A DNA stretch of 64,000 bases, from positions 3,906,001 to 3,970,000 of the forward strand of contig NZ_CP051204.2 in assembly GCF_012516375.2 (NCBI RefSeq). Reading direction: 5' to 3'. The stretch comes from Chitinophaga oryzae. GTDB taxonomy: Bacteria; Bacteroidota; Bacteroidia; Chitinophagales; Chitinophagaceae. This document shows positions 1 through 64,000 of the stretch, piece after piece; position 1 is the stretch's first letter; each line of letters opens with the position of its first letter. A program made the translations under genes and the position numbers. The notes beneath the pieces are model-generated. The model was not told where the DNA came from and did not search any database. It worked only from the letters and a program-made list of their open reading frames with translations.

Positions 1-2
1 CG

Positions 3-719
3 TCCGATACCAGTCGCGGCGTGGTACGCCTCACCGATGTGACCGATCCCATACTGGAGGTATATCCGGCGAACCCGGCACACGCTAAAAATGTGGGCGT
101 GGTCATATGTCCCGGCGGCGGCTACAATATCCTCGCCATCAACCTGGAGGGCTATGAAATCGCACAGTGGCTCAATCAGTTGGGCTATACCGCCTTTGTG
201 CTGCAATACAGGGTGCCCAAAAAAGAAGCCGGCGCCTTGCAGGACGCCCAGCGCGCTATGCGTATCGTACGCAGCCGCGCCAAAGAATGGAAGCTGGACC
301 CCGAAAGAATAGGCATGATGGGCTTTTCAGCCGGTGGAAGCCTTACCGCCAGATTAGCAACGCAGTATAACGTAAAAGCATATACGCCGGTGGATAAGGC
401 CGATTCTCTGTCTGCCCGCCCGGCTTTTGGTATGCTGATATATCCTGCTTATCTCGACAGGGGAGAAGGGCGTACGCTGACGCCGGAACTGCGGATTGAC
501 AAACAAACGCCTCCTATGTTCCTTTTTGCTACCGCCGATGATACCTATGGCAACAGCGCGCTCGTGATGGCCGGCGCCCTGCGTGATGCCGGCATACCGG
601 CAGAGCTGCATTTTTACGCCAAAGGCGGCCATGGTTACGGCCTTCGCCCGGGCAACAGCGCCGCTGAAGTATGGCCGGCGCTGGCCGCCAAATGGATGGA
701 GCACCTGGGCGCCCGATAA
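3..719 (+). CDS. alpha/beta hydrolase (acetylxylan-esterase-like), 5' end outside window
   Basis: The reading frame is open from the first bases of the window, so the start codon and probably a signal peptide lie upstream. The visible part has the alpha/beta-hydrolase core: an oxyanion-hole stretch CPGGGY near base 111, the nucleophile elbow GFSAGG near base 319, an acid in the segment ATADDTYG near base 529, and a catalytic-histidine segment GGHGYG near base 622. This order matches the BD-FAE / acetylxylan-esterase-like hydrolases of Bacteroidota, which remove acyl groups from polysaccharides or small esters. The substrate cannot be told. An in-frame GTG at base 21 is probably not the real start, because the reading frame before it also matches the family. 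Confidence 0.8.
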   Translation, partial: SDTSRGVVRLTDVTDPILEVYPANPAHAKNVGVVICPGGGYNILAINLEGYEIAQWLNQLGYTAFVLQYRVPKKEAGALQDAQRAMRIVRSRAKEWKLDPERIGMMGFSAGGSLTARLATQYNVKAYTPVDKADSLSARPAFGMLIYPAYLDRGEGRTLTPELRIDKQTPPMFLFATADDTYGNSALVMAGALRDAGIPAELHFYAKGGHGYGLRPGNSAAEVWPALAAKWMEHLGAR

Positions 720-774
720 TCCTGTAAATCTCTTTCCGGATTATATAAATCTTCCGGCGATATATTCGGCAACT

Positions 775-802
775 TTACAACAATTAAAACACACAGTTGT
801 AA
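775..802. promoter_or_regulatory. Inverted repeat upstream of the copper ATPase, candidate operator
   Basis: A perfect 7-bp inverted repeat, TTACAAC at 775-781 and GTTGTAA at 796-802, is separated by 14 AT-rich bases and ends 21 bases before the ATPase start. Its size and place suit a dimeric metal-responsive repressor, but no regulator gene is nearby and the site is inferred from symmetry only. Confidence 0.3.
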
Positions 803-823
803 TATTAAAAACCGGATATCGCT

Positions 824-2920
824 ATGGACAAACATCAGCACATGCATATGCACATGGACCACGATCATCACGATCGGGAGCCGGAGGCCGACGCAAACGC
901 CGGTCACGTGCATGACCATACGGACCATTCCCAACATTCCCCTCAGCCTGGCCATGCCGCGCATGCCGGCCATGGAGGTCACGCCGGACATGACCACCAG
1001 GCCATGATCCGCGATTTCCGGCAACGGTTTTACGTAGTGCTGATACTCACCATACCGGTCATGCTGTTGTCGAAAATGATCCAGCACTGGCTGGGGCTGG
1101 ACATTAGTTTCCCGGGCGATAACTACCTCCTGTGTGCGCTGTCTGCCGTCATTTTCTTCTATGGCGGCTGGCCTTTCCTTTCCGGCTGGTGGTCTGAAAT
1201 GCGGACGCGCAATCCCGGCATGATGACGCTGATCGGCTTCGCCATCAGCGTAGCTTTTGTATATAGCGTGGCCACGCTGTTCGGACTGCAGGGCATGGAC
1301 TTTTTCTGGGAACTGGCAACGCTGATCCTGATTATGCTGCTGGGACACTGGATTGAAATGAAGTCGGTGGCGGGCGCTTCGCGTGAACTGGAACTGCTGG
1401 TACAACTCATGCCGGCGGAAGCTCACCTGGTGGAAGGCGGCAATATCCGCGAAGTAAAAACCGACAGCCTGCAGCCCGGCAACATGGTGCTGATAAAACC
1501 CGGGGAAAAAGTAGCGGCAGACGGCGTTGTAACGGAAGGCAGCAGCTATCTCAATGAATCCATGCTGACGGGAGAGTCCAAACCGGTGAAAAAAAGCAAA
1601 GGCGACAGGGTGATCGCCGGATCTATCAATGGCAATCAGGCGCTGCATATCAAGGTGTCCCACAACGCGGCCTCTTCCTACCTGTCACAGGTGATCAGGC
1701 TGGTCAACGATGCGCAGCAGGCCAAATCGAATACGCAACTGCTGGCCGACAAGGCTGCCCGCTGGCTGACGATCATCGCCATTGTGGCAGGTATCGCCAC
1801 TTTCGCCTACTGGCGCATCGACGGCCAGTCCATCTCTTTCGCCATGGAACGGATGGTAACGGTCATCGTTATCTGCTGCCCGCACGCCTTGGGCCTCGCG
1901 GTACCGCTGGTGGTAGCCCGCTCCACCACCGTGGCCGCCAAAAACGGCCTGCTGATCAAAAACAGGACCGCCTTCGAAAACGCCCGTAAAATCACCACGC
2001 TGGTATTCGATAAAACCGGTACGCTTACGGTAGGCAAGTTCCAGGTGGTGCAGCTGGAAACGCTGGACAACCGCTACAGTCAACAGGAAATACTGATGCT
2101 GGCAGCCGCCGTGGAACAACAGTCGGAGCATCCCATCGCCACCGGCATTGTGGACAAGGCCCGTAACGAAGGAGTACAGATACCTGCCGCCAGCGATATG
2201 CAGGCCATGACCGGCAAAGGTATCAGCGCTACTGTCAACGGGAAAAAAGTACAGGTGGTAAGTCCCGCTTATATGAAAGAACAGTTCCCGCAACAGGCGG
2301 CAATAGGGCAAACAGATACCGGCACCCTGTCTTTTGTGATCGTGGATGGTCTGCCGGCAGGCTATATCGTATTGGCGGATGAAATCAGGCCGGAATCACT
2401 GCCTGCTATCCAGGCGTTGAAAAAAGAACACATCGCCAGCGTACTGCTCACCGGCGATAACAAAAAAGTGGCGGCCGCTGTGGCGCAACAACTGCAGCTA
2501 GATAACTATATCGCGGAAGTGCTGCCGCACCAGAAACTGGAAGAAATCAAAAGATTGCAGGAAGCAGGCCAGTACGTAGCGATGACTGGCGACGGCATCA
2601 ACGACGCGCCGGCATTAGCCCAGGCGGATATCGGCATCGCCATCGGCTCCGGTTCTGACATCGCTGCAGAAACAGCGGGCATCGTGCTGGTCAACAGCAA
2701 CCCGCAGGACATCGTCAGCCTGGTACGTTTCGGCAAGGCCACCTACCGGAAAATGATCCAGAACCTGGCCTGGGCCACCGGTTACAACGTCATCACCATG
2801 CCGCTGGCAGCAGGCGTGCTGTATCACTGGGGCGTACTGTTAAGTCCCGCCGCCGGTGCGGTACTGATGACAGTGAGCACCGTCATAGTAGCTATCAACG
2901 CCAGATTGCTGAAATTATAA
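824..2920 (+). CDS. Copper-translocating P1B-type ATPase, CopB-like (CPH motif), His-rich N terminus
   Basis: This is a heavy-metal P-type ATPase of 698 residues that should export copper (or silver) across the inner membrane using ATP. Residues 1-58 hold 18 histidines and no CxxC heavy-metal-associated domain. The transmembrane metal-site motif is Cys-Pro-His (352-354) rather than Cys-Pro-Cys, which by known subfamily rules places it in the P1B-3/CopB group. The actuator TGES loop (around 249-252), the phosphorylation motif DKTGTLT (D396), the SEHP motif of the nucleotide-binding domain and GDGINDAP (about 589) are all present, so the enzyme looks intact. It appears to be monocistronic, with an inverted repeat in its upstream region. 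No copper chaperone or regulator lies beside it. Confidence 0.92.
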   Translation: MDKHQHMHMHMDHDHHDREPEADANAGHVHDHTDHSQHSPQPGHAAHAGHGGHAGHDHQAMIRDFRQRFYVVLILTIPVMLLSKMIQHWLGLDISFPGDNYLLCALSAVIFFYGGWPFLSGWWSEMRTRNPGMMTLIGFAISVAFVYSVATLFGLQGMDFFWELATLILIMLLGHWIEMKSVAGASRELELLVQLMPAEAHLVEGGNIREVKTDSLQPGNMVLIKPGEKVAADGVVTEGSSYLNESMLTGESKPVKKSKGDRVIAGSINGNQALHIKVSHNAASSYLSQVIRLVNDAQQAKSNTQLLADKAARWLTIIAIVAGIATFAYWRIDGQSISFAMERMVTVIVICCPHALGLAVPLVVARSTTVAAKNGLLIKNRTAFENARKITTLVFDKTGTLTVGKFQVVQLETLDNRYSQQEILMLAAAVEQQSEHPIATGIVDKARNEGVQIPAASDMQAMTGKGISATVNGKKVQVVSPAYMKEQFPQQAAIGQTDTGTLSFVIVDGLPAGYIVLADEIRPESLPAIQALKKEHIASVLLTGDNKKVAAAVAQQLQLDNYIAEVLPHQKLEEIKRLQEAGQYVAMTGDGINDAPALAQADIGIAIGSGSDIAAETAGIVLVNSNPQDIVSLVRFGKATYRKMIQNLAWATGYNVITMPLAAGVLYHWGVLLSPAAGAVLMTVSTVIVAINARLLKL

Positions 2921-2955
2921 CTTTTCATTATTAGCATTTCCAGTAAATATTTCTA

Positions 2956-2963
2956 TACATTTG
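2956..2963 (+). promoter_or_regulatory. Bacteroidota-type -7 box for the SPFH gene
   Basis: TACATTTG fits the TAnnTTTG -7 element used by the primary sigma factor of Bacteroidota and lies 29 bases before the ATG at 2992. I see no clear -33 TTTG at the right distance. Confidence 0.45.
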
Positions 2964-2991
2964 GTGCAGATGTTTCTTAAAACCTGTTACT

Positions 2992-4110
2992 ATGGGAATA
3001 TTTGATAAACTCCGGAATGAATTTATTGACATTATTGAGTGGACAGACCCGTCCGCCGACACCATTGTGTGGAAGTTTCCCCGCTACCAGAATGAAATAA
3101 AAATGAACGCCAAGCTGACGGTAAGAGAATCGCAGGTGGCAGTTTTTATGAACGAAGGTAAGATAGCGGATGTTTTTCAGCCCGGCATGTATACGCTGAC
3201 AACGCAGAACATGCCTATTCTGACTACGTTACAGGGATGGAAATATGGTTTTAACAGCCCCTTTAAGGCAGATGTGTTTTTCATCAGCATGCGGCAGTTC
3301 ACCAACCAGAAATGGGGCACCAAAAACCCTGTCATGCTGCGCGATGCCGAATTCGGCCCGCTGCGGCTGCGCGCTTTCGGCAGCTACGCTTTCCGCGTGA
3401 AAGACGCTGCGCAGTTCCTGAAAGAAATCGCCGCTACCAATCCTGAATATACGGTTGACGGTATCAACGAACAACTGCGCAACCTGGCCGTTTCCCGCGG
3501 TATGGATGCCATTGCCGAAGCAAAAATCCCGGTGCTCGACCTGGCTGCCAGGTACGATGAGGTATCCCAGCTGATCACCGAAAAAATACGGCCTGAGTTT
3601 AATGAGCTGGGCCTCGACCTGACGAAATTCCTGATTGAAAATATTTCCCTGCCGCCCGAGGTGGAAGAAGCGCTGGACAAACGCAGCAGCATGGGTATCG
3701 TAGGCAACCTCGGCGCCTATGCACAGTTCCAGGCCGCCAATGCCATGGAAAAAGCTGCAGAAAACCCCTCCGGCGGGGGACTGGCTGCTGCCGGTCTCGG
3801 CGCCGGTATGGGGGCTGCCATGATGGGCCAGGTAGGTAACGTATTCCAGAATAACCAGGCTAATCAACAGCCTGCCGCCGGTGGCCCGGGTGTTCCGCCG
3901 CCGCTGCCGGGCACAGAGCCTTTCTTCGTGGCTGTGGAAGGTAAACAGTCCGGCCCTTACAACATGGACCAGCTGCGTCAGCTGGCCGCTTCCGGTAGTC
4001 TCCAGCACCAGACCCTGGTCTGGAAAACAGGCATGGCCGCCTGGACCGCCGCTTCCGCAGTGCCTGAACTGGCGCCCGTACTGGCCACTGTACCGCCACC
4101 ATTACCGTAA
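2992..4110 (+). CDS. SPFH domain protein with C-terminal GYF_2 domain
   Basis: The protein has 372 residues. The first ~250 form an SPFH (band-7-like) domain of the YdjI/'virion core' type. A glycine/alanine-rich linker (about 258-285) and a proline-rich stretch follow, and the last ~65 residues form a GYF_2 domain (PFFVAVEGKQSGPYNMDQL) that typically binds proline-rich ligands. There is no signal peptide or membrane segment, so it is probably a cytoplasmic, membrane-associated scaffold. The next gene encodes a double zinc-ribbon protein with a C-terminal membrane anchor. In Bacillus subtilis the YdjG (zinc ribbon) and YdjI (SPFH) proteins work together in a membrane-stress complex, so the two genes here may act together. 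That role is inference. Confidence 0.8.
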   Translation: MGIFDKLRNEFIDIIEWTDPSADTIVWKFPRYQNEIKMNAKLTVRESQVAVFMNEGKIADVFQPGMYTLTTQNMPILTTLQGWKYGFNSPFKADVFFISMRQFTNQKWGTKNPVMLRDAEFGPLRLRAFGSYAFRVKDAAQFLKEIAATNPEYTVDGINEQLRNLAVSRGMDAIAEAKIPVLDLAARYDEVSQLITEKIRPEFNELGLDLTKFLIENISLPPEVEEALDKRSSMGIVGNLGAYAQFQAANAMEKAAENPSGGGLAAAGLGAGMGAAMMGQVGNVFQNNQANQQPAAGGPGVPPPLPGTEPFFVAVEGKQSGPYNMDQLRQLAASGSLQHQTLVWKTGMAAWTAASAVPELAPVLATVPPPLP

Positions 4111-4113
4111 ATT

Positions 4114-4272
4114 AATTACGAATTACGAATTACGAATTACGAATTACGAATTACGAATTACGAATTACGAATTACGAATTACGAATTTATAGCTTACTAA
4201 CAGCTCCATGCTGCTAAAGAACTCCCAATTCGTAATTCGTAATTCGTAATTCGTAATTCGTAATTCGTAATT
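4114..4272. repeat. Heptamer-array hairpin element, locus 1
   Basis: Ten perfect tandem copies of AATTACG (4114-4183) are followed by a 39-bp core and six copies of the reverse complement CGTAATT (4231-4272). The two arrays can pair into a long hairpin. The element starts 3 bases after the SPFH stop codon and ends 17 bases before the zinc-ribbon gene. A second copy of the same architecture lies at 17868-17977. Confidence 0.9.
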
Positions 4273-4288
4273 TTTCACAAATATTCCT

Positions 4289-5416
4289 ATGTCTTTTGAG
4301 GAAAAAACCAAAGAGACGGTATCCTCGCTGAAATGTCAGAACTGTGGCGCCATCCTGCATTATGCGCCCGGCACCAACAGCCTGAAATGTGAGTACTGCG
4401 GTACCGTTAACACCATTGAAGCAGAAGCCTCTCCGCAAGGCATCCGGGCTTTCGATTATGATGCTTTCATCGCAGACCTGCAGCGCCATACAGAACATAC
4501 CGAACAGGCAGTCGTGGTGAAATGTACCAGTTGCGGCGCTTCTACGACCATGTTGCCCAACGTGACGGCAGATGCCTGCCCGTTCTGTGCATCGCCGCTG
4601 GTGGTGCAGCAGGGCGCCGCTACGGCCATCCTCCAGCCGCATTATGTGCTGCCCTTTGCAGTGGATGATAAACAAGCCGGTAAGTTCTTCCAGCAGTGGA
4701 TGAGTAAATTGTGGTTTGCTCCGTCCGACCTGGTAAAGAAAGTGAAAGACAGGTCCTATCATCAGCTGAAAGGCATTTACATTCCGCATTGGAGCTATGA
4801 TACGGACACCGTGACTTCCTACAGCGGGCAACGCGGTGAATACTATTATACTACTGAAACCTATACGGAAGAAGTTAATGGCAGAACAGAAACGCGTACC
4901 CGCCAGGTGCGTCATACGGCCTGGTACGACACTTCCGGGGTGGTAGACAATACCTTCCGGGACGTACTGGTTTCCGCCAGCCCTTCCTTGCCCCGCAAGA
5001 TGGCCGAAATTCTCGAACCCTGGCACCTGGACCAGCTCAAAGCCTACGATGGCCGCTATCTGAGCGGCTTCCGGGCAGAACTGTACCAGACGGACGCAGA
5101 ACAGGGACTGGCCATCGCCAAAAAGCGGATGGACCCCATCATCCGGGACGAAATATGCAGCGATATCGGCGGCGATGAACAGTCGATCGACAGCTACAAG
5201 GTGGCCTACAACCAGCTCGGGCTAAAGTATATCCTGTTGCCGGTCTGGCTGAGCGCCTACCGCTATAACAACAAACTCTATCATTTTGTCGTAAATGCCA
5301 ATACCGGGGAAGTCACCGGGGACAGGCCCTATAGCTGGACCAAGATCGTCGGGCTGATTGTGCTGATCATCGCCATTGTATGGGTTTTGTATGTGTGCTT
5401 CGCTCAACCTGAATAA
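4289..5416 (+). CDS. Double zinc-ribbon protein with C-terminal membrane anchor
   Basis: The 375-residue protein starts with two zinc ribbons, C16/C19/C34/C37 and C79/C82/C97/C100. A long middle domain is rich in aromatic residues and ends in a single hydrophobic segment (about 349-371) followed by a very short tail. This layout matches the YdjG-like 'TFIIB-type zinc ribbon' proteins that are often misnamed primosomal protein N'. No helicase motifs are present, so that name would be wrong. The protein is probably tail-anchored with the ribbons in the cytoplasm. Its neighbour, the SPFH-GYF gene, is the likely partner. A rho-independent terminator follows the gene. Confidence 0.7.
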   Translation: MSFEEKTKETVSSLKCQNCGAILHYAPGTNSLKCEYCGTVNTIEAEASPQGIRAFDYDAFIADLQRHTEHTEQAVVVKCTSCGASTTMLPNVTADACPFCASPLVVQQGAATAILQPHYVLPFAVDDKQAGKFFQQWMSKLWFAPSDLVKKVKDRSYHQLKGIYIPHWSYDTDTVTSYSGQRGEYYYTTETYTEEVNGRTETRTRQVRHTAWYDTSGVVDNTFRDVLVSASPSLPRKMAEILEPWHLDQLKAYDGRYLSGFRAELYQTDAEQGLAIAKKRMDPIIRDEICSDIGGDEQSIDSYKVAYNQLGLKYILLPVWLSAYRYNNKLYHFVVNANTGEVTGDRPYSWTKIVGLIVLIIAIVWVLYVCFAQPE

Positions 5417-5425
5417 ATGATGAAA

Positions 5426-5457
5426 ACTGCCGGGAAAAACTTCCGGCAGTCATCTTT
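5426..5457 (+). terminator. Terminator after the zinc-ribbon gene
   Basis: An 8-bp GC-rich stem (ACTGCCGG paired with CCGGCAGT) sits 10 bases after the stop codon and is followed by CATCTTTT. Confidence 0.7.
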
Positions 5458-5489
5458 TACATACTGGGGAAAACCCTCTACACCAAAGC
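5458..5489 (+). repeat. Conserved upstream block of the first DUF4142 gene
   Basis: This 32-bp block shares about 27 identical positions with 6294-6325. The core is TGGGGAAAA, one variable base, CCTCTAC, two variable bases, CAAAGC. Each copy lies 170-180 bases before a DUF4142 start codon, so the block was either duplicated with the gene or is kept as a shared control element. Confidence 0.6.
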
Positions 5490-5629
5490 TGCTCCGTTAT
5501 TCCCTTCTTAAAGAGCTCTTCCTTTTTGCCCGGCCACAGGGCGGTGTTAAAACGCATGTGCCTGCCTGAAAATTTTTGTCAGTTCATTTGTGGCTAATCT
5601 GTATTTAAACCCGTTAAACTTCTAGGGTT

Positions 5630-6202
5630 ATGAAAAAAACAACCTTTTTTGCTGTGGTGCTGCCTGGCATGTGGTTGCTCCTGTCCTGTGGTAATAACAA
5701 CATGCGAAGTAATGCCCGGCAGGCGACTCCGGCAGATTCGGCGGAAGCCATTAATAACGCGGAAAAAACGGTGGACTCATTGTCTGCTTCCTTTGCGGTA
5801 AACGCAGCCGATGACGGCATGATGGAGGTAGCGCTGGGAAAACTGGCGATGGAGAAGGCCATAGACCCGCGGGTGAAAGCCTTTGCCGCAATGTCGGTAA
5901 ACGATCGTACCAGGGGAAACGAACGGCTTAAATTAATTGCGGAAAAATGGAAGATCGCACTGCCTTCAACGCTGGCCACAGCCTCGCAGAAACATCTTGA
6001 GCGGCTCTCTAAAAAAAGCGGAAAACGTTTTGAAAAAGAATACATCGGTGAAATGGTGGACAGCCACGACCAGGACCTGAAAGATTTCAACTATGCAGCA
6101 AACAACCTGGGCAATGTGAGCCTGCGGGAATGGGCCAGGAAAGCGCTGCCGGTATTGATGGTACACCTGGATTCAGCAAGGGCTATCAAGAACGCACAAT
6201 AG
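5630..6202 (+). CDS. DUF4142 lipoprotein, first of a tandem pair
   Basis: The protein has 190 residues. A lipoprotein signal ends in the lipobox LLSC (Cys about 20), so it should be anchored in the cell envelope. The rest is one DUF4142 domain, a ferritin-like four-helix family with no settled biochemical role; members are common and often repeated in Bacteroidota. It contains typical segments such as MMEVALGKLA and a C-terminal HLDSAKA-like end. The next gene is a paralogue of nearly the same length, and both follow the same upstream sequence block, which points to a tandem gene duplication. Stress or envelope protection is sometimes suggested for the family, but nothing here proves it. Confidence 0.85.
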   Translation: MKKTTFFAVVLPGMWLLLSCGNNNMRSNARQATPADSAEAINNAEKTVDSLSASFAVNAADDGMMEVALGKLAMEKAIDPRVKAFAAMSVNDRTRGNERLKLIAEKWKIALPSTLATASQKHLERLSKKSGKRFEKEYIGEMVDSHDQDLKDFNYAANNLGNVSLREWARKALPVLMVHLDSARAIKNAQ

Positions 6203-6238
6203 TGCACCGTCTTCATCCTACAGGAAACCCACCGGTTC

Positions 6239-6281
6239 CGGGTGTCTTTTCGTATATACGTTTACGTATGAAACGACACCC
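6239..6281 (+). terminator. Imperfect hairpin after the first DUF4142 gene
   Basis: GGGTGTC at 6239-6245 pairs with GACACCC near 6275-6281, with a partly paired interior. A T-rich stretch (about 6283-6294) follows, which fits a terminator between the paralogues. Confidence 0.5.
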
Positions 6282-6293
6282 GGTTTGTTTTTT

Positions 6294-6325
6294 TACATTA
6301 TGGGGAAAAGCCTCTACGGCAAAGC
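6294..6325 (+). repeat. Conserved upstream block of the second DUF4142 gene
   Basis: This is the second copy of the block at 5458-5489. It sits just after the hairpin that follows the first paralogue and 147 bases before the second start codon when measured from its end. Confidence 0.6.
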
Positions 6326-6391
6326 ATTCGCGGCCGTTTATCCGTTAAGGTGATCTCTTCCGTGTAAACCGGCTGTCCTGTTGCTTTATCC

Positions 6392-6420
6392 ATACCATGC
6401 GTCCGCATGGTATTTTTTTT
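6392..6420 (+). terminator. Perfect hairpin with T8 tract in the leader of the second DUF4142 gene
   Basis: ATACCATGCG (6392-6401) pairs exactly with CGCATGGTAT (6404-6413) and runs into eight T. It lies between the conserved upstream block and the ATG at 6472, so it is either an attenuator in the leader or the end of a short transcript. Confidence 0.65.
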
Positions 6421-6471
6421 GCCGGATGATTAGCTGAAATCAAACATTAAACCCAATAAATCTCATCAACT

Positions 6472-7041
6472 ATGAAGAAAACAATCTTATTGGCTACGGC
6501 CGTGCTGGGCGCATGGATGCTGTCTTCGTGCAACAACAATGCAAACAATCCGCAAAGTGAAAAACCAGTAGATTCTGCACAGGATGTAAACGAGGCGGTA
6601 AAGCCTGTTGACAACAATTCCTCTGAATTCGCTGTAAAGGCGGCCAACGGTGGTATGATGGAGGTGGAAATGGGCAAACTGGCACAGGAGAAAGCACAGA
6701 ACCCGAGGGTGAAAGCTTTTGCTGCAATGATGGTCAGCGATCACACTAAAGCAAATGACGAACTGAAAGAGTTAGCCGGCAAAAAGAATATCGCACTGCC
6801 TGCGGAGCTCTCCACTGAATCGAAAGAACACATGGACAAACTGGCGAAGAAAACAGGGAAGGACTTCGACAAAGATTATATGGACATGATGGTAGACGAC
6901 CATGACAAAGACGTGAACGAATTCGATAAGGCAGCCAACAACCTGGAAGATGCGGATTTAAAAACATGGGCCAGCAAGACCTTGCCCACGCTCAGGACCC
7001 ACCAGGATTCTGCGAAAGCGATCAAATCCGCCCTTAAATAA
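6472..7041 (+). CDS. DUF4142 lipoprotein, second of a tandem pair
   Basis: The protein has 189 residues and is a clear paralogue of the one before it. The lipobox is LSSC (Cys about 20) and a DUF4142 domain fills the rest, with matching segments such as GGMMEVEMGKLAQEKAQNPR and DYMDMMVDDHDKDV. It is more charged and lysine-rich than its neighbour. An envelope location is expected from the lipobox; the function is unknown. The leader carries the conserved block and a strong hairpin, so this copy may be regulated differently from the first one. It converges on the minus-strand redox operon, with a shared hairpin between them. Confidence 0.85.
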   Translation: MKKTILLATAVLGAWMLSSCNNNANNPQSEKPVDSAQDVNEAVKPVDNNSSEFAVKAANGGMMEVEMGKLAQEKAQNPRVKAFAAMMVSDHTKANDELKELAGKKNIALPAELSTESKEHMDKLAKKTGKDFDKDYMDMMVDDHDKDVNEFDKAANNLEDADLKTWASKTLPTLRTHQDSAKAIKSALK

Positions 7042-7055
7042 ATCAAGTGATAATG

Positions 7056-7099
7056 AATGACGAATCTGAGTGTCTGTTATGGCGCTCGGATTCGTCATT
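7056..7099. terminator. Bidirectional terminator between convergent genes
   Basis: A 15-bp arm (7056-7070) pairs with 7085-7099 with one mismatch, leaving a 14-base loop. It serves the DUF4142 gene on the plus strand and, by position, the minus-strand operon that ends at 7107. Confidence 0.65.
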
Positions 7100-7106
7100 T
7101 ATCCTT

Positions 7107-7379
7107 TCAGAGAAGGTCGTTGTATTCCGGATGCCTTTTCATATAAGCGTGTACGTATGGGCACAGCGGTTTTACCTTTAATTGGTTTTCCCTGGCGTAT
7201 TCCAGCACGTATTTGGCCATTTGGGAGGCGATGCCTTTGCCTTCCAGTTCAGGCGGCACTTCCGTGTGAATGTAAGCGATGCCGCCGGGAAACAGCTTGT
7301 ACACGATAAAAGCGGTGTGCCCGTCGACAGTGGTTTCAAACTGGTGTTTTTCGGTGTTTTGCTGAATGGTAAGTTCCAT
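7107..7379 (-). CDS. Small GNAT-like N-acetyltransferase (YjdJ-type)
   Basis: The protein has only 90 residues. It fits the short GNAT subfamily that keeps just the acetyl-CoA-binding half, with the segment PPELEGKGIASQMAKYVLEYA as the pyrophosphate-binding loop (consensus Q/RxxGxG/A) and the ending CPYVHAYMKRHPEY typical of the YjdJ group. The substrate is unknown. It is the last gene of the five-gene minus-strand operon and starts two bases after the stop of the iron-sulfur protein, so it is probably made together with the redox-stress proteins. Confidence 0.8.
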   Translation of the reverse strand: MELTIQQNTEKHQFETTVDGHTAFIVYKLFPGGIAYIHTEVPPELEGKGIASQMAKYVLEYARENQLKVKPLCPYVHAYMKRHPEYNDLL

Positions 7380-7381
7380 AA

Positions 7382-7813
7382 TTATTCATTGTCTTTATAA
7401 CCGTTAGTGATGTGGGTGCCGTCGCAGTACGGCATGTTGGAAGAACTGCCGCATCTGCACATGGCGGTTACCATGTGAAAGGGCGTTTCTTCGCCGGCGG
7501 TATTTTTGATCAGCACGTTGCCATATATGAGGCGCGGGCCGTTGGGCACTGTTTCCGAGAGGCTGCTGGCGGTTATTTCTGCCGCTTTATCCGCTTCATT
7601 GTTCAGGTAAAAAGTGAGTGCGCCGGAAGGACATTTCTTTACCTGCCGGATAATCCGGTCGGTCGTACTGCCGTCAGCGTTGATCCAGGGCTTGGCCTTA
7701 GGATCGAATACTTCGGGAAGGCCATGGAAACATATTTCGGAGTGTTTGCACACTTCCGGCTTCCATACGATGGTGACTTCTCCGTTGCTGTATTTTTTAG
7801 TAATGTCTTTCAT
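7382..7813 (-). CDS. 4Fe-4S mono-cluster (Fer4_19) plus CDGSH iron-sulfur protein
   Basis: I place the start at the ATG at 7813 rather than at a longer in-frame start at 7876. The shorter version begins right where homology begins and lies one base from the OsmC stop. The 143-residue protein has two iron-sulfur modules. The first is a divergent 4Fe-4S domain with C22, C28 and the CP motif at C61. The second is a CDGSH domain near the end with C119, C121, C130 and H134, which holds a labile 2Fe-2S cluster. Such two-module proteins are cytoplasmic and thought to take part in electron transfer or redox sensing. Their exact partner is not known. Confidence 0.88.
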   Translation of the reverse strand: MKDITKKYSNGEVTIVWKPEVCKHSEICFHGLPEVFDPKAKPWINADGSTTDRIIRQVKKCPSGALTFYLNNEADKAAEITASSLSETVPNGPRLIYGNVLIKNTAGEETPFHMVTAMCRCGSSSNMPYCDGTHITNGYKDNE

Positions 7814-7814
7814 A

Positions 7815-8216
7815 TCAATCTTCTTTGGTATTGATAATAACGGGGTTGGTAAGCAGCTTATGAATGGGGCATGCATGGGCTATTTCCATGAGCCTTTTCC
7901 GTTGTGCTTCGTCCAGGTTGCCGCTGATGCGTACGAGGCATTCGATCACGGTGGTAGCCGGGTCCGGCTTGGCGGCACTGTCGAACCGCAGGTCGATATC
8001 TATTTTCTCCACCGCCCATTTTTTTCGTGCGGCATACATCGTCAGGGTGATGGCGGTACAGGAGCCGAGGCTGCTCAGCAGCAGTTCTCCGGGATTAGGT
8101 CCGGTATCCCCGCCGTTAATGTCGGTCGGTTCGTCTGCCAGCCAGCGGTGATCTCTTGCGGAAATAGAAACCTGGTACGGTATTCCTTCGATACTTACTT
8201 TTACTTCTTCGTCCAT
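7815..8216 (-). CDS. OsmC family peroxide-reducing protein
   Basis: The 133-residue protein has the two cysteines of the OsmC/Ohr fold, C53 in LGSCTAITL and C116 in HACPIHK. By family knowledge the pair reduces organic hydroperoxides, with thiols as electron donors. The N-terminal segment and the NPGELLLSSLGSC helix are typical of the general OsmC branch and not clearly of Ohr. It sits between the hydrolase (10 bases upstream) and the iron-sulfur protein (one base downstream), which supports a role in oxidative or electrophile defence. Confidence 0.88.
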   Translation of the reverse strand: MDEEVKVSIEGIPYQVSISARDHRWLADEPTDINGGDTGPNPGELLLSSLGSCTAITLTMYAARKKWAVEKIDIDLRFDSAAKPDPATTVIECLVRISGNLDEAQRKRLMEIAHACPIHKLLTNPVIINTKED

Positions 8217-8226
8217 GATGCGGTGA

Positions 8227-8856
8227 TTACCTGAAATTTTCTTTCACCCAGCCTGCGGCCAGGTCGATATCCTGTTGTGTTAAATTATGTCCTGTGTTGA
8301 TGTTGTGGCTGCTGACGTTAAAACCATTAGCGCTCAGCAGGGTAGCATAGGCGGCTGTTGCGGCCGGGTCTACGGTGCTGTCCATTTTGCCGGAGCTCAT
8401 GAAAACAGGCTGCTGGCGGTTGGTTTCGAATGGGTCCTCAATGCCATGCAACGGCTGCATCGGCCGGAAGAGCATGGCGCCGGCCAGCAGCTCAGGGTAC
8501 AGCATCAGTACCGCGCCGGCAATATTGGCGCCGTTGGAATAACCGGCGGCGACCAGCTTCTGCAGGTCGAAGCCCTCCTGTGCGGACAGTTCCTTCAGGA
8601 AGTGCACCATTTCATGCGTCCTGAAATGCACGTCCGGCTCGTCAAATACGCCCATGCCCAGGCGGCGGAAGAAGCGGGGCATACCGTGTTCCAGCACATT
8701 GCCGCGAAGGCTGAGGACATGAAAATTCCTCGTCAGCGCAGGCGCCAGCGGCAGCATGTCCTGTTCGTCGCCACCGGTGCCATGCAGCAACAACAACGTG
8801 TAGGCGTCCTTGTTAGCTGCCGGCTGGTAGACATATTTCAGGGGCTTAAAATCCAT
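8227..8856 (-). CDS. Phospholipase/carboxylesterase-type hydrolase, MhqD-like
   Basis: The protein has 209 residues and the compact alpha/beta-hydrolase fold of the phospholipase/carboxylesterase (Abhydrolase_2) family. It shows the oxyanion segment LHGTGGDEQDM near residue 24, the nucleophile elbow GYSNGA, an acidic segment GKMDSTVDP and a C-terminal histidine in NTGHNL. It lies one base downstream of a glyoxalase-fold dioxygenase. In Bacillus subtilis the homologous pair MhqD-MhqO is induced by hydroquinones and catechols, so a role in detoxifying aromatic electrophiles is likely here. That link is inference from family and neighbour. Confidence 0.82.
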   Translation of the reverse strand: MDFKPLKYVYQPAANKDAYTLLLLHGTGGDEQDMLPLAPALTRNFHVLSLRGNVLEHGMPRFFRRLGMGVFDEPDVHFRTHEMVHFLKELSAQEGFDLQKLVAAGYSNGANIAGAVLMLYPELLAGAMLFRPMQPLHGIEDPFETNRQQPVFMSSGKMDSTVDPAATAAYATLLSANGFNVSSHNINTGHNLTQQDIDLAAGWVKENFR

Positions 8857-8857
8857 T

Positions 8858-9784
8858 TTAATCCAGTTTTATCAGTTTCTGTTCTATCTCTGCCCGTTGC
8901 GGCTCAAACTGGGAGGGCAGCATCAGGTGCGTGCCCAGCTGGTCCACCGGTTCATCCACGGTAAAGCCGGGAGTGTCTGTGGCCAGTTCAAACAGTACGC
9001 CGCCGGGCTCCCTGAAATAGACGGAGCGGAAATACTTGCGGTCCAGCTGCTGTGTGGCATGCAGGCCTAACGCTTCGATTTTCCCGCGGTAGTATTCCTG
9101 CTCCGCATCGTCTTTCATGCGAAAGGCGATGTGGTGAATACTGCCGCCGGCAACATGCCCTCGCTGTTCTCCTTTGGCTTCCACCAGGTCGATGTAATTG
9201 GCGGTATCGCCGGCAGGCGCCTTGAAGCGGTAACGGTTGGCGAGGTTTTTTTCAAGCTGGTAACCAAAAACGGATACCAGCAGATCAGCAGTAGGCTGAA
9301 TATCTTCCAGGGTCAGCGTTACGTGGTGAAATCCCCGCAGGGCATTGGCTGCACTCACTTCGGCCGTTTCCCAGGGTGTCCTGTTGTCCGGCGTCTCGGG
9401 AACGGTCAGTTCCACTTTCATGCCGTCAGGGTCCAGGAAGGTGAGGTAGATCTCCCCGAACTTGGCGGACGGTTTATTGTAAATCATATTGGCGGCATCC
9501 AGTCGCTTGAGCCAGAAATCCAGGCTGCCTTCCGGAACGGAATAGCCCACTTCCGTAGCCATATGCGTGCCCCTGCGGCCGGCCATAATATCCTGCCACG
9601 GAAAGAACGTGAGGATCGTTCCGGGTGTACCGGTTTGGTCGCCGTAATAAAAATGATAGGTATGCGGATCGTCAAAGTTTACAGTCTTTTTTACAAACCG
9701 TAATCCCATCGTCTTCGTGTAAAAGTCAAAATTCTTCTTAGCGTTACCGGAAATAGCGGTAACATGATGCAGCCCTGTTATCAT
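8858..9784 (-). CDS. Ring-cleaving dioxygenase of the VOC fold, MhqO-like
   Basis: The 308-residue protein contains paired vicinal-oxygen-chelate modules. Metal-ligand motifs are visible: HH near the start (GLHHVTAI), a second HH in GFHHVTLTL, a third in GSIHHIAF, and a late glutamate in VLFELATD. These fit the MhqO/LinE-type ring-cleaving dioxygenases, which open hydroquinone rings with Fe(II) and oxygen. It is the first gene of the tight operon 9784-7107. The YceI gene upstream is 116 bases away, with a hairpin between, so it may be a separate unit. Confidence 0.85.
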   Translation of the reverse strand: MITGLHHVTAISGNAKKNFDFYTKTMGLRFVKKTVNFDDPHTYHFYYGDQTGTPGTILTFFPWQDIMAGRRGTHMATEVGYSVPEGSLDFWLKRLDAANMIYNKPSAKFGEIYLTFLDPDGMKVELTVPETPDNRTPWETAEVSAANALRGFHHVTLTLEDIQPTADLLVSVFGYQLEKNLANRYRFKAPAGDTANYIDLVEAKGEQRGHVAGGSIHHIAFRMKDDAEQEYYRGKIEALGLHATQQLDRKYFRSVYFREPGGVLFELATDTPGFTVDEPVDQLGTHLMLPSQFEPQRAEIEQKLIKLD

Positions 9785-9803
9785 TTTTAGATTTTTTGAT
9801 TGA

Positions 9804-9893
9804 GGGATTTTCGATTTTTTGGGATGAAGATGAGCGAAGAATATATGATCTCCGCTGCATTTTAAATTCCAACATCAAAAAATCGAAAATCCC
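9804..9893. repeat. Perfect 18-bp inverted repeat between the dioxygenase and YceI genes
   Basis: The arm at 9804-9821 (starting GGGATTTTCGA) is the exact reverse complement of 9876-9893, with a 54-base loop. It resembles the heptamer elements in design, but the arm sequence is different and not tandemly repeated. Confidence 0.75.
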
Positions 9894-9900
9894 CAAATGT

Positions 9901-10437
9901 TTATTGTTGTTTCAGCAGTTGTACTTCACACTGAATTTTTACTTCGTCACTCACCATTACACCGCCAGCTTCGGTTACAGCGTTCCAGTTCAGGCCAAAA
10001 TCCTTACGGTTGATTTTACCATGGATGGTGAAGCCCGCTTTGGTATTGCCCCATGGATCTGCTACCACGCCGCCGAACTCCACATCCAGTTTGATGTTTT
10101 TAGTCACGTCGCGGATGGTCAGATCGCCATACAGCGTATAGGAGCCATCGTTGTCCACGTTTTCCGTTTTAGTGGCTTTGAAGGTGATGTTGCGGAATTT
10201 GTTCACGTCGAAGAAATCCGGAGAGCGCAGGTGCTCGTCGCGCTGGCTGTTGGCAGTAGAGATGGAGTCTACGTCTACGGTAGCTGTGGCGCTGGCGTTG
10301 AGGAAGTTATCCCCGTCTGTTTCCGCTTCTACCTGGAAGGTGTTGAACCGCCCGGTAACATTGGTGATCATCAGGTGTCTGATCTTAAAAGTAAGTTCGC
10401 TGTGCGCGGCGTCGGAGACCCATTTTTGTTTTGCCAT
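9901..10437 (-). CDS. YceI family protein, cytoplasmic form
   Basis: The 178-residue protein is a full-length YceI lipocalin-like domain. It starts directly with KQKWVSDAAHSELTFKIRHL and has no signal peptide, unlike the periplasmic YceI of Escherichia coli. The family binds isoprenoid-type lipids in a beta-barrel. In this group, members are often linked to acid or oxidative stress or to electron-carrier metabolism. It is transcribed in the same direction as the redox operon and may be its first member, but the 116-base gap holds a long inverted repeat, so transcription may stop there. Confidence 0.9.
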   Translation of the reverse strand: MAKQKWVSDAAHSELTFKIRHLMITNVTGRFNTFQVEAETDGDNFLNASATATVDVDSISTANSQRDEHLRSPDFFDVNKFRNITFKATKTENVDNDGSYTLYGDLTIRDVTKNIKLDVEFGGVVADPWGNTKAGFTIHGKINRKDFGLNWNAVTEAGGVMVSDEVKIQCEVQLLKQQ

Positions 10438-10506
10438 AAATAAAGATGTTTTATTTTTTATGAATTGGTAATGTTGTTTGCTGGTGCAAATGTCCGTTAA
10501 AGAACA

Positions 10507-10578
10507 GGGGGCAAAAATGGATTAAATAAATATAACGATGTACTTTTTTTATTCTCTCTGAAGATAACGATTGCCCCC
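10507..10578. promoter_or_regulatory. Divergent intergenic region with an 8-bp inverted repeat
   Basis: The 255 bases between yceI (minus) and the TolC gene (plus) hold the perfect inverted pair GGGGGCAA (10507-10514) and TTGCCCCC (10571-10578), with AT-rich sequence between. It could be a regulator site for either gene. I see no clear pair of promoter boxes. Confidence 0.25.
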
Positions 10579-10692
10579 GGGATTTACTCATTTTCAGATT
10601 ATGTACGATTTTTTTTGAATAATATAAACATTATGCATGAAAAATTGTTTAGGTGTGTTGGTATTAAGGAAACCCGGACGAAAAGATATCTT

Positions 10693-12147
10693 ATGAGACA
10701 TCTCCTGTTATTAACGCTCATCCTGCCGCCGATGTTTGCCCCGGCGCAGGAGAAAGGACAACAGCTGACTTTAAAAGATTGTTATGAACTCGCCCGGCAA
10801 CGTAATGCGCTGGTAAAACAGGCGGAACGCTCGCTGCAGGCGAGAGAATATTCCCTGCAGGCCGAGAATCGTGCCTGGTTCCCCAAAGTAGACCTGCTGG
10901 CCGGTTACAACTACCTCGGAAAACCGCTTGAAATCAATCTGCAACAGGTAAAGGACGGGGTGGTGAACGGATCGGCGGCGCAAAGCGTCAATACGGCCAA
11001 CACCGTCTTCCAGCAGATCACCGGGCAACCTTTGCCACAAAATGTGCAGGACGCCATCTCCAATGCCACAAAAGGACTGATCAACGCATTTTATCCCAAC
11101 TATAACCCGCAGCTGGCGAAACAATCGTATTTCGTGGCAGGCGTCGGGGTACGCCAGCCGATCTTTCTGGGCGGAAAAATATCCGCTGCCCAGGACCTCG
11201 CCCGCTCACAGGTAACAGCCGGCCAGTTCAATAAACAGGTGGTGGAGAAAAACCTGTATTTCCTGATCAGCGCCCAGTACCTGCGTATCATGTACCTCAA
11301 TACCATCCTGGCCCACGAAGCGGTAGTGGTGGAGGCTTTCCGGAAAAACAGGGATTACGCCGCGTCGCTGAAAGACAATCAGATACTGCCGCCTTACCTG
11401 CTCAACTGGGCGAAGGTGTCCTATACACAGGCAACGAACCGATACAGCAACCTGGAGCTGGAGAAAGAAAATGCCCTGTTGGAAATGAACCAGCTGCTGG
11501 GCAGGCCTATAGATACCGCCATCGTCATCAGCGATACGCTGCGGTACGAGCAGGCCAACGTCACTACAGGGGAAGAGAACGCCTTCTGGCACAACAATCC
11601 GTCGTACCGCCTGCTGGAAAGCAAGACAGACCTGGCCAGAGTAGCGGTGAAGGCTACACGCTCCCTGTCGCTTCCCAACCTGTTCGCCATCGGCAATGTG
11701 TCGCTCTACCAGAAAGACCTGCCGGTGACGGTGCCGCCGTGGCTGATAGGCGTGGAGCTGCAATGGACCCTGTTCGACGGCTTCCAGCGTAACAAACGTA
11801 CCAAAGCCAGTAAACTGCTGGTAGAGGAGGCAATGATGGCCGCTGAAAATACCAGGACGTCCCTGGAGCTGCAGCTGCGTGTGGCCTCCAACAAGGTAAA
11901 GGCGCTGCAGCATGACGTGGCTTCGCTGGACAGCGCCCGGCAACAGGCGCGCCTTACCACCACGCTGGTGACCGACCGCATGGAAAACCAGCTCTCGTCC
12001 GTGAAGGATGTAAACGATGCATTGCTGCTGGAGGAGGAGATGCATAAAATATACTACACGGCCGTACTGGGCTACTATCTGGCACTGGCCGAATACTGGA
12101 ACATCGTGGGCACACCGGAGTATTTCGCTACATACGTTAACAACTAA
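10693..12147 (+). CDS. TolC family outer-membrane efflux protein
   Basis: I choose the ATG at 10693, which begins a clean signal peptide (MRHLLLLTLILPPMFAPAQ), over an upstream in-frame TTG at 10615 that adds a charged stretch. The mature part (484 residues in all) is a TolC/OEP protein with two halves. Each is opened by a conserved asparagine-containing helix, and the second barrel segment ends in LFDGFQRNKRTKA. It should form the outer-membrane channel of a tripartite exporter. The HlyD adaptor gene follows after 14 bases, then two permease genes, all in one operon. Confidence 0.9.
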   Translation: MRHLLLLTLILPPMFAPAQEKGQQLTLKDCYELARQRNALVKQAERSLQAREYSLQAENRAWFPKVDLLAGYNYLGKPLEINLQQVKDGVVNGSAAQSVNTANTVFQQITGQPLPQNVQDAISNATKGLINAFYPNYNPQLAKQSYFVAGVGVRQPIFLGGKISAAQDLARSQVTAGQFNKQVVEKNLYFLISAQYLRIMYLNTILAHEAVVVEAFRKNRDYAASLKDNQILPPYLLNWAKVSYTQATNRYSNLELEKENALLEMNQLLGRPIDTAIVISDTLRYEQANVTTGEENAFWHNNPSYRLLESKTDLARVAVKATRSLSLPNLFAIGNVSLYQKDLPVTVPPWLIGVELQWTLFDGFQRNKRTKASKLLVEEAMMAAENTRTSLELQLRVASNKVKALQHDVASLDSARQQARLTTTLVTDRMENQLSSVKDVNDALLLEEEMHKIYYTAVLGYYLALAEYWNIVGTPEYFATYVNN

Positions 12148-12161
12148 AACCGGTCATATAC

Positions 12162-13151
12162 ATGAAAGCCGTACTAAAAAATTACTGGGCACTGCTGATA
12201 CCCCTGGTAGTACTGATCATTGCACTGATTTTTTTCCTGAAGAAGCCGGCCGCAGCGGATAGCACGGTGATCGGCATGGTGGACGCAGATTATGTGGACG
12301 TGGCCGCGGAATTCCCCGGCCGGCTGGACAGCCTGCTGGTGCAACAGGGAGATACGGTGAAGAAAGGGCAGCTATTGGGCGTGCTGCGGTCTACCGAAAT
12401 CAATGCCATCCGCAACCAGGCGCTGGCAGCCATCGAAGCGGCGCAAAGCCAGCTGCAGCTGCTGGAAAAAGGCGCCCGCCCGGAAGCCATCAAAGCGGCC
12501 GACAACCTTTATAACATCACACAGGAACAGTATAGGCTGATGCAGAAAACCTATCAGCGCATGGAAAATCTCTTCAACGATGAAGTGATATCCGGGCAGG
12601 AAAAAGACCTGGTGTACTTTAAACTGCAGGCGGCCAAAAAGGAAATGGAAACGGCCAAACTGAACATGGACATGCTGAAACAAGGCACCCGCCCCGAGAT
12701 GCTGCAGGCGGCATCGGCCATCCTCAAACAGGCACAGGAAGGTTACAACCTTACCAAAGCCTTATCTGATAATACCTACCTCCACGCACCCTCCGACGGC
12801 ATTATCTCTTCTATGGTCATCGAAGAAGGAGAGATCGTGTCTATCGGCTACCCGCTGATGACCCTGCAGAAGCCCAATACGTACCATGTACGGTTCAATA
12901 TCCGGCAGGATGAGATGAACAGGCTGCCGGTAGGCGCCAAAGCGCGCTTGGAGGTGCCGGGCTGCAGCCCGGAAAAATTTGAGGCGGTCGTCTATAAAAC
13001 GGCGCCGTCGCTGACTTTCGCAAACTGGATACCGGTAAAGGAAAAAGGCAAATTCGAACTGCGCACCTTTACTGTTGACCTTAAACCTGTTAACCCGTCC
13101 GACGTGCAGGGATTGCGCCCCGGCATGACGGCCTCCCTGCAAATGCCATGA
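12162..13151 (+). CDS. HlyD family membrane-fusion (adaptor) protein
   Basis: The 329-residue protein has one N-terminal membrane segment (about 9-27). A split biotinyl-lipoyl domain follows (first half around FPGRLDSLLVQQGDTVKKGQLL, second half around YLHAPSDGIISSMVIEEGEIV), flanking a long alpha-helical hairpin (about 80-190) and a beta-barrel domain near the end. It joins the inner-membrane permeases to the TolC channel across the periplasm. The stop codon overlaps the start of the first permease by four bases (ATGA), so translation is probably coupled. Confidence 0.92.
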   Translation: MKAVLKNYWALLIPLVVLIIALIFFLKKPAAADSTVIGMVDADYVDVAAEFPGRLDSLLVQQGDTVKKGQLLGVLRSTEINAIRNQALAAIEAAQSQLQLLEKGARPEAIKAADNLYNITQEQYRLMQKTYQRMENLFNDEVISGQEKDLVYFKLQAAKKEMETAKLNMDMLKQGTRPEMLQAASAILKQAQEGYNLTKALSDNTYLHAPSDGIISSMVIEEGEIVSIGYPLMTLQKPNTYHVRFNIRQDEMNRLPVGAKARLEVPGCSPEKFEAVVYKTAPSLTFANWIPVKEKGKFELRTFTVDLKPVNPSDVQGLRPGMTASLQMP

Positions 13152-14317
13152 TACAGGCCATCGTCAAGGTTATGATAAGGGAATGGAAACGCATCGTCAC
13201 GTTCCCGGTGTATTACATCGCCATGCTGGCGCTGCCGCCGGTGTTGTGTTTGCTGTATGCCGGCATCTATAATAAACATTTCGCGGAAGACCTGCCGGTG
13301 GCCATCTGGGATGAAGCTAACTCGCCGCTGTCACGGCAGTTCACCTTTATGCTGGAACAAACGGAGAGCATTCACATCACGCAGCAGGTACAGAGCGAAG
13401 GGGAGCTGCAGGCAATGCTGCACAACGGTACCGTGATGGGCGCTGTTCATTTTCCCCGCCGGATGGACGAGCATATCAAAAGCCGGCAGCCGGTGTATAT
13501 CACCATCTATACCAATGTATCCTACCTGGTGCCGGCGAAACTGTTATATAAAGATGCAGCGCAGGTGCTGCTCACCGCCGCCGCCGGCGTACAGCTGCAG
13601 AAGCTGATGAAGACGGGTATGCCTGCAGGAAAAGCCATGGCATTGGTGATGCCCGTGCAGCTGCAGTCGTTTACTTTATACAACCCGCGATACGATTATC
13701 AGCAGTACCTCGTGCCGGGCGTGATAGCGGTGGCCATGCAGATGATGATGATCATGGTGGTAGCGCTGGCGCTGAATTATGAACATAAAACCGGGTCACT
13801 GGGAACATTATACGAAGCCAGCAACGGATCGGCTTCGAATGCCGTTATCGGGAAAGCGCTTGCTTATCTCGGCGTAGCGTGGTTGGATTATATCATCATC
13901 ACGCTGATCATTTATCCTTTGTTCGCCTCGGGTGCGCAGTTGTTCAGCTGGGCGCTGTTTACCATCTTTACCCTGCTGATGCTGGCCTGTATCAGCGTAG
14001 GCATGATGGTGTCTGCCATCTTCAAGGACCTGTTGCTGGCCTGCGATGTAGGCATCTTCTATACTTCGCCGGCTTTTGTGTTCAGTGGTTTTACGTTTCC
14101 GCGCTGGGGCATGCCCTGGTACGATCAGTATTACGCGATGATCATGCCGCTGACACCTTTTGTAGATGCGTTCTTCAAAGTATATTTTATGGACCTGCCG
14201 TTGCGTTATGTCAGGCCGGAAATGGCACATATGCTGCTGTTCACCGTGGTAGGGCTGCCGGTGGCCATCCTGCTTTTCCAGCGTACCCTTCAACCTTCAA
14301 CTGTACAACATGCCTGA
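13148..14317 (+). CDS. ABC-2 type transporter permease (first of two)
   Basis: The protein has 389 residues. One membrane segment near the start (about 21-40) is followed by a large extracytoplasmic domain (about 45-180), and five or so membrane segments fill the second half. This is the ABC-2 membrane family used by drug and lipid exporters (YhiI/YhhJ-like arrangement). The reading frame starts inside the HlyD stop codon and ends inside the next permease gene (8-base overlap), so the three are made as a unit. No ATP-binding domain is fused or encoded beside it. Confidence 0.87.
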   Translation: MIQAIVKVMIREWKRIVTFPVYYIAMLALPPVLCLLYAGIYNKHFAEDLPVAIWDEANSPLSRQFTFMLEQTESIHITQQVQSEGELQAMLHNGTVMGAVHFPRRMDEHIKSRQPVYITIYTNVSYLVPAKLLYKDAAQVLLTAAAGVQLQKLMKTGMPAGKAMALVMPVQLQSFTLYNPRYDYQQYLVPGVIAVAMQMMMIMVVALALNYEHKTGSLGTLYEASNGSASNAVIGKALAYLGVAWLDYIIITLIIYPLFASGAQLFSWALFTIFTLLMLACISVGMMVSAIFKDLLLACDVGIFYTSPAFVFSGFTFPRWGMPWYDQYYAMIMPLTPFVDAFFKVYFMDLPLRYVRPEMAHMLLFTVVGLPVAILLFQRTLQPSTVQHA

Positions 14318-15482
14318 CAGGAACAACAACATAGGACAGCTGTTCCTCCGGGAAATAAAACTGGTGGCCGGCAATCACAGCCTCCTGCTTACACTGCTGC
14401 TGGCACCGCTGTTCTACGTGTTTTTCTACGGCACTATCTACAGTTACAAAGTAGAAGAGAAAGTGATACTGGCCGTTGCCGATGACGACCGTAGCGAGAT
14501 GTCGCGTATGTTTGTGGAGCAGATGAACAATATGCAGGTGGTGTCCGTGCTGCGGGCTTCTTCGCTGGAAGCCGCACAGGAGCGGATGTACAGGGGGGAA
14601 GCGCAGGGGTATTTTTACATTCCCAAAGGCATGCAAAGCAAGGTGCTCTCCCTGCAACAGGCGGATGTGGTGCTGGCCGTGAACGGTGCACGTTTCCTGC
14701 CGTCGAGCGAACTGACAGGCGCCATTACCCAGCTGGGCCTCACGATCGGCGCAGGGGTGCGGTTGCAGTACCAGGAGAAGATGGGCCTGAACTCCGCTAT
14801 GGCCTTGCAGGAAGCGATGCCGGTCAACATAGACTACCGTCCGCTCTACAATCCCCAGGCCAGCTACGGTGGTTTCCTGCTGCCGGTGTTACTCGTGCTG
14901 ATCCTCCAGCAGACGCTGCTGTTGGGCCTCTCCGGTAGTATGGCCCTGGAGCGGGAGAACGGGGAGATCGGCCGGCTGGTGAAGATGGGCGGGGGATTGT
15001 CGGGCATGCTGTACGGCAAAGCTGCTTTCTACCTGCTGCTGTACCTGGCTTACGCTGCGTTTTTTATGACGGTCAACTACCAGGTGCTGCATCTGCCTTT
15101 CCGGGGCAGTTACCGGGACCTCGCGGTGCTGCTGTTCCTGTTTATCGTGACCCTCATTCCTATGGCCGTATGGATAGGGACGCTGTTTAAGAGTCAGCTG
15201 CTGGCTGCCCAGTTGATGGCCTTTTCTACATATCCATTTTTTCTTATATGCGGCTATGCCTGGCCTTTTGAATCGATGCCGCCGCTGTTGCAGGGGCTGG
15301 CGTCCCTGCTGCCGCTGACGCCTTTTGTGAAAGTATACACGTCGGTCGTTCAGACCGGGGGCACGCTGCAGGACCACACCGGATCGGTGATACACCTGGT
15401 GCTGCTGTGGGTGTTTTACCTTTTAATGGCATTATGGGGATTAAAACGATTGAATAAAAAGCAACAACCTATATCTTTGTAA
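14310..15482 (+). CDS. ABC-2 type transporter permease (second of two)
   Basis: The protein has 390 residues and the same layout as its neighbour: an N-terminal membrane segment (LLLTLLLAPLFYVFFYGTIYSY), a periplasmic domain, then a cluster of membrane segments from about 190 to the end. The two permeases are distant paralogues and probably form a heterodimer. The ATPase that would drive them is not in this operon and must come from elsewhere or be absent. The following gene starts one base after this stop codon. Confidence 0.87.
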   Translation: MPDRNNNIGQLFLREIKLVAGNHSLLLTLLLAPLFYVFFYGTIYSYKVEEKVILAVADDDRSEMSRMFVEQMNNMQVVSVLRASSLEAAQERMYRGEAQGYFYIPKGMQSKVLSLQQADVVLAVNGARFLPSSELTGAITQLGLTIGAGVRLQYQEKMGLNSAMALQEAMPVNIDYRPLYNPQASYGGFLLPVLLVLILQQTLLLGLSGSMALERENGEIGRLVKMGGGLSGMLYGKAAFYLLLYLAYAAFFMTVNYQVLHLPFRGSYRDLAVLLFLFIVTLIPMAVWIGTLFKSQLLAAQLMAFSTYPFFLICGYAWPFESMPPLLQGLASLLPLTPFVKVYTSVVQTGGTLQDHTGSVIHLVLLWVFYLLMALWGLKRLNKKQQPISL

Positions 15483-15483
15483 G

Positions 15484-16854
15484 GTGTACGCAATTGTCGA
15501 TATAGAAACTACCGGGGGCCATGCCAGCGCCAACGGCATCACCGAAATCGCCATCTACCTGTTTGATGGCCGGGAAGTCACACAGCATTACCAGACGCTG
15601 GTTAATCCTGGAGTGCCCATTCCTTATTACATAGAGTCGCTGACGGGTATCACCAACAGCATGGTGGCCGAAGCACCACCGTTTGAAGCAGTGGCGCCGC
15701 TGATCCATGAACTGCTGCACGATAAAATTTTCGTGGCGCACAACGTCAACTTTGATTATTCGTTTGTGAAGCACCACCTGGCGGCCGCCGGGCTGGACCT
15801 TCAGTGTAAAAAGCTGTGTACCGTCAGGCTGGGGAGGAAGATCTTCCCGGGACTACCGTCCTATAGTCTTGGCAATCTCTGCCGCCATCTGGAGATACCG
15901 ATCAACGGCCGTCACCGCGCGGGCGGGGATGCGGAGGCTACGACAAAGCTTTTCTCCCTGTTGTTGCAGCATGACAAGGAAAAAGCTATCGCCGGCGCGC
16001 TGAAAGCGGGCTCGAAAGAACAGTTCCTGCCGCCCAACCTGCAGCCGGAAGTGGTGAAGCAGTTGCCCGAAGTGCCGGGCGTCTATTATTTCCATGACCT
16101 CAAAGGAAAGGTGGTGTACGTGGGGAAAGCCAAAGATCTGAAAAAGCGCGTCAACAGCCACTTTACAGGGCATAGCGCCAGCCGTCAGCGGCAGAATTTC
16201 CTGCGTACCGTCTGTAATATCACTTACCAGGAAACCGGTACAGACCTGATGGCCTGTATCCTCGAATCGGTGGAGATCAAGCGACTGTGGCCGGCTTTTA
16301 ATGCGGCACAGAAGCGGGTGGAGTTCCGTTATGGTTTTTATCTTTTTGAAGACCAGGAAGGATATCTGCGCCTCGTCATCGAGAAGAAGCGCAAGTTCAG
16401 CCACCCGGTGCATGCCTTTAACCTGCTGATAGACGGTCACCGGCTCCTGCGGGCGTTGATCCGGCAGTTTGAGCTGTGCCCCAGGCTCTGTTTTCTGCAG
16501 AAAGGAGGGGGCACCTGCGCCGGAAAAGCAGCTGCCACCTGCCATGGCGCCTGCGAGAAGCTGGAAGCGCCGGAGGCTTATAATGAACGGGTAAAAGCGG
16601 CGATAGCCTTCCTGCAGGAACAACAGCCTTCCGTGGTGATACTGGACAAAGGCCGCAACACCGGCGAACAAAGTTGTATCCTCATGGAGAAAGGCCGGTT
16701 CTATGGCATGGGTTACGTGCCTGTTCACCTGCAAACAACGGATGCCGAACTATTAAGGCCGCACCTGACACAGTACCCCGAAAATGAAATCATCATCAGT
16801 TTATTGAGACCGTATGCCGGTGCGGGGCAACAGTTGGCATCTTCCCAAAAATGA
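15484..16854 (+). CDS. DEDDh exonuclease fused to a UvrC/Cho-like GIY-YIG nuclease
   Basis: The 456-residue protein starts at a GTG one base after the permease stop. Residues 1-165 form a DnaQ-type 3'-5' exonuclease: D6 and E8 in VDIETT, an aspartate in HNVNFDYSF, and the histidine and aspartate of HRAGGDAEA. A GIY-YIG domain follows from about 190, with GVYYF, VVYVGKAKDLKKRV and the glutamate in ILESVEIK. The rest is a Cho/UvrC-like linker region with a cysteine cluster (about 331-357). The fusion could nick DNA at lesions and trim the end, a repair role taken from the families. Sharing an operon with an exporter is probably incidental. Confidence 0.88.
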   Translation: MYAIVDIETTGGHASANGITEIAIYLFDGREVTQHYQTLVNPGVPIPYYIESLTGITNSMVAEAPPFEAVAPLIHELLHDKIFVAHNVNFDYSFVKHHLAAAGLDLQCKKLCTVRLGRKIFPGLPSYSLGNLCRHLEIPINGRHRAGGDAEATTKLFSLLLQHDKEKAIAGALKAGSKEQFLPPNLQPEVVKQLPEVPGVYYFHDLKGKVVYVGKAKDLKKRVNSHFTGHSASRQRQNFLRTVCNITYQETGTDLMACILESVEIKRLWPAFNAAQKRVEFRYGFYLFEDQEGYLRLVIEKKRKFSHPVHAFNLLIDGHRLLRALIRQFELCPRLCFLQKGGGTCAGKAAATCHGACEKLEAPEAYNERVKAAIAFLQEQQPSVVILDKGRNTGEQSCILMEKGRFYGMGYVPVHLQTTDAELLRPHLTQYPENEIIISLLRPYAGAGQQLASSQK

Positions 16855-16868
16855 AGGACGGAAAAAAA

Positions 16869-16899
16869 TTGAAATCATGCGATCCATGGTTTACTTTTG
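16869..16899 (+). promoter_or_regulatory. purC promoter, Bacteroidota type
   Basis: A TTG at 16869-16871 and TACTTTTG at 16892-16899 are separated by 20 bases, which matches the TTTG-N19-21-TAnnTTTG layout. Transcription would begin about 35 bases before the purC ATG. Confidence 0.6.
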
Positions 16900-16939
16900 C
16901 ACGCAAATCAGTGATAACTCATTTTTAATTTCATAATTC

Positions 16940-17869
16940 ATGTTAGATTCAAATTTCAAATTTCCGGGTCAGACCGCCTTCTACAAAGGGAAAGTACGTG
17001 ATGTATACACCATCGAAGACAGACTGATGGTAATGGCCGTAAGCGACCGCATCTCTGCGTTCGACGTCGTTCTGCCCCGCCCTATTCCTTACAAGGGGCA
17101 GGTACTGAACCAGGTAGCCGCTATCATGCTGGAAGCTACCAAAGATATCGTGCCTAACTGGGTGAAGTCCACCCCGCTGCCGAATGTAACAATAGGTTTG
17201 AAATGCGAAACGTTCCCCGTGGAGATGGTGGTACGTGGCAACCTTACCGGCCATGCCTGGAGGACCTATAAAACCGGTCAGCGTGTACTCTGCGGCGTTA
17301 CCATGCCGGAAGGGATGAAAGAAAATGATTTCTTCCCCCAGCCGATCATTACACCTACCACCAAAGCGCACGAAGGTCATGACGAGGACATTTCCCGTGA
17401 GGAAATCATCGCGCAGGGCCTGGTGAGCAAAGAAGACTACGAGCAACTGGAAAAGTACACCCTCGCCCTGTTTGCGAGAGGTAAAGAGATGGCGGCAGAA
17501 CGCGGCCTGATCCTGGTAGATACCAAATACGAATTCGGAAAAATCGGCGATACTATCTACGTGATCGACGAAATCCATACACCGGACTCTTCCCGCTATT
17601 TCTATGCAGAAGGGTACGAAGAAAACCAGAAAGCCGGCAAGCAGCAGAAACAACTGAGCAAGGAGTTTGTGCGCGAATGGCTGATGGAAAACGGATTCCA
17701 GGGCAAAGACGGCCAACAGGTGCCTGAAATGACCGACGAGTTCATCAACAGCGTGAGCGAACGTTATATCGAGCTGTTTGAAAACATTACCGGCCGCAAA
17801 TTCGTGAAAGAAGATGTAACGCCGGAAGCAGCAGAAGCGAAAATCATCGAAGCGCTGAAACAGTTGTAA
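16940..17869 (+). CDS. purC: Phosphoribosylaminoimidazole-succinocarboxamide synthase (SAICAR synthase)
   Basis: This is the purine-pathway enzyme that joins aspartate to CAIR with ATP. The 309-residue protein is of the longer type, as in yeast and many Bacteroidota, not the ~240-residue Escherichia coli form. Typical segments are [20 protein letters not shown] (phosphate-loop region), [14 protein letters not shown] and [11 protein letters not shown]. It stands alone, without other pur genes, and has its own promoter. The stop codon overlaps the first repeat unit of the heptamer element that follows. Confidence 0.97.
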
Positions 17870-17977
17870 TTACGAATTACGAATTACGAATTGAGGGCTT
17901 TCTTGTAGTCAGGTTAGTTAATAACCGAGCTATGGGGGAGCCCTCAATTCGTAATTCGTAATCCGTAATTCGTAATT
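17868..17977. repeat. Heptamer-array hairpin element, locus 2
   Basis: Three copies of AATTACG (17868-17888) overlap the purC stop codon. A further arm AATTGAGGGCT (17889-17899) pairs with AGCCCTCAATT (17939-17949), and four copies of CGTAATT, one with a C variant, follow at 17950-17977. The core between the arms resembles the reverse complement of the core at locus 1, so both are copies of one interspersed element. Confidence 0.9.
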
Positions 17978-17983
17978 GAATGC

Positions 17984-17991
17984 TATTTTTG
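17984..17991 (+). promoter_or_regulatory. -7 box for the ABC exporter gene
   Basis: TATTTTTG fits TAnnTTTG and lies 17 bases before the TTG start at 18008, directly after the heptamer element. The -33 region would fall inside the repeat arm and shows no TTTG. Confidence 0.4.
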
Positions 17992-18007
17992 TGGCAAAAC
18001 TTTCCGA

Positions 18008-19804
18008 TTGAAACATCTAGCTGCGCTTAATAAATATTTCCTGGCCAACAAATGGCGCCTGATCCTTGGGTTGCTGTTTACGGCGATATCCATTGTCTTC
18101 AGCGTTTTTCAGCCTATCATGGTGCGCCAGATCTTTGACCTGCTGTCGCACAACCTGGACGAGTACCGGCTGCTCAGCGATACCGGTCTGAAGAGCGCTT
18201 TCAGGTCCAATTTCTCCCACATCCTTGCTTTTTACGGGGTGAGCATATTGATCTTCGCCCTGCTGAGCGGCTTTTTCCTGTTTCTCCAGCGGCAAACGCT
18301 CATTGTGATGAGCCGGCATATCGAATACGACCTGAAGAACGAAATCTATCAGCACTACCAGAAGCTGGACCTCAACTTTTTCAAGATGCACCGTACGGGG
18401 GACCTGATGAGCCGTATCACGGAGGATGTTTCCCGTGTACGCATGTACGTTGGCCCGGCGATTATGTATGCCTCCCGCACCCTGTTTTTGATTGTCATCA
18501 TCGTTTACCTGATGCTGGAAGTAAATCCGCTCCTCACGCTGTATACCTTGTCGCCGCTGCCTTTCCTGGCGCTGACGATCTACTATGTGAATAAAATCGT
18601 TCATCGTAAAAGCGAGAGAATACAGGCGGAGTTGTCGAACATTACATCCATCGCACAGGAGTCGTATTCCGGTATCCGGGTAATCAAATCCTATGTGCAG
18701 GAGGAGGCCAGCGGCCGGCATTTTGAAAGTGCCAGCGAAGCCTATAAGCTCAGTTCTATCAGCCTTGCCAAAACGGACGCGTTGTTTCAGCCTATCATGG
18801 CCCTGATGATAGGTCTGAGCGTGATACTTACTATTTTTATCGGGGGCTACCAGGTTATCGAGGGGAATATCACCGTTGGCAACCTTGCTGAGTTTGTGAT
18901 CTATGTGAACATGCTCATGTTCCCTTTCCTGTCTATCGGGCTGGTGGCAACGATGACACAGCGTGCCGCCGCCTCACAACAACGGATAAACGAATTTTTA
19001 AAAATCGAGCCGGATATCAAAGACGAGCCCACAGCCCGTACAGTGCAGCTGGAGGGAGCGGTGCGGCTGGAGAATGTTACGTTCACTTATCCGCATACCG
19101 GTATTACCGCGTTAAAAAACATCCATCTGCAGATAGCGCCGGGCCAGAAGGTGGCTGTGATTGGCCGTACCGGGTCCGGTAAGAGTACGCTGGCACAGCT
19201 GCTGATACGCATGTACGACCCGCAGCAGGGCCGGGTAATGCTGGATACGCACGATATCCGGTATATGCACCTGGAGCAGCTGCGCAACCAGATCAGTTAT
19301 GTGCCCCAGGATGTGTTCCTTTTCTCAGACTCCGTTGCCAATAATATCCGCTTCGGTGATCCTGCGGCCAATTTGCAGGCAGTGCAACAGGCGGCCCGGC
19401 AGGCTTCGGTGGAGAAGGATATTCTCGGCTTCAGCGAAGGGTTTGATACTGCGATAGGAGAGCGGGGCGTAACCCTCAGCGGTGGCCAGAAACAACGTAT
19501 TTCCATCGCCCGGGCGCTGGTCAAGGACCCGGACATCATGATCTTTGATGACTGTCTCTCTGCCGTGGACGCCCGTACGGAGAAAGAGATCATCGGCAAC
19601 CTTTATGCCTATCTGAAAAATAAAACAGCGGTCATCATTACCCACAGGATCTTCTCCCTGTTTGAGTTTGATAAGATCATCGTACTGGATGAAGGCAGCA
19701 TCGTGGAAGAAGGAACACATGAAGAATTATTATCATTGAATGGTTACTATGCTGAACTGTACGCAAGACAGCAATCCGGTGACGAAGAAAGTGTAACTGA
19801 ATAA
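18008..19804 (+). CDS. ABC exporter half-transporter (MsbA/Mdl-like) with Asp in place of the Walker B Glu
   Basis: The 598-residue protein starts at TTG. It has six membrane segments in the first ~310 residues and an ATP-binding domain after that. Walker A is GRTGSGKST (386-394), the signature is LSGGQ (490-494), and Walker B ends in DD (514-515), where most exporters have DE. In heterodimeric exporters such as BmrC/D or TM287/288, the subunit with this Asp carries the non-hydrolysing site. No partner subunit is encoded nearby, so it may pair with a distant gene or act as a homodimer with low activity. The substrate could be lipid or drug and cannot be told. Confidence 0.92.
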   Translation: MKHLAALNKYFLANKWRLILGLLFTAISIVFSVFQPIMVRQIFDLLSHNLDEYRLLSDTGLKSAFRSNFSHILAFYGVSILIFALLSGFFLFLQRQTLIVMSRHIEYDLKNEIYQHYQKLDLNFFKMHRTGDLMSRITEDVSRVRMYVGPAIMYASRTLFLIVIIVYLMLEVNPLLTLYTLSPLPFLALTIYYVNKIVHRKSERIQAELSNITSIAQESYSGIRVIKSYVQEEASGRHFESASEAYKLSSISLAKTDALFQPIMALMIGLSVILTIFIGGYQVIEGNITVGNLAEFVIYVNMLMFPFLSIGLVATMTQRAAASQQRINEFLKIEPDIKDEPTARTVQLEGAVRLENVTFTYPHTGITALKNIHLQIAPGQKVAVIGRTGSGKSTLAQLLIRMYDPQQGRVMLDTHDIRYMHLEQLRNQISYVPQDVFLFSDSVANNIRFGDPAANLQAVQQAARQASVEKDILGFSEGFDTAIGERGVTLSGGQKQRISIARALVKDPDIMIFDDCLSAVDARTEKEIIGNLYAYLKNKTAVIITHRIFSLFEFDKIIVLDEGSIVEEGTHEELLSLNGYYAELYARQQSGDEESVTE

Positions 19805-19882
19805 CAATCACACTCTTGTATAGTCTCTGCCACGGCCTGTTACAGCCCGGTTTTATGATTTTTCAAAATCATTTAAAAATAT

Positions 19883-19912
19883 TTTGATATTTGTAAAACA
19901 ATAGTATATTTG
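19883..19912 (+). promoter_or_regulatory. Strong Bacteroidota promoter before the DUF3276 gene
   Basis: TTTG at 19883-19886 and TATATTTG at 19905-19912 are 18 bases apart, close to the consensus spacing, in a very AT-rich region. The gene starts 50 bases downstream. Confidence 0.65.
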
Positions 19913-19961
19913 TTCCTTATTGTAACAGGATTTGATTCGTTAACACTTAAATCTATCAACT

Positions 19962-20393
19962 GTGGCGTACGAAAACACCAATCAACAGGAAAGAAACAAT
20001 GATAGCATCTTTTCTAAACGATTGAAAGCGGGCAAAAGAAGGACATACTTCTTTGATGTAAAGACCACTCGGGGAAACGATTACTTTCTGACCATCACAG
20101 AAAGTAAAAAACGTTTTAATGACAACGGTTATGACAGGCACAAAGTATTCCTGTACAAGGAAGACTTTAACAAGTTCCTGAACGCGCTGACCGAAACCAT
20201 CAACTACGTTAAAACTGAGTTGATGCCCGATTTTGATTTTGATGCCTACAATCACGATTATGTGCAGGAAGACCAGGACGAAACAGAAGGCGACAGCGAG
20301 GTAACCCGTACCGCTGAAGTAGTTGCCGCTGCAGCTCCGATTGCGGCGTCCGCCCAGGCTTCACATAGCGCTGACGAGGTAGACAAATGGTAA
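19962..20393 (+). CDS. DUF3276 / PUR-alpha-like nucleic-acid-binding protein
   Basis: The 143-residue protein begins with a GTG codon. Residues ~15-90 match the PUR-domain family DUF3276, with segments FSKRLKAGKRRTYFFDVK, RGNDYFLTITESKKRF and HKVFLYKEDFNKFLNAL. The family includes the Borrelia regulator BpuR and related single-stranded DNA/RNA binders. The C-terminal ~50 residues are acidic, then alanine-rich, and probably disordered. It is a single gene with a strong upstream promoter and a very stable bidirectional terminator after it, so it is probably expressed at a high level. The target nucleic acid is unknown. Confidence 0.88.
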   Translation: MAYENTNQQERNNDSIFSKRLKAGKRRTYFFDVKTTRGNDYFLTITESKKRFNDNGYDRHKVFLYKEDFNKFLNALTETINYVKTELMPDFDFDAYNHDYVQEDQDETEGDSEVTRTAEVVAAAAPIAASAQASHSADEVDKW

Positions 20394-20454
20394 CTGTGAT
20401 TCCCCTGATTTCCGCTGATTACATGATGAAGGAGTCACCGTCGTATTAAGTTAT

Positions 20455-20498
20455 AAAAGAGCATCGCCCACTGAACTTTCAGTGGGCGATGCTCTTTT
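20455..20498. terminator. Bidirectional terminator, 20-bp perfect stem
   Basis: The arm 20455-20474 pairs without mismatch with 20479-20498 around the loop ACTT, with A4 and T4 at the two ends. It lies between the convergent DUF3276 and pgi genes. Confidence 0.9.
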
Positions 20499-20513
20499 AT
20501 GTATGGCCTTGCA

Positions 20514-22169
20514 CTATTGTTTTCTCAGCGCCTTGTAGGCATTGATCAGGCCATTCGTGCTGGCGTCGTGGTTAGCGATGTAATCCTCATTCTGCAGCTC
20601 CGGAAGAATTTTGCCGGCCAGTTGTTTGCCCAGTTCCACGCCCCATTGATCGAAGCTGTAGATATTCCAGATAACACCCTGTACAAAAATTTTGTGCTCA
20701 TAGAATGCGATCAGCATACCCAGGGAACGCGGCGTGATCTGTTTCAGCAGGAAAGAGTTGGACGGACGGTTGCCGGTAAACACTTTATATGGCAGCACCC
20801 GTTTGATCTCTTCTTCGGAAGTGTTGGCTTTCTGCAGTTCCGCTAACACTTCTGCTTCGGTTTTGCCGTTCATGAGCGCCTCCGTTTGTGCGAAGAAGTT
20901 AGACAGCAGCTTTACATGATGGTCACCGATAGGGTTGTGGCTGATGGCCGGTGCGATAAAATCGCATGGAATGAGCCGGGTGCCCTGGTGGATCAGCTGG
21001 TAGAACGCATGCTGGCCGTTGGTACCGGGCTCGCCCCATACGATCGGACCGGTTTCGTACTGTACGGGGGTGCCGTTGCGGTCCACATGTTTACCGTTGC
21101 TTTCCATATTGCCTTGCTGGAAGTAAGCCGCGAAGCGGTGCATGTACTGATCATAAGGCAGGATGGCTTCTGTGGCGGCGCCGAGGAAGTTGCCGTTCCA
21201 GAGGCCTACCAGCGCCATGATGGCGGGGATGTTGCGGTCCAGCGGCGTCCGGGTGAAGTGGTTGTCTGCCGCATGTGCACCGTTGAGCAGTTCCGTGAAG
21301 TTTTCATAACCGATGGTCAGCGCAATAGACAGGCCGATAGCGGACCACAGGGAGTAGCGGCCGCCAACCCAATCCCAGAATTCAAACATGTTATTGGGAT
21401 CGATGCCGAAAGCCGTCACGGCTTTTTCATTGGTGGACAACGCCACAAAATGTTTGGCGACAAATTTTTCGTCTTTGGCATGTTCGAGGAACCAGTTACG
21501 CGCGGTATGTGCGTTGGTCATGGTTTCCTGCGTGGTGAATGTTTTGGACGCGATGAGGAAGAGGGTTTCGTCAGGTGTTACCTGCTTCAGTGTTTCCACG
21601 ATATGCGTACCGTCCACATTGGACACGAAGTGGGGCTGTATGCCCGGCTTCCAGTAGGGCTTCAGCGCTTCGGTCACCATCACCGGGCCCAGGTCGGAGC
21701 CACCGATGCCGATGTTGACAATATAACGTATAGGCTTGCCCGTATAACCTTTCCATTCTCCGGAGTGTACCTGCCGGCAGATATGGTCCATCTTGTTGAG
21801 CACGCCCAGTACGTCCGGCATTACGTCGCGGCCGTCGAGCATTACCGGTTTGCCGGAGAAGTTGCGCAGCGCGGTATGCAGCACGGCGCGGTTTTCCGTG
21901 AAGTTGATCTTCTCCGCACCGAACATCGCCTGGATGGCGCTATTTACGCCGCATTCATCGGCCAGCGACAAGAGCAGGGCGCGCGTATCTTCTGTGATCA
22001 GGTTTTTGGAATAGTCGAACAGGGTGTCTTCCAGTTGAAGCGAAAACGTTTTGAAACGTTCCTGGTCTTCCATAAACAAGGCACGCATCTGTACCTTTTT
22101 CATTTCGTCGGCATGTTTCAACAATGCCTGCCACGCTTTGGTGGCTACTGGACTGGTAGATGGAAACAT
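20514..22169 (-). CDS. pgi: Glucose-6-phosphate isomerase
   Basis: The 551-residue protein is a full-length phosphoglucose isomerase, the cytoplasmic enzyme that interconverts glucose-6-phosphate and fructose-6-phosphate. Signature stretches are [39 protein letters not shown], the segment [15 protein letters not shown] with the catalytic region, and [18 protein letters not shown]. The length matches the Escherichia coli type (549 residues). It shares a terminator with the convergent gene upstream in coordinates. The TspO-like gene upstream lies 45 bases away on the same strand and may be co-transcribed, though no functional link is evident. Confidence 0.97.
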
Positions 22170-22214
22170 ATAATAGCTTTAGTTAATTGCGCATCAAAAA
22201 TAATCTTTTACTTT

Positions 22215-23021
22215 TTAAGATCTGGGTTTCCTGTATAAATGCCAGGAAATTGCGATGGCGATAATACCTATAGCTATGATGCAACTGTGGATGATGGGTT
22301 GTTGTTCGGGGATACCGGCTTCCCGTCTTTTCACAACGATACCGTAGAACGCCCATACCGCTACCAGCGCATGCAGGATATTGTTACGCCGGAATATCAT
22401 CCCTATGCTGATCAGCGTGCCCAGCGCGATCATGCTGATGGTCCACCATACCTGGAAGGTGACGCTGCCGGTCCACCCCGCATACACCAGCAGGGTAGTG
22501 ATGTTGGCAAGCGTGGCGATGCTGATCCATCCGAGATAAATACTGAAGGGCACATGGATAAACAACTTCTCCGCCATGCCGGGATTACTGCGGCCAATGC
22601 CGAAGTTCACATGAATGATAAAAAGCGCTGCAAGCAGAATCAGGATGAGCCCTACGGTGACCGGTATCAGTTCGTAATGCCAGGCGAAAAGCCAGGTAGC
22701 GTTTACCACGCAGCTGATCAGGAACCATTCCTTCATGGCGCCCATCAGGCGTGCCAGCGTGGCGGGACGTTTGCCTGAGAAAGCCAGCCATAGCTGATAA
22801 ATCACAAAGCACGACAATGAAAGGTAAATAAGGCTCCAGATAGAAAAGGTGAAACCCGCCGGTGCAAAGAGATTGGGGTATTCATCGGATATTTCCCCGG
22901 TATTTTTACCGTTGATGGGCAGCAACCATGACAGCGCATTGGTGGCTATCATAAGCACAAAAGCGAGGGTGTTGAATACCGATTTGTTTTTATAGTGAAG
23001 GGTTTCATGGGCTACCATCAT
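22215..23021 (-). CDS. TspO/MBR-related tryptophan-rich membrane protein (long form)
   Basis: The 268-residue protein is strongly hydrophobic with about seven membrane segments. Conserved-looking parts are LFAPAGFTFSIWSLIYLSL, a tryptophan-rich section VVNATWLFAWHYEL and IYLGWISIATLANI. These match the TspO/MBR-like tryptophan-rich family, but the protein is longer than classic five-helix TspO (~160 residues) and belongs to the long branch found in Bacteroidota and fungi. Classic TspO binds tetrapyrroles; whether the long branch does so is not established. It is divergent from prfB. Confidence 0.75.
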   Translation of the reverse strand: MMVAHETLHYKNKSVFNTLAFVLMIATNALSWLLPINGKNTGEISDEYPNLFAPAGFTFSIWSLIYLSLSCFVIYQLWLAFSGKRPATLARLMGAMKEWFLISCVVNATWLFAWHYELIPVTVGLILILLAALFIIHVNFGIGRSNPGMAEKLFIHVPFSIYLGWISIATLANITTLLVYAGWTGSVTFQVWWTISMIALGTLISIGMIFRRNNILHALVAVWAFYGIVVKRREAGIPEQQPIIHSCIIAIGIIAIAISWHLYRKPRS

Positions 23022-23171
23022 TGTAATAGGAACTTTTTTTAATATTATTTGAAAATATTACCGATGTGGTTTCCCGCTCCTGCTGCAAAAATTATGCTAA
23101 AGGTATGTTAAAGGATCGCAGCAGCGTTCCGTAGAATTGTGAATACATTAGCAGAATTGCACATTTTTACA

Positions 23172-23179
23172 TACATTTG
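23172..23179 (+). promoter_or_regulatory. -7 box next to the prfB start
   Basis: TACATTTG fits TAnnTTTG and lies only 6 bases before the prfB ATG at 23186, so the transcript could be nearly leaderless. No good -33 element is seen. Confidence 0.4.
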
Positions 23180-23185
23180 CCCGCT

Positions 23186-24281
23186 ATGACAGCAGAGCAA
23201 CTTAAAGCTATGAGGGACCGTCTTTATGTCCTGGGAGGTTTTCTTTAACGTCCCTGACCGCATAGCTAAAATCGAAAACGACAAACAACTGAGCCTGGCC
23301 CCCGGATTCTGGGATGATAACGCCAGGGCGACTTCTATCCTGAAGGAAATTAAGGTAAACAAATATTGGGTAGACCTGTACGACAATGTGCATACCGCCA
23401 TTGAAGACAGCAGCGTGCTCAATGATTTCTTTAAAGAAGGAGAGGCAACGGAAGAAGAGGTAGAGCAGGCCTACAGCACTGCGTTGACCGCTTTGGAAGA
23501 CCTTGAGTTCAAATCCACCCTGAACCAGCCGGAAGACGAGATGCCGGCGGTATTGACCATCAACTCGGGCGCCGGTGGTACTGAAAGCCAGGACTGGGCT
23601 GAAATGCTGCTGCGCATGTACCGCATGTACGGTGAAAAACAGGGATGGAAAGTATCAGAAATCGACACGCAATACGGCGATGGCGCCGGCATCAAATCCG
23701 CCACCCTGGAGTTCGACGGCGATTTTGCCTACGGACACCTGAAAGCGGAAAGCGGTGTACACCGGCTGGTACGTATTTCGCCCTTCGACTCAAACGCCCG
23801 CAGGCACACCTCTTTCGCTTCCGTGTATGTGTACCCGTTAGTGAACGACACGATCGAGATCGCCGTTAACCCTGCCGACCTGGAATGGGAATTCTACCGG
23901 TCGGGCGGTAAAGGCGGACAGAACGTGAACAAGGTGGAAACAGCCGTGCGCCTGAAACACATCCCTTCCGGCATTATCATCGAATGCCAGCAGGCACGTA
24001 CGCAGGGAGAGAACCGCGAAAAAGCGCTCACCATGCTGAAATCACGCCTGTACGAAGAGGAACTCAGGAAACGCGAAGAGCTGAAAAACGCCGCCAATGC
24101 CAACAAACGTAAGATCGAATGGGGCTCCCAGATAAGGTCTTATGTGTTCCATCCTTACAAAATGATCAAAGACCACCGTACCGACTTTGAAGTGGGTAAC
24201 GTGGGACCGGTCATGGACGGTGAGCTGAACGGTTTTATCAAGGCTTACCTGATGATGCAGAAGGAAGAGGACAATAATTGA
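23186..24281 (+). CDS. prfB: Peptide chain release factor 2, made by programmed +1 frameshift
   Basis: RF2 ends translation at UGA and UAA. The gene starts at the ATG at 23186 and reads 20 codons ([11 protein letters not shown]...LGGFL) to an in-frame TAA at 23246-23248. A GGAGGT at 23234-23239 stands three bases before the CTT (23243-23245), so the layout is that of the RF2 autoregulatory shift site: internal Shine-Dalgarno, CTT, stop codon, C. Skipping one base (T23246) puts the ribosome into the long frame that begins [12 protein letters not shown] and runs to 24281. The rest has the SPF specificity motif and GGQ (GGKGGQNVN). The internal ATG at 23226 is not the true start. The stop at the shift site is UAA instead of the usual UGA. 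A terminator follows. Confidence 0.93.
23234..23249 (+). promoter_or_regulatory. prfB programmed +1 frameshift signal
   Basis: The order is GGAGGT, TTT, CTT, TAA, C. It matches the RF2 frameshift cassette in element order and spacing, but the stop codon is TAA. Confidence 0.85.
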
Positions 24282-24306
24282 TAATGATAGGTAAATAATT
24301 AATAGG

Positions 24307-24352
24307 TTTCTGCTGCAAATTTGACCGTAAATTTGCAGCGGAAACTTTTTTT
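24307..24352 (+). terminator. prfB terminator
   Basis: An 11-bp perfect stem (24312-24322 with 24329-24339, loop GACCGT) extends through TTTC/GAAA flanks and is followed by seven T. Confidence 0.85.
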
Positions 24353-24383
24353 GTTAATAGATACACCAACAAAATCTGAGGAA

Positions 24384-26015
24384 ATGAATACAGGATATTT
24401 TCAATACGCTGCACCTGCTAATGAGCCCGTGTTGAGTTATGCACCCGGTTCCCCGGAAAGAGCTGCGCTGAAAAAGCAATTGGCAGCATTTAAAGCTGAA
24501 GTGGCAGATATCCCGATGTATATCGGTGGTAAGGAAGTCCGTACCGGCAACACGGTAGACCTGCGCCCGCCGCATGAAATCAAGCACAAGTTGGGTCATT
24601 TTCATCAGGGAGACGCTTCCCACGTGAAAGCAGCCATCGCTGCCGCACTGGAAGCACGTGAGAAATGGGCGAATATGGACTGGGAAACACGTGCCGGCAT
24701 CTTCCTGCGCGCTGCCGACCTGATCGCTACCAAATACCGTTTCCACATGAACGCGGCCACCATGCTCGGTCAGAGTAAGAACGCCTACCAGGCTGAGATC
24801 GACAGCGCCTGCGAACTGATCGATTTCCTCCGTTACAATGTACACTTCCTGAGCGAAATATACCGTCAACAGCCGGTGAGCGCCCCGCTGACCCACAACC
24901 GTGTGGAGTACCGTCCGCTCGAAGGTTTCGTACTGGCAGTAACGCCTTTCAACTTCAGCGCCATCGCCGGCAACCTGCCTACCTCCGCTGCCATGTGCGG
25001 TAACGTAGTGGTATGGAAACCTGCCAATACACAGGTGTTTGCAGCGAATATGTTCATGAAAATCATGATCGAGGCCGGTCTGCCTGAAGGCGTGATCAAC
25101 CTCGTTTACGCCGGCGGCCCGCTGATCGGCGATATCTGCTTTGCCGATCCTCACTTTGCCGGCATCCACTTCACCGGTTCCACCGGCGTGTTCCAGACCA
25201 TGTGGAAAACCATCGGCGAAAACATCCACAAGTACAAAACCTATCCGCGCATCGTGGGTGAAACAGGCGGTAAAGACTTCGTGGTGATACACAAATCTGC
25301 CGATGTGGACACCTCCGTGACCGCACTCGCCCGCGGCGCCTTCGAATACCAGGGCCAGAAATGCTCTGCCGCCTCCCGTGCATACATACCAAGCAATCTT
25401 GCCGACCAGATAAAATCCAAACTGGTTGCTGAACTGAAAACCATGAAAATGGGCACCACAGAAGACTTCAGCAACTTCATCAACGCCGTCATCGATGAAC
25501 GCTCTTTCGATAAGATCGCTCAGTACATCGACAACGCTAAAAATGATCCCAAAGCGAAAATCATCGCCGGCGGCAACTACAACAAATCTGAAGGTTACTT
25601 CGTTGAACCTACTGTCATCGAAACCACCGATCCTAACTACGTGACCATGTGCGAAGAGATCTTCGGCCCCGTATTAACGATCTATGTTTATGACGGTGAA
25701 AAATTTGAAGACGTCCTGCAGACGGTAGACAGCACCTCCGAATACGCCCTCACCGGCGCTATCATCGCGCAGGACCGCTACGCCGTGGAACTGGCCACCC
25801 GGAAACTGGTGAACAGCGCAGGCAACTTCTATATCAATGACAAACCTACCGGCGCAGTAGTAGGCCAGCAGCCCTTCGGCGGCGCCCGCGCTTCCGGCAC
25901 CAACGACAAAGCCGGTTCCATGCTGAACCTGTACCGTTGGCTGAGCGCCAGAAGCATCAAAGAAACTTTCGTTCCGGCTACCGACTACCGGTACCCGTTC
26001 CTGAAAGAAGCATAA
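24384..26015 (+). CDS. pruA: L-glutamate gamma-semialdehyde (pyrroline-5-carboxylate) dehydrogenase
   Basis: The enzyme oxidises glutamate semialdehyde to glutamate with NAD, the second step of proline breakdown. I start it at the ATG at 24384, where family homology begins (MNTGYFQYAAPANEPV). An in-frame ATG at 24321 lies inside the prfB terminator. The 543-residue length matches the family. Catalytic C327 sits in YQGQKCSAASRAY and the general-base glutamate in GETGGKDFVVIH. No proline dehydrogenase gene is adjacent, and there is no fused PutA domain. A strong terminator follows. Confidence 0.95.
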   Translation: MNTGYFQYAAPANEPVLSYAPGSPERAALKKQLAAFKAEVADIPMYIGGKEVRTGNTVDLRPPHEIKHKLGHFHQGDASHVKAAIAAALEAREKWANMDWETRAGIFLRAADLIATKYRFHMNAATMLGQSKNAYQAEIDSACELIDFLRYNVHFLSEIYRQQPVSAPLTHNRVEYRPLEGFVLAVTPFNFSAIAGNLPTSAAMCGNVVVWKPANTQVFAANMFMKIMIEAGLPEGVINLVYAGGPLIGDICFADPHFAGIHFTGSTGVFQTMWKTIGENIHKYKTYPRIVGETGGKDFVVIHKSADVDTSVTALARGAFEYQGQKCSAASRAYIPSNLADQIKSKLVAELKTMKMGTTEDFSNFINAVIDERSFDKIAQYIDNAKNDPKAKIIAGGNYNKSEGYFVEPTVIETTDPNYVTMCEEIFGPVLTIYVYDGEKFEDVLQTVDSTSEYALTGAIIAQDRYAVELATRKLVNSAGNFYINDKPTGAVVGQQPFGGARASGTNDKAGSMLNLYRWLSARSIKETFVPATDYRYPFLKEA

Positions 26016-26039
26016 AAACTTCAAATGTTCATGATAAAC

Positions 26040-26070
26040 AAAGGCGATGAATGTTTATTCATCGCCTTTT
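26040..26070 (+). terminator. pruA terminator
   Basis: A 12-bp perfect stem (AAAGGCGATGAA with its complement) around a 6-base loop ends in TTTT. Confidence 0.85.
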
Positions 26071-26102
26071 ACTTATTTTGTAAATGAAACAAACGCCCGG
26101 AC

Positions 26103-26492
26103 ATGGAGACAGGAAAAGAAGCCGTCAGCACGATCGCACAACAATACTTCGGAGAACCGCATAAACAGTGGCGGGTGGCCGACCTGGAACAACGCATCAT
26201 CGCAGGCGGTTATGCCCCGCAGGAAGCGGCGCAACAAGCAGGCCTGGCTTATGACGCCTATTTCCGTCAGCAGCTGAAGAAAAAAGGCACCAAGGTGCTG
26301 ATATTCCTGGTATTAGCGGCGGTTTTCCTGGTAAGAATACTCATGATGGCAGATAAAATGGGGAACGTGAAAGAGCTTTCCGTCTTCCTCGCACTCACCG
26401 CCTATACCCTTGTACAGGGACTTATCTGGAGCATACACCTGTTCCAGCTCAAAGAAGAAATCTCTTCTTTCAGGGACCTGCGCAAGCTCTGA
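26103..26492 (+). CDS. Uncharacterised two-helix membrane protein
   Basis: The 129-residue protein is not one I recognise. The first ~58 residues are polar and could form helices (VADLEQRIIAGGYAPQEAAQQAG resembles a small helical bundle). Two membrane segments follow (about 62-80 and 93-112) and a short charged tail. It lies between the pruA terminator and the end of the convergent peroxiredoxin gene, four bases away. Codon use is like its neighbours, and the frame is the only long open one here, so I take it as a real gene. Confidence 0.65.
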   Translation: METGKEAVSTIAQQYFGEPHKQWRVADLEQRIIAGGYAPQEAAQQAGLAYDAYFRQQLKKKGTKVLIFLVLAAVFLVRILMMADKMGNVKELSVFLALTAYTLVQGLIWSIHLFQLKEEISSFRDLRKL

Positions 26493-26495
26493 TCC

Positions 26496-27011
26496 TCACA
26501 TCTTTTTTAACGCTGCCAGCGCTTCTTCCACATGTTTTTCGCCGTCGCGGAGACTATTGAACGTATGCACTACCGTACCGTTTTTATCGACGATATAGGT
26601 GACGCGTCCGGGGATCACAAATGTTTTGGGCACGCCAAACAGTTTGCGGACTTCGTTTTTGGTATCACTGAGTAAAGTGAAGGGGAGGTTATGGTGGGTG
26701 GCAAAGCTTCTGTGAGAAGCCACATTATCTGCGCTGATACCGATCACCATGGCGCCATAACGCTGAAAATCCTGGTAGGAGTCCCGGAAAGAACACGCTT
26801 CTTTCGTACATACGCTGGTTTCATCTTTCGGATAGAAATAGATGACGAGGGGCTGCTTGCCCAATACGGTGCTGATATCAAATGTTTTCCCGTTTTGGTC
26901 CTGCAGACTGAATACCGGGACTTTATCCCCGGTTTTGATCTGTCCTTCGGCAGATGGACCCCAGAATTGCAAAAAAGCGGCCATGGCAATGATTAGCTTG
27001 AGTGTTTTCAT
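26496..27011 (-). CDS. Exported peroxiredoxin of the BCP/PrxQ type
   Basis: The 171-residue protein has a signal peptide (about 1-23), so it acts in the periplasm, unlike cytoplasmic BCP. The thioredoxin-fold core carries PxxxTxxC with peroxidatic C68, and a second cysteine C73 five residues later in CTKEAC, as in the PrxQ group that forms an intramolecular disulfide. It should reduce peroxides with electrons from a thioredoxin-like partner, none of which is encoded nearby. It converges with the small membrane protein and is the only gene in its unit as far as I can see. Confidence 0.9.
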   Translation of the reverse strand: MKTLKLIIAMAAFLQFWGPSAEGQIKTGDKVPVFSLQDQNGKTFDISTVLGKQPLVIYFYPKDETSVCTKEACSFRDSYQDFQRYGAMVIGISADNVASHRSFATHHNLPFTLLSDTKNEVRKLFGVPKTFVIPGRVTYIVDKNGTVVHTFNSLRDGEKHVEEALAALKKM

Positions 27012-27085
27012 ACCAAATTATTTGGTACGCCTAAAGTACGACAGATAGCGGGAAATCAGTGTAACTAATTTCCCGCTGTTGTTTT

Positions 27086-27721
27086 TTAGAAGTGGAAGTT
27101 GATCCCGAGCATAACATTGTTTAACCTGAAGTCTTTAAACAGCCCGGCCTCTGAAGAGGTGGATTTTGTGCTGCCCACTTTGGTCGTACGTACCCCTGCG
27201 GCAAAGACAGATCCCATGTTCGCCGTCAGCGAAAAGGACGGCGTTAAATGAAACAGCAGGCCGGGGGTTATCGAGAGATTGTAACCGGAGGTCTTTTGTT
27301 CTCTGTAGTGAAGACCTGTAACCGGCTCTGTATCGGCGTCAACCCTGCCGAAATTTGCGAGGGCAGCACCGTCTGCGTATACAGACAGGCGGCTGTTCCA
27401 GATAGGCTGCTCGTACCGGACAAATGGGCCCACATTCCAGCCGCTGTTTTTAGACGGAATAGTGTTGTCGCTTGTATTGGAGCTGTATCCTCCCAGAATG
27501 CCGATGGCCCAGCGCTCTTTAAAGTAATAACCGTAGGCCAGCGAAATATTTACGTAGTGGGACGAATTTTTGCCGATAGCACCGGTGCCTGTTTCGTAAA
27601 TATCATTACGGTCGGCATATCCGGCGCCGACACTGATAAAATTCTTCTTTTGTTGGGCAAACAACTGACCGCTGCCAAGGAAAGCGGCAGCTGCCAGTAC
27701 GGGAATGACAATTTTTTTCAT
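27086..27721 (-). CDS. Small outer-membrane beta-barrel protein
   Basis: The protein has 211 residues. A signal peptide (cleavage near AQQKKNF) is followed by alternating hydrophobic strands rich in Tyr, Gly, Ser and Asn, and it ends in the aromatic residue Phe (LGINFHF), a usual outer-membrane insertion signal. This is the general Bacteroidota 8-strand porin-like/OmpA-barrel group. It has no OmpA peptidoglycan-binding domain. The cargo or role is unknown. Confidence 0.82.
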   Translation of the reverse strand: MKKIVIPVLAAAAFLGSGQLFAQQKKNFISVGAGYADRNDIYETGTGAIGKNSSHYVNISLAYGYYFKERWAIGILGGYSSNTSDNTIPSKNSGWNVGPFVRYEQPIWNSRLSVYADGAALANFGRVDADTEPVTGLHYREQKTSGYNLSITPGLLFHLTPSFSLTANMGSVFAAGVRTTKVGSTKSTSSEAGLFKDFRLNNVMLGINFHF

Positions 27722-27848
27722 AAAACGGGATGATTGAATATAAATTTGTTGCTATATAATCGAAATCTTTCACGCAGAAAAATGAAAGATCCTGATATTT
27801 ATCTTGCGGCTTTCTGATATTCATCTTTTTAAGTGTAGCATTAATCCG

Positions 27849-27856
27849 TATTTTTG
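27849..27856 (+). promoter_or_regulatory. -7 box before pyrR
   Basis: TATTTTTG fits TAnnTTTG. A T-rich CTTTTT element at 27825-27830 lies 18 bases upstream. The TTG start of pyrR is 20 bases downstream. Confidence 0.5.
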
Positions 27857-27876
27857 GCGACTAAAAGCGTATAGTT

Positions 27877-28407
27877 TTGAAGACCATACTAAACGGCAAA
27901 CAACTGGCTATTACGATAGACAGGCTTTGCCATCAGCTGATCGAGAATCATTTGCAGTTTGAGAATACGGTGCTGATAGGCTTGCAGCCACGTGGCATCT
28001 ACCTGGGAGACAGGATTTATGAAACATTGAAAAAACTGCTGCCGGGTACTGCTATCCATTATGGCAAACTGGACATCACATTTTACAGAGACGATTACAA
28101 TAAGGGCAAAACACTCCATGTGCCCAGTGAAACCAACATTAATTTCTCCATAGAAAATAAAAAGGTGGTGCTGATAGACGACGTATTGTACACAGGACGA
28201 ACGATCCGTTCGGCGCTGGATGCCATGCTCGACTTCGGCAGGCCGGCCTCGGTGGAACTGCTGGCGTTGATAGACCGCCGGTTCAGCCGCCAGCTGCCCA
28301 TTCAGCCCGATTATACCGGGCGCACCATCGATGCTCTTATTTCCCAGAAAGTAAGGGTATTATGGGAGCAAAGGGATGGGAAAGATGAAGTCATTCTGGT
28401 TGATTAA
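27877..28407 (+). CDS. pyrR: PyrR-type phosphoribosyltransferase (bifunctional pyr regulator / UPRTase)
   Basis: The 176-residue protein starts with TTG. It has the type-I phosphoribosyltransferase PRPP loop VVLIDDVLYTGRTIRSAL and the other PyrR hallmarks (LIGLQPRGIYLGDRI near residue 30, LALIDRRFSRQLPIQPDY later). In Gram-positive bacteria PyrR binds uridine nucleotides and pyr mRNA and weakly makes UMP from uracil. It lies 50 bases before pyrB, supporting a pyrimidine role. I see no PyrR-type attenuator hairpin in the short spacer, so RNA-binding regulation here is unproven. Confidence 0.92.
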   Translation: MKTILNGKQLAITIDRLCHQLIENHLQFENTVLIGLQPRGIYLGDRIYETLKKLLPGTAIHYGKLDITFYRDDYNKGKTLHVPSETNINFSIENKKVVLIDDVLYTGRTIRSALDAMLDFGRPASVELLALIDRRFSRQLPIQPDYTGRTIDALISQKVRVLWEQRDGKDEVILVD

Positions 28408-28417
28408 CATAAACCGG

Positions 28418-28450
28418 ATTTTTCAATTCAGATTTCACCCTTTATATTTG
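28418..28450 (+). promoter_or_regulatory. Promoter inside the pyrR-pyrB spacer, pyrB nearly leaderless
   Basis: An ATTTTT element at 28418-28423 and TATATTTG at 28443-28450 are 19 bases apart. The pyrB ATG at 28458 follows after only 7 bases. Confidence 0.5.
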
Positions 28451-28457
28451 CACATTA

Positions 28458-29393
28458 ATGTCACTTTCTGTAAAACACTTACTCGGAATTCGCGATCTGC
28501 AGCGCCAGGATATAGAACTTATTTTTCAAACAGCCGACCAGTTTAAGGAGGTTTTACAAAGGCCGATTAAAAAAGTTCCCACGCTGCGCGATACTACCAT
28601 CGTTAATTTATTTTTTGAGAACTCTACCCGTACCCGCATTTCTTTTGAACTGGCGGAAAAAAGGCTGGGCGCAGATACCATCAATTTCTCTGCTTCCGGT
28701 TCCTCCGTGTCAAAAGGAGAGACGCTGATCGATACGGTCAACAACATCCTGTCCATGAAAGTGGACGTGGTGGTGATGCGTCACTCAGCCAGCGGTGCGC
28801 CGCATTTCCTGTCGCGCCATATACAGGTGCCCATTCTGAATGCAGGCGACGGTATCAACGAACATCCCACACAAGCGTTGCTTGATGCTTTCTCTATCCG
28901 GGAAAAACTCGGCAGCGTGGAAGGAAAGAAAGTCGCCATCTGTGGTGATATCATGCACTCCCGTGTGGCCCTTTCCAATATCTACTGCCTGAAGAAACTG
29001 GGCGCAGAAGTAACTGTGGTAGGTCCGCCTACGCTTATTCCCAAACACATCGCCGCCGCCCTGGGCGTCAATGTCAGCTACAATATCCGGGAAGCGTTGC
29101 AATGGTGCGACGTGGCCAACGTGCTGCGTATCCAGCTGGAAAGACAAAATACGCCGCTGTTTTCTTCCCTGCGGGAATACTCACTGGCGTATGGCGTCAA
29201 TCGCCAGCTGCTGGACAGCCTCAATAAAGAGATCCTGATCATGCACCCCGGACCTATCAACCGTGGCGTGGAACTGAACTCTGATGTGGCTGACTCCGGT
29301 CAGTCCATCATCCTGGACCAGGTAGAAAACGGCGTAGCAGTGAGAATGGCTGCTTTATACCTGCTGGCAGGTAAAAAACAAGACCTTCAATAA
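28458..29393 (+). CDS. pyrB: Aspartate carbamoyltransferase catalytic chain
   Basis: The enzyme joins carbamoyl phosphate and aspartate, the committed step of pyrimidine synthesis. The 311-residue length and the carbamoyl-phosphate site FFENSTRTRISFELAEKRLG are typical, as are the MRHSASGAP and HPGPINRGVEL motifs. No pyrI regulatory subunit gene is next to it, so it probably works as a plain trimer or with PyrC. A pyrR gene precedes it. A strong terminator shared with the convergent SusC gene follows. Confidence 0.96.
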   Translation: MSLSVKHLLGIRDLQRQDIELIFQTADQFKEVLQRPIKKVPTLRDTTIVNLFFENSTRTRISFELAEKRLGADTINFSASGSSVSKGETLIDTVNNILSMKVDVVVMRHSASGAPHFLSRHIQVPILNAGDGINEHPTQALLDAFSIREKLGSVEGKKVAICGDIMHSRVALSNIYCLKKLGAEVTVVGPPTLIPKHIAAALGVNVSYNIREALQWCDVANVLRIQLERQNTPLFSSLREYSLAYGVNRQLLDSLNKEILIMHPGPINRGVELNSDVADSGQSIILDQVENGVAVRMAALYLLAGKKQDLQ

Positions 29394-29418
29394 AGCGCAC
29401 AAACGATACTGACTGAAC

Positions 29419-29453
29419 GAAACAGGCCGTCTCATTTGAGACGGCCTGTTTCG
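29419..29453. terminator. Bidirectional terminator between pyrB and the SusC-type receptor
   Basis: A 16- to 17-bp perfect stem (CGAAACAGGCCGTCTC with its complement) and a very short loop end four bases before the stop codon of the minus-strand gene. Confidence 0.85.
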
Positions 29454-29456
29454 TTA

Positions 29457-32400
29457 TCAGAAGGAGGCATTCAGCCCGATAGTATAAGAACGGAAGAACG
29501 GATATACGTTACCGTTATAGCCACCGGCCTGTTCCGGATCATAGTAACGGATCTTCATCCTGGTACTTTCCCATAGGTCCTGCCCGGAGAAATAAAAGCG
29601 GAGGTTCTTGACGGGGACGCGTTTCAGCCATGCCGCCGGCAAATTGTAACCCAACTGCAGGTTCTTCAGCCGGATATAAGCGCCGTTCATCACCCAGTGA
29701 CTGGAGGGGACCGTGTTTTGTTCATCATGCAGATAGAGGCGTGGAAACAACGCATACGGGCGCTCCGGCGTCCAGTAGTCCTGGTTGATGTCCCAGGGCT
29801 GCTGCCAGCCATCGGTAAACGGAATACTGTAACGGGGATCAGGCATGACCTTGCGGTTGCTGACGCCCTGGAAAAAGATAGAGAACTCCAGGCCTTTCCA
29901 GGAGAAACCGGCATCGATGCCGTAGGCCAGCTGGGGGTCGGTGCTGCCGAGGTACACCAGGTCGCGGTTATCGATCTGGTGGTCGCCATTGATATCCCGG
30001 TATTTGATATCGCCGGGTGCTGTGCGGGCGCTTTGGAAAGCGTGCTGCTGTACATCGCCGGGCGTCTGGAAATAGCCGTCTGCCATGTAACCAAACAGCG
30101 AAGCGTAAGGATAACCGGGGATGCCCACATTCCAGCCGGCTTGTGGTGTTACGCCGTCGTTGGCCAGTACTTTCGTCTGATTGTTAAACAGGTTGGCGTT
30201 CAGGTACCAGGTGAAAGGCCCGTGACTGCTCCGCCAGCCTGCATTCACTTCCCAGCCCCACGCCCTCATTTCCCCGGAGTTGAAACGCAGCGGCCATGCG
30301 CCCTCCGTGGAGGACAGTTGCACCGGTATGCGCATATCGCGGTTGTGTTTCACAAAATAATCTGCGGAGAGGGTGAGCCTGCCGCGGAACAGGGTGGCGT
30401 CCCAGCCGTAGTTGTAAGTCGAGATATTTTCCCAGCCGGATGCCTGCGGAACAGGGTTTTTATAGACAAAAGGCGTAAAGGGACGGTTGTACCCAAAGGT
30501 GAAAGTGCTCAGCCGTTCGTCGTTGTCAATGTTGTTCCAGCTGTTGACATTACCCAGTCTTCCCCAGGACCAGCGAAGTTTGAATTCATTGAAAAAATGG
30601 AAGGTGCGGTAAAACCACTCCTCATTGTTGAGCCGCCATCCGGCAGAGAAGGAGGGGAAGGCCTGCCATTGTTCCATCGCCGGGAAGGCGCTGCTGCGCT
30701 GTGACAGGCGGCCGCCGATCAGGTTGGCCTCCAGCAGGTAGCGGTTGTCGTAGTTGTAGTTGAATTTGCCGAACAATGACAGCAGTGTGCCGTTGGTAAA
30801 GCGGGTCATGCTGTATTGCGGCGCCCCGTTAAAATTATAGGCGTTGACGTTATCCGGAGGAAGGTCGTAAGAGGCCGCCGTATATTGGTCGGTGTTATAG
30901 GTCTCCTGCGTATAGCCGCCAAGTATATGAATGTTGTGCTTGTCAAGCCTGGTGTCATAATCAGCCAGCAACTGGAGGTTGCCGCCTTTGCCCTGCAGTT
31001 TGCTTTTCTGCAGCAGGCTGTGCTCCTGGAGCGCTGCCACCGGGGCCAGCTGGTTCCATAGTGGGATACTGTTGCGCCCGAGGTTGTCGTGGAGGGTGTG
31101 TTGTTGGGGACTGTATACCAGCCGCAGGGTGAGACCTTTGGCCAGCAGGCTGTCGGCCCGCAGGGTGAAAACAGCGTCGATGTAGTTGTTTTTTTCCTCG
31201 CGGATACCGCCGTCGTGCAGCATAGCATAGATGGGTGCGCCGCCGAAAGCGAAGTGCGCTGTGCCGGGCACAAAAACAGGGACGTTGCCTGGTCCGCGGT
31301 AAAGTCCTGCCAGCAAGCCTTGTGGCCCTTCCACCGGTTGAGATGGGGAGAAGGTATTGGTTTGCGCGTAGGACAGGCGTGTTTCGAGACTGATATGTTT
31401 GCTGAAGCGGTTGTTGAGATTGAAACGGGCATTCAAACGGCGGGTCCTGTCGGGGCCTTCCACGAAGAGTCCCTGCCGGCCGAAATAGCCGAAGGAGGCG
31501 GAAAACTGGTTCAGCGAATCGCCGCCTTTAACGGAGAGGTTATAGTTCTGTACGCTGGTTTTCTTTTTGGAAAGCAGTGACAGCTGGTCGAAGTTATAGT
31601 AGTAACGATAATAGCCGGGTTTCGTATAGTCTTCTGCGTAATAGTTCCCTTTTTCCATCAGCGCTATTTCACCGGGTTGCCATGGCGCAAATCCGCCGGC
31701 GTTGACGGTGGCTTCATTCTCCATGCGCGCCTGTTGGGCGGAGGAGAGGCGGTGGGGGATGCGGATGGGAGTTTCAAAGCCAGCCAGGGTATTGAAGTCG
31801 ACAGCCAGTTTACCGGGTTTGCCGGTGCGGGTGGTCACCAGCACTACGCCGCCGGCGCCGCGCGCGCCATAGATGGAGGCGGCGGAAGCGTCTTTGAGGA
31901 TGGAAACGGATTCAATATCATCGGGGTTCAGGACGGCCAGCGAGCCGGGGACGCCATCGATGATGACGGGGGTATTATTGCTGCCGGAGTTGACGCCGCG
32001 AACCTGTAGGTTAAAACCTTCTTTACCGGGCTGGCCGTTGCTGCGGGTCACCACCAGGCCGGTGGCGGTGCCTTGCAGGGCAGCCATTACATTGGGTACC
32101 GGCCTGCTTTTGAGCCGGGCACCGTCTACCTGTGCAATGGCGCCGGTGATGTTGGCGCGTTTTTGCAGGCCATATCCGAGTACGACGAGTTCGTTGAGTT
32201 TTTTAAGATCGGGTTGCAGGGTGACGGAGATATTATGCCGGTCGCGCACGGCGATTTCTTTGGTTTCGAAGCCGATCAGCGACACGGAGAGGACGGCTTG
32301 CCCGGAAGCGAGTTCCACTTTGAAGCTGCCGTTTTCACTGGTAGCGGTACCGTTGGAGGTGCCTTTTTCCCGCAGGGATACGCCGCTGAGCGGTTCCAGT

Positions 32401-32852
32401 CCGTCCGTCACGACGCCTGTCACGAGCCAGCGGTTGCTGTTGGCCGGCCGCTCGCTGGTAACGGGCACTTCGGCGTGTACTGCATTCTGTGGGATGACGA
32501 TGATTTGTCCGTCTCTGATTTCCACTTTATAGCGGGCAGTGGGGAAGAGCTGACGCAGCACATCCTGGAGGAGTGCATGGTGTACATGAATGCTGACGCC
32601 TTTGCGGGTTTCCAGTTCATCGGTGGAGATGGCGAAGGTGTAGCGGGTTTGTTTTTCGATGTCACGGATAACTGTCTTCAGGCTGGCATTGGCATATTGC
32701 AGGGAAATTCTTTTCGGTTGGGCATCAGGGGTTTGAGCGGCTGCGGGGGAGCCGGTAAAAACCAGGATAACAAAATATAAAAGGAAGACAGGCACGCACC
32801 TAGACCTGGTATAAGAGCGCGGCGCCTGTAGCATAGCATGCTGCATAAGCAA
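29457..32852 (-). CDS. SusC/RagA-type TonB-dependent receptor with STN domain, no SusD beside it
   Basis: The 1131-residue protein has a signal-anchor region, an STN domain (about 47-120), a carboxypeptidase-regulatory-like beta-sandwich (about 142-215), a plug domain with SILKDASAASIYGARGAGGVV, and a long beta-barrel ending in Phe. The STN domain is the part that signals to a FecR-type anti-sigma factor. The two upstream genes on the same strand are exactly a FecR and an ECF sigma factor, so the receptor probably controls its own expression on substrate binding. SusC proteins normally come with a SusD lipoprotein, but none follows; a terminator and pyrB do. The ligand is unknown. Confidence 0.93.
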   Translation of the reverse strand: MLMQHAMLQAPRSYTRSRCVPVFLLYFVILVFTGSPAAAQTPDAQPKRISLQYANASLKTVIRDIEKQTRYTFAISTDELETRKGVSIHVHHALLQDVLRQLFPTARYKVEIRDGQIIVIPQNAVHAEVPVTSERPANSNRWLVTGVVTDGLEPLSGVSLREKGTSNGTATSENGSFKVELASGQAVLSVSLIGFETKEIAVRDRHNISVTLQPDLKKLNELVVLGYGLQKRANITGAIAQVDGARLKSRPVPNVMAALQGTATGLVVTRSNGQPGKEGFNLQVRGVNSGSNNTPVIIDGVPGSLAVLNPDDIESVSILKDASAASIYGARGAGGVVLVTTRTGKPGKLAVDFNTLAGFETPIRIPHRLSSAQQARMENEATVNAGGFAPWQPGEIALMEKGNYYAEDYTKPGYYRYYYNFDQLSLLSKKKTSVQNYNLSVKGGDSLNQFSASFGYFGRQGLFVEGPDRTRRLNARFNLNNRFSKHISLETRLSYAQTNTFSPSQPVEGPQGLLAGLYRGPGNVPVFVPGTAHFAFGGAPIYAMLHDGGIREEKNNYIDAVFTLRADSLLAKGLTLRLVYSPQQHTLHDNLGRNSIPLWNQLAPVAALQEHSLLQKSKLQGKGGNLQLLADYDTRLDKHNIHILGGYTQETYNTDQYTAASYDLPPDNVNAYNFNGAPQYSMTRFTNGTLLSLFGKFNYNYDNRYLLEANLIGGRLSQRSSAFPAMEQWQAFPSFSAGWRLNNEEWFYRTFHFFNEFKLRWSWGRLGNVNSWNNIDNDERLSTFTFGYNRPFTPFVYKNPVPQASGWENISTYNYGWDATLFRGRLTLSADYFVKHNRDMRIPVQLSSTEGAWPLRFNSGEMRAWGWEVNAGWRSSHGPFTWYLNANLFNNQTKVLANDGVTPQAGWNVGIPGYPYASLFGYMADGYFQTPGDVQQHAFQSARTAPGDIKYRDINGDHQIDNRDLVYLGSTDPQLAYGIDAGFSWKGLEFSIFFQGVSNRKVMPDPRYSIPFTDGWQQPWDINQDYWTPERPYALFPRLYLHDEQNTVPSSHWVMNGAYIRLKNLQLGYNLPAAWLKRVPVKNLRFYFSGQDLWESTRMKIRYYDPEQAGGYNGNVYPFFRSYTIGLNASF

Positions 32853-32868
32853 GAGGGTCGGGCGCCGG

Positions 32869-33870
32869 TTAGTAGATTTCTACCAGGTTGTCTTTACGGG
32901 TGATATTGATTTGAAGTGTTTTCCGCATAATGTCCAGCACTTCCTCCAGCGGCATATTGGGGAAGGTGGCCAGCAGTTTTTTGTCATTCAGCTGCTGGTT
33001 GCTGATGTCTACCTGTACATGGTAGAAGTCGGACAAGGCAGCAGCTACTTCGGTGAGCGGAGCGTCATCGAAGGTGAGGGTCCTTGTTCTCCAGGCCAGG
33101 ATGTTATTGTTTTTCTTATAAAACCGGGTGTCGATGGTGCTGCCATGGCGGGCGAGAGACGCTTCCTGACCGGGTGTCAGGATCACTTTTTTATCGGTGC
33201 CCTTGCCTTTATAGGCGGCGCTTACTTTCCCGGACTGTACGAACACTTTCACGCCGGAGCCGGCTGCTTTTACGTTGAAGGCGGTGCCCAGTACCTCTAC
33301 TTCTACGTCAGGCGCGTCTACGGTGAAGGGGAGGGCATCGTTTTTCACGACGTCAAAGAAAGCTTCTCCCTTGTCTATTTTGATGTGGCGGTTGTTTTTG
33401 CCAAAGGTGCGGGAGTAGCGTACAGTACTGTGTGCATTGATATATACCATAGAGCCGTCCGGCAAGTGGAGGCTGTCAAGGTTCTGTGCGGTGGTGATGG
33501 TTTTATAGCTGCCGGGGCCGAACCAGGTCCAGGTAAGGCCGACGGCGAGTACGGCAGCGGCGGCCCACCAGTAACGGCCTTTCATCTGAAAGACGCGGGT
33601 ACTGCGGGGGGCGGCAGGTGCAGCGGTGTTGTCGGTAGTGGTGGATGGCAGGGCGTCGAGGGTTGCATTCAGTTGTAGCCACTGGCCCTGGGTGTCGAAG
33701 GCAGATGCTGCCGGGAGCGGATCTCCCTGCCACATCGCTTTCATATCCAGAAAAATATCCAGATTAGCGGTGTCCTGCTGTATCCAGTCATTGAGCTGCT
33801 GTTTATGCTGCTCGTTGTCCGGATCTTCCAGGTAACGGATCACTATATCTATATCAGTTTTCTTATTCAT
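32869..33870 (-). CDS. FecR family anti-sigma factor (intact)
   Basis: The 333-residue protein has a short cytoplasmic N-terminal part that should hold the sigma factor, one membrane segment (about 99-118, WWAAAAVLAVGLTW), the periplasmic FecR domain (LHLPDGSMVYINAHSTVRY, then GEAFFDVVKND) and a C-terminal DUF4974 domain. It receives the signal from the STN domain of the outer-membrane receptor. The sigma gene precedes it and the receptor follows 16 bases later, so the three form one signalling cassette. Its intact GEAFFDV region is a useful reference for the broken paralogue at 38455-39509. Confidence 0.92.
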   Translation of the reverse strand: MNKKTDIDIVIRYLEDPDNEQHKQQLNDWIQQDTANLDIFLDMKAMWQGDPLPAASAFDTQGQWLQLNATLDALPSTTTDNTAAPAAPRSTRVFQMKGRYWWAAAAVLAVGLTWTWFGPGSYKTITTAQNLDSLHLPDGSMVYINAHSTVRYSRTFGKNNRHIKIDKGEAFFDVVKNDALPFTVDAPDVEVEVLGTAFNVKAAGSGVKVFVQSGKVSAAYKGKGTDKKVILTPGQEASLARHGSTIDTRFYKKNNNILAWRTRTLTFDDAPLTEVAAALSDFYHVQVDISNQQLNDKKLLATFPNMPLEEVLDIMRKTLQINITRKDNLVEIY

Positions 33871-33940
33871 GGCTACTTATTAACTATACAATCGGAAAAT
33901 GTGTTACCATTAGTGGAACCCAAAAAAAATCCTGGTTGTT

Positions 33941-34483
33941 TTATTCTTTGTTGATCAGTACCACCCGCAATTTTTTCAGTGCGGTAGTAAGGTGGGCATA
34001 TACCGTATTAATAGAGATGTTCAGCTGTTCTGCGATTTCCGCAGGGGACAGGCCTTTGAGGCGGCTCATTTCAAAGACGCGGCGGCATTGGTCCGGCAGC
34101 TTATCGAGGGCCGACCGGTACTGGGCTTCCAGTTCCTTGTGTTCCAGCATGGAATGAGAGGTCTCCGCAGGAGCGGCTGTGAGTAACTGTTCCTTTGCGT
34201 ATACTTCTTTCCGTTGTTCTTTTTTGATGCGGTTCAGACAGGTGTTGACAGTAGCACGGGCCAGGTAATGATTGATGGGGGCCCTTTCATCCAGGTTTTC
34301 CGCACCTTTCCACAAATTGAGGAATACATCCTGCACCATGTCGTTGGCATCATCTTCATCTTTTACATAGCGAAAGGCAATATTATACATGGAAGGAGCG
34401 AACTGCTTGAAGACTGCTTCAAACACCGCTTTATTCCTGCTTCTGATGCCTTTTACTATTTCGTCGTTACTTAGTTGCAACAT
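33941..34483 (-). CDS. ECF sigma factor (FecI/RpoE type) of the first FecR cassette
   Basis: The 180-residue protein has sigma region 2 (FRYVKDEDDANDMVQDVFLNLWK) and region 4 with a helix-turn-helix (LSPAEIAEQLNISINTVYAHLTTALKKLR), and no other domain. It is the first gene of a three-gene set with FecR and a TonB receptor. By family knowledge it directs RNA polymerase to the promoter of the receptor gene. It is divergent from the Asp-Ser repeat protein gene, which might share its control region. Confidence 0.93.
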   Translation of the reverse strand: MLQLSNDEIVKGIRSRNKAVFEAVFKQFAPSMYNIAFRYVKDEDDANDMVQDVFLNLWKGAENLDERAPINHYLARATVNTCLNRIKKEQRKEVYAKEQLLTAAPAETSHSMLEHKELEAQYRSALDKLPDQCRRVFEMSRLKGLSPAEIAEQLNISINTVYAHLTTALKKLRVVLINKE

Positions 34484-34714
34484 GCTTTGATCTTTTGTTT
34501 CCGCCAGTGCGAAGATAAATTTTAATCACTTCGCATTCAGTATTTCCGGAATTTTTTGTCTTTAACATTTCTTTCACTAATGGTAAGCGCATTGTCGAAT
34601 GTATTGTTAGTATACAGCCGGTTAATGAATTGGTGCAGTATCGCAAAAATCATGCACAACCAGCCGGTTGCACAGTTGTCATCATTATTTTAACCATACA
34701 AAAAATTGAATGCC

Positions 34715-35383
34715 ATGAAAAAAACAATCACAGGAATGCTCGCTTTAGCCGCTATGGTAGTAGGGATGTCTTCGTTTAAAAGTGCTGATGCAACGACTGT
34801 AAGGTCTTTGGATAGCGCTTCAGTTAAAATGGACTCGCTGATGTCTGTTGACTCAGTGGCACGTTTTGATTCTCTCTCCACCGGGATAGATTCGCTGATG
34901 GGTCTGGATTCCATCGCTGGTATCGACTCCATCGCTGGTATCGACTCCATCGCTGGCATTGACTCTATCTCCGGCATCGATTCCATCGCCGGTATTGATT
35001 CTGTTGCCCGCATCGATTCTTTCACCCGCGTAGATTCCTTCTCCCGTGTTGATTCTGTGTCCAGGATGGACTCTCTTTTCCGTAACGATTCCCTGCGTAT
35101 GGACTCCGTAAAAGGTATGGATTCTCTCCGTACTGTTGAAGGCGGTTCCATCAGCGGTAAAGTTACACCTGCCGACGGCGCTGCTGAAGTAGAAGCGGAC
35201 AACGGTACTGAAAAACTGAAAGGTGCCGTTGCACAGGGCGCTTTCGCTATTCCGGCTGCCAAAGCTGGTACTTATACCATCACCATCGTAGGTAAAGCGC
35301 CTTATAAAAGCGCCGTTATCAAGGATGTTAAAGTAGAGGATGGTAAAGCTACCGATCTTGGCGAAATCAAGCTGGAACAATAA
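34715..35383 (+). CDS. Secreted protein with 18 Asp-Ser hexapeptide repeats and a C-terminal beta-sandwich
   Basis: I do not recognise the repeat domain. The start is the ATG at 34715, where a signal peptide (MKKTITGMLALAAMVVGMSS) begins; an in-frame TTG nine bases earlier is less likely. Residues 33-140 are built from 18 units that begin Asp-Ser, mostly six residues long with the pattern D-S-hydrophobic-x-x-hydrophobic (for example DSIAGI five times with one variant). Two units are seven residues and two are five. The last ~80 residues look like a carboxypeptidase-regulatory-like beta-sandwich. The regular D-S-[ILVF] period could fold as a narrow solenoid, and the acidic ladder could bind calcium. 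Both points are inference. It is divergent from the sigma factor and ends at a terminator. Confidence 0.75.
   Translation: MKKTITGMLALAAMVVGMSSFKSADATTVRSLDSASVKMDSLMSVDSVARFDSLSTGIDSLMGLDSIAGIDSIAGIDSIAGIDSISGIDSIAGIDSVARIDSFTRVDSFSRVDSVSRMDSLFRNDSLRMDSVKGMDSLRTVEGGSISGKVTPADGAAEVEADNGTEKLKGAVAQGAFAIPAAKAGTYTITIVGKAPYKSAVIKDVKVEDGKATDLGEIKLEQ
34907..34996 (+). repeat. Tandem 18-bp repeats encoding DSIAGI
   Basis: Five near-identical 18-bp units encode DSIAGI, DSIAGI, DSIAGI, DSISGI and DSIAGI. Third-codon differences show they are not all recent copies. Confidence 0.85.
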
Positions 35384-35416
35384 TCTGTATAGCATCCAAC
35401 AATTCAATAGCATCCT

Positions 35417-35475
35417 AAAATGGAAACCCATTTTGGTTTGATCTCAGGGGAGCTTTTTCGGCCCCCCTTTTTTTA
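35417..35475 (+). terminator. Double hairpin terminator after the Asp-Ser repeat gene
   Basis: The hairpin AAAATGG-AAAC-CCATTTT (35417-35434) is followed by a GGGG/CCCC hairpin (about 35447-35466) and an eight-T tract. Confidence 0.7.
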
Positions 35476-35664
35476 TGCCTGTATGTGAATGAAGTTGCTT
35501 TATAAGTATATTTTCAATATTTAAATGAAAATATTTTATTGAAAAAATGAGTTATAAGGCAATAAATATTTTTTCAGTTTGAAAAAGTTCCCTACATTTG
35601 TTACTGTATTCGCATCTGAGTGAATTTTTTATTTTATCCATGTCCGTTTGTTAAAGCCCCAGAA

Positions 35665-35686
35665 AAAGAGCCGGAAACGGCTCTTT
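35665..35686 (+). terminator. Hairpin in the leader of the TAC module
   Basis: AAAGAGCC (35665-35672) pairs with GGCTCTTT (35679-35686) around GGAAAC. Only a short T tract follows. It lies 65 bases after a candidate -7 box, so it may end a short RNA. Confidence 0.5.
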
Positions 35687-35753
35687 CTTCCAAAGCCCTG
35701 GTTTTGACGGAATGGGAAAAAGACACATAAACGTTATCTAAAAAGGTTACATC

Positions 35754-35779
35754 ATAGCTGTCATATATAATAGCTGTCA
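35754..35779. promoter_or_regulatory. Direct repeat ATAGCTGTCA x2, candidate antitoxin operator
   Basis: Two identical 10-bp copies (35754-35763 and 35770-35779) are 16 bases apart and lie about 45 bases before the toxin start. Antitoxins of the XRE type usually bind such repeats in front of their own operon. Confidence 0.4.
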
Positions 35780-35824
35780 CATCAATCAACCATTATCTGA
35801 CATCGTTAAACCCAACTGATCTAA

Positions 35825-36307
35825 GTGAATTACGAAATCATCGAGATGCAGCAATTCTCCGGGAAGCGCGCTGGTATTTATTCTGTTATGATTGCGGACG
35901 ACAATCTGACGTTGTTTGAACATTTTGTGAAGGCGCATGTAAGGGACCATGCCATGGAAATAAGGAGCATTACCCAGTATCTTTCTTATATTGGAAACAG
36001 GTACGGGATGCAGAACAGGTTCTTTAAAGTGGACCGGGGTATGCCCCGGGACGGGGTTTGTGTGTTGTTTGATCACCCGGAGAAAAAGCTCCGGCTGTAT
36101 TGTTACCGGGTGGGCACTGCGGCCCTGATCGTAGGCGGCGGCATGCCCAGGCCAGGCAGAAGAGGCGGGGAGGGAGTGCCGGAAAAAATGCTGGCCCGTA
36201 TATCACAGGATATCCGCCGTAAAATCCGCACGGGAGATATCTACTGGTCGGCGCAGGAAGCCCGGCTACAGGGAAACCTGGTGTTCAGGGCAGAGGAGAA
36301 AGGATAG
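35825..36307 (+). CDS. Putative HigB/RelE-like toxin of a toxin-antitoxin-chaperone module
   Basis: The 160-residue protein starts at a GTG; the segment right after it (IIEMQQFSGKRAGIYSVMI) looks like the family's N terminus, so I keep that start over the ATG at 35846. The middle and end carry a pattern seen in RelE/HigB-fold toxins: KKLRLYCYRVGTAALIVGGG, preceded by GVCVLFDHPEKK. The C terminus is rich in Arg and Lys, as expected for an RNase acting on ribosome-bound mRNA. The next gene is an XRE antitoxin and the one after that a SecB-like chaperone. The toxin-first order is that of HigBA. Activity is inferred; the overall sequence is not a close match to classic HigB. Confidence 0.65.
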   Translation: MNYEIIEMQQFSGKRAGIYSVMIADDNLTLFEHFVKAHVRDHAMEIRSITQYLSYIGNRYGMQNRFFKVDRGMPRDGVCVLFDHPEKKLRLYCYRVGTAALIVGGGMPRPGRRGGEGVPEKMLARISQDIRRKIRTGDIYWSAQEARLQGNLVFRAEEKG

Positions 36308-36319
36308 GCGCCGTGGTAA

Positions 36320-36416
36320 GCAGCCGCTACCCGCGGGAAACTTCATCATCGTTGCGGACAGCGGAAAACGACAGGAGCAAAAGCAGGCAGCCGCTGTCCG
36401 GCTACATCTTCATCAT
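36320..36416. repeat. Duplicated block and inverted repeat between toxin and antitoxin genes
   Basis: GCAGCCGCT followed by CTTCATCAT occurs twice (36320-36349 and 36388-36416). Between the copies lies a perfect 10-bp inverted repeat, CGGACAGCGG (36355-36364) and CCGCTGTCCG (36391-36400). A separate promoter, operator or RNA structure for the antitoxin is possible. Confidence 0.45.
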
Positions 36417-36419
36417 TTG

Positions 36420-36457
36420 GAACAGATGGAAAATAATTAGAACAAATGGAAAACAAT
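36420..36457 (+). repeat. 20-bp tandem duplication of the antitoxin start region
   Basis: GAACARATGGAAAAYAAT occurs at 36420-36437 and again at 36440-36457. The second copy holds the antitoxin start codon (36446). The first encodes MENN followed at once by a TAG stop, a four-codon mini reading frame in a different phase. Confidence 0.7.
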
Positions 36458-36838
36458 CATCAGGGCGCCAGGAAATACAGCAGTAAAATTATTGCCGATG
36501 TGATGGCCAGCATCACACCGCTGGAAAGTCTGCAGGTGGAAACCCGCTTTGTGCTGGCGGGCCGTATAGCCGGTATCATGGACAGCCGGCATATGTCCAA
36601 TAAGGAGCTGGCCGCCCGGATGGGCAAAAACCCGTCTGAGATCTCGCGCTGGCTGAGCGGCACCCATAATTTTACCATCGATACACTGTCTGAAATAGCC
36701 ATAGCGCTGGAAGTACCGGTGGCTACTTTCTTTTCGCCGGCACAACCCCGCGTTGTCAGGGATGTGCGGCTGACCGTCCGCTCCGGGAATATCCCGGCAG
36801 ACAGTATTTCATTTTCACCGGTGACAAACATTCGCTGA
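36446..36838 (+). CDS. XRE-family antitoxin (HigA-like) of the TAC module
   Basis: The 130-residue protein has an N-terminal arm, an HTH_3 domain (about 37-92, with LAARMGKNPSEISRWLSGTHNFTIDTLSEIAIALEV as its core) and a ~35-residue C-terminal tail. In known TAC antitoxins, a C-terminal tail called ChAD makes the protein depend on the SecB chaperone. The tail here is rich in Val, Arg and Ser and could play that part. The gene is 138 bases after the toxin and 104 before the chaperone, wider spacing than is usual for HigBA. Confidence 0.8.
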   Translation: MENNHQGARKYSSKIIADVMASITPLESLQVETRFVLAGRIAGIMDSRHMSNKELAARMGKNPSEISRWLSGTHNFTIDTLSEIAIALEVPVATFFSPAQPRVVRDVRLTVRSGNIPADSISFSPVTNIR

Positions 36839-36942
36839 TAAGGCCGATCGTTGCTGATGTTTGCTGCCATGCAGTACCATTTTAACGGAACCACCTGAAA
36901 CGGAAGAATGGCATTATCCGAATTTATTGCCAATTTACGCTC

Positions 36943-37398
36943 ATGACTAAACGATCTTCACCGGCAAAAACAGGACCGCAGCACCTGGTCCTGCTATCGA
37001 TAGACCTGCTGGACAGCTCCCTGCATTATCCGGGAGACCACCCGCCGTTCGAAAGCTTTCATTTCGATGTGCACATCACCAGTAAGGCAGACGATGAAAA
37101 AAGCCAGGTACTGGTAACAGTGACCATCGGTGTGCACCATGAAAATATTGCCAGTCCGCTGGGCAGCATCACCATCAACTGCACTTTTACCATGAGTAAC
37201 TTTGCGGAGGTGGTCAGGCTCAATGCGGCCGGTCAGCCGGACATGCCGGATGATCTCGTAGAAACACTTCATAGTACAGCACTCTCCACCGCGAGAGGCG
37301 TCATGTTCGCCACTTTCAGAGGTACTTTCCTGCATCATGCGGTGTTACCACTGATCACACCGGGCTCCCTTACAGAAGAAAAAAAAATTAACAGCTAG
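36943..37398 (+). CDS. SecB-like chaperone of the TAC module
   Basis: The 151-residue protein fits the SecB fold. A set of alternating beta strands (about 40-95, with FHFDVHITSK, QVLVTVTIGV and GSITINCTF) leads to a helix with the stretch STARGVMFATFRGTFLHHAVLPLITP, which matches the SecB pattern of a long helix ending in a Leu-Pro motif. It lies directly after an XRE antitoxin, as in the Mycobacterium tuberculosis HigBA-SecB system, so it probably chaperones the antitoxin rather than general secretion. Sequence similarity to housekeeping SecB is low, and the call rests on pattern and context. The next gene starts after three bases. Confidence 0.7.
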   Translation: MTKRSSPAKTGPQHLVLLSIDLLDSSLHYPGDHPPFESFHFDVHITSKADDEKSQVLVTVTIGVHHENIASPLGSITINCTFTMSNFAEVVRLNAAGQPDMPDDLVETLHSTALSTARGVMFATFRGTFLHHAVLPLITPGSLTEEKKINS

Positions 37399-37401
37399 TT
37401 T

Positions 37402-37731
37402 ATGCGCACGGTCATCCTGCTTCTTATTTCCAACACCTTTATGACTTTCGCCTGGTATGGACATCTCAAACATCAGGATACGGCCCTGTGGAAGGTGATA
37501 CTGATCAGCTGGGGCATCGCTTTCTTTGAATATTGTTTTATGGTGCCGGCCAACCGGTTGGGCGCCCAGGAAGGTTTCAGCGGCTTCCAGCTTAAAACCA
37601 TTCAGGAAGTGGTCACCCTCACTGTTTTCAGCGTTTTTGCCGTGTTCTTTCTGAAGGAACCGCTCCGCTGGAATTACCTGGTTTCTTTTGCCTTTCTTAT
37701 CGGAGCCGTGTATTTTATGTTTAAAAAGTAG
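37402..37731 (+). CDS. DMT family protein (DUF486), small membrane protein
   Basis: The 109-residue protein has four membrane segments and the DUF486 signature: LLISNTFMTFAWYGHLK near the start, EYCFMVPANRLG in the middle, and FFLKEPLRWNYLVSFAFLIGAVYF near the end. It is the half-size form of the drug/metabolite transporter fold. The function is unknown. The ATG lies only three bases after the SecB-like stop, so it is probably co-transcribed with the TAC module even though no functional link is evident. Confidence 0.9.
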   Translation: MRTVILLLISNTFMTFAWYGHLKHQDTALWKVILISWGIAFFEYCFMVPANRLGAQEGFSGFQLKTIQEVVTLTVFSVFAVFFLKEPLRWNYLVSFAFLIGAVYFMFKK

Positions 37732-37765
37732 CGGGATTTTGACGATTCCTGATTATCTTTAGCCA

Positions 37766-38365
37766 TTGTATCTCAATCAACCTGAAAATAACCGGCCATC
37801 CAAATTGAGGGAGGAAGCGAATATACAATTGCTGGTGGAACGCATTGCGTCGCTGGGCGACGAACAGGCCTACAAGGCCCTGTTCCGCTTGTTCTATAAA
37901 CCACTCAGCCAGTTTGCCTTCTCCATCGTCAAGTCATGGGAATCGGCCGAAGAAGTAGCCTCCGACGTATTCATGAACATATGGAGAAACCGGGAACGGC
38001 TGCTGCAGGTCCAGAATATTAAAGTCTACCTGTACGTCTCGGCCAAAAACATCTCCCTGAATTACCTCTCCCGCGCTTCCAGGACCCAGCATTTCAGTCT
38101 CGACGAACTGGAAGTGGATATCAGCGGCGGTTACGCCACGCCGGAACAGATATTTATCTCCGGGGAAATGGTCAAAAAGATAGAGGCAGCCATCAATCAG
38201 CTTCCCCCCAAACGGAAAATGATCTTTAAACTGATCCGGGAGGACGGCCTCAGGTACAAGGAAGTGGCGCAGATACTGGACATTTCAGTGAACACCATCG
38301 ATGTGCATATGGCGCAGGCGCTGAAAAAAATCAGTGAAGTCGTCCACCTTCATTTCTCCCGCTAA
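37766..38365 (+). CDS. ECF sigma factor of the second FecR cassette
   Basis: The 199-residue protein starts with TTG. It has sigma region 2 (FRLFYKPLSQFAFSIVKSWESAEEVASDVFMNIWR) and region 4 with the helix-turn-helix (LRYKEVAQILDISVNTIDVHMAQALKKI). It belongs to the FecI-like 'sigma-70, Bacteroides expansion family 1' group. The downstream genes are a FecR (broken here), a SusC and a SusD. It should drive expression of that polysaccharide or glycoconjugate locus. Confidence 0.9.
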   Translation: MYLNQPENNRPSKLREEANIQLLVERIASLGDEQAYKALFRLFYKPLSQFAFSIVKSWESAEEVASDVFMNIWRNRERLLQVQNIKVYLYVSAKNISLNYLSRASRTQHFSLDELEVDISGGYATPEQIFISGEMVKKIEAAINQLPPKRKMIFKLIREDGLRYKEVAQILDISVNTIDVHMAQALKKISEVVHLHFSR

Positions 38366-38454
38366 AAAAAAGTTAAAAAAAATTTCAGGAGGGAATAGTA
38401 GATTTTGAAAATCTGCATGTCCTTCTATTACAATCATGCTTTTGCATCAACGAC

Positions 38455-39509
38455 ATGGAACAGGAAAGAATTTGGTTATTGCTGGGAAGAAAGGTATCGG
38501 GCGAAGCCTCTATGGCTGAATTGCGCGAGCTGGAGGAGCTGTTGGTGCAATATCCGGAGTTACGGTACCAGGTGTCGGTGCTCAGCAACATGCCTGTACC
38601 GGAAACAACACCGGCATGGGCAGAAAAAACGGAACTGGCGCTGGAAAAACACCTGCTCCGGCTCGGTAACGACCTGGCCGCGGCGGAACAGCCGGCAGAG
38701 AGCAACGTACGTCACCGTAAAGGCAGGGCAGGAATACTGGTAGCCTTGTCGTCACTGGTGGTATTGTTGGGCGGGTATTGTCTTTTTCTGCTCAACAGCA
38801 AGACAACGCCTAAAGCGCCGGCGGAAATGGCGGAGATTCAGACCCGGAACGGTTCCCGGTCCCGCGCTACCCTGCCGGACGGCACGGAAGTATGGCTCAA
38901 CGGCGGCAGCCGCATCACCTATCAGCGCGATATGAACACGCAGCAGAAAAGGGAAGTGTACCTCTCGGGGAAGCTTACTTCAACGTCGCTAAAGATGCTG
39001 AAAACCCGTTCGTGGTAAAAACCGACCGCATGGCGGTCAACGTGCTGGGCACCGCTTTTAATGTCAAAGCGTATCCCAATGAGGAACAGACGGAAACATC
39101 CCTGATCTCCGGATCGGTGGAAGTAGTGCCGGCCAACGACCAGGAACGCCGCATACAGCTACAACCCAATCAGAAATTTATTATCAGACATACACAGGAT
39201 GGCAATGCTCAACCCACACTGGGTTACAGCGTGGAACAGGTGAAAATGAACGGGCAGAACGACCTGATCAACGAAACCGCCTGGTGTGACAACGTCCTGG
39301 TCTTTGACAACGAAAGCTTCGCGTCCGTGGCACTGAAAATGGAACGCTGGTTCGGAGTGAAAGTTTATCTGGCGGATAAAAAACTGAAGGCATACCGGTT
39401 TACCGGTACCTTTAAAAATGAATCGTTGCCTCAGATTCTGGAGGCGCTGAAGGTTACATCATCTTTCCGTTGCGAGATAAAAGGCAACGAGGTATTTATC
39501 AACCAGTAG
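38455..39509 (+). pseudogene. FecR family anti-sigma factor interrupted by a one-base frameshift
   Basis: Two overlapping frames (from 38455 and to 39509) together give one normal FecR of about 351 residues. The first frame holds the sigma-binding part, one membrane segment (GILVALSSLVVLLGGYCLFLL) and the start of the FecR domain up to REVYLSG. The second frame continues without a gap as GEAYFNVAKDAENPFVVKT and on to the C-terminal DUF4974 domain. The switch is at the GGGG run 38967-38970, where one more G would restore the frame. The intact paralogue at 32869-33870 reads continuously through the same region (GEAFFDVVKND). It could be a real mutation, a phase-variable G run or a sequencing error. 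There is no canonical -1 slippery heptamer. Confidence 0.85.
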
Positions 39510-39552
39510 CACAATTATGTCTGACAAAAGAGAAAAGGTACCATTGGCATAA

Positions 39553-39590
39553 AAAAAGGGCAAATGCTGCAAACATTTACCCTTTTGTTC
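39553..39590 (+). terminator. Hairpin after the FecR gene
   Basis: AAAAGGGCAAATG pairs with CATTTACCCTTTT with one mismatch. It lies between the FecR end and the SusC start, so transcription may be partly stopped here. Confidence 0.6.
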
Positions 39591-39642
39591 AGATCCAACG
39601 GCAGGTAGCTTCACTTGGCAATGTAGTACTGTCGTCGTTTTA

Positions 39643-42600
39643 TTGACCTTTAACAACCTAAATGTATGCAAAAAAAACATACATTTTGTCATCCTTTTGC
39701 ACATACATAAGGAAAATGTTGTACTGCTAATGAAACTGGTGTCCTTTATTATTCTGATTACCTCTTTGCATATAACAGGCCGCGTGTTTGGTCAAAGTGA
39801 GCGGATATCGGTGAAAGCAGATCAAATGCCGCTGACACGCCTGTTAAAATTGATGGAGAAAAAAAGTAGTTATCGTTTCGTATATCGTAACGATCTGATA
39901 CCCGCACATGTACGGGTTACTATCGACTTGAAAGAGGAACCAGCAGAGGAAGCCCTCCGGCGCATATTGCAGGGAACAGGGCTCACTTACAAACCGCTGA
40001 CCGATGGCCTTATAGCCATCGTACCCGGTGCGCAGGCAGCTATCCCGGATATCGTCGTCAGCGGTCAGGTGACCGACAATACCGGCCACCCGCTGCCAGG
40101 GGTAAGCATCCGGATTGCCGGCGTCAATAAAGGCGCAACCACCGGCACTGACGGGCAGTTCCGGATGATGGCCCCTCCAACGGGAACACTGGTTTGCTCT
40201 TTTATCGGTTATGAAGAACAGAAAATAGCGATCGGTCACAGATCGATGTTGAATATCGTCCTGAAGGACGACGCCAGAGGACTGAATGAAGTAGTAGTAG
40301 TGGCTTATGGCGTTCAAACAAAAGGTTCTTTGACAGGTTCAGCTGTTATGGTTAGTTCGGCCTTGTATGACAAAGCCCCCCGTAGCAGCTTCCAGGAAAG
40401 TTTACAGGGAAATGTCCCGGGACTTCAATCCTTGAATGGTTCCGGTCAGCCCGGATCGGTGCCCAGCATCCGTATCCGTGGCATAGGCTCTATCACTGCC
40501 GGCAGCACTCCGCTATACGTAGTGGACGGTGTACCGGTAGTGACAGACGACCTCACCGACTTTAATGTGAATTCATTAGCCGGTATCAACAGCGCTGATA
40601 TCGCTTCCATCTCCGTGCTCAAAGACGCCGCGGCAGCCTCTATATACGGCTCCCGCGCTGCCAACGGGGTGATCCTCATCACCACCAAAACAGGCAGTCC
40701 CGGACGCACGCGGATCAGCCTCAGCGCACAACAGGGGGTAAACACCCTTACCATCCCCAAAAGCAATTATCCGCTCAACAACCGCGAGATGATGGAACTA
40801 CTGCGGGAAGGATGGTACAACAAAAACGATGGCACCGGGGAAGCCGGTTTTATACGGGAACTACAGGCCCGTGGCATCGACAGCACCGTCAATACCGACT
40901 GGACAAAGTTATTGACACGCTCCGGCGGCTATACGCAGGCGAATCTTTCCGCCGCCGGCGGAACAGACAAAACCCGCTTTTATGTGTCCGGCGGCTTCTA
41001 TGACTCCAAATCCGCCCTCCGCGGGGTCGACTACCAGCGGATGACCGGCAAACTTAATCTGAGCAACCAGGCTACCGACAGGCTCTCTTTTAATGTCAAC
41101 CTGTCGCTGGTATACCAGAAAGCCAATGCAGTAGGGGATGTGGGACTACTGGCCAACCCGGTCCGTTCCCTCGCCCGCATGCAACCCTGGCTGAAAGTAT
41201 ATAACCCGGACGGCTCGTACGACTTCAGTTACAACAATAGTTTCAACCCGATCGCGGTACTCACGGAAGTAACCCGGACCGGCTCCATTTACGGACTGCT
41301 GGCCGGTGCAGGCGCCAAATACAATATCACCGGCGACCTGTCGCTCGAGTCCAAGATCAGCCTCGATCTGAATTATGCCCGCAGCAATTCCTTCTATCCG
41401 CCCGCCTTTGGCGACGGCAGAAATACCAATGGCAGGGCTTATGTCAACAATAGCCTGTGGAACAACTGGGTATCCACCAGTATCCTGCGGTACCAGCACC
41501 GCTGGGGCCAGCATGGCCTGAACACTTTTGCAGGATTTGAGGCGCAACGCACCGGTAATACCGGCAACAGCGCTTCCGCCACCAACTTCCTGCCCGGCAA
41601 AAGCGAACTCGCCGATGCCTCCAAGCCCGAATCCATTAGTTCGGTCAACGTCGCCAATTCCCTGACAGGCGTATTCCTCAACGCAGGATACGACTATCAG
41701 CAAAAATATTACCTCTCCGGCTCCATCAGAAGGGATGCATCCTCCCGCTTTGGCGCGCAGAAACGCGGCGCCAATTTCTGGTCCGTCGGCATCGCCTGGA
41801 ATATCTATAAGGAAAGCTTCCTGCATGATGTTCCCGGTATCAACGAATTAAAGTTACGTGCTAGCTACGGCAGCAACGGGAACCAGGCTATTGATAATTA
41901 CGCCTCTTTGTCGCTGTACAATCCGGCTAATGATTATGAAGGGAAACCGGGGTATGTGTTAGGACAATACCCCAATCCCTATCTTACATGGGAGCAGAAC
42001 AAACCCTTCAACGCAGGCGTCGATTTTGCGGTACTGAAAAATCGTATATCCGGCACCGTTGAATATTATAACCGGGTTACTTCCCGGCTGCTGCTGAACG
42101 TACCGGTGTCGTCCACCAACGGGATCACCACGGTATTCCGTAATAACGGCGAGATGCGTAACAGCGGATGGGAAGTGTCGCTCAGTACGCGCAACATACT
42201 GCCGGACAACCCGGAATCATTTTCATGGCGCACGGACTTTAACTTCTCTACCTTAAAGAACACTATCACCCGGCTGGACAACCCGATGACCAGCATCTAT
42301 AAACGGGAAGTCGGCGGCGATTTCTACCAGTTTTTCCTGGTAGGTTATGCCGGCGCCGATCCGCAAACAGGAGAGGCGCTATGGTATACCAACGCCAGCA
42401 AAACCGCCACCACAAAAGTATACGGCGAAGCGCAGCGCTTTAACCAGGGAAGCGCCCTCCCTAAATTCTACGGAGGCGTTACCAACTACTTCGCCTACAA
42501 AGGGTTTGAACTCAGCTTTCAGTTCTTTTATAACTGGGGCAACCTGGTGTACGACAACTGGGGCTCTTTTACAGAATCGGACGGCAGCGGCGGTTTTGGC

Positions 42601-42969
42601 GCTACCTCCAAACTCTCGCGGCGGATATATGAACACCGCTGGCAGCAACCGGGAGACGTGACCAGCATCCCGAAAGTCGTATATGGCGGCACACAGACAG
42701 GCCTCAGCAACCAGGCTTCTTCCCGCTTCCTTTACGATGGCAGCTTTGTCCGCCTGAGAGACCTGCTGCTGGCTTACAACCTGCCGAAAGGATGGCTGTC
42801 CAAAGCCAGGCTCAGCGAAGCACGCGTATACTTCAGAGGTAATAATCTATGGACTTTCGTAAAAGACGGACAGCTGACGATGGACCCGGAAGTGCCCGTC
42901 ACCGGGGACTACGACCAGCGGCCACCGATTTTTAAAACCTTCCTCGTTGGAGTAGACGTTAACTTTTAA
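39643..42969 (+). CDS. SusC/RagA TonB-dependent receptor with STN domain
   Basis: The 1108-residue protein opens with a long N-terminal extension and a signal-anchor (MKLVSFIILITSLHITGRVFGQ), an STN domain (about 55-125), a carboxypeptidase-regulatory-like domain (about 140-210), the plug (SISVLKDAAAASIYGSRAANGVI) and a ~22-strand barrel ending in Phe. The alternative ATG at 39730 would remove only the extension. It forms the outer-membrane pore of a SusCD importer with the next gene. The STN domain lets it signal to the upstream FecR, which is frameshifted. Confidence 0.94.
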   Translation: MTFNNLNVCKKNIHFVILLHIHKENVVLLMKLVSFIILITSLHITGRVFGQSERISVKADQMPLTRLLKLMEKKSSYRFVYRNDLIPAHVRVTIDLKEEPAEEALRRILQGTGLTYKPLTDGLIAIVPGAQAAIPDIVVSGQVTDNTGHPLPGVSIRIAGVNKGATTGTDGQFRMMAPPTGTLVCSFIGYEEQKIAIGHRSMLNIVLKDDARGLNEVVVVAYGVQTKGSLTGSAVMVSSALYDKAPRSSFQESLQGNVPGLQSLNGSGQPGSVPSIRIRGIGSITAGSTPLYVVDGVPVVTDDLTDFNVNSLAGINSADIASISVLKDAAAASIYGSRAANGVILITTKTGSPGRTRISLSAQQGVNTLTIPKSNYPLNNREMMELLREGWYNKNDGTGEAGFIRELQARGIDSTVNTDWTKLLTRSGGYTQANLSAAGGTDKTRFYVSGGFYDSKSALRGVDYQRMTGKLNLSNQATDRLSFNVNLSLVYQKANAVGDVGLLANPVRSLARMQPWLKVYNPDGSYDFSYNNSFNPIAVLTEVTRTGSIYGLLAGAGAKYNITGDLSLESKISLDLNYARSNSFYPPAFGDGRNTNGRAYVNNSLWNNWVSTSILRYQHRWGQHGLNTFAGFEAQRTGNTGNSASATNFLPGKSELADASKPESISSVNVANSLTGVFLNAGYDYQQKYYLSGSIRRDASSRFGAQKRGANFWSVGIAWNIYKESFLHDVPGINELKLRASYGSNGNQAIDNYASLSLYNPANDYEGKPGYVLGQYPNPYLTWEQNKPFNAGVDFAVLKNRISGTVEYYNRVTSRLLLNVPVSSTNGITTVFRNNGEMRNSGWEVSLSTRNILPDNPESFSWRTDFNFSTLKNTITRLDNPMTSIYKREVGGDFYQFFLVGYAGADPQTGEALWYTNASKTATTKVYGEAQRFNQGSALPKFYGGVTNYFAYKGFELSFQFFYNWGNLVYDNWGSFTESDGSGGFGATSKLSRRIYEHRWQQPGDVTSIPKVVYGGTQTGLSNQASSRFLYDGSFVRLRDLLLAYNLPKGWLSKARLSEARVYFRGNNLWTFVKDGQLTMDPEVPVTGDYDQRPPIFKTFLVGVDVNF

Positions 42970-42974
42970 CACGC

Positions 42975-44420
42975 ATGTTGCAACGATATAAACATATTGC
43001 CTGGGTTTTGGTCACTGCACTGGTTACCGGTTGCAGTAAGGACTTCCTTCACCAGGACCCTGCGGCAGCAACGGAAACACGCCATGCTATCAAAGACCTG
43101 GCAGGCCTTCGCGCCGCCATCAACGGGGTGTATTCACTGATGCAAAATGAAAACTATTACGGACGCACCATGTTACTGTTGCCCGACCTGCGGGGAGACA
43201 ATGAATACATCAGTGTTCTCAACAGTAACAGGTACCGTAATCTGGACCAGTACATTGTGACGGCGAACGATACGTACATCACGGATACCTGGAACCAGCT
43301 CTACGCCGTAGTAGCTAACGCCAACATGATCATACAGAAAGGACCGGCCGTAGCGCTGGCGCCTTCTGCAGCCGACAGTACAGAAGCCATGCAGATCGTA
43401 GCGGAAGCTTACGCACTGCGCGGACTGGTGTTCTTCGATATCGCCCGGCTGTATGCCCAGGCGTACAATTATACGCCCGATGCATCGCATATGGGCATAC
43501 CGCTGGCCACCTTCACGGACGTGGAAGTGGTACAGTCCCCGTCCCGCAGCAGTGTAAAAGATACTTATGCGCAGATCATCCGGGACCTCCATCAGTCCAT
43601 CCGCCTGTTTAATGACAGCAGAAGCACCGCTTTCAGTTCGGGACGGATCAACAGTTACAGCGCCAAAGCCCTGCTGGCCAGGGTGCTGCTCTATAAGGGC
43701 GACTGGGAAGGGGCCGAAGCCGCCGCCGGCCAGGTAGTCAGCAGCCGCAAATACGAGTTGCTGCCGACAGACAAAGCGGTGAGCGATTTTAACCAGGCGG
43801 GCAACAGCGAAACGATCTTTGAAGTGATCAACACATCCGTAGACAACCGCAGCACAGACGCGCTGAGTGCGATGTTCAACCAGTCGGCCTACGGAGACGT
43901 GCTGGCGACCGATAACTTGCGGAACGTATACAACGAGAAAGATGTCCGGCTCGGATTTATCAAACGCGATAAACGGGCAGGCAATGGGGGAGAAAATCCC
44001 GCCAATATCATCACCAAGTATAAAGACGTCACCACTTTTGCGGAAAGCATTAAGGTGATGCGGCTGGCGGAGTTGTACCTGATCCGGGCAGAAGCCCTCG
44101 GCCGCCTCGGCAGGGATGCAGAGGCGCGGCAGGCGCTCAACGATATTGTTTTGCGGGCCAATCCGGGAACAGCACCGGTAACCGCCAGCGGAAAAGCGCT
44201 GCAGGATGCCATCGCACTGGAACGGCGCAAGGAGCTTGCCTTTGAAGGACACCGGCTTTTTGACCTTGCCCGCACCGGGACACCCTTTGTAAAATACCTG
44301 GCTAGTGACAGAACCATCTCCGTGGCTTTGCCCGGACCAAAAATAATCTTACCCATCCCTCAAAGGGAGCTGGATGCCAATCCGAATATACGCCACCAGC
44401 AAAACGAAGGATACAACTAA
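42975..44420 (+). CDS. SusD/RagB family nutrient-binding lipoprotein
   Basis: The 481-residue protein has a lipobox with C20 (VTGCSKDF) and the SusD layout: an N-terminal tetratricopeptide-like helical part (INGVYSLMQNENYYG, then RGLVFFDIARLYA) and a C-terminal region with the usual RRKELAFEGHRLFDLARTG segment. It caps the SusC pore on the outer membrane and binds the imported ligand. It starts five bases after the SusC stop. The ligand is not known, but a deacetylase and a symporter follow. A terminator comes after it. Confidence 0.94.
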   Translation: MLQRYKHIAWVLVTALVTGCSKDFLHQDPAAATETRHAIKDLAGLRAAINGVYSLMQNENYYGRTMLLLPDLRGDNEYISVLNSNRYRNLDQYIVTANDTYITDTWNQLYAVVANANMIIQKGPAVALAPSAADSTEAMQIVAEAYALRGLVFFDIARLYAQAYNYTPDASHMGIPLATFTDVEVVQSPSRSSVKDTYAQIIRDLHQSIRLFNDSRSTAFSSGRINSYSAKALLARVLLYKGDWEGAEAAAGQVVSSRKYELLPTDKAVSDFNQAGNSETIFEVINTSVDNRSTDALSAMFNQSAYGDVLATDNLRNVYNEKDVRLGFIKRDKRAGNGGENPANIITKYKDVTTFAESIKVMRLAELYLIRAEALGRLGRDAEARQALNDIVLRANPGTAPVTASGKALQDAIALERRKELAFEGHRLFDLARTGTPFVKYLASDRTISVALPGPKIILPIPQRELDANPNIRHQQNEGYN

Positions 44421-44477
44421 TCTAAACCGCCTTTGTTGACAATTGGTTTTTGCAAGCTGGTTGGTTTTTGCTTGTAG

Positions 44478-44506
44478 GGTCCCGGTTACACACCGGGACC
44501 TTTTTT
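44478..44506 (+). terminator. SusD terminator
   Basis: GGTCCCGGT pairs with ACCGGGACC around a five-base loop, followed by six T. Confidence 0.85.
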
Positions 44507-44576
44507 ATTTGTTTATTTGTTTGGTGTATTATTCGCCGTTCAACCATTAATATCTTCCTTCGCGTGAATTTATTGC

Positions 44577-44584
44577 TATTTTTG
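44577..44584 (+). promoter_or_regulatory. -7 box before the PIG-L gene
   Basis: TATTTTTG fits TAnnTTTG and is 26 bases before the ATG at 44611. Together with the upstream terminator it suggests a separate transcript for the deacetylase and symporter genes. Confidence 0.45.
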
Positions 44585-44610
44585 GCGACCTGTAAATCAC
44601 GTTTGACTAC

Positions 44611-47094
44611 ATGTTTCTAAAAATCCGCACCGCACTGGCTTTACTGATCGCACTGACAGCCGGCGTCCCTGCCATGGCGCAGCCGTCGCCCGTCTGGAAT
44701 GCCGCCGACATTAAGCTTCAACTCAAAAAGCTGGACACGCTGGGCAGCGTGTTGTACCTCGCAGCTCATCCTGATGATGAAAACACCCGTTTGCTGGCCT
44801 ACCTGGCCAAGGAAAAACTGTACCGTACCGGTTACCTGTCACTCACCCGCGGTGATGGCGGCCAGAACCTCGTCGGTAATGAGCAGTCCGAACTGCTGGG
44901 CCTTATCCGCACTCAGGAGCTGCTGGCTGCCCGCCGTACCGACGGCGCCGAACAGTTCTTCACCCGGGCGCAGGATTTCGGCTTCTCCAAAAATCCCGCT
45001 GAAACTTTCACCATCTGGGACAAGAAAAAAATCCTTGGCGACGTGGTATGGATGATCCGCAAATTCCAGCCGGATGTGATCATCTGCCGCTTTCCGGCCG
45101 ACAGCCGCGCCGGGCACGGGCATCACACCGCCTCCGCCATGCTGGCCGCGGAAGCCTTCGCCGCCGCCGCGGACCCTAAACAATACCCTGAACAACTGCC
45201 ATACGTAAAACCCTGGAAAACGACACGCCTGTTGTGGAACACCTTTAATTTCGGTTCCGCTAACACCATTTCGGAAGACCAGTTCAAAATAGACGTTGGC
45301 GCCTATAACTACCTGCTGGGTAAAGGTTATGGCGAAATAGCAGCAGAAAGCCGCTCCCAGCATAAGAGCCAGGGCTTCGGCGTACCCGCCGGCAGAGGCT
45401 CCAGCATGGAATATTTCATGACCATCAAGGGAGATGCCCCCCGTCAACAGTTGCTTGACTGCGTTAATACCTCCTGGTCGCGCGTTGCCGGGGGCGAAGC
45501 CATCGGCGCTATGGTAGATAAGGCCATCCGTGATTATAACCTGGAAGATCCCGCCGCCTCCGTGCCGGTGCTGCTCAGTATCCGCAAAGCCATCCAGGCG
45601 CTGCCGGAAGGCTACTGGCGCAACCTGAAGCTGAAAGAAACAGAACAACTGATTTACGCCTGTGCCGGATTATGGGCGGAAGCTTACAGCGCCACGCCCA
45701 CCGTAGTGCCGGGATACAATATGGAAGCCACGGTACAGCTGATCAACCGCGGACATTTCCCGGTACAGCTCCGTAAAATAGACCTGCCCGGTAAACCGGA
45801 TGCCGCCGGCGCCAGGGAGCTTTCTTACAACAAATTCAACAGCATTTCCCAGTCACTGACCGTTCCTGCTGACGCAAAAATCTCACAGCCCTACTGGCTG
45901 GCAGAAAACCATCCGCTGGGCACTTATGCCATCCCCGACCCGCAGCAGGTAGGCAACCCGGAAAATACGCAGCCGCTAACAGCACGTATTTACCTGCAAA
46001 TAGGCGGACAGGAATTCCTGATAGAACGTCCCCTGCAATATAAATACACCGATCCCGTAAAAGGGGAGCTGTATGAACCGCTGGTGATAACGCCGCCGGT
46101 GGTAGCCAACCTGAACAACCAGGTGTACATCTTCACCAACAACCAGCCGCAAACTGTACCGGTGAAACTCGCCGCTTCCGCCGACGGCGTTACCGGTAAT
46201 GTGCGCCTGCGGCTGCCCTCCGGCTTTGCCGTGAAAGAAGGCAACCAGACGTTCCGGCTGGAAAGGAAAGGCGACGAGCAGGAACTGCGTTTTACCATTC
46301 ACCCGGTGGCAGCAGCTACCACCAACCACGTAGATACATTCACGGTAGTGGTTAGCTGTAACGGTAAGGAATACACGCAAAGCATCCAGCATATCCGCTA
46401 CGATCATATTCCACTGATCACCCTGTTCCCCGAGGCTTCCGCGAGACTGGTGACAGTAGACCTGAAGCACAACGGCAACAAACTGGGGTACATTCCCGGC
46501 GCCGGCGATCTGGTGGCAGCTTCGCTCCGTCAGGTGGGCTATGATGTAACAGAACTGGGCGAAAAGGAAATTATGGGCAACCAGCTGTCGCAATACGACG
46601 CTATTATCGTAGGTGTGAGAGCGTACAACACCAACCCCCGCATGAAGTACTGGCAAAGCCAGCTGATGGACTATGTTCACCAGGGAGGCACCCTGCTGGT
46701 ACAGTATAATGTGAACAATCCGCTGGTGACGACAAACCTGGGACCATTTCCGTTTAGCCTTTCCCGTGACCGCGTGACAGACGAAAACGCGGCGGTGACC
46801 TTTCTGCGTCCTGACAACGCGGTGATGCATTATCCCAATAAGATCACCAGCGAGGATTTCAGCGGCTGGGTACAGGAGAGAGGTTTATATTTCCCCACAA
46901 ACATTGACAAAGCATACGAGAAATTATTTGCGATGAACGATAAAGGCGAATCGCCGATGGACGGCTCCACAATTGTGGCGCAGTATGGCAAAGGCAGGTA
47001 TGTATACACCGGGCTGGCGTTTTTCCGCGAGCTGCCTGCCGGCGTGCCGGGCGCTTATCGTTTGTTCGTGAACCTCATTTCTGTGAAACACTAA
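44611..47094 (+). CDS. Large PIG-L (LmbE) family deacetylase with C-terminal extension
   Basis: The 827-residue exported protein has a signal peptide (to about residue 23) and a PIG-L zinc deacetylase domain with AHPDDE at 52-57 and the second histidine motif GHGHH at about 168-172. PIG-L enzymes remove N-acetyl groups from GlcNAc-type substrates. The remaining ~550 residues include beta-sandwich-like parts and, near the end, a glutamine-amidotransferase-like fold region (AIIVGVRAYNTNPRM, GGTLLVQYNVNNPL). It lies after a SusCD pair and before an SSS symporter, so it probably acts in the periplasm on an imported amino-sugar ligand. The exact substrate is inference. Confidence 0.85.
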   Translation: MFLKIRTALALLIALTAGVPAMAQPSPVWNAADIKLQLKKLDTLGSVLYLAAHPDDENTRLLAYLAKEKLYRTGYLSLTRGDGGQNLVGNEQSELLGLIRTQELLAARRTDGAEQFFTRAQDFGFSKNPAETFTIWDKKKILGDVVWMIRKFQPDVIICRFPADSRAGHGHHTASAMLAAEAFAAAADPKQYPEQLPYVKPWKTTRLLWNTFNFGSANTISEDQFKIDVGAYNYLLGKGYGEIAAESRSQHKSQGFGVPAGRGSSMEYFMTIKGDAPRQQLLDCVNTSWSRVAGGEAIGAMVDKAIRDYNLEDPAASVPVLLSIRKAIQALPEGYWRNLKLKETEQLIYACAGLWAEAYSATPTVVPGYNMEATVQLINRGHFPVQLRKIDLPGKPDAAGARELSYNKFNSISQSLTVPADAKISQPYWLAENHPLGTYAIPDPQQVGNPENTQPLTARIYLQIGGQEFLIERPLQYKYTDPVKGELYEPLVITPPVVANLNNQVYIFTNNQPQTVPVKLAASADGVTGNVRLRLPSGFAVKEGNQTFRLERKGDEQELRFTIHPVAAATTNHVDTFTVVVSCNGKEYTQSIQHIRYDHIPLITLFPEASARLVTVDLKHNGNKLGYIPGAGDLVAASLRQVGYDVTELGEKEIMGNQLSQYDAIIVGVRAYNTNPRMKYWQSQLMDYVHQGGTLLVQYNVNNPLVTTNLGPFPFSLSRDRVTDENAAVTFLRPDNAVMHYPNKITSEDFSGWVQERGLYFPTNIDKAYEKLFAMNDKGESPMDGSTIVAQYGKGRYVYTGLAFFRELPAGVPGAYRLFVNLISVKH

Positions 47095-47098
47095 ACTA

Positions 47099-47272
47099 AT
47101 GGCTGGTAAACACGAACAGAACCGCCCCCGGATGAGAATAGCAGCGATCCTCTGTATCCTGCTGGGGCTGTTCATTGGATTTGGAATAAAAAGGGTCCAC
47201 GTTGGACTGTTGATTGGCATCGGCCTGGGATTGCTGACCGGCAGCCTGTGGTCCAGGAGCTCAGACAAGTGA
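47099..47272 (+). CDS. Small membrane protein, 57 residues
   Basis: The frame starts at ATG 47099, four bases after the deacetylase stop, and ends at TGA 47270-47272. It encodes a charged N terminus (MAGKHEQNRPRMR), then two hydrophobic segments with a basic turn between (IAAILCILLGLFIGFGI, HVGLLIGIGLGLLTGSL). I recognise no family. Its place in a tight operon and the two clean membrane helices support it as a real gene. It may help assembly of the nearby symporter. Confidence 0.65.
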   Translation: MAGKHEQNRPRMRIAAILCILLGLFIGFGIKRVHVGLLIGIGLGLLTGSLWSRSSDK

Positions 47273-47307
47273 TTCTTTTTAAAATTTTAAACCTTTAAAA
47301 TTCTTAA

Positions 47308-47436
47308 ATGGCTACAGGTCCGGAAGAAGAGAAACCGCCACTGTTTCCCACCTGGGGATATTGGTACGCATTGGTGATCGCCTGGCTGGCTTTACTGATC
47401 ATCCTCTTCTATCTATTCACCAAAACATATTCATGA
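47308..47436 (+). CDS. Very small membrane protein before the SSS symporter, 42 residues
   Basis: ATG 47308 to TGA 47434-47436 encodes an acidic/proline-rich N terminus (MATGPEEEKPPLFPTWGYWYA) and one membrane helix ending FYLFTKTYS. Its stop overlaps the symporter ATG (ATGA), so translation is coupled. Small accessory proteins next to sodium:solute symporters are common (for example YhdT beside PanF), and this may be one. I do not recognise a named family. Confidence 0.7.
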   Translation: MATGPEEEKPPLFPTWGYWYALVIAWLALLIILFYLFTKTYS

Positions 47437-49130
47437 GTTCATTAGACTGGGTGGTATTGATTGCCACACTCGCCATCATTATATTATACGGGGTCTGGAA
47501 GAGCCGGGGACAGCAGAATATGGAAAGCTACTTTCTCGGCAACCAGTCCATGCCCTGGTACATCGTACTGTTGTCTATCATTGGCACGCAGGCCAGTGCC
47601 ATTACTTTTATTTCCGCGCCCGGTCAGGCTTATACTGACGGGATGCGCTTTGTACAGTACTACTTCGGGCTGCCTCTGGCCATGGTGGTGCTTTGTATCA
47701 CCTTTGTCCCGATTTTTCACAAGCTGAAAGTATATACGGCCTACGAGTTCCTGGAGAAACGTTTTGATCTCAAGACCAGGACGCTGACATCCTCCCTTTT
47801 CCTGATACAAAGGGGGCTGTCTACCGGTATCAGTATCTGTGCGCCCTCTATTATCCTGTCTTCGCTGTTGGGCTGGAACCTGTACTGGACCAATATGATC
47901 ATGGGCGGGTTGCTGATCATCTATACCGTAGCGGGCGGCACCCGTGCGGTAGCCTATACGCAAACACTGCAGCTGGCCATTATCTTCGGCGGTATGTTCC
48001 TCGCCGGCTGGATGGTGGTTCACCTGCTGCCTGCGGACATCGGCTTTAAACAGGCGTTACAGGTGTCCGGTAAAATGGAAAAGCTGAATGTCATCGTTAC
48101 CAAATTTGACTGGAACGACAAATACAATATCTGGAGCGGGGTGATAGGCGGCTTTTTCCTGGCGCTGTCGTACTTCGGAACGGACCAGTCGCAGGTAGGA
48201 CGTTATCTTACCGCACGGTCCGTAAAGGAAAGCCGTATGGGCCTGCTGATGAACGGGCTGGTGAAAGTGCCGATGCAGTTTCTCATCCTGCTGATCGGCG
48301 CCATGGTGTTTGTATTTTACCTGTATTTCCGTGCGCCGATATTCTTTAATGAAGCGCAACTGGCGCGGGTAAGGGGCACGGCGCATGGGCCGGCGCTGGA
48401 GCAGCTGGAAAGCAGGTACAACCAGCTGGCCACACAGAAACAGCAGCAGGTAAAACAGCTGGCAGCGGCGCTGGAACAGGAAGACGCCGCAGCGGCGGCG
48501 ACAGCCAAAAAAGTATTGCAACAGACGGATGAACAGGCGCAGTCTGTGAGATCAGCCGCGCTGTCGTTAATGAAAAAAGCCGATCCGGCAGCAGATACCA
48601 ACGATACCAATTACATCTTCCTGCATTTCGTGGTGAATAATCTGCCCAAAGGTTTGGTGGGCCTGCTGATCGCGATTATCTTCCTGGCGGCGTGGGGAAG
48701 TATTGCCGCGGCCCTCAACTCACTCGCCTCTACAACGGTGATCGATATTTATCAGCGGCTGTATAACGGTCACGCCTCTCCGGAGCACTATCTGCGGGTG
48801 TCCAAATTATGGACGCTGATATGGGGCGTGTTCTGTATTGTGGTAGCGCAGTTTGCCAGCGGGCTGGGGAGCCTGATAGAAGTGGTGAACGTGCTGGGCT
48901 CCTGGTTTTATGGCGTTACGCTCGGTATCTTTATGGTGGCCTTCTACCTGAAGCGGGTGGGCGGTACCGCCACTTTCTGGGCGGCTATTGCAGCAGAAGC
49001 GGTAGTGCTGGCGATGTACGGGACCGAGCAGGTGTCCTTCCTCTGGCTCAATGCCATCGGCTGTGTGCTGGTAGTGATATTCGCTTTGATGATACAACCG
49101 TTCGTGAAACAAAAAACTATCGCCGGATAG
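47433..49130 (+). CDS. Sodium:solute symporter (SSS family)
   Basis: I start it at the ATG at 47433, which overlaps the small gene's stop codon. The upstream in-frame start at 47361 would run through the small gene. The 565-residue protein has the LeuT-like fold of the SSS family, with about 13 membrane segments and the family region GGTRAVAYTQTLQ plus the FGTDQSQVGRYL helix. A long alanine- and glutamine-rich insertion (about 308-390, probably a coiled coil) interrupts the core, larger than in typical sodium/sugar carriers. It should import a sugar, sialic acid or similar solute with Na+. Together with SusCD and the deacetylase it completes an uptake route across both membranes. A terminator follows. 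Confidence 0.9.
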   Translation: MSSLDWVVLIATLAIIILYGVWKSRGQQNMESYFLGNQSMPWYIVLLSIIGTQASAITFISAPGQAYTDGMRFVQYYFGLPLAMVVLCITFVPIFHKLKVYTAYEFLEKRFDLKTRTLTSSLFLIQRGLSTGISICAPSIILSSLLGWNLYWTNMIMGGLLIIYTVAGGTRAVAYTQTLQLAIIFGGMFLAGWMVVHLLPADIGFKQALQVSGKMEKLNVIVTKFDWNDKYNIWSGVIGGFFLALSYFGTDQSQVGRYLTARSVKESRMGLLMNGLVKVPMQFLILLIGAMVFVFYLYFRAPIFFNEAQLARVRGTAHGPALEQLESRYNQLATQKQQQVKQLAAALEQEDAAAAATAKKVLQQTDEQAQSVRSAALSLMKKADPAADTNDTNYIFLHFVVNNLPKGLVGLLIAIIFLAAWGSIAAALNSLASTTVIDIYQRLYNGHASPEHYLRVSKLWTLIWGVFCIVVAQFASGLGSLIEVVNVLGSWFYGVTLGIFMVAFYLKRVGGTATFWAAIAAEAVVLAMYGTEQVSFLWLNAIGCVLVVIFALMIQPFVKQKTIAG

Positions 49131-49160
49131 GCGCGGACCATTCCTGTTATCAGACGATAA

Positions 49161-49196
49161 AAAATGCCCCGGGTAAGATACCCGGGGCATTTTTTA
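49161..49196. terminator. Bidirectional terminator after the symporter
   Basis: AAAATGCCCCGGGTA pairs with TACCCGGGGCATTTT around a short loop, with T and A runs at either end. It separates the convergent symporter and DUF2911 genes. Confidence 0.85.
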
Positions 49197-49226
49197 TAAG
49201 TCGCATATTGTTAGCCGGAGTCAAAA

Positions 49227-50081
49227 TTATTTGAGTGTGGCCAGCAGTTTGTTGTTCAGTGCTACGTAGTCGTCATTCTTCGCAGCTTTTGCCAGTTCGA
49301 TGGACTTCAGGGCAGCTTCTTTAGCGCCGCTTTTGTCTTTGGCTTTCGCATAGATTTTTGCTTTCTGATGCCAAACCCAGAATGCTTCGGGGCTTTGTGC
49401 TGCAGCAGCGTCTATCCATGTTTTGGCTTTGTTGATGTCGAGATTGTGCTCGAGATAATAAACGGCAGACTGGAAGTATGGTTTTTTCTCGCCGGGAGCA
49501 GCCATGGCAGCGTCGATCTGGCCGAGGATTTTATCCTGGATGTCGGCGGTGATCGCCACCGGTACTTTTACTTTATCCCAGCTGATCACCAGGTTCATGG
49601 CGGATTCTTTCACATCTTCAAAGCCGATGGTGAAGCTTTCCTGTGGCGCCGCCAGTGTTACGGGTTTTACCTGTACGCGGGCAATGTCGTTTTCTGGTTT
49701 GTAGGCGGCGGGGCTGCTTACATCGAGGCTGCTGGTCAGGATAACTGTCCACTGCTGTGCACCGGGAATGGTCAGCAGGCCGTATTTGCCGGCTTTTACC
49801 GGTTTGCCGCCGAAGTTTACGTCTTCCCCGAAAGTGATAATGGTGGGGGAGTTAGCGCCGGTTCTCCATACTTTGTTGTAGGGAACGATATCGCCCATGA
49901 TCACCCTGCCTTTTTTTACCGGGCGGGAATAGTTCAGTTCCACGCTGGAGAGGGCGAAGTCTTGTTTTACAGTCTGGCCCGGGCTGGGTGCAGGCATTTT
50001 AATACCTTGCGCTACAGAGGTGCCGGCATATAACAGCAGCATGACAGCGGCTGATGCCGTAAGGTTTCTGACAGTTTTCAT
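49227..50081 (-). CDS. DUF2911 domain protein, exported
   Basis: The 284-residue protein has a signal peptide (to about 25) and a DUF2911 domain of ~150 residues. The signature region begins SSVELNYSRPVKKGR and includes WRTGANSPTIITFGEDV and KAGKYGLLTIPG. The last ~90 residues resemble a short tetratricopeptide stretch (VYYLEHNLDINKAKTWIDAAAAQ). DUF2911 proteins are common in Bacteroidota and have no settled function. It converges on the symporter and lies 38 bases before the response regulator in gene order, on the same strand. Confidence 0.9.
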   Translation of the reverse strand: MKTVRNLTASAAVMLLLYAGTSVAQGIKMPAPSPGQTVKQDFALSSVELNYSRPVKKGRVIMGDIVPYNKVWRTGANSPTIITFGEDVNFGGKPVKAGKYGLLTIPGAQQWTVILTSSLDVSSPAAYKPENDIARVQVKPVTLAAPQESFTIGFEDVKESAMNLVISWDKVKVPVAITADIQDKILGQIDAAMAAPGEKKPYFQSAVYYLEHNLDINKAKTWIDAAAAQSPEAFWVWHQKAKIYAKAKDKSGAKEAALKSIELAKAAKNDDYVALNNKLLATLK

Positions 50082-50120
50082 ATGTAGTGTATAATTGGTG
50101 GCAAAGGAAAAGGGATGGCA

Positions 50121-50777
50121 TTATTCGATTAATCCGCTGCGGAATGCGTATAACACAAGGCCCACACTGTTTTTTACGTTCAGCTTTTCCAGCAGTTTCT
50201 GGCGGATGCCTTCTACCGTGCGAGGGCTGAGGAATATCTGTTCGGATATCTCCTGTGTGGTGAGTTCCTGGCAGATCAGCTTCAGCACCTCCTGTTCGCG
50301 GTCGTTGAGCTGTATTTCGTTTTTGAGTGTCGGTTTAAACTGTTGCTTATTCTTGTGCAGGACTTTCTTTAATAAAGCCAGGTTTACATTTTCATTAAAA
50401 TAGAAGCCTTTCTCATAAGTGGTGCAAATGGCTTCATAGATTTCTTCCGGATCTGCATTTTTCAGCAAATAGGCATTGGCGCCGTTCTCCACAAGGTGAA
50501 CGATGAAATTGTCATCTTCGTACATGGTGAGGATGATCACTTTCACGTCGGGATACTTCTCTTTTACTTTAATGGTGGCCTCAATGCCGTCCATGTTAGG
50601 CATCTTCAGGTCCATCAGTATCACATCCGGTTGATGTTGTTCCATATGCTGCAGCAGATGCAGGCCATCGTCCGCCTCAAATACGAAACGGATATTGTCA
50701 TACGGTACCAGTGTGTTGATCACCCCACTGCGGAAGATCTTGTGATCGTCAGCAATAGCCACCTTAATGTGTGCCAT
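50121..50777 (-). CDS. NarL/LuxR-family response regulator
   Basis: The 218-residue protein has a receiver domain (acidic pair D10/D11, phosphorylation site D56 in VILMDLKMPN, conserved Lys near LLKNA) and a C-terminal LuxR-type helix-turn-helix (LNDREQEVLKLICQELTTQEISEQIFLSPRTVEGIRQKLLEKL). It is partner to the histidine kinase upstream. The kinase and the response regulator are 133 bases apart in the minus-strand cluster. The target genes cannot be told. Confidence 0.93.
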   Translation of the reverse strand: MAHIKVAIADDHKIFRSGVINTLVPYDNIRFVFEADDGLHLLQHMEQHQPDVILMDLKMPNMDGIEATIKVKEKYPDVKVIILTMYEDDNFIVHLVENGANAYLLKNADPEEIYEAICTTYEKGFYFNENVNLALLKKVLHKNKQQFKPTLKNEIQLNDREQEVLKLICQELTTQEISEQIFLSPRTVEGIRQKLLEKLNVKNSVGLVLYAFRSGLIE

Positions 50778-50910
50778 AGTGAACAGTTTATAGAGAAATA
50801 AATTATTTTTTTGTTAATAAATTACTGTAAGTCATGTTGTTACATATGGGTACAACAAAACCGGATGGCAATTTAGTAATAAAACAACATATCCATTCAC
50901 TATTCTGTAC

Positions 50911-51705
50911 TTAAGCCTGATAATTTTCTACGGTAATAGTGGCGAGCGTACCTTTAGGATCGCCCGCGGCGAAGTTAATCTTTCCGCCGATTATATTAAG
51001 GCGGCTTTCGATGTTTTTAAGGCCGAGGCTTCCGGTTTTCTTTTTGTTGGCGTCCAGAGATGGCAGCAGCAGGCCGTTGCCGTTGTCTGCTACAGTGATG
51101 GTCAGCAGGGAAGGGGTGGTCTGGTAAGTGATGGTGACCTCTGTCGCTGCCGCATGTTTGAGGATATTGTTGATCAGTTCCTGTACCACGCGGTATACGT
51201 TGAGCGCTTTTTCCATTTCCACGGGGTGATGGTTTTCGGCTACCCGGAAATGGATTTTTACCGCTTTGTTTTTGTTCATCAGGCTGCAGAACGAATCCAG
51301 CGCATGGGCCAGACCGAGGTTTTCCAGCGCCTGGGGGTGCAGGCTTTGGGAGATGAACCGGAGCTGTTGTATGATAATGTCAGTGAAGTCTTTGGTTTCC
51401 TTCAGCCTTTCCGCTTCGCCGTTGCCGGTTTTCAGCAGGGGCATCAGACCGCCGATGCTCAGTTTCAGCACAGACAACTGCGCGCCTACTTCATCATGCA
51501 GGTCTTCTGCAATTCTTTTGCGTTCCTGCTCCTGGCCCTGTAATACGGCCACCAGCCGTTCCCGTTGCAGTTGGAGGTCCTTGTCCCTGATCAGCAGTTT
51601 ATGTTGTATGACCTGTTTTTGCTGAAACATCACGAGCAATATCACGATCACCCCAAGGATTAACATTACTGTAGTACCGATTACAATAATATCAATTGTC
51701 TGCAT
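50911..51705 (-). CDS. Sensor histidine kinase, NarX/HisKA_3 type
   Basis: The 264-residue protein has one N-terminal membrane helix (about 6-27) and no sensor domain. A coiled-coil linker leads to the dimerisation/phosphoacceptor box with H70 (ERKRIAEDLHDEVGAQLS) and an ATP-binding domain with the N box (QELINNILKHA), G1 (VADNGNG) and G2 (GSLGLKNIESRL). The 7-TM protein encoded just before it overlaps its start by 14 bases, so it is a likely sensing partner. The response regulator follows. Confidence 0.93.
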   Translation of the reverse strand: MQTIDIIVIGTTVMLILGVIVILLVMFQQKQVIQHKLLIRDKDLQLQRERLVAVLQGQEQERKRIAEDLHDEVGAQLSVLKLSIGGLMPLLKTGNGEAERLKETKDFTDIIIQQLRFISQSLHPQALENLGLAHALDSFCSLMNKNKAVKIHFRVAENHHPVEMEKALNVYRVVQELINNILKHAAATEVTITYQTTPSLLTITVADNGNGLLLPSLDANKKKTGSLGLKNIESRLNIIGGKINFAAGDPKGTLATITVENYQA

Positions 51706-52384
51706 ACCCTAACCTTTTAGTTTTTGTGAGGCCAATATACAGCAGAAACATGTTAATTATAGCAACAACATAATTGATACTGATCAGCGTAAGTACCATG
51801 CTCTGTTTGATAGCTGCTTCCGCCTCCTGTGCCTGGATGAGGTTATAGCTGATGGAGAAGAGGAAGGAACTGCAGAAATAAATGAAGATGCCGGAATTAT
51901 ACCAGAATACCGACAGGGTATTGATATACACTGCATTCTCCATGATTTCCTTGTCTGTCAGCAGCTGCAGAAAGAAGATAACGCCGTAGGCGATGATGAT
52001 ACCGGATTTCAGTCCGGCGCTGATAGAGTTGTAGGACTTGAAGCCTTCAAATTTCAGGATATCGGCGATACAAAGTCCCAGTACCAGAATAGGGAGCCAG
52101 GTAATGATTAGTTTGACGGTAGGGTGTTTAATGATCGTCCAGTAAAAGAAGGACAGAATGACGAACTGTACGAAGTTCATCACACTGAACAACCACATGT
52201 TGTTTATCTTGAGGTTTGCCATTATGGACGAGGCCAGGGCGAAAAACACGCTACTGATGATATAGTAGCACATCCATCTGCCGGGAGCGTCCAACGTCTT
52301 GAATTTTAACAGGAAGGGGATCAAAATTAATGCTTCGATCCCCATCATAGTGTAAAATATACCAAGGAATATATTCAGATTCAC
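51692..52384 (-). CDS. Seven-helix membrane protein, likely sensory partner of the kinase
   Basis: The 230-residue protein has about seven membrane helices and no soluble domain. It resembles the 7TM sensor modules found fused to histidine kinases in this group, but here it is a separate gene. The start of the kinase lies inside its end (14-base overlap), so the two are translated together. A signal-sensing role is inferred from that arrangement. I do not recognise a named family. Confidence 0.7.
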   Translation of the reverse strand: MNLNIFLGIFYTMMGIEALILIPFLLKFKTLDAPGRWMCYYIISSVFFALASSIMANLKINNMWLFSVMNFVQFVILSFFYWTIIKHPTVKLIITWLPILVLGLCIADILKFEGFKSYNSISAGLKSGIIIAYGVIFFLQLLTDKEIMENAVYINTLSVFWYNSGIFIYFCSSFLFSISYNLIQAQEAEAAIKQSMVLTLISINYVVAIINMFLLYIGLTKTKRLGYADN

Positions 52385-52393
52385 GATGTTCCT

Positions 52394-52813
52394 TTATTGA
52401 GTGGGTGGTTTAGTACCGCCGCCGGAGCAGTAGTTAGGGCAGGGAAGGCCCTGGTCAAGAATGAGGGCGCTGGACATGCTTTTGGCAACGGAACCGGTGG
52501 CAGGATCTCGTGCCGGCGGAAGGATGTCGTTACCTTCACTGTCAACGGCCACCAGCACCATTTTCTTTTCTTTGATACCGTCACCGTCAGTGTCGATCTT
52601 CAGACCGTAGTAAATTCTCAGTGCAGTGCAGTCCGGCTGATTCAGCAGTTCCAGTACTTTGTCTTTACCAAAACACATGGCCTTTACGTGAGTGCCCATC
52701 GATTTCTGCTGGGCATGCTCGTCGTCATGGTTCTTACATAATTCCTCCATCTCCGCCCTGGAAATGAAGCCTCCTGCATCGGCAGGAACTGGTCTCTTTG
52801 TAGAATCGCTCAT
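52394..52813 (-). CDS. Uncharacterised protein with a DTDGDG motif
   Basis: I start it at the ATG at 52813, since the longer frame up to 52903 adds an unlikely hydrophobic stretch. The 139-residue protein has no signal peptide. It contains a region DCTALRIYYGLKIDTDGDGIKEKKMVLVAVDSEGNDIL, which looks like a small beta-rich domain with an EF-hand-like acidic loop. Similar short proteins occur in other Bacteroidota as far as I recall, but I know no function. It lies 9 bases before the 7-TM protein gene in the same direction and may belong to that signalling operon. Confidence 0.65.
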   Translation of the reverse strand: MSDSTKRPVPADAGGFISRAEMEELCKNHDDEHAQQKSMGTHVKAMCFGKDKVLELLNQPDCTALRIYYGLKIDTDGDGIKEKKMVLVAVDSEGNDILPPARDPATGSVAKSMSSALILDQGLPCPNYCSGGGTKPPTQ

Positions 52814-53208
52814 AATTGTGGGTAGTTTAAGGTTTTGGGGTAAAATTATTACAATATTACACGTTTGCAAGATCGTTTGAGCAACAGGGTTTTCACCCCT
52901 CAAACGGGGCCGGAATACAAAAAGCAGCAGGGGCGTGGACTGAGGCTGAACAGAGGTTAACGGCTAACACTGAAATAACGTAACAGCCACTAAAAAATGC
53001 GTATAAATACGCATTCCGTTTTTTCAGGTTTACAACGCTTGACTACCATCCTGATGTTGTTAATCTTTGCACCAGCAACCGGATCGAACAATCAGCACGG
53101 GCGTTATACGCCCCGGATCTGTCAGCACTATAGGGCCTTTCTACCATGTTTGTTTTTAAGTATAGTATGCAGCGGGTTTCTGTCACCACCCCATTAAAAC
53201 AAAAAAAC
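52814..53208. other. 395-bp divergent intergenic region
   Basis: The region separates two genes that point away from each other. The only clear structure is a palindrome AATGCGTA-TAAA-TACGCATT (52996-53015) in front of a T run (53019-53025). It could be an operator or a hairpin. A 66-codon frame here (52997-53197) has no support, so I do not call it. Confidence 0.4.
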
Positions 53209-54102
53209 ATGAGTTACCTGTTAATTGGAAACATCTCTGCACTTATCTGTGACGATTGCATTGAGCCCCTCGCAAATGCACGGATACGTGTTTACCTGCC
53301 GGACCCCCGTTACCCGGTCGCCAACTCCCAAGGAATTTTCAGTGACCTGCAACCATTGTCTGCCAAAGAAGTACTGATGAAAGCAGACCGCCTGCTGGCG
53401 GAAGCTGCGCTGGACGACCAGGGTAATTTCACCCTGTCCTGGAAACAGGAACATCTTTTTACAGAACCCCTCGAGCTGGACCTCTGCCTCGATACGCTCC
53501 CTGGCAAAACCGGCATCCGGTTGCCCCGCAATTTTCACCTTTGTAAAGCGGTATTGCACTGGAAACGCAGCACAACCGGTTACATCGGCGCATACGCTTA
53601 CGTGGTGCCATCCGACATATGGAACGTTATCCGTGGCGAAGCCGGCGCCTGGGTGATTACGGGTACTGTCAAACAACACCGGGAAACAGGGCAGGAGCCG
53701 TCGCCCAGCCTCCGGGTGGAAGCGTATAATGCCCTCTCCGGCAAAATGATAGGGACCGCCTTTACCAATGAGTATGGTCGTTATACTTTGCGCTTTTCGC
53801 GGAAAGACCTGTACCACGGCGCACTGCAGCCTGTCAGGCAAGGCCGCCGGCATATGGGGCCAGACGTCTATTTCCGCATATATCATCATGACAGGATAGT
53901 GCTGGCAGAAAACGAAACGCATGCTACGGCGCCGGACAGGCAGGACCTTCCACCCTGTAGCTGTGTCAACCTGGTTTACCGGTCTTCCATGATGAAATGG
54001 GCGTCCGGCCAGATACAGGGATGGCTCCAGGATATGAAAATGCTTTCCGGTAAAAGCCGGAAGAAACGCGAACAGTGGCATCTGAGCAACGCATTGGTTT
54101 GA
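53209..54102 (+). CDS. Uncharacterised protein with beta-sandwich (transthyretin-like) segments
   Basis: I start at the ATG at 53209, where an upstream poly-A stretch gives a good translation-start context. The frame can extend to 53146 but without sensible sequence. The 297-residue protein has no signal peptide. A first part (about 1-125) and a second part (about 150-240) both look like beta-sandwiches of the carboxypeptidase-regulatory/transthyretin type; the second contains AYNALSGKMIGTAFTNEYGRYTLRFS. The ending is helical and basic. The family is unknown to me. It is divergent from the DTDGDG protein and has a strong terminator. Confidence 0.6.
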   Translation: MSYLLIGNISALICDDCIEPLANARIRVYLPDPRYPVANSQGIFSDLQPLSAKEVLMKADRLLAEAALDDQGNFTLSWKQEHLFTEPLELDLCLDTLPGKTGIRLPRNFHLCKAVLHWKRSTTGYIGAYAYVVPSDIWNVIRGEAGAWVITGTVKQHRETGQEPSPSLRVEAYNALSGKMIGTAFTNEYGRYTLRFSRKDLYHGALQPVRQGRRHMGPDVYFRIYHHDRIVLAENETHATAPDRQDLPPCSCVNLVYRSSMMKWASGQIQGWLQDMKMLSGKSRKKREQWHLSNALV

Positions 54103-54146
54103 TGCTCCTTCAACATATTTTGTTTGACCCCTTTTTTATCGTGTAC

Positions 54147-54174
54147 CAGCCGCCTTCGGGCGGCTGTTTGTTTT
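54147..54174 (+). terminator. Terminator with UUCG tetraloop
   Basis: CAGCCGCC-TTCG-GGCGGCTG is followed by TTTGTTTT. It overlaps the stop codon of the convergent xerD by two bases. Confidence 0.9.
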
Positions 54175-55072
54175 AAAACCGGGGGTGATAGCGGGAAAGG
54201 GTGTCACGCAGGTACTCCCTGTCGAGATGGGTATAGATCTCTGTGGTAGAAATGCTTTCGTGCCCCAGCATCTGTTGCACCGCCCGCAGGTCAGCACCGC
54301 CTTCCACCAGGTGGGTGGCAAAAGAGTGGCGGAACGTATGGGGAGACACGTTCTTCTCAATACCTGCCAGCCTGGTCAGCTCCTTGATGACCAGGAAGAT
54401 CATCACACGGCTAAGGGGGCCGCCGCGGCGGTTGAGGAACAGCGTATCTTCTTCCCCGTATTTAACGGGCAGGAGTATACGAACATGCCGGCGGTAGGTC
54501 TCGATATGCCGCATTGCATCGCGGCCGATGGGCACCATCCTTTCCTTGTTGCCTTTGCCCACCACACGGATAAAGCCTACGTCCATATGCAGCTGGGTGA
54601 TCTGCAGGTTAATGACTTCGCTGACACGCAAGCCGCAGCTGTACATGGTTTCCAGGATGGCCTTGTTACGGTGCCCTTCGGGGGTGCTGAGGTCTACCTG
54701 CGCGATAATTTTTTCGATCTCCTCAAAGCTCAGTACGTCGGGCAGCTTACGCTGCAGTTTAGGGGCTTCCAGCAACTGGGTGGGATCTTCATTGGTCATG
54801 TCTTCCAGCAGCAAAAACTTATAAAAGGCCTTGATACCGGAGATGGTCCTCGCCTGGGAGGCAGGGGTCATACCCAGTTTGGACACCCATTGTACACAGC
54901 CCTGTAAGTCTGCCAGGGTGATGTCCTGCGGGCGGAGTTTCTCCCCGCCATGCGCCTGGAGGTATTGCTCCAGTTTCTCTACGTCGCGCAGATAGGCCTC
55001 TATGGAATTATCCGACAGTGACCGCTCCAGCTTCATATATCCTTTAAATAGTTTCCGGAATGATTCCCACAT
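54173..55072 (-). CDS. xerD: Site-specific tyrosine recombinase XerD
   Basis: The 299-residue protein has an N-terminal SAM-like core-binding domain (about 1-90) and a catalytic domain with R149, K173, H245, R248 (HTFR), H271 and Y280 (IYTHL), all key residues of the tyrosine recombinase. Length and sequence fit the XerC/XerD group that resolves chromosome dimers at dif. I choose XerD, but a XerC assignment cannot be ruled out without comparison. No integrase-like context or mobile element surrounds it, so a housekeeping role is likely. It is divergent from pyruvate carboxylase. Confidence 0.9.
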   Translation of the reverse strand: MWESFRKLFKGYMKLERSLSDNSIEAYLRDVEKLEQYLQAHGGEKLRPQDITLADLQGCVQWVSKLGMTPASQARTISGIKAFYKFLLLEDMTNEDPTQLLEAPKLQRKLPDVLSFEEIEKIIAQVDLSTPEGHRNKAILETMYSCGLRVSEVINLQITQLHMDVGFIRVVGKGNKERMVPIGRDAMRHIETYRRHVRILLPVKYGEEDTLFLNRRGGPLSRVMIFLVIKELTRLAGIEKNVSPHTFRHSFATHLVEGGADLRAVQQMLGHESISTTEIYTHLDREYLRDTLSRYHPRF

Positions 55073-55159
55073 AATTGAGGCAAGTTAAAAGTTTTATCCT
55101 ATTTTTAATGATACCAGTCTTTATTCACACCCAGTCATTTATCACAACCAAATCTTGTT

Positions 55160-58100
55160 ATGTCTGCCCCCGCTTTCAGAAAAATAAACAAACTGCTTGT
55201 GGCCAACCGTGGCGAAATTGCCGTGCGGGTGCTCAGGGCCGCGGCTGAACTGCGTATCAGGACGATCGCCGTGTTCACGTATGAAGACCGTTATTCGCTG
55301 CATCGTTACAAGGCAGACGAGGCCTACCAGATTGGTCGCGATGATGAGCCGCTGAAGCCTTATCTCGATATTGAGGCGATCATCAACCTGGCAAAAACGC
55401 AACAGGTGGACGCTATCCATCCCGGCTACGGCTTCCTCAGTGAAAATGTGCAGTTCGCCCGCCGCTGCCGGGAGGAAGGGATCATCTTCGTCGGCCCTTC
55501 GCCGGAAATAATGGCGCAGCTGGGAGATAAAGTAGCGGCCAAGGTCATTGCCCGCGAAGCGGAGGTGCCCCTGATCGCTGACAGCCAGGTGCCGCTAACA
55601 GACGTGGCCGTTGTTTTACAGGAGGCACGGCGTATAGGCTTTCCGGTGATGCTGAAGGCAGCCGCCGGCGGTGGCGGCCGCGGGATGCGTATGGTGACGG
55701 AAGAACCGGCGCTGGAAAGAGCTTTCCTGGAAGCGCGCAGCGAAGCCGCCAAAGCTTTCGGCGACGACACCATCTTCATCGAGAAATTCATCGAAGATCC
55801 CAAACATATTGAAGTACAGCTGATGGGTGACCAGCACGGCAATATTATACACCTCTACGAAAGGGACTGCTCCGTGCAGCGGCGGTTCCAGAAAGTGGTG
55901 GAGATAGCGCCCTCGCCCAATCTGCCGCAACATACGCGCGACAAACTGTATGAGTACGCCTTACGCCTCGCCCATAAGGTTGGGTTTAACAATGTCGGTA
56001 CCGTAGAGTTCCTGGTAGATAAAGCGCACCGTATTTATTTTATAGAAGTCAACCCACGCATCCAGGTAGAGCATACCGTTACCGAAGAGGTAACCGGTAT
56101 CGACATCGTGCGTTCACAGATATTGATAGCGCAGGGACACCGGCTGTCCGACCCGGAGATATTCCTCAAAGGGCAGAACGATGTAAGGCTCAATGGCTTC
56201 GCTATCCAGTGCCGTATTACCACAGAAGATCCGGAGAACAATTTCAAGCCTGATTACGGAACGGTGATCGCCTACCGCAATGCCGGTGGTTTCGGCATAC
56301 GGCTGGATGAAGGCAGCACTTATTCCGGGGTAAAGATTTCTCCGTTCTTTGACTCCATGCTGGTAAAGGTGACAGCCTGGGGCCGCACGCTGTCAGGCGC
56401 CTCCAGCCGATTGCACCGTACGCTGCGGGAGTTTCGCATCAGAGGGGTGAAGACCAATATCCGTTTCCTGGAGAATGTGATCACCAATGATGTGTTCAGG
56501 AGGGGGAATTGTACCGTCGGTTTTATTGACCATCATCCGGAGCTGTTTAAACTGTCGCAGATACGGGACCGCGGCACCAAGACGCTCATGTACCTGGCGG
56601 ATGTAACGGTGAACGGTCACCCTGATATAAAAGACAAAGCGGAGAACAAGGTGTTCCGTACGCCGGTGGTCCCGGTCAGCGAACCGCTGCAGCCGTATCC
56701 TGCCGGTATGAAAGACCGGCTGCAGCAAATGGGAAGGGAACAGTTTGTGCAGTGGTTGCGCGATGAGAAGCCCGTCTATTTTACAGATACTACTTTCCGG
56801 GATGCACATCAGAGCCTGCTGGCCACCCGGGTCCGTACGAAGGACCTGCTGGCCGTAGCCGAAGCGTACGCCAAAACCAACCCGGAGATATTTTCCATGG
56901 AGGTATGGGGCGGGGCTACCTTTGACGTGGCCATGCGCTTTTTGCATGAATGCCCGTGGCGGCGGCTGCAGTTGCTGCGCAAAGCCATGCCTAACATGCT
57001 GCTGCAGATGCTTTTCCGCGGGTCTAACGCGGTCGGCTACTCGGCCTATCCCGAAAACCTGATAGCCATCTTTATAGAAAAGGCTGCTGAGAACGGCATC
57101 GATGTGTTCCGCATTTTTGATTCGCTCAACTGGGTGGAGGCTATGGCGCCGAGTATCCGTTTCGTACGGGAACGTACCAACGCTATTGCCCAGGCGGCCA
57201 TCAGCTATACCGGCGATGTACTGCGGCCGGGCAATAATAAATATACGCTGCAATATTATACGGACCTGGCCCGTCGCCTTGAAGATGCCGGCGCCCATAT
57301 GCTGGCCGTGAAGGATATGGCGGGGCTGCTGAAGCCGGAAGCCGCGGCGGTATTGATCGGGGCGCTCCGGGAAGCGGTGCGGCTGCCGGTGGTGTTGCAT
57401 ACGCACGATACGGCAGGGGTGCAGTCGGCCACCTACCTCAAAGCCATCGAGGCCGGGGTGAACGTGGTGGACACGGCCATCGCCTCGCTGAGCGGACTTA
57501 CGTCGCAGCCCAACCTTAACTCGCTGATTGCCATTATGGACGGGCACCCGCGTGGCCAGCAGATGAACCTCGCGTCGCTGAACCAGCACAGCAACTATTG
57601 GGAGGATGTTCGGGAATATTATTATCCTTTTGAGTCGGATATGAAGGCGGGCACCGCACAGATCTATGAGAACGAGATTCCCGGCGGACAGTATTCCAAC
57701 CTGCGGCAGCAGGCAGAATCGCTGGGGCTGGGAGATAAGCTGGAGCAGATCAAACGGAACTATGCCGTGGTCAACCAGCTCTTCGGCGATATTGTGAAGG
57801 TGACGCCAAGCTCCAAGGTGGTGGGCGACATGGCATTGTTCATGACCAGCAACCAGCTGACTGCGGAAGATGTGCTGGACGGGTCGCGCAACCTGGCGTT
57901 CCCCGCTTCGGTGAAAGGTTTTTTCCGGGGAGAGCTGGGAGTGCCTTACGGCGGCTTTCCTGCTGAGCTGCAACGGATTGTGCTGAAAGGAGACAAGCAG
58001 ATAGAAGGGAGTCCCAACGCACAACTGCCGCCGGTGGATTTTGAGGCGGACTTTGCGGCGTTCCGGCAGAAGTACCCTCATGCGGAGTTCCTCGACTACC

Positions 58101-58615
58101 TGAGCTTCCAGATGTTCCCGAAGGTGTTTGACGAGTACTATCAGCATGCCATGGTGTTTGGCAACGTAGAGGCTATTCCGACGCCGGCCTTTTTCTATGG
58201 GTTGAAGCAGGGAGAAGAGATACTGATCACCCTGAGCAAGGGGAAGACCATCATTGTGAAGCTGTTGTATGTATTACCGCCTGATGAGCACGGGATGCGG
58301 ACGGTGGTGTTTGAACTGAACGGGTATGCACGGCGGGTGCAGGTGCGGGACTATGCGGTGAAGAGTGTGGCGGTGGTGAACCGGAAGGTGGTGGACCCGG
58401 CGGTGGAGATCGGGGCGCCTTTGCCTGGTCGTTTGTCCCGGGTGTTGGTGAGCGCAGGGATGACGGTAACGCCGAACATGCCGTTGTTTATTATCGAGGC
58501 AATGAAGATGGAGACCACGGTAACGGCTACCCGAAACGGAAAGGTAAAGGCGGTATTGTTAGGGGAGGGAAATATGGTCCAGCAGGATGATGTGGTGGTA
58601 GAAATGGAAAAATAG
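55160..58615 (+). CDS. pyc: Pyruvate carboxylase
   Basis: This is the biotin-dependent enzyme that makes oxaloacetate from pyruvate to refill the citric acid cycle. The 1151-residue single chain has the order of the alpha4 type. A biotin carboxylase half (about 8-455) carries the ATP-binding loop AAAGGGGRGMR and the HPGYGFLSENVQFARRC segment. A carboxyltransferase domain (about 530-800) has DTTFRDAHQSLLATR and the VLHTHDTAGVQ metal site. A carboxylase-conserved domain follows, and the biotinyl domain has EAMKMET with biotin-accepting K1116. All parts are present. It is a single gene, with only an AT-rich spacer before ndk. Confidence 0.97.
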   Translation: MSAPAFRKINKLLVANRGEIAVRVLRAAAELRIRTIAVFTYEDRYSLHRYKADEAYQIGRDDEPLKPYLDIEAIINLAKTQQVDAIHPGYGFLSENVQFARRCREEGIIFVGPSPEIMAQLGDKVAAKVIAREAEVPLIADSQVPLTDVAVVLQEARRIGFPVMLKAAAGGGGRGMRMVTEEPALERAFLEARSEAAKAFGDDTIFIEKFIEDPKHIEVQLMGDQHGNIIHLYERDCSVQRRFQKVVEIAPSPNLPQHTRDKLYEYALRLAHKVGFNNVGTVEFLVDKAHRIYFIEVNPRIQVEHTVTEEVTGIDIVRSQILIAQGHRLSDPEIFLKGQNDVRLNGFAIQCRITTEDPENNFKPDYGTVIAYRNAGGFGIRLDEGSTYSGVKISPFFDSMLVKVTAWGRTLSGASSRLHRTLREFRIRGVKTNIRFLENVITNDVFRRGNCTVGFIDHHPELFKLSQIRDRGTKTLMYLADVTVNGHPDIKDKAENKVFRTPVVPVSEPLQPYPAGMKDRLQQMGREQFVQWLRDEKPVYFTDTTFRDAHQSLLATRVRTKDLLAVAEAYAKTNPEIFSMEVWGGATFDVAMRFLHECPWRRLQLLRKAMPNMLLQMLFRGSNAVGYSAYPENLIAIFIEKAAENGIDVFRIFDSLNWVEAMAPSIRFVRERTNAIAQAAISYTGDVLRPGNNKYTLQYYTDLARRLEDAGAHMLAVKDMAGLLKPEAAAVLIGALREAVRLPVVLHTHDTAGVQSATYLKAIEAGVNVVDTAIASLSGLTSQPNLNSLIAIMDGHPRGQQMNLASLNQHSNYWEDVREYYYPFESDMKAGTAQIYENEIPGGQYSNLRQQAESLGLGDKLEQIKRNYAVVNQLFGDIVKVTPSSKVVGDMALFMTSNQLTAEDVLDGSRNLAFPASVKGFFRGELGVPYGGFPAELQRIVLKGDKQIEGSPNAQLPPVDFEADFAAFRQKYPHAEFLDYLSFQMFPKVFDEYYQHAMVFGNVEAIPTPAFFYGLKQGEEILITLSKGKTIIVKLLYVLPPDEHGMRTVVFELNGYARRVQVRDYAVKSVAVVNRKVVDPAVEIGAPLPGRLSRVLVSAGMTVTPNMPLFIIEAMKMETTVTATRNGKVKAVLLGEGNMVQQDDVVVEMEK

Positions 58616-58930
58616 GCTTCTGTTTACTGACTTGGTTTAAGTTAGTTTGTACAAATATTTTAAAATCAATTAATTGTAATTTGTGTTTTTTCGAATCAAA
58701 GTATACTTTCCGTGCCTGGTATACGGCATTTCGGGGCTTGAAAATCAAGCTGTTTTTCCGTTTTGTCGTGTAGGTGGCGTCAAAAGTCCGATTATCTAAA
58801 TATAGGATTTAAGTGAAATGATTTAATTTAATGAATATCAATAAATTGTATTTAAAAAATATCGAATTTCCGGGACAAAAAAATAGCCTGGCATTTGCCA
58901 GGCTATTTTCTGCTTTCCGATGAACGGAGA
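58616..58930. other. 315-bp AT-rich spacer between pyc and ndk
   Basis: No coding frame or tRNA is visible. Apart from the terminator at 58880-58909, I see only AT-rich sequence. A 73-codon minus-strand frame overlapping the end of pyc is a chance frame. Confidence 0.6.
58880..58909. terminator. Bidirectional terminator between pyc and ndk
   Basis: AAAATAGCCTGGCA pairs with TGCCAGGCTATTTT around TT, with A/T runs on both sides. It serves the ndk gene on the minus strand and possibly pyc. Confidence 0.85.
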
Positions 58931-59347
58931 CTAGAATTTTTCGAGGCCGCTGAAGAAGAAGTCGCCTTCGATAACAGCATTCTCATCAGAGTCGGAACCG
59001 TGAACGGCGTTACGGCCGATAGACTCTGCGTATTTTTTCCGGATGGTACCTTCTTCTGCGTTGGCAGGGTTGGTAGCACCGATCAGTTTACGGAAATCTT
59101 CCACTGCATTCTCTTTTTCCAGGATAGCTGCTACAATGTGGCCGCTGCTCATGAATTCTACCAGTTCGCCGTAGAAAGGCCTTTCTTTATGCACCGCATA
59201 AAATTCGCCTGCTTTGGCTGCAGACAGCTGCGTCATTTTCATGGCTACGATGCGGAAACCTGCGGCATTGATCATGTTCAGGATGCCTCCAATATGCCCG
59301 TTTGCTACCGCATCAGGCTTGATCATTGTAAATGTTCTGTTGCTCAT
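58931..59347 (-). CDS. ndk: Nucleoside diphosphate kinase
   Basis: The enzyme moves the gamma-phosphate between nucleoside triphosphates and diphosphates. The 138-residue length and the active-site NAVHGSDS (phospho-histidine H116) are standard, as is the start [11 protein letters not shown]. It is transcribed alone from the region shared with the divergent phosphoesterase gene. Both act in nucleotide metabolism, which may be coincidence. Confidence 0.97.
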
Positions 59348-59512
59348 ATTTGTTTTATTCCGAATTACAGATTAGGCCGCAAAAATAATTACATTTTCTT
59401 TAGTGGTAAAAAATTTTGAAATTCTGGCTCAAATAAAGATCTTCGCACTTCATTTTCTGCCGCAATTTATTGGTTGCGACCAGAATGCTAGTTTTAACAT
59501 TACAGTTTTTGA

Positions 59513-60517
59513 ATGAAGCCGATCGAGGAAATTAAACCTTTACTGGACACGCCTAAGAGAGCAGTCATTACGATGCATCAGAAACCCGATGCAGATGCGA
59601 TGGGATCCTCACTGGCATTATATCACTATCTGATTCAGAAAGGTCATCTGGTGACGGTCATTTCTCCTACTAATTTCCCGGACTTTTTAAAGTGGATGCC
59701 AGGAGCGGAGGGCGTGATTGATTTTGAATCTTCTACAGACAAAGCGCTGGAAGCGCTGAAAGGTATCGAACTGCTTTTCTGCCTCGATTTCAACGCATTA
59801 TACCGCACCAAGAACATGGCGCCGTATCTGGAAGCCCTCGATTGCACTAAAATATTGATTGATCACCACCTGGAGCCACAACCCAGTTTCGATTACGGGG
59901 TGAGTGATACATCTGCCAGCTCTACAGCGCAACTGGTGTATGAAACCATCTATAAGCTGGGCGACGAGCAACTCATTAACCTGGACATTGCCCAGTGTAT
60001 ATATGCCGGTACGGTAACCGATACCGGTTCATTCCGTTTCGCGTCTACTACCGCCCGGGTACACCGGATGGTGGCCGACCTGATGGACAGGGGACTGCGC
60101 CATGAGATCATCCACCAGGAGATCTATGACAATTTCCTCGAAAACCGCCTCCGCTTCCTCGGGCATAGCCTGCTGAACCGGATGGAAGTATTCTATGAAT
60201 ATAATACGGCCATGCTTGCCATTCCATACTCCGATCTGAAGCGCTTCGACCTGCAGACCGGCGACACGGAAGGGCTGGTCAATTTCCTGTTGTCTATCCA
60301 GGGGATCAAGATGGCCGCACTGATCATAGACCGGAACTCCGAGGTGAAACTGTCGTTCCGCTCCAAAGGCAACTTCGACGTTAACACCTTCGCCCGCAGG
60401 TATTTCGAGGGAGGAGGACACTTCAACGCATCCGGCGGCAGAAGCACAGACTCCCTGGAGAAAACCGTGAACCGGTTCATCAAAGCCATGGAAGAAAACG
60501 AGACACTTTTACAATAG
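59513..60517 (+). CDS. nrnA: DHH-DHHA1 family phosphoesterase (NrnA-like oligoribonuclease / PAP phosphatase)
   Basis: The 334-residue protein has the DHH domain with HQKPDADAMGSS near residue 22 and the DHH motif at 117-119, and the DHHA1 end with GGGHFNASGG. This matches the NrnA family, which degrades short RNA oligomers (nanoRNA) and, in some members, PAP or cyclic-dinucleotide products such as pApA. The diadenylate cyclase gene cdaA lies in the same window, so the protein could take part in c-di-AMP turnover. That link is inference. The next gene (FKBP) follows after 43 bases. Confidence 0.88.
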   Translation: MKPIEEIKPLLDTPKRAVITMHQKPDADAMGSSLALYHYLIQKGHLVTVISPTNFPDFLKWMPGAEGVIDFESSTDKALEALKGIELLFCLDFNALYRTKNMAPYLEALDCTKILIDHHLEPQPSFDYGVSDTSASSTAQLVYETIYKLGDEQLINLDIAQCIYAGTVTDTGSFRFASTTARVHRMVADLMDRGLRHEIIHQEIYDNFLENRLRFLGHSLLNRMEVFYEYNTAMLAIPYSDLKRFDLQTGDTEGLVNFLLSIQGIKMAALIIDRNSEVKLSFRSKGNFDVNTFARRYFEGGGHFNASGGRSTDSLEKTVNRFIKAMEENETLLQ

Positions 60518-60560
60518 GACAACTGTTACCAAGAAGTATATCAACTACTAATACAATCAA

Positions 60561-61439
60561 ATGAAAAGAAACAATCAGTTATTAGTTGCAGCGTTCGGCT
60601 TATTGATAGCCAGCTGCGGAACGGGTGGCGTTAAAAAGACACCAGGCGGTATTGAATATATCGTTCACAAATCCGGCAGCGGAGCACAACTGAAGCTGGG
60701 AGATACTGCCCTGATGAATGTGACGCAGCGTATCAATGATTCCATTCTGGGTGAATCCCGCAAAATCGTTGGTGCTGCTCTCCCTGTTCTGATTTCCAAA
60801 CCACAGAATAAGTTCGACCTGATGGAAGGGCTTGCGCTGCTGCACGAAGGTGACAGTGCTACTTTCGTAATTCCCTGGGATTCATTACCTGCTAACGAAC
60901 GTCCTCCTTTCGGTAAAAAAGGCGATAAGCTGAAAATCACCTTCGCAGTAGAAAACAAATTCTCAACTTCTTCCCAGAAAGAAAAAGATGAGAAAGCTAT
61001 CAAGGAATACATGGACAAAAACAAAATCAAGGCTACCAAAAATGCTGACGGTGTTTACATCGCCATCCAGCAGGAAGGTACCGGTCCGACTCCTAACGCC
61101 GGCGATACTGTAGTGGTTCACTACACCGGTAAACTGACTTCCGGTAAAGTATTTGATTCCAGCCAGGATTCCACCCTGCGTCCGGGTATGCCTTTAGATC
61201 CTATCAAATTCCCGATCGGTATGGGCTTCGTCATTAAAGGATGGGATTCCGGTCTGAAAGACCTGAAAAAAGGCACCAAAGCTACACTGCTGATTCCGTC
61301 CACACTTGCTTACGGTTTACAGGGCAGCCCTCCGGCAATTCCTGGTAACTCTATCCTGGTTTTTGATGTACAGTTGGTAGACATTAAATCCGGTGTTCCG
61401 GCTCCTGCAGCTCCTGCAACCCCGGCTCCTGCTAAATAA
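60561..61439 (+). CDS. FKBP-type peptidyl-prolyl isomerase lipoprotein, two-domain
   Basis: The 292-residue protein has a lipobox-like signal (LIASC, Cys about 18). An N-terminal FKBP-like domain (about 25-130) has lost most of the isomerase pocket, and a C-terminal FKBP domain (about 170-275) is complete: GDTVVVHYTGKLTSGKVFDSS, VIKGWDSGLKDLKKG, and AYGLQG. It should fold proteins in the periplasm or at the outer membrane. A proline/alanine-rich tail ends the protein. A strong terminator follows. It is probably in an operon with the NrnA-like gene. Confidence 0.92.
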   Translation: MKRNNQLLVAAFGLLIASCGTGGVKKTPGGIEYIVHKSGSGAQLKLGDTALMNVTQRINDSILGESRKIVGAALPVLISKPQNKFDLMEGLALLHEGDSATFVIPWDSLPANERPPFGKKGDKLKITFAVENKFSTSSQKEKDEKAIKEYMDKNKIKATKNADGVYIAIQQEGTGPTPNAGDTVVVHYTGKLTSGKVFDSSQDSTLRPGMPLDPIKFPIGMGFVIKGWDSGLKDLKKGTKATLLIPSTLAYGLQGSPPAIPGNSILVFDVQLVDIKSGVPAPAAPATPAPAK

Positions 61440-61464
61440 TCATCCTGCCCCGGCAGTAAATTAT

Positions 61465-61493
61465 AAAGCCTCCCGTTTCGGGAGGCTTTTTTT
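61465..61493. terminator. Bidirectional terminator after the FKBP gene
   Basis: AAAGCCTCCCG pairs with CGGGAGGCTTT around TTT, followed by a T tract. It lies between convergent genes. Confidence 0.85.
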
Positions 61494-61517
61494 ATGGCAA
61501 TGGTTGCCTGTAATATA

Positions 61518-61910
61518 TTATTCAAGAAACCTGCTCCGGATGTCCGGTGTGGGAATCATACAACTGTCTTTTCTGCCGAACCAGCGGTAACGGTTACGCG
61601 CAATGATGTCATAAACGCCGTCCCGGATAAAACGGGGAAGAATGATGCCGGCATACAGCAGTCTCCAGGGAAAGGGCAGCTGCCGGGCCACCTTCAGCGC
61701 GGCGGTACTTTTCGTATACGCTTTTCCGTGCTGTACCAGGATAAAGGATGAAAGCCGGCTGGTATCTATCTGATGCGCCGCCCCCAGGGAGGCGGCAGTG
61801 GCCGACTGCAGCGGGGCAAAGCGGAAATGGCCCTGCCGGTCATGCCGTATCACAAAGTTGATGCTGGCATTGCAGAAGTTACAGACCCCATCAAATAGTA
61901 TAATATCCAT
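61518..61910 (-). CDS. DCC family thiol-disulfide oxidoreductase (DUF393)
   Basis: The 130-residue protein has the CxxC pair C10 and C13 in LFDGVCNFCNASINF at its start, which gives the family its name, and the thioredoxin-like fold of DUF393. It is cytoplasmic with one hydrophobic stretch near the middle. The cellular partner is not known. It lies 34 bases downstream of cdaA on the same strand and may share its transcript. Confidence 0.92.
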   Translation of the reverse strand: MDIILFDGVCNFCNASINFVIRHDRQGHFRFAPLQSATAASLGAAHQIDTSRLSSFILVQHGKAYTKSTAALKVARQLPFPWRLLYAGIILPRFIRDGVYDIIARNRYRWFGRKDSCMIPTPDIRSRFLE

Positions 61911-61944
61911 CAGTCAAATCGTTGTGCCGTTTACGTTAACTGCC

Positions 61945-62757
61945 TCACGCATAACCATCGATCAGCACCTCATACATTTTAACTTTAAGGTCTTCCAGCG
62001 ACACGTCGGTCACCAGGTTGCCGTCCTGTGCATAGGAAATGGTGCCCCTTTCCTCCGAAACAATGATGGCAAGGTTGTCGCTATGCTCGGTGATGCCCAC
62101 GGCTGAACGGTGCCGCAGTCCCACCCGGGTGGGCAGGTTGGGGTTCTCGGAAACCGGCAGGATCACTTTGGCCGCCAGTATCTTATTTCCCACAATGATC
62201 AGCGCACCATCGTGCAGCGGGCTGTGTTTGTCGAAAATACTCTCAATCAGTTTGGCGCTCACGTTCCCGTCGATGGTGATGCTGGAAGCGGTATCGAACT
62301 TCAGGCGGTAGGTGGTGGCAATCACAATCAGTGCACCGGTAAAGGTGGCCTGCATGTGACTCACTGCCACAATCACTTCATTGATAATGTTTTCTTCGTC
62401 CTTATAGCTTTTGAATTTATCGGGCAGGAACAGCTTGGAAAGAAAGCTGTCTTTGCTTAGCGGTGTTTTTTTCCCCAGCACCAGCAGGAACTTTCTTATC
62501 TCCGGCTGGAAGATAATAATGATAGCGATGATGCCGACATTGATAAAGTTTTGCAGGATACTGGTAAGGATGGGCATTTGCAGGGCGCGTACCAGGAAGT
62601 AGGCAGCATATACCATCAGCAGGCCCACGAAAATATTGAAGGCCAGGCTGCCCTTCAGCAACCGGTATAGCTGTATAATCAGAAAAACGACGATCAGCAG
62701 ATCCAAAACATTCAGCCAGCGAAACTCATATCCATAAAATTGTATTACTTCCTTCAT
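61945..62757 (-). CDS. cdaA: Diadenylate cyclase CdaA
   Basis: The 270-residue protein has three N-terminal membrane helices (about 17-90) and a DAC domain with the two catalytic motifs, DGA at 183-185 (HDGALIIV) and RHR at 215-217 (GLRHRSAVG). It makes the second messenger c-di-AMP from two ATP, at the inner membrane. In Firmicutes cdaA stands with cdaR and glmM; here it lies with folP and DUF1599, as in other Bacteroidota. The stop and start codons are well placed with no overlap. Confidence 0.95.
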   Translation of the reverse strand: MKEVIQFYGYEFRWLNVLDLLIVVFLIIQLYRLLKGSLAFNIFVGLLMVYAAYFLVRALQMPILTSILQNFINVGIIAIIIIFQPEIRKFLLVLGKKTPLSKDSFLSKLFLPDKFKSYKDEENIINEVIVAVSHMQATFTGALIVIATTYRLKFDTASSITIDGNVSAKLIESIFDKHSPLHDGALIIVGNKILAAKVILPVSENPNLPTRVGLRHRSAVGITEHSDNLAIIVSEERGTISYAQDGNLVTDVSLEDLKVKMYEVLIDGYA

Positions 62758-62777
62758 AGTTGTAAAAATACTAAGAT

Positions 62778-63641
62778 TTAATTGCCTTTCATTTTCTCTG
62801 TGATCCTGACTGCTTCCACGGCTGCTTTTACATCATGTACCCGCAGGATGTGGGTGCCATGCAGCAGCGCTATGGTATTGAGGACGGTGGTGCCATTCAG
62901 CGCCTCCGCCGGGGTGATGTCCAATAGTTTATAAATCATGCTCTTGCGGGAGATGCCTGTCAGCAACGGAGCCCCCAGTATGTCGCGGAAAAGCGACAGG
63001 TCTTTCATCAGCGCATAGTTATGTTCCAGCGTTTTTCCGAAACCGAATCCGGGATCTGCAATGAAATCACGGATACCGGCGGCGCGGCAGGCGGCCAGTT
63101 TAGCTACCATATAATCAAGGACTTCCCGCACCACGTCTTCATACTGCGGTTTATGCTGCATGGTGGCCGGCTTCCCCTGCATATGCATGGCAATGTAGGG
63201 CACCTGCAGCCGCCCCGCTACGGGGATCATCTCCTGGTCGAGCTCCCCGGCACTGATATCATTAATAATGGCGGCGCCGGCGTGGACTGTTTTTTCCGCC
63301 ACGGCGGCGTACCAGGTGTCAACCGAAATGATGGCTTCAGGATAGTGGTTCAGAATAGCATGGACCGCCGGCAGCAGCCGGTTCAGTTCTTCTTCCGGGC
63401 CCAGCATGGTAGCCCCCGGACGGCTGCTTTGCGCCCCCAGGTCCAGTATGGCGGCGCCTTCCTGCAGGTGCTGCCCGGCCTTCTCCACGACCTGGTGCAG
63501 CCCGTGCATCCGGCTGCCTTCATAGAAAGAATCATCCGTCACATTGATAATACCCATCACCACCGGTGTGGCCAGCGATAACAGCTGTCCCCGGCAATTG
63601 ATGGATGGTCCCCCTGTGGTATCGATATGGTGTGATCTCAT
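62778..63641 (-). CDS. folP: Dihydropteroate synthase
   Basis: The folate enzyme joins pABA to the pterin pyrophosphate. The 287-residue protein shows the TIM-barrel motifs of the family: MGIINVTDDSFYEGSR near residue 29, LDLGAQSSRPGA, IINDISAG, DPGFGFGKTLEHN, and the late RKSM and ILRVHD segments that hold the phosphate. It stands 20 bases upstream of cdaA in the same direction. It is divergent from the DUF1599 gene, which is a usual neighbour. Confidence 0.96.
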   Translation of the reverse strand: MRSHHIDTTGGPSINCRGQLLSLATPVVMGIINVTDDSFYEGSRMHGLHQVVEKAGQHLQEGAAILDLGAQSSRPGATMLGPEEELNRLLPAVHAILNHYPEAIISVDTWYAAVAEKTVHAGAAIINDISAGELDQEMIPVAGRLQVPYIAMHMQGKPATMQHKPQYEDVVREVLDYMVAKLAACRAAGIRDFIADPGFGFGKTLEHNYALMKDLSLFRDILGAPLLTGISRKSMIYKLLDITPAEALNGTTVLNTIALLHGTHILRVHDVKAAVEAVRITEKMKGN

Positions 63642-63829
63642 TTAATGGTTTTTATTCTTTATTTTGCCTCCTGAATCGCTCTTCACAAATTTAAGTAATG
63701 CAAAATAAAGGAATTACACATGTAAAGCAGCAAAATGGCTAAAGATCGCAGACTTTGATTTATACGTTTTGTTTACGATCTTTATCGGATTGCTCCTTCG
63801 GGTGTAATGAACTGTTACGTTATAGGACC

Positions 63830-64000
63830 ATGAATACATTAGCACAATACGATGCCGCGCTGGCAGGCTGCAGAGACATTTTCATCAAAAAAACGAAAGA
63901 TTACGGCACTTCCTGGAGGGTATTACGTCCCATTTCAGTGGTAGATCAGATCTTTATCAAAGCGCAGCGTATCCGCAACCTGCAGGAGATAGGCGTACAG
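63830..64000 (+). CDS. DUF1599 (nucleotide modification associated domain 1) protein, 3' end outside window
   Basis: The first 57 codons from ATG 63830 encode MNTLAQYDAALAGCRD, followed by IFIKKTKDYGTSWRVLRP and VVDQIFIKAQRIRN. This matches the start of the DUF1599 family, often encoded beside folP in Bacteroidota. The role is unknown; related domains sit near nucleotide-modifying enzymes in phages. The 188 bases between folP and this gene hold no other gene that I can see. Confidence 0.75.
   Translation, partial: MNTLAQYDAALAGCRDIFIKKTKDYGTSWRVLRPISVVDQIFIKAQRIRNLQEIGVQ

Follow-up and report, generated by a model that had tools for sequence, protein, structure and literature searches.

A probable toxin-antitoxin-chaperone module with a SecB-fold protein in Chitinophaga oryzae and its relatives in the Bacteroidota

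In the toxin-antitoxin-chaperone (TAC) module of Mycobacterium tuberculosis, HigB1-HigA1-SecBTA (Rv1955-Rv1956-Rv1957), genes for a toxin, an antitoxin and a chaperone follow one another in this order, and the antitoxin carries a C-terminal tail. CmdTAC (PD-T4-9), an anti-phage system of Escherichia coli, is likewise tripartite with a SecB-like chaperone, and its toxin CmdT is given as an mRNA ADP-ribosyltransferase in the accessible text of PMC11618068. The available portion of PMC4257090 reports SecB in seven non-proteobacterial groups and 33 TAC chaperones outside the SecB family PF02556, so the kind itself is not new. For the Bacteroidetes, the sections seen of PMC4361572 count nine SecB proteins and those of PMC9519451 treat defence-system homologues in general; a description of the module reported here is found in neither set of sections. 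PADLOC lists a candidate defence system, PDC-M64, without a mechanism, and such PDCs are putative, mostly unvalidated candidates from guilt-by-embedding according to the abridged text of PMC12988326. The name PDC-M64 did not turn up in the literature searched, nor did a description of a Bacteroidota TAC of this make-up, though an earlier mention is possible.

Here we describe a three-gene locus in a window of 64,000 nucleotides, the whole stretch of DNA that was analyzed, from the 8.36-Mb genome of Chitinophaga oryzae, with Chitinophaga species as its closest named relatives. The triad is very probably a TAC module consisting of a HigB-fold RNase toxin, an XRE antitoxin/repressor with a chaperone-dependence tail, and a SecB-fold guard. 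This reading, put forward in the original prediction, is supported by gene order and its conservation, predicted folds, selection, the association of tail and chaperone, a pair of sister loci and the presence of SecB in Balneolaceae loci.

The locus shares with the M. tuberculosis TAC the order toxin-antitoxin-chaperone on one strand, as had been proposed, the antitoxin tail, and predicted folds that match its solved structures (7awk/7nbu for the toxin, 5mtw for the chaperone). It differs in its Bacteroidota host, in profiles that give no sequence match to the solved chains, and in toxin length (160 residues against about 120 in the solved HigB1 chain). Compared with CmdTAC, whose toxin is an ADP-ribosyltransferase, the window's toxin has a predicted HigB fold, and the PD-T4-9 models matched none of the three window proteins at E values up to 10. 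All three proteins match PDC-M64 models; the toxin and helix-turn-helix models of that entry are also matched by SecB-less pairs such as one in Parabacteroides distasonis (L096). With HigBA/RelE-superfamily type II pairs the locus shares the toxin-first order, the XRE antitoxin and the predicted HigB fold, whereas a chaperone and a tail are added in most of the loci sampled. The export chaperone SecB (PF02556) shares the predicted fold of the third protein; the window's family, however, sits in toxin-antitoxin operons. The chaperones outside PF02556 reported in the available portion of PMC4257090 are also SecB-like, associated with toxin-antitoxin genes and missed by Pfam, a likeness drawn by description only.

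Three maintained genes with predicted HigB, XRE and SecB folds

Three consecutive open reading frames on the + strand were confirmed, separated by gaps of 138 and 104 bp. The likely toxin gene (35825..36307) starts with GTG and encodes 160 residues; the likely antitoxin gene (36446..36838, ATG start) encodes 130 residues with an XRE/Cro-C1 helix-turn-helix at residues 45-93; and the likely chaperone gene (36943..37398, ATG start) encodes 151 residues. Against C. eiseniae, identity is 92-93% for the toxin and 95% for the SecB-like protein. Values of dN/dS were computed against three species, C. eiseniae, C. fulva and C. varians. In this order the toxin has 0.109, 0.087 and 0.098 (159 codons, frames intact), the antitoxin 0.067, 0.100 and 0.108, and the SecB-like gene 0.074, 0.069 and 0.056, so that all three behave as real, selectively maintained genes. 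The antitoxin tail alone is under looser constraint that is still present (0.20-0.23).

Neither the toxin nor the SecB-like protein belongs to any Pfam, NCBIfam or PHROGs family, and Pfam searches with 25 aligned toxins and 26 SecB-like proteins gave scattered weak matches only (E 0.02 or worse). Profiles of both families found nothing meaningful among PDB chains, in line with the expectation that the two proteins lie far from the classic sequences. The toxin matches PADLOC PDC-M64 (PDC-M64B; E 6.2e-28), and its single-chain model has a predicted RelE-type fold matching 7awk/7nbu. A Foldseek search with this model returned nothing at E 0.001 (best 0.014), and we regard the fold evidence for a HigB/RelE toxin as moderate. 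The LRLYCYR...GGG pattern pointed out earlier is conserved: all 62 aligned toxins have R90 (codon 36092..36094, + strand), Y92 and G106. Position 109 (codon 36149..36151, + strand) is K in 44 of the 62 relatives, R in six, including the window, and a gap in 12. Judged by strand position and by their spacing (19 residues, against 18-20 in known toxins), R90 and R109 are candidate counterparts of the catalytic residues R77 and K95 of HigB-TAC and R61 and R81 of RelE, respectively, as given in the available part of PMC9098466.

The second gene's helix-turn-helix is a clear Pfam match, as anticipated (PF01381, HTH_3, 41.5 bits, cut-off 23), and the protein matches PADLOC PDC-M64C PDLC04760 (E 1.5e-21). 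The start region of the antitoxin gene appears duplicated at 36427-36460, with ATGGAAAATAATTAG followed by ATGGAAAACAATCAT, the latter being the start used; one antitoxin homologue (P0015) has an N-terminal extension of QMENK-like repeats.

For the third gene, the single-chain prediction gives a four-stranded sheet followed by a long helix, which superposes on SecB and matches 5mtw; a fold unlike SecB, which was named as evidence against the original prediction, was thus not obtained. The family shares with SecB an invariant Arg in the long helix and an invariant Pro after it. Nevertheless, PF02556 (cut-off 26 bits) matched none of 26 members, the window's protein and 25 others, at E values up to 1, and we therefore call the protein SecB-fold and keep it outside PF02556. 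Aligned with hhalign against PF02556 proteins of the phylum, the family gave a weak, nearly full-length match (probability 51, E 1.5e-4; control 0.1), and a phmmer search of PDB chains with one Balneolaceae SecB gave nothing meaningful. The window's protein matches PADLOC PDC-M64C PDLC04763 (E 1.1e-14), and two homologues bear the database names preprotein translocase (P0001, an incomplete name) and preprotein translocase subunit SecB (P0004). The host genome contains no PF02556 gene, and Pfam SecB occurs in 10 of 395 genomes of the phylum. The phylum is thus poor in Pfam SecB, yet a large toxin-antitoxin branch in it uses SecB-fold and HigB-fold proteins that Pfam leaves unnamed.

Abutting the toxin start is a 37-bp leader (35788..35824, + strand) that shows no difference in C. 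eiseniae and a single one in each of C. fulva and C. varians, while synonymous divergence in the toxin gene (pS) is 0.26-0.58. By this comparison it appears to be a regulatory element, possibly an operator, or a start region, which would fit with the XRE protein regulating its own operon. A 16-bp direct repeat at 35748-35779 was considered as an operator and rejected, since only C. eiseniae shares it and it is missing from ten other leaders, some of which are probably conspecific; this makes the 37-bp leader the better candidate.

Spread of the triad and association of the tail with the chaperone

Among 294 genomes of the host's family, 37 gave a match to the SecB-like model and 38 to the toxin model; 14 control genomes matched neither. 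The SecB-like loci sampled, the best 30 of 39 places in these genomes with the window as one of them, comprise 27 ordered triads, one locus cut by a contig start (L027) and two solitary genes. Such an arrangement goes beyond chance. The solitary SecB-like genes (L014, 1477-1929; L015, 1486-1938) belong to one genus and have no recognized toxin or antitoxin beside them. A profile search of genome contigs with the toxin alignment gave 88 confirmed loci, 80 of them named, in many Bacteroidota and in Balneolaceae; 76 of the 80 were kept after removal of two with antitoxins cut by contig ends, one whose contig ends in the toxin, and one with a broken toxin. Within the genus, 28 of 60 genomes gave toxin matches, at 38 places in all, and 20 loci were examined. 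A SecB-type gene follows the toxin-antitoxin pair in 23 of 30 loci (of 41 places), 59 of the 76, 18 of the 20 and none of five viral ones, these sets overlapping. Frequent occurrence of toxin homologues apart from an XRE partner, the other observation said to speak against the module, was looked for in these surveys and not found.

The viral loci come from IMG/VR, which yielded five toxin loci (L142-L146), all without SecB, and no confirmed SecB-like relative. These five and the P. distasonis locus are two-gene versions in which an open reading frame shares some 25 bases with the end of the antitoxin gene; in P. distasonis it encodes a DUF2442 protein. Behind a SecB-less pair of the same family in Spirosoma, a cas1 gene starts after 37 bases (L130:4071-5135).

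We defined the antitoxin tail as the residues past the end of the helix-turn-helix profile. In the window it covers residues 97-130 (36734..36838, + strand), likely a chaperone-addiction (ChAD) tail, as had been suggested with caution. The comparison set held 119 loci after removal of duplicates, the window included. Tails measure 24-104 residues (median 50, n=90) beside a SecB-like gene, 27-48 residues (n=3) beside a Pfam SecB, and 2-54 residues (median 11, n=26) where neither type is present, a difference with p 4.7e-12 when kinship is ignored. With a cut of 24 residues set post hoc, 93 of 93 antitoxins with a SecB-type gene reach this length, against 9 of 26 without one; three SecB profiles at E 1 detected no SecB in these 26 loci. 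The nine SecB-less antitoxins have tails of 27-54 residues, and six of them are, by eye, one Cytophagales type. A quickly built tree of 112 toxin rows requires 11 or more changes in SecB presence, but its supported branches provide no more than five independent pairs, and the pooled p overstates the association. Tail presence follows SecB in 3.6 of these five pairs on average and opposes it in none (p 0.125), and the hydrophobic tail motif follows it in 4.6 of five (p 0.0625).

In a set of 110 loci, a short alternating hydrophobic run occurs in 66 of 85 tails beside SecB (45.6 after shuffling, sd 4.4, maximum 59) and in 2 of 25 without SecB. A longer run was found in 26 of the 85, inside the shuffle range (mean 15.7, maximum 27). 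Aromatic residues matter greatly in the M. tuberculosis tail, but the tails here show no enrichment of them (9.4% vs 8.0%). The short alternating run would suit a peptide lying extended against a sheet; the available part of PMC6377645 describes the ChAD peptide bound in extended form at strands 1-3 of Rv1957.

A further comparison comes from two genomes of one genus (g51). Their loci, L026 and L050, align at 84.8% (L026 1-1321) and 87.9% (L026 1913-3094), and one gap of about 0.6 kb separates the aligned parts: 591 bases of L026 are missing in L050. This block runs from just past the antitoxin helix-turn-helix domain to 23 bases short of the end of the SecB-like gene (1489-1935 in L026). The sequence TGGAGAAAAT occurs in L026 at 1311 and again at 1907, which suggests a deletion between short repeats in the L050 line, a direction read from the repeats. 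The toxin and helix-turn-helix frames of L050 remain open, and dN/dS between the two loci is 0.077 for the toxin and 0.035 for the helix-turn-helix, part of which divergence may predate the loss. This joint absence of tail and chaperone in one of two sister genomes is new here, and it is expected if the tail makes the antitoxin chaperone-dependent; in the portion of PMC5105189 available, removal of the tail made the M. tuberculosis antitoxin fully active and independent of its chaperone. Natural pairs of this type, with tail and chaperone or with neither, make gain and loss of chaperone addiction and chaperone sensing directly testable.

Exchange of the chaperone type

In two Balneolaceae loci (L086 and L094), the gene behind this type of toxin and XRE antitoxin encodes a Pfam SecB, scoring 38.2 bits in the former and 37.4 in the latter (cut-off 26). 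Of the ten PF02556 loci in the 395 phylum genomes, three lie in this toxin-antitoxin cassette: two (L148, L150) are the same genes as in L086 and L094, and the third (L155, 27.9 bits) belongs to the same family code. The SecB of L086, from Balneola, is recognized by the PD-T4-9/CmdTAC models for CmdC (E 2.2e-11). That one toxin-antitoxin family is found with more than one type of chaperone is new here. In a further locus (L156), a PF02556 SecB stands behind an XRE gene and another, weakly toxin-like open reading frame (E 2e-5).

An AAA ATPase gene (PF00004) occupies the chaperone slot in L110 (3980-5089), behind an antitoxin with a 54-residue tail, as a possible non-SecB partner. Additionally, two phylum genomes contain a TAC-like cassette (L147:485-1788; L154:1459-2706, - strand) made up of a HEPN gene (PF05168; 29.9 and 34.1 bits, cut-off 22), a small open reading frame that has no Pfam family, and a PF02556 SecB. 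One of these genomes (G008) has, in L021, a TAC like that of the window as well. The possibility of a SecB-guarded HEPN toxin deserves separate study.

Proposed mechanism, alternatives and genomic neighborhood

In the cycle that we propose, the toxin would act in the ribosomal A site by cleaving mRNA, and the XRE protein would bind and silence the toxin and repress the operon. The tail would keep the antitoxin prone to aggregation and proteolysis unless held by the SecB-fold protein; once this chaperone was occupied or removed, most likely by a phage structural protein as in CmdTAC, the antitoxin would be lost and the toxin freed. Read in this way, the nameless catalogue entry PDC-M64 gains a mechanism.

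By a modest balance of probability, the trigger would be a phage, given the match to PDC-M64, the CmdC-like swap and three tested anti-phage TACs: the trigger protein is named for CmdTAC (PMC11618068) and HigBAC (as reviewed in PMC11980606), and was not seen for MqsRAC (PMC9519451), in each case as far as the accessible text goes. It is nonetheless quite conceivable that the same TAC module serves a general stress response or its own maintenance at the locus instead of phage defence. The M. tuberculosis TAC is described as stress-responsive in the available portion of PMC4257090, and the present module is kept by purifying selection between two genes that lack a defence match; against a purely stress-related role stand the matches of all three genes to PDC-M64, the Balneola version with its CmdC-like chaperone, and the phage protection given by the same three tested TACs in the accessible texts. 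An ordinary HigBA-type pair to which an unrelated SecB-fold export or general chaperone was joined by chance would account for the 26 of 119 non-redundant loci without SecB and for the two solitary SecB-like genes. We hold this to be highly improbable in the face of 27 ordered triads among 30 loci, a tail that accompanies the chaperone and in one case is absent together with it as a single block, and a true SecB in the same slot in Balneolaceae. A further concern is the window's own toxin. Six Chitinophaga toxins of the 62 (the window and P0008-P0012), and exactly these, lack the Q at alignment column 129, and position 71 is R in the window clade, where 56 of the 62 aligned toxins have E. From the alignment, this clade lost a conserved toxin loop and may be atypical; with the Q loop lost and R at 71 and 109, the window toxin may be weaker or differently specific. 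That it has decayed or been re-purposed, with RNase activity lost or the target changed while the module persists, is nevertheless unlikely: dN/dS is 0.09-0.11 over 159 codons with frames intact in three named species, R90 is retained and position 109 is still basic, R being also the residue of RelE at the latter site (R81, PMC9098466).

Taking the triad as a TAC module, a broader picture can be sketched, which we offer as a tentative idea. Such modules may be Bacteroidota-wide chaperone-guarded phage alarms in which tail and SecB-type chaperone form one exchangeable cartridge that can be gained, swapped (CmdC-like, Balneola), replaced (AAA ATPase, L110) or deleted in one step to leave an ordinary two-gene toxin-antitoxin pair. 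If so, the chaperone slot would be an evolvable sensor of what invades the cell.

In the genus, the module is flanked by a repeat-protein gene on one side and a DMT_6 gene on the other; both immediate neighbors of the window's module were scanned, and neither matched a defence family. Upstream of the module, 34706-35383 encodes a 225-residue protein in which SIAGIDSIAGIDS-type repeats form a long run and the end is weakly CarboxypepD_reg-like, under the Pfam cut-off. In a survey of the best 30 DMT_6 loci of 59 matching genomes among 60 in the genus, the SecB-like gene lies directly upstream of DMT_6 in 10, window included, and is absent from that position in 20, one of which (L168) retains an HTH-like piece. 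The flanks are 57 bp (L170) and 62 bp (L175) apart in two loci, against 1.9 kb in the window. Carriers are mostly closest relatives (DMT_6 identity 92-100%, against 84-93% in non-carriers), so that few gains or losses are needed at this site. Farther downstream, a FecR-type anti-sigma gene between those for an ECF sigma factor and a TonB-dependent receptor is split over two overlapping open reading frames (38455-39509): 38455-39018 encodes the N-terminal part and 38892-39509 the remainder with FecR_C, so that the reading frame breaks within or close to the overlap, through either a mutation or an error in sequencing.
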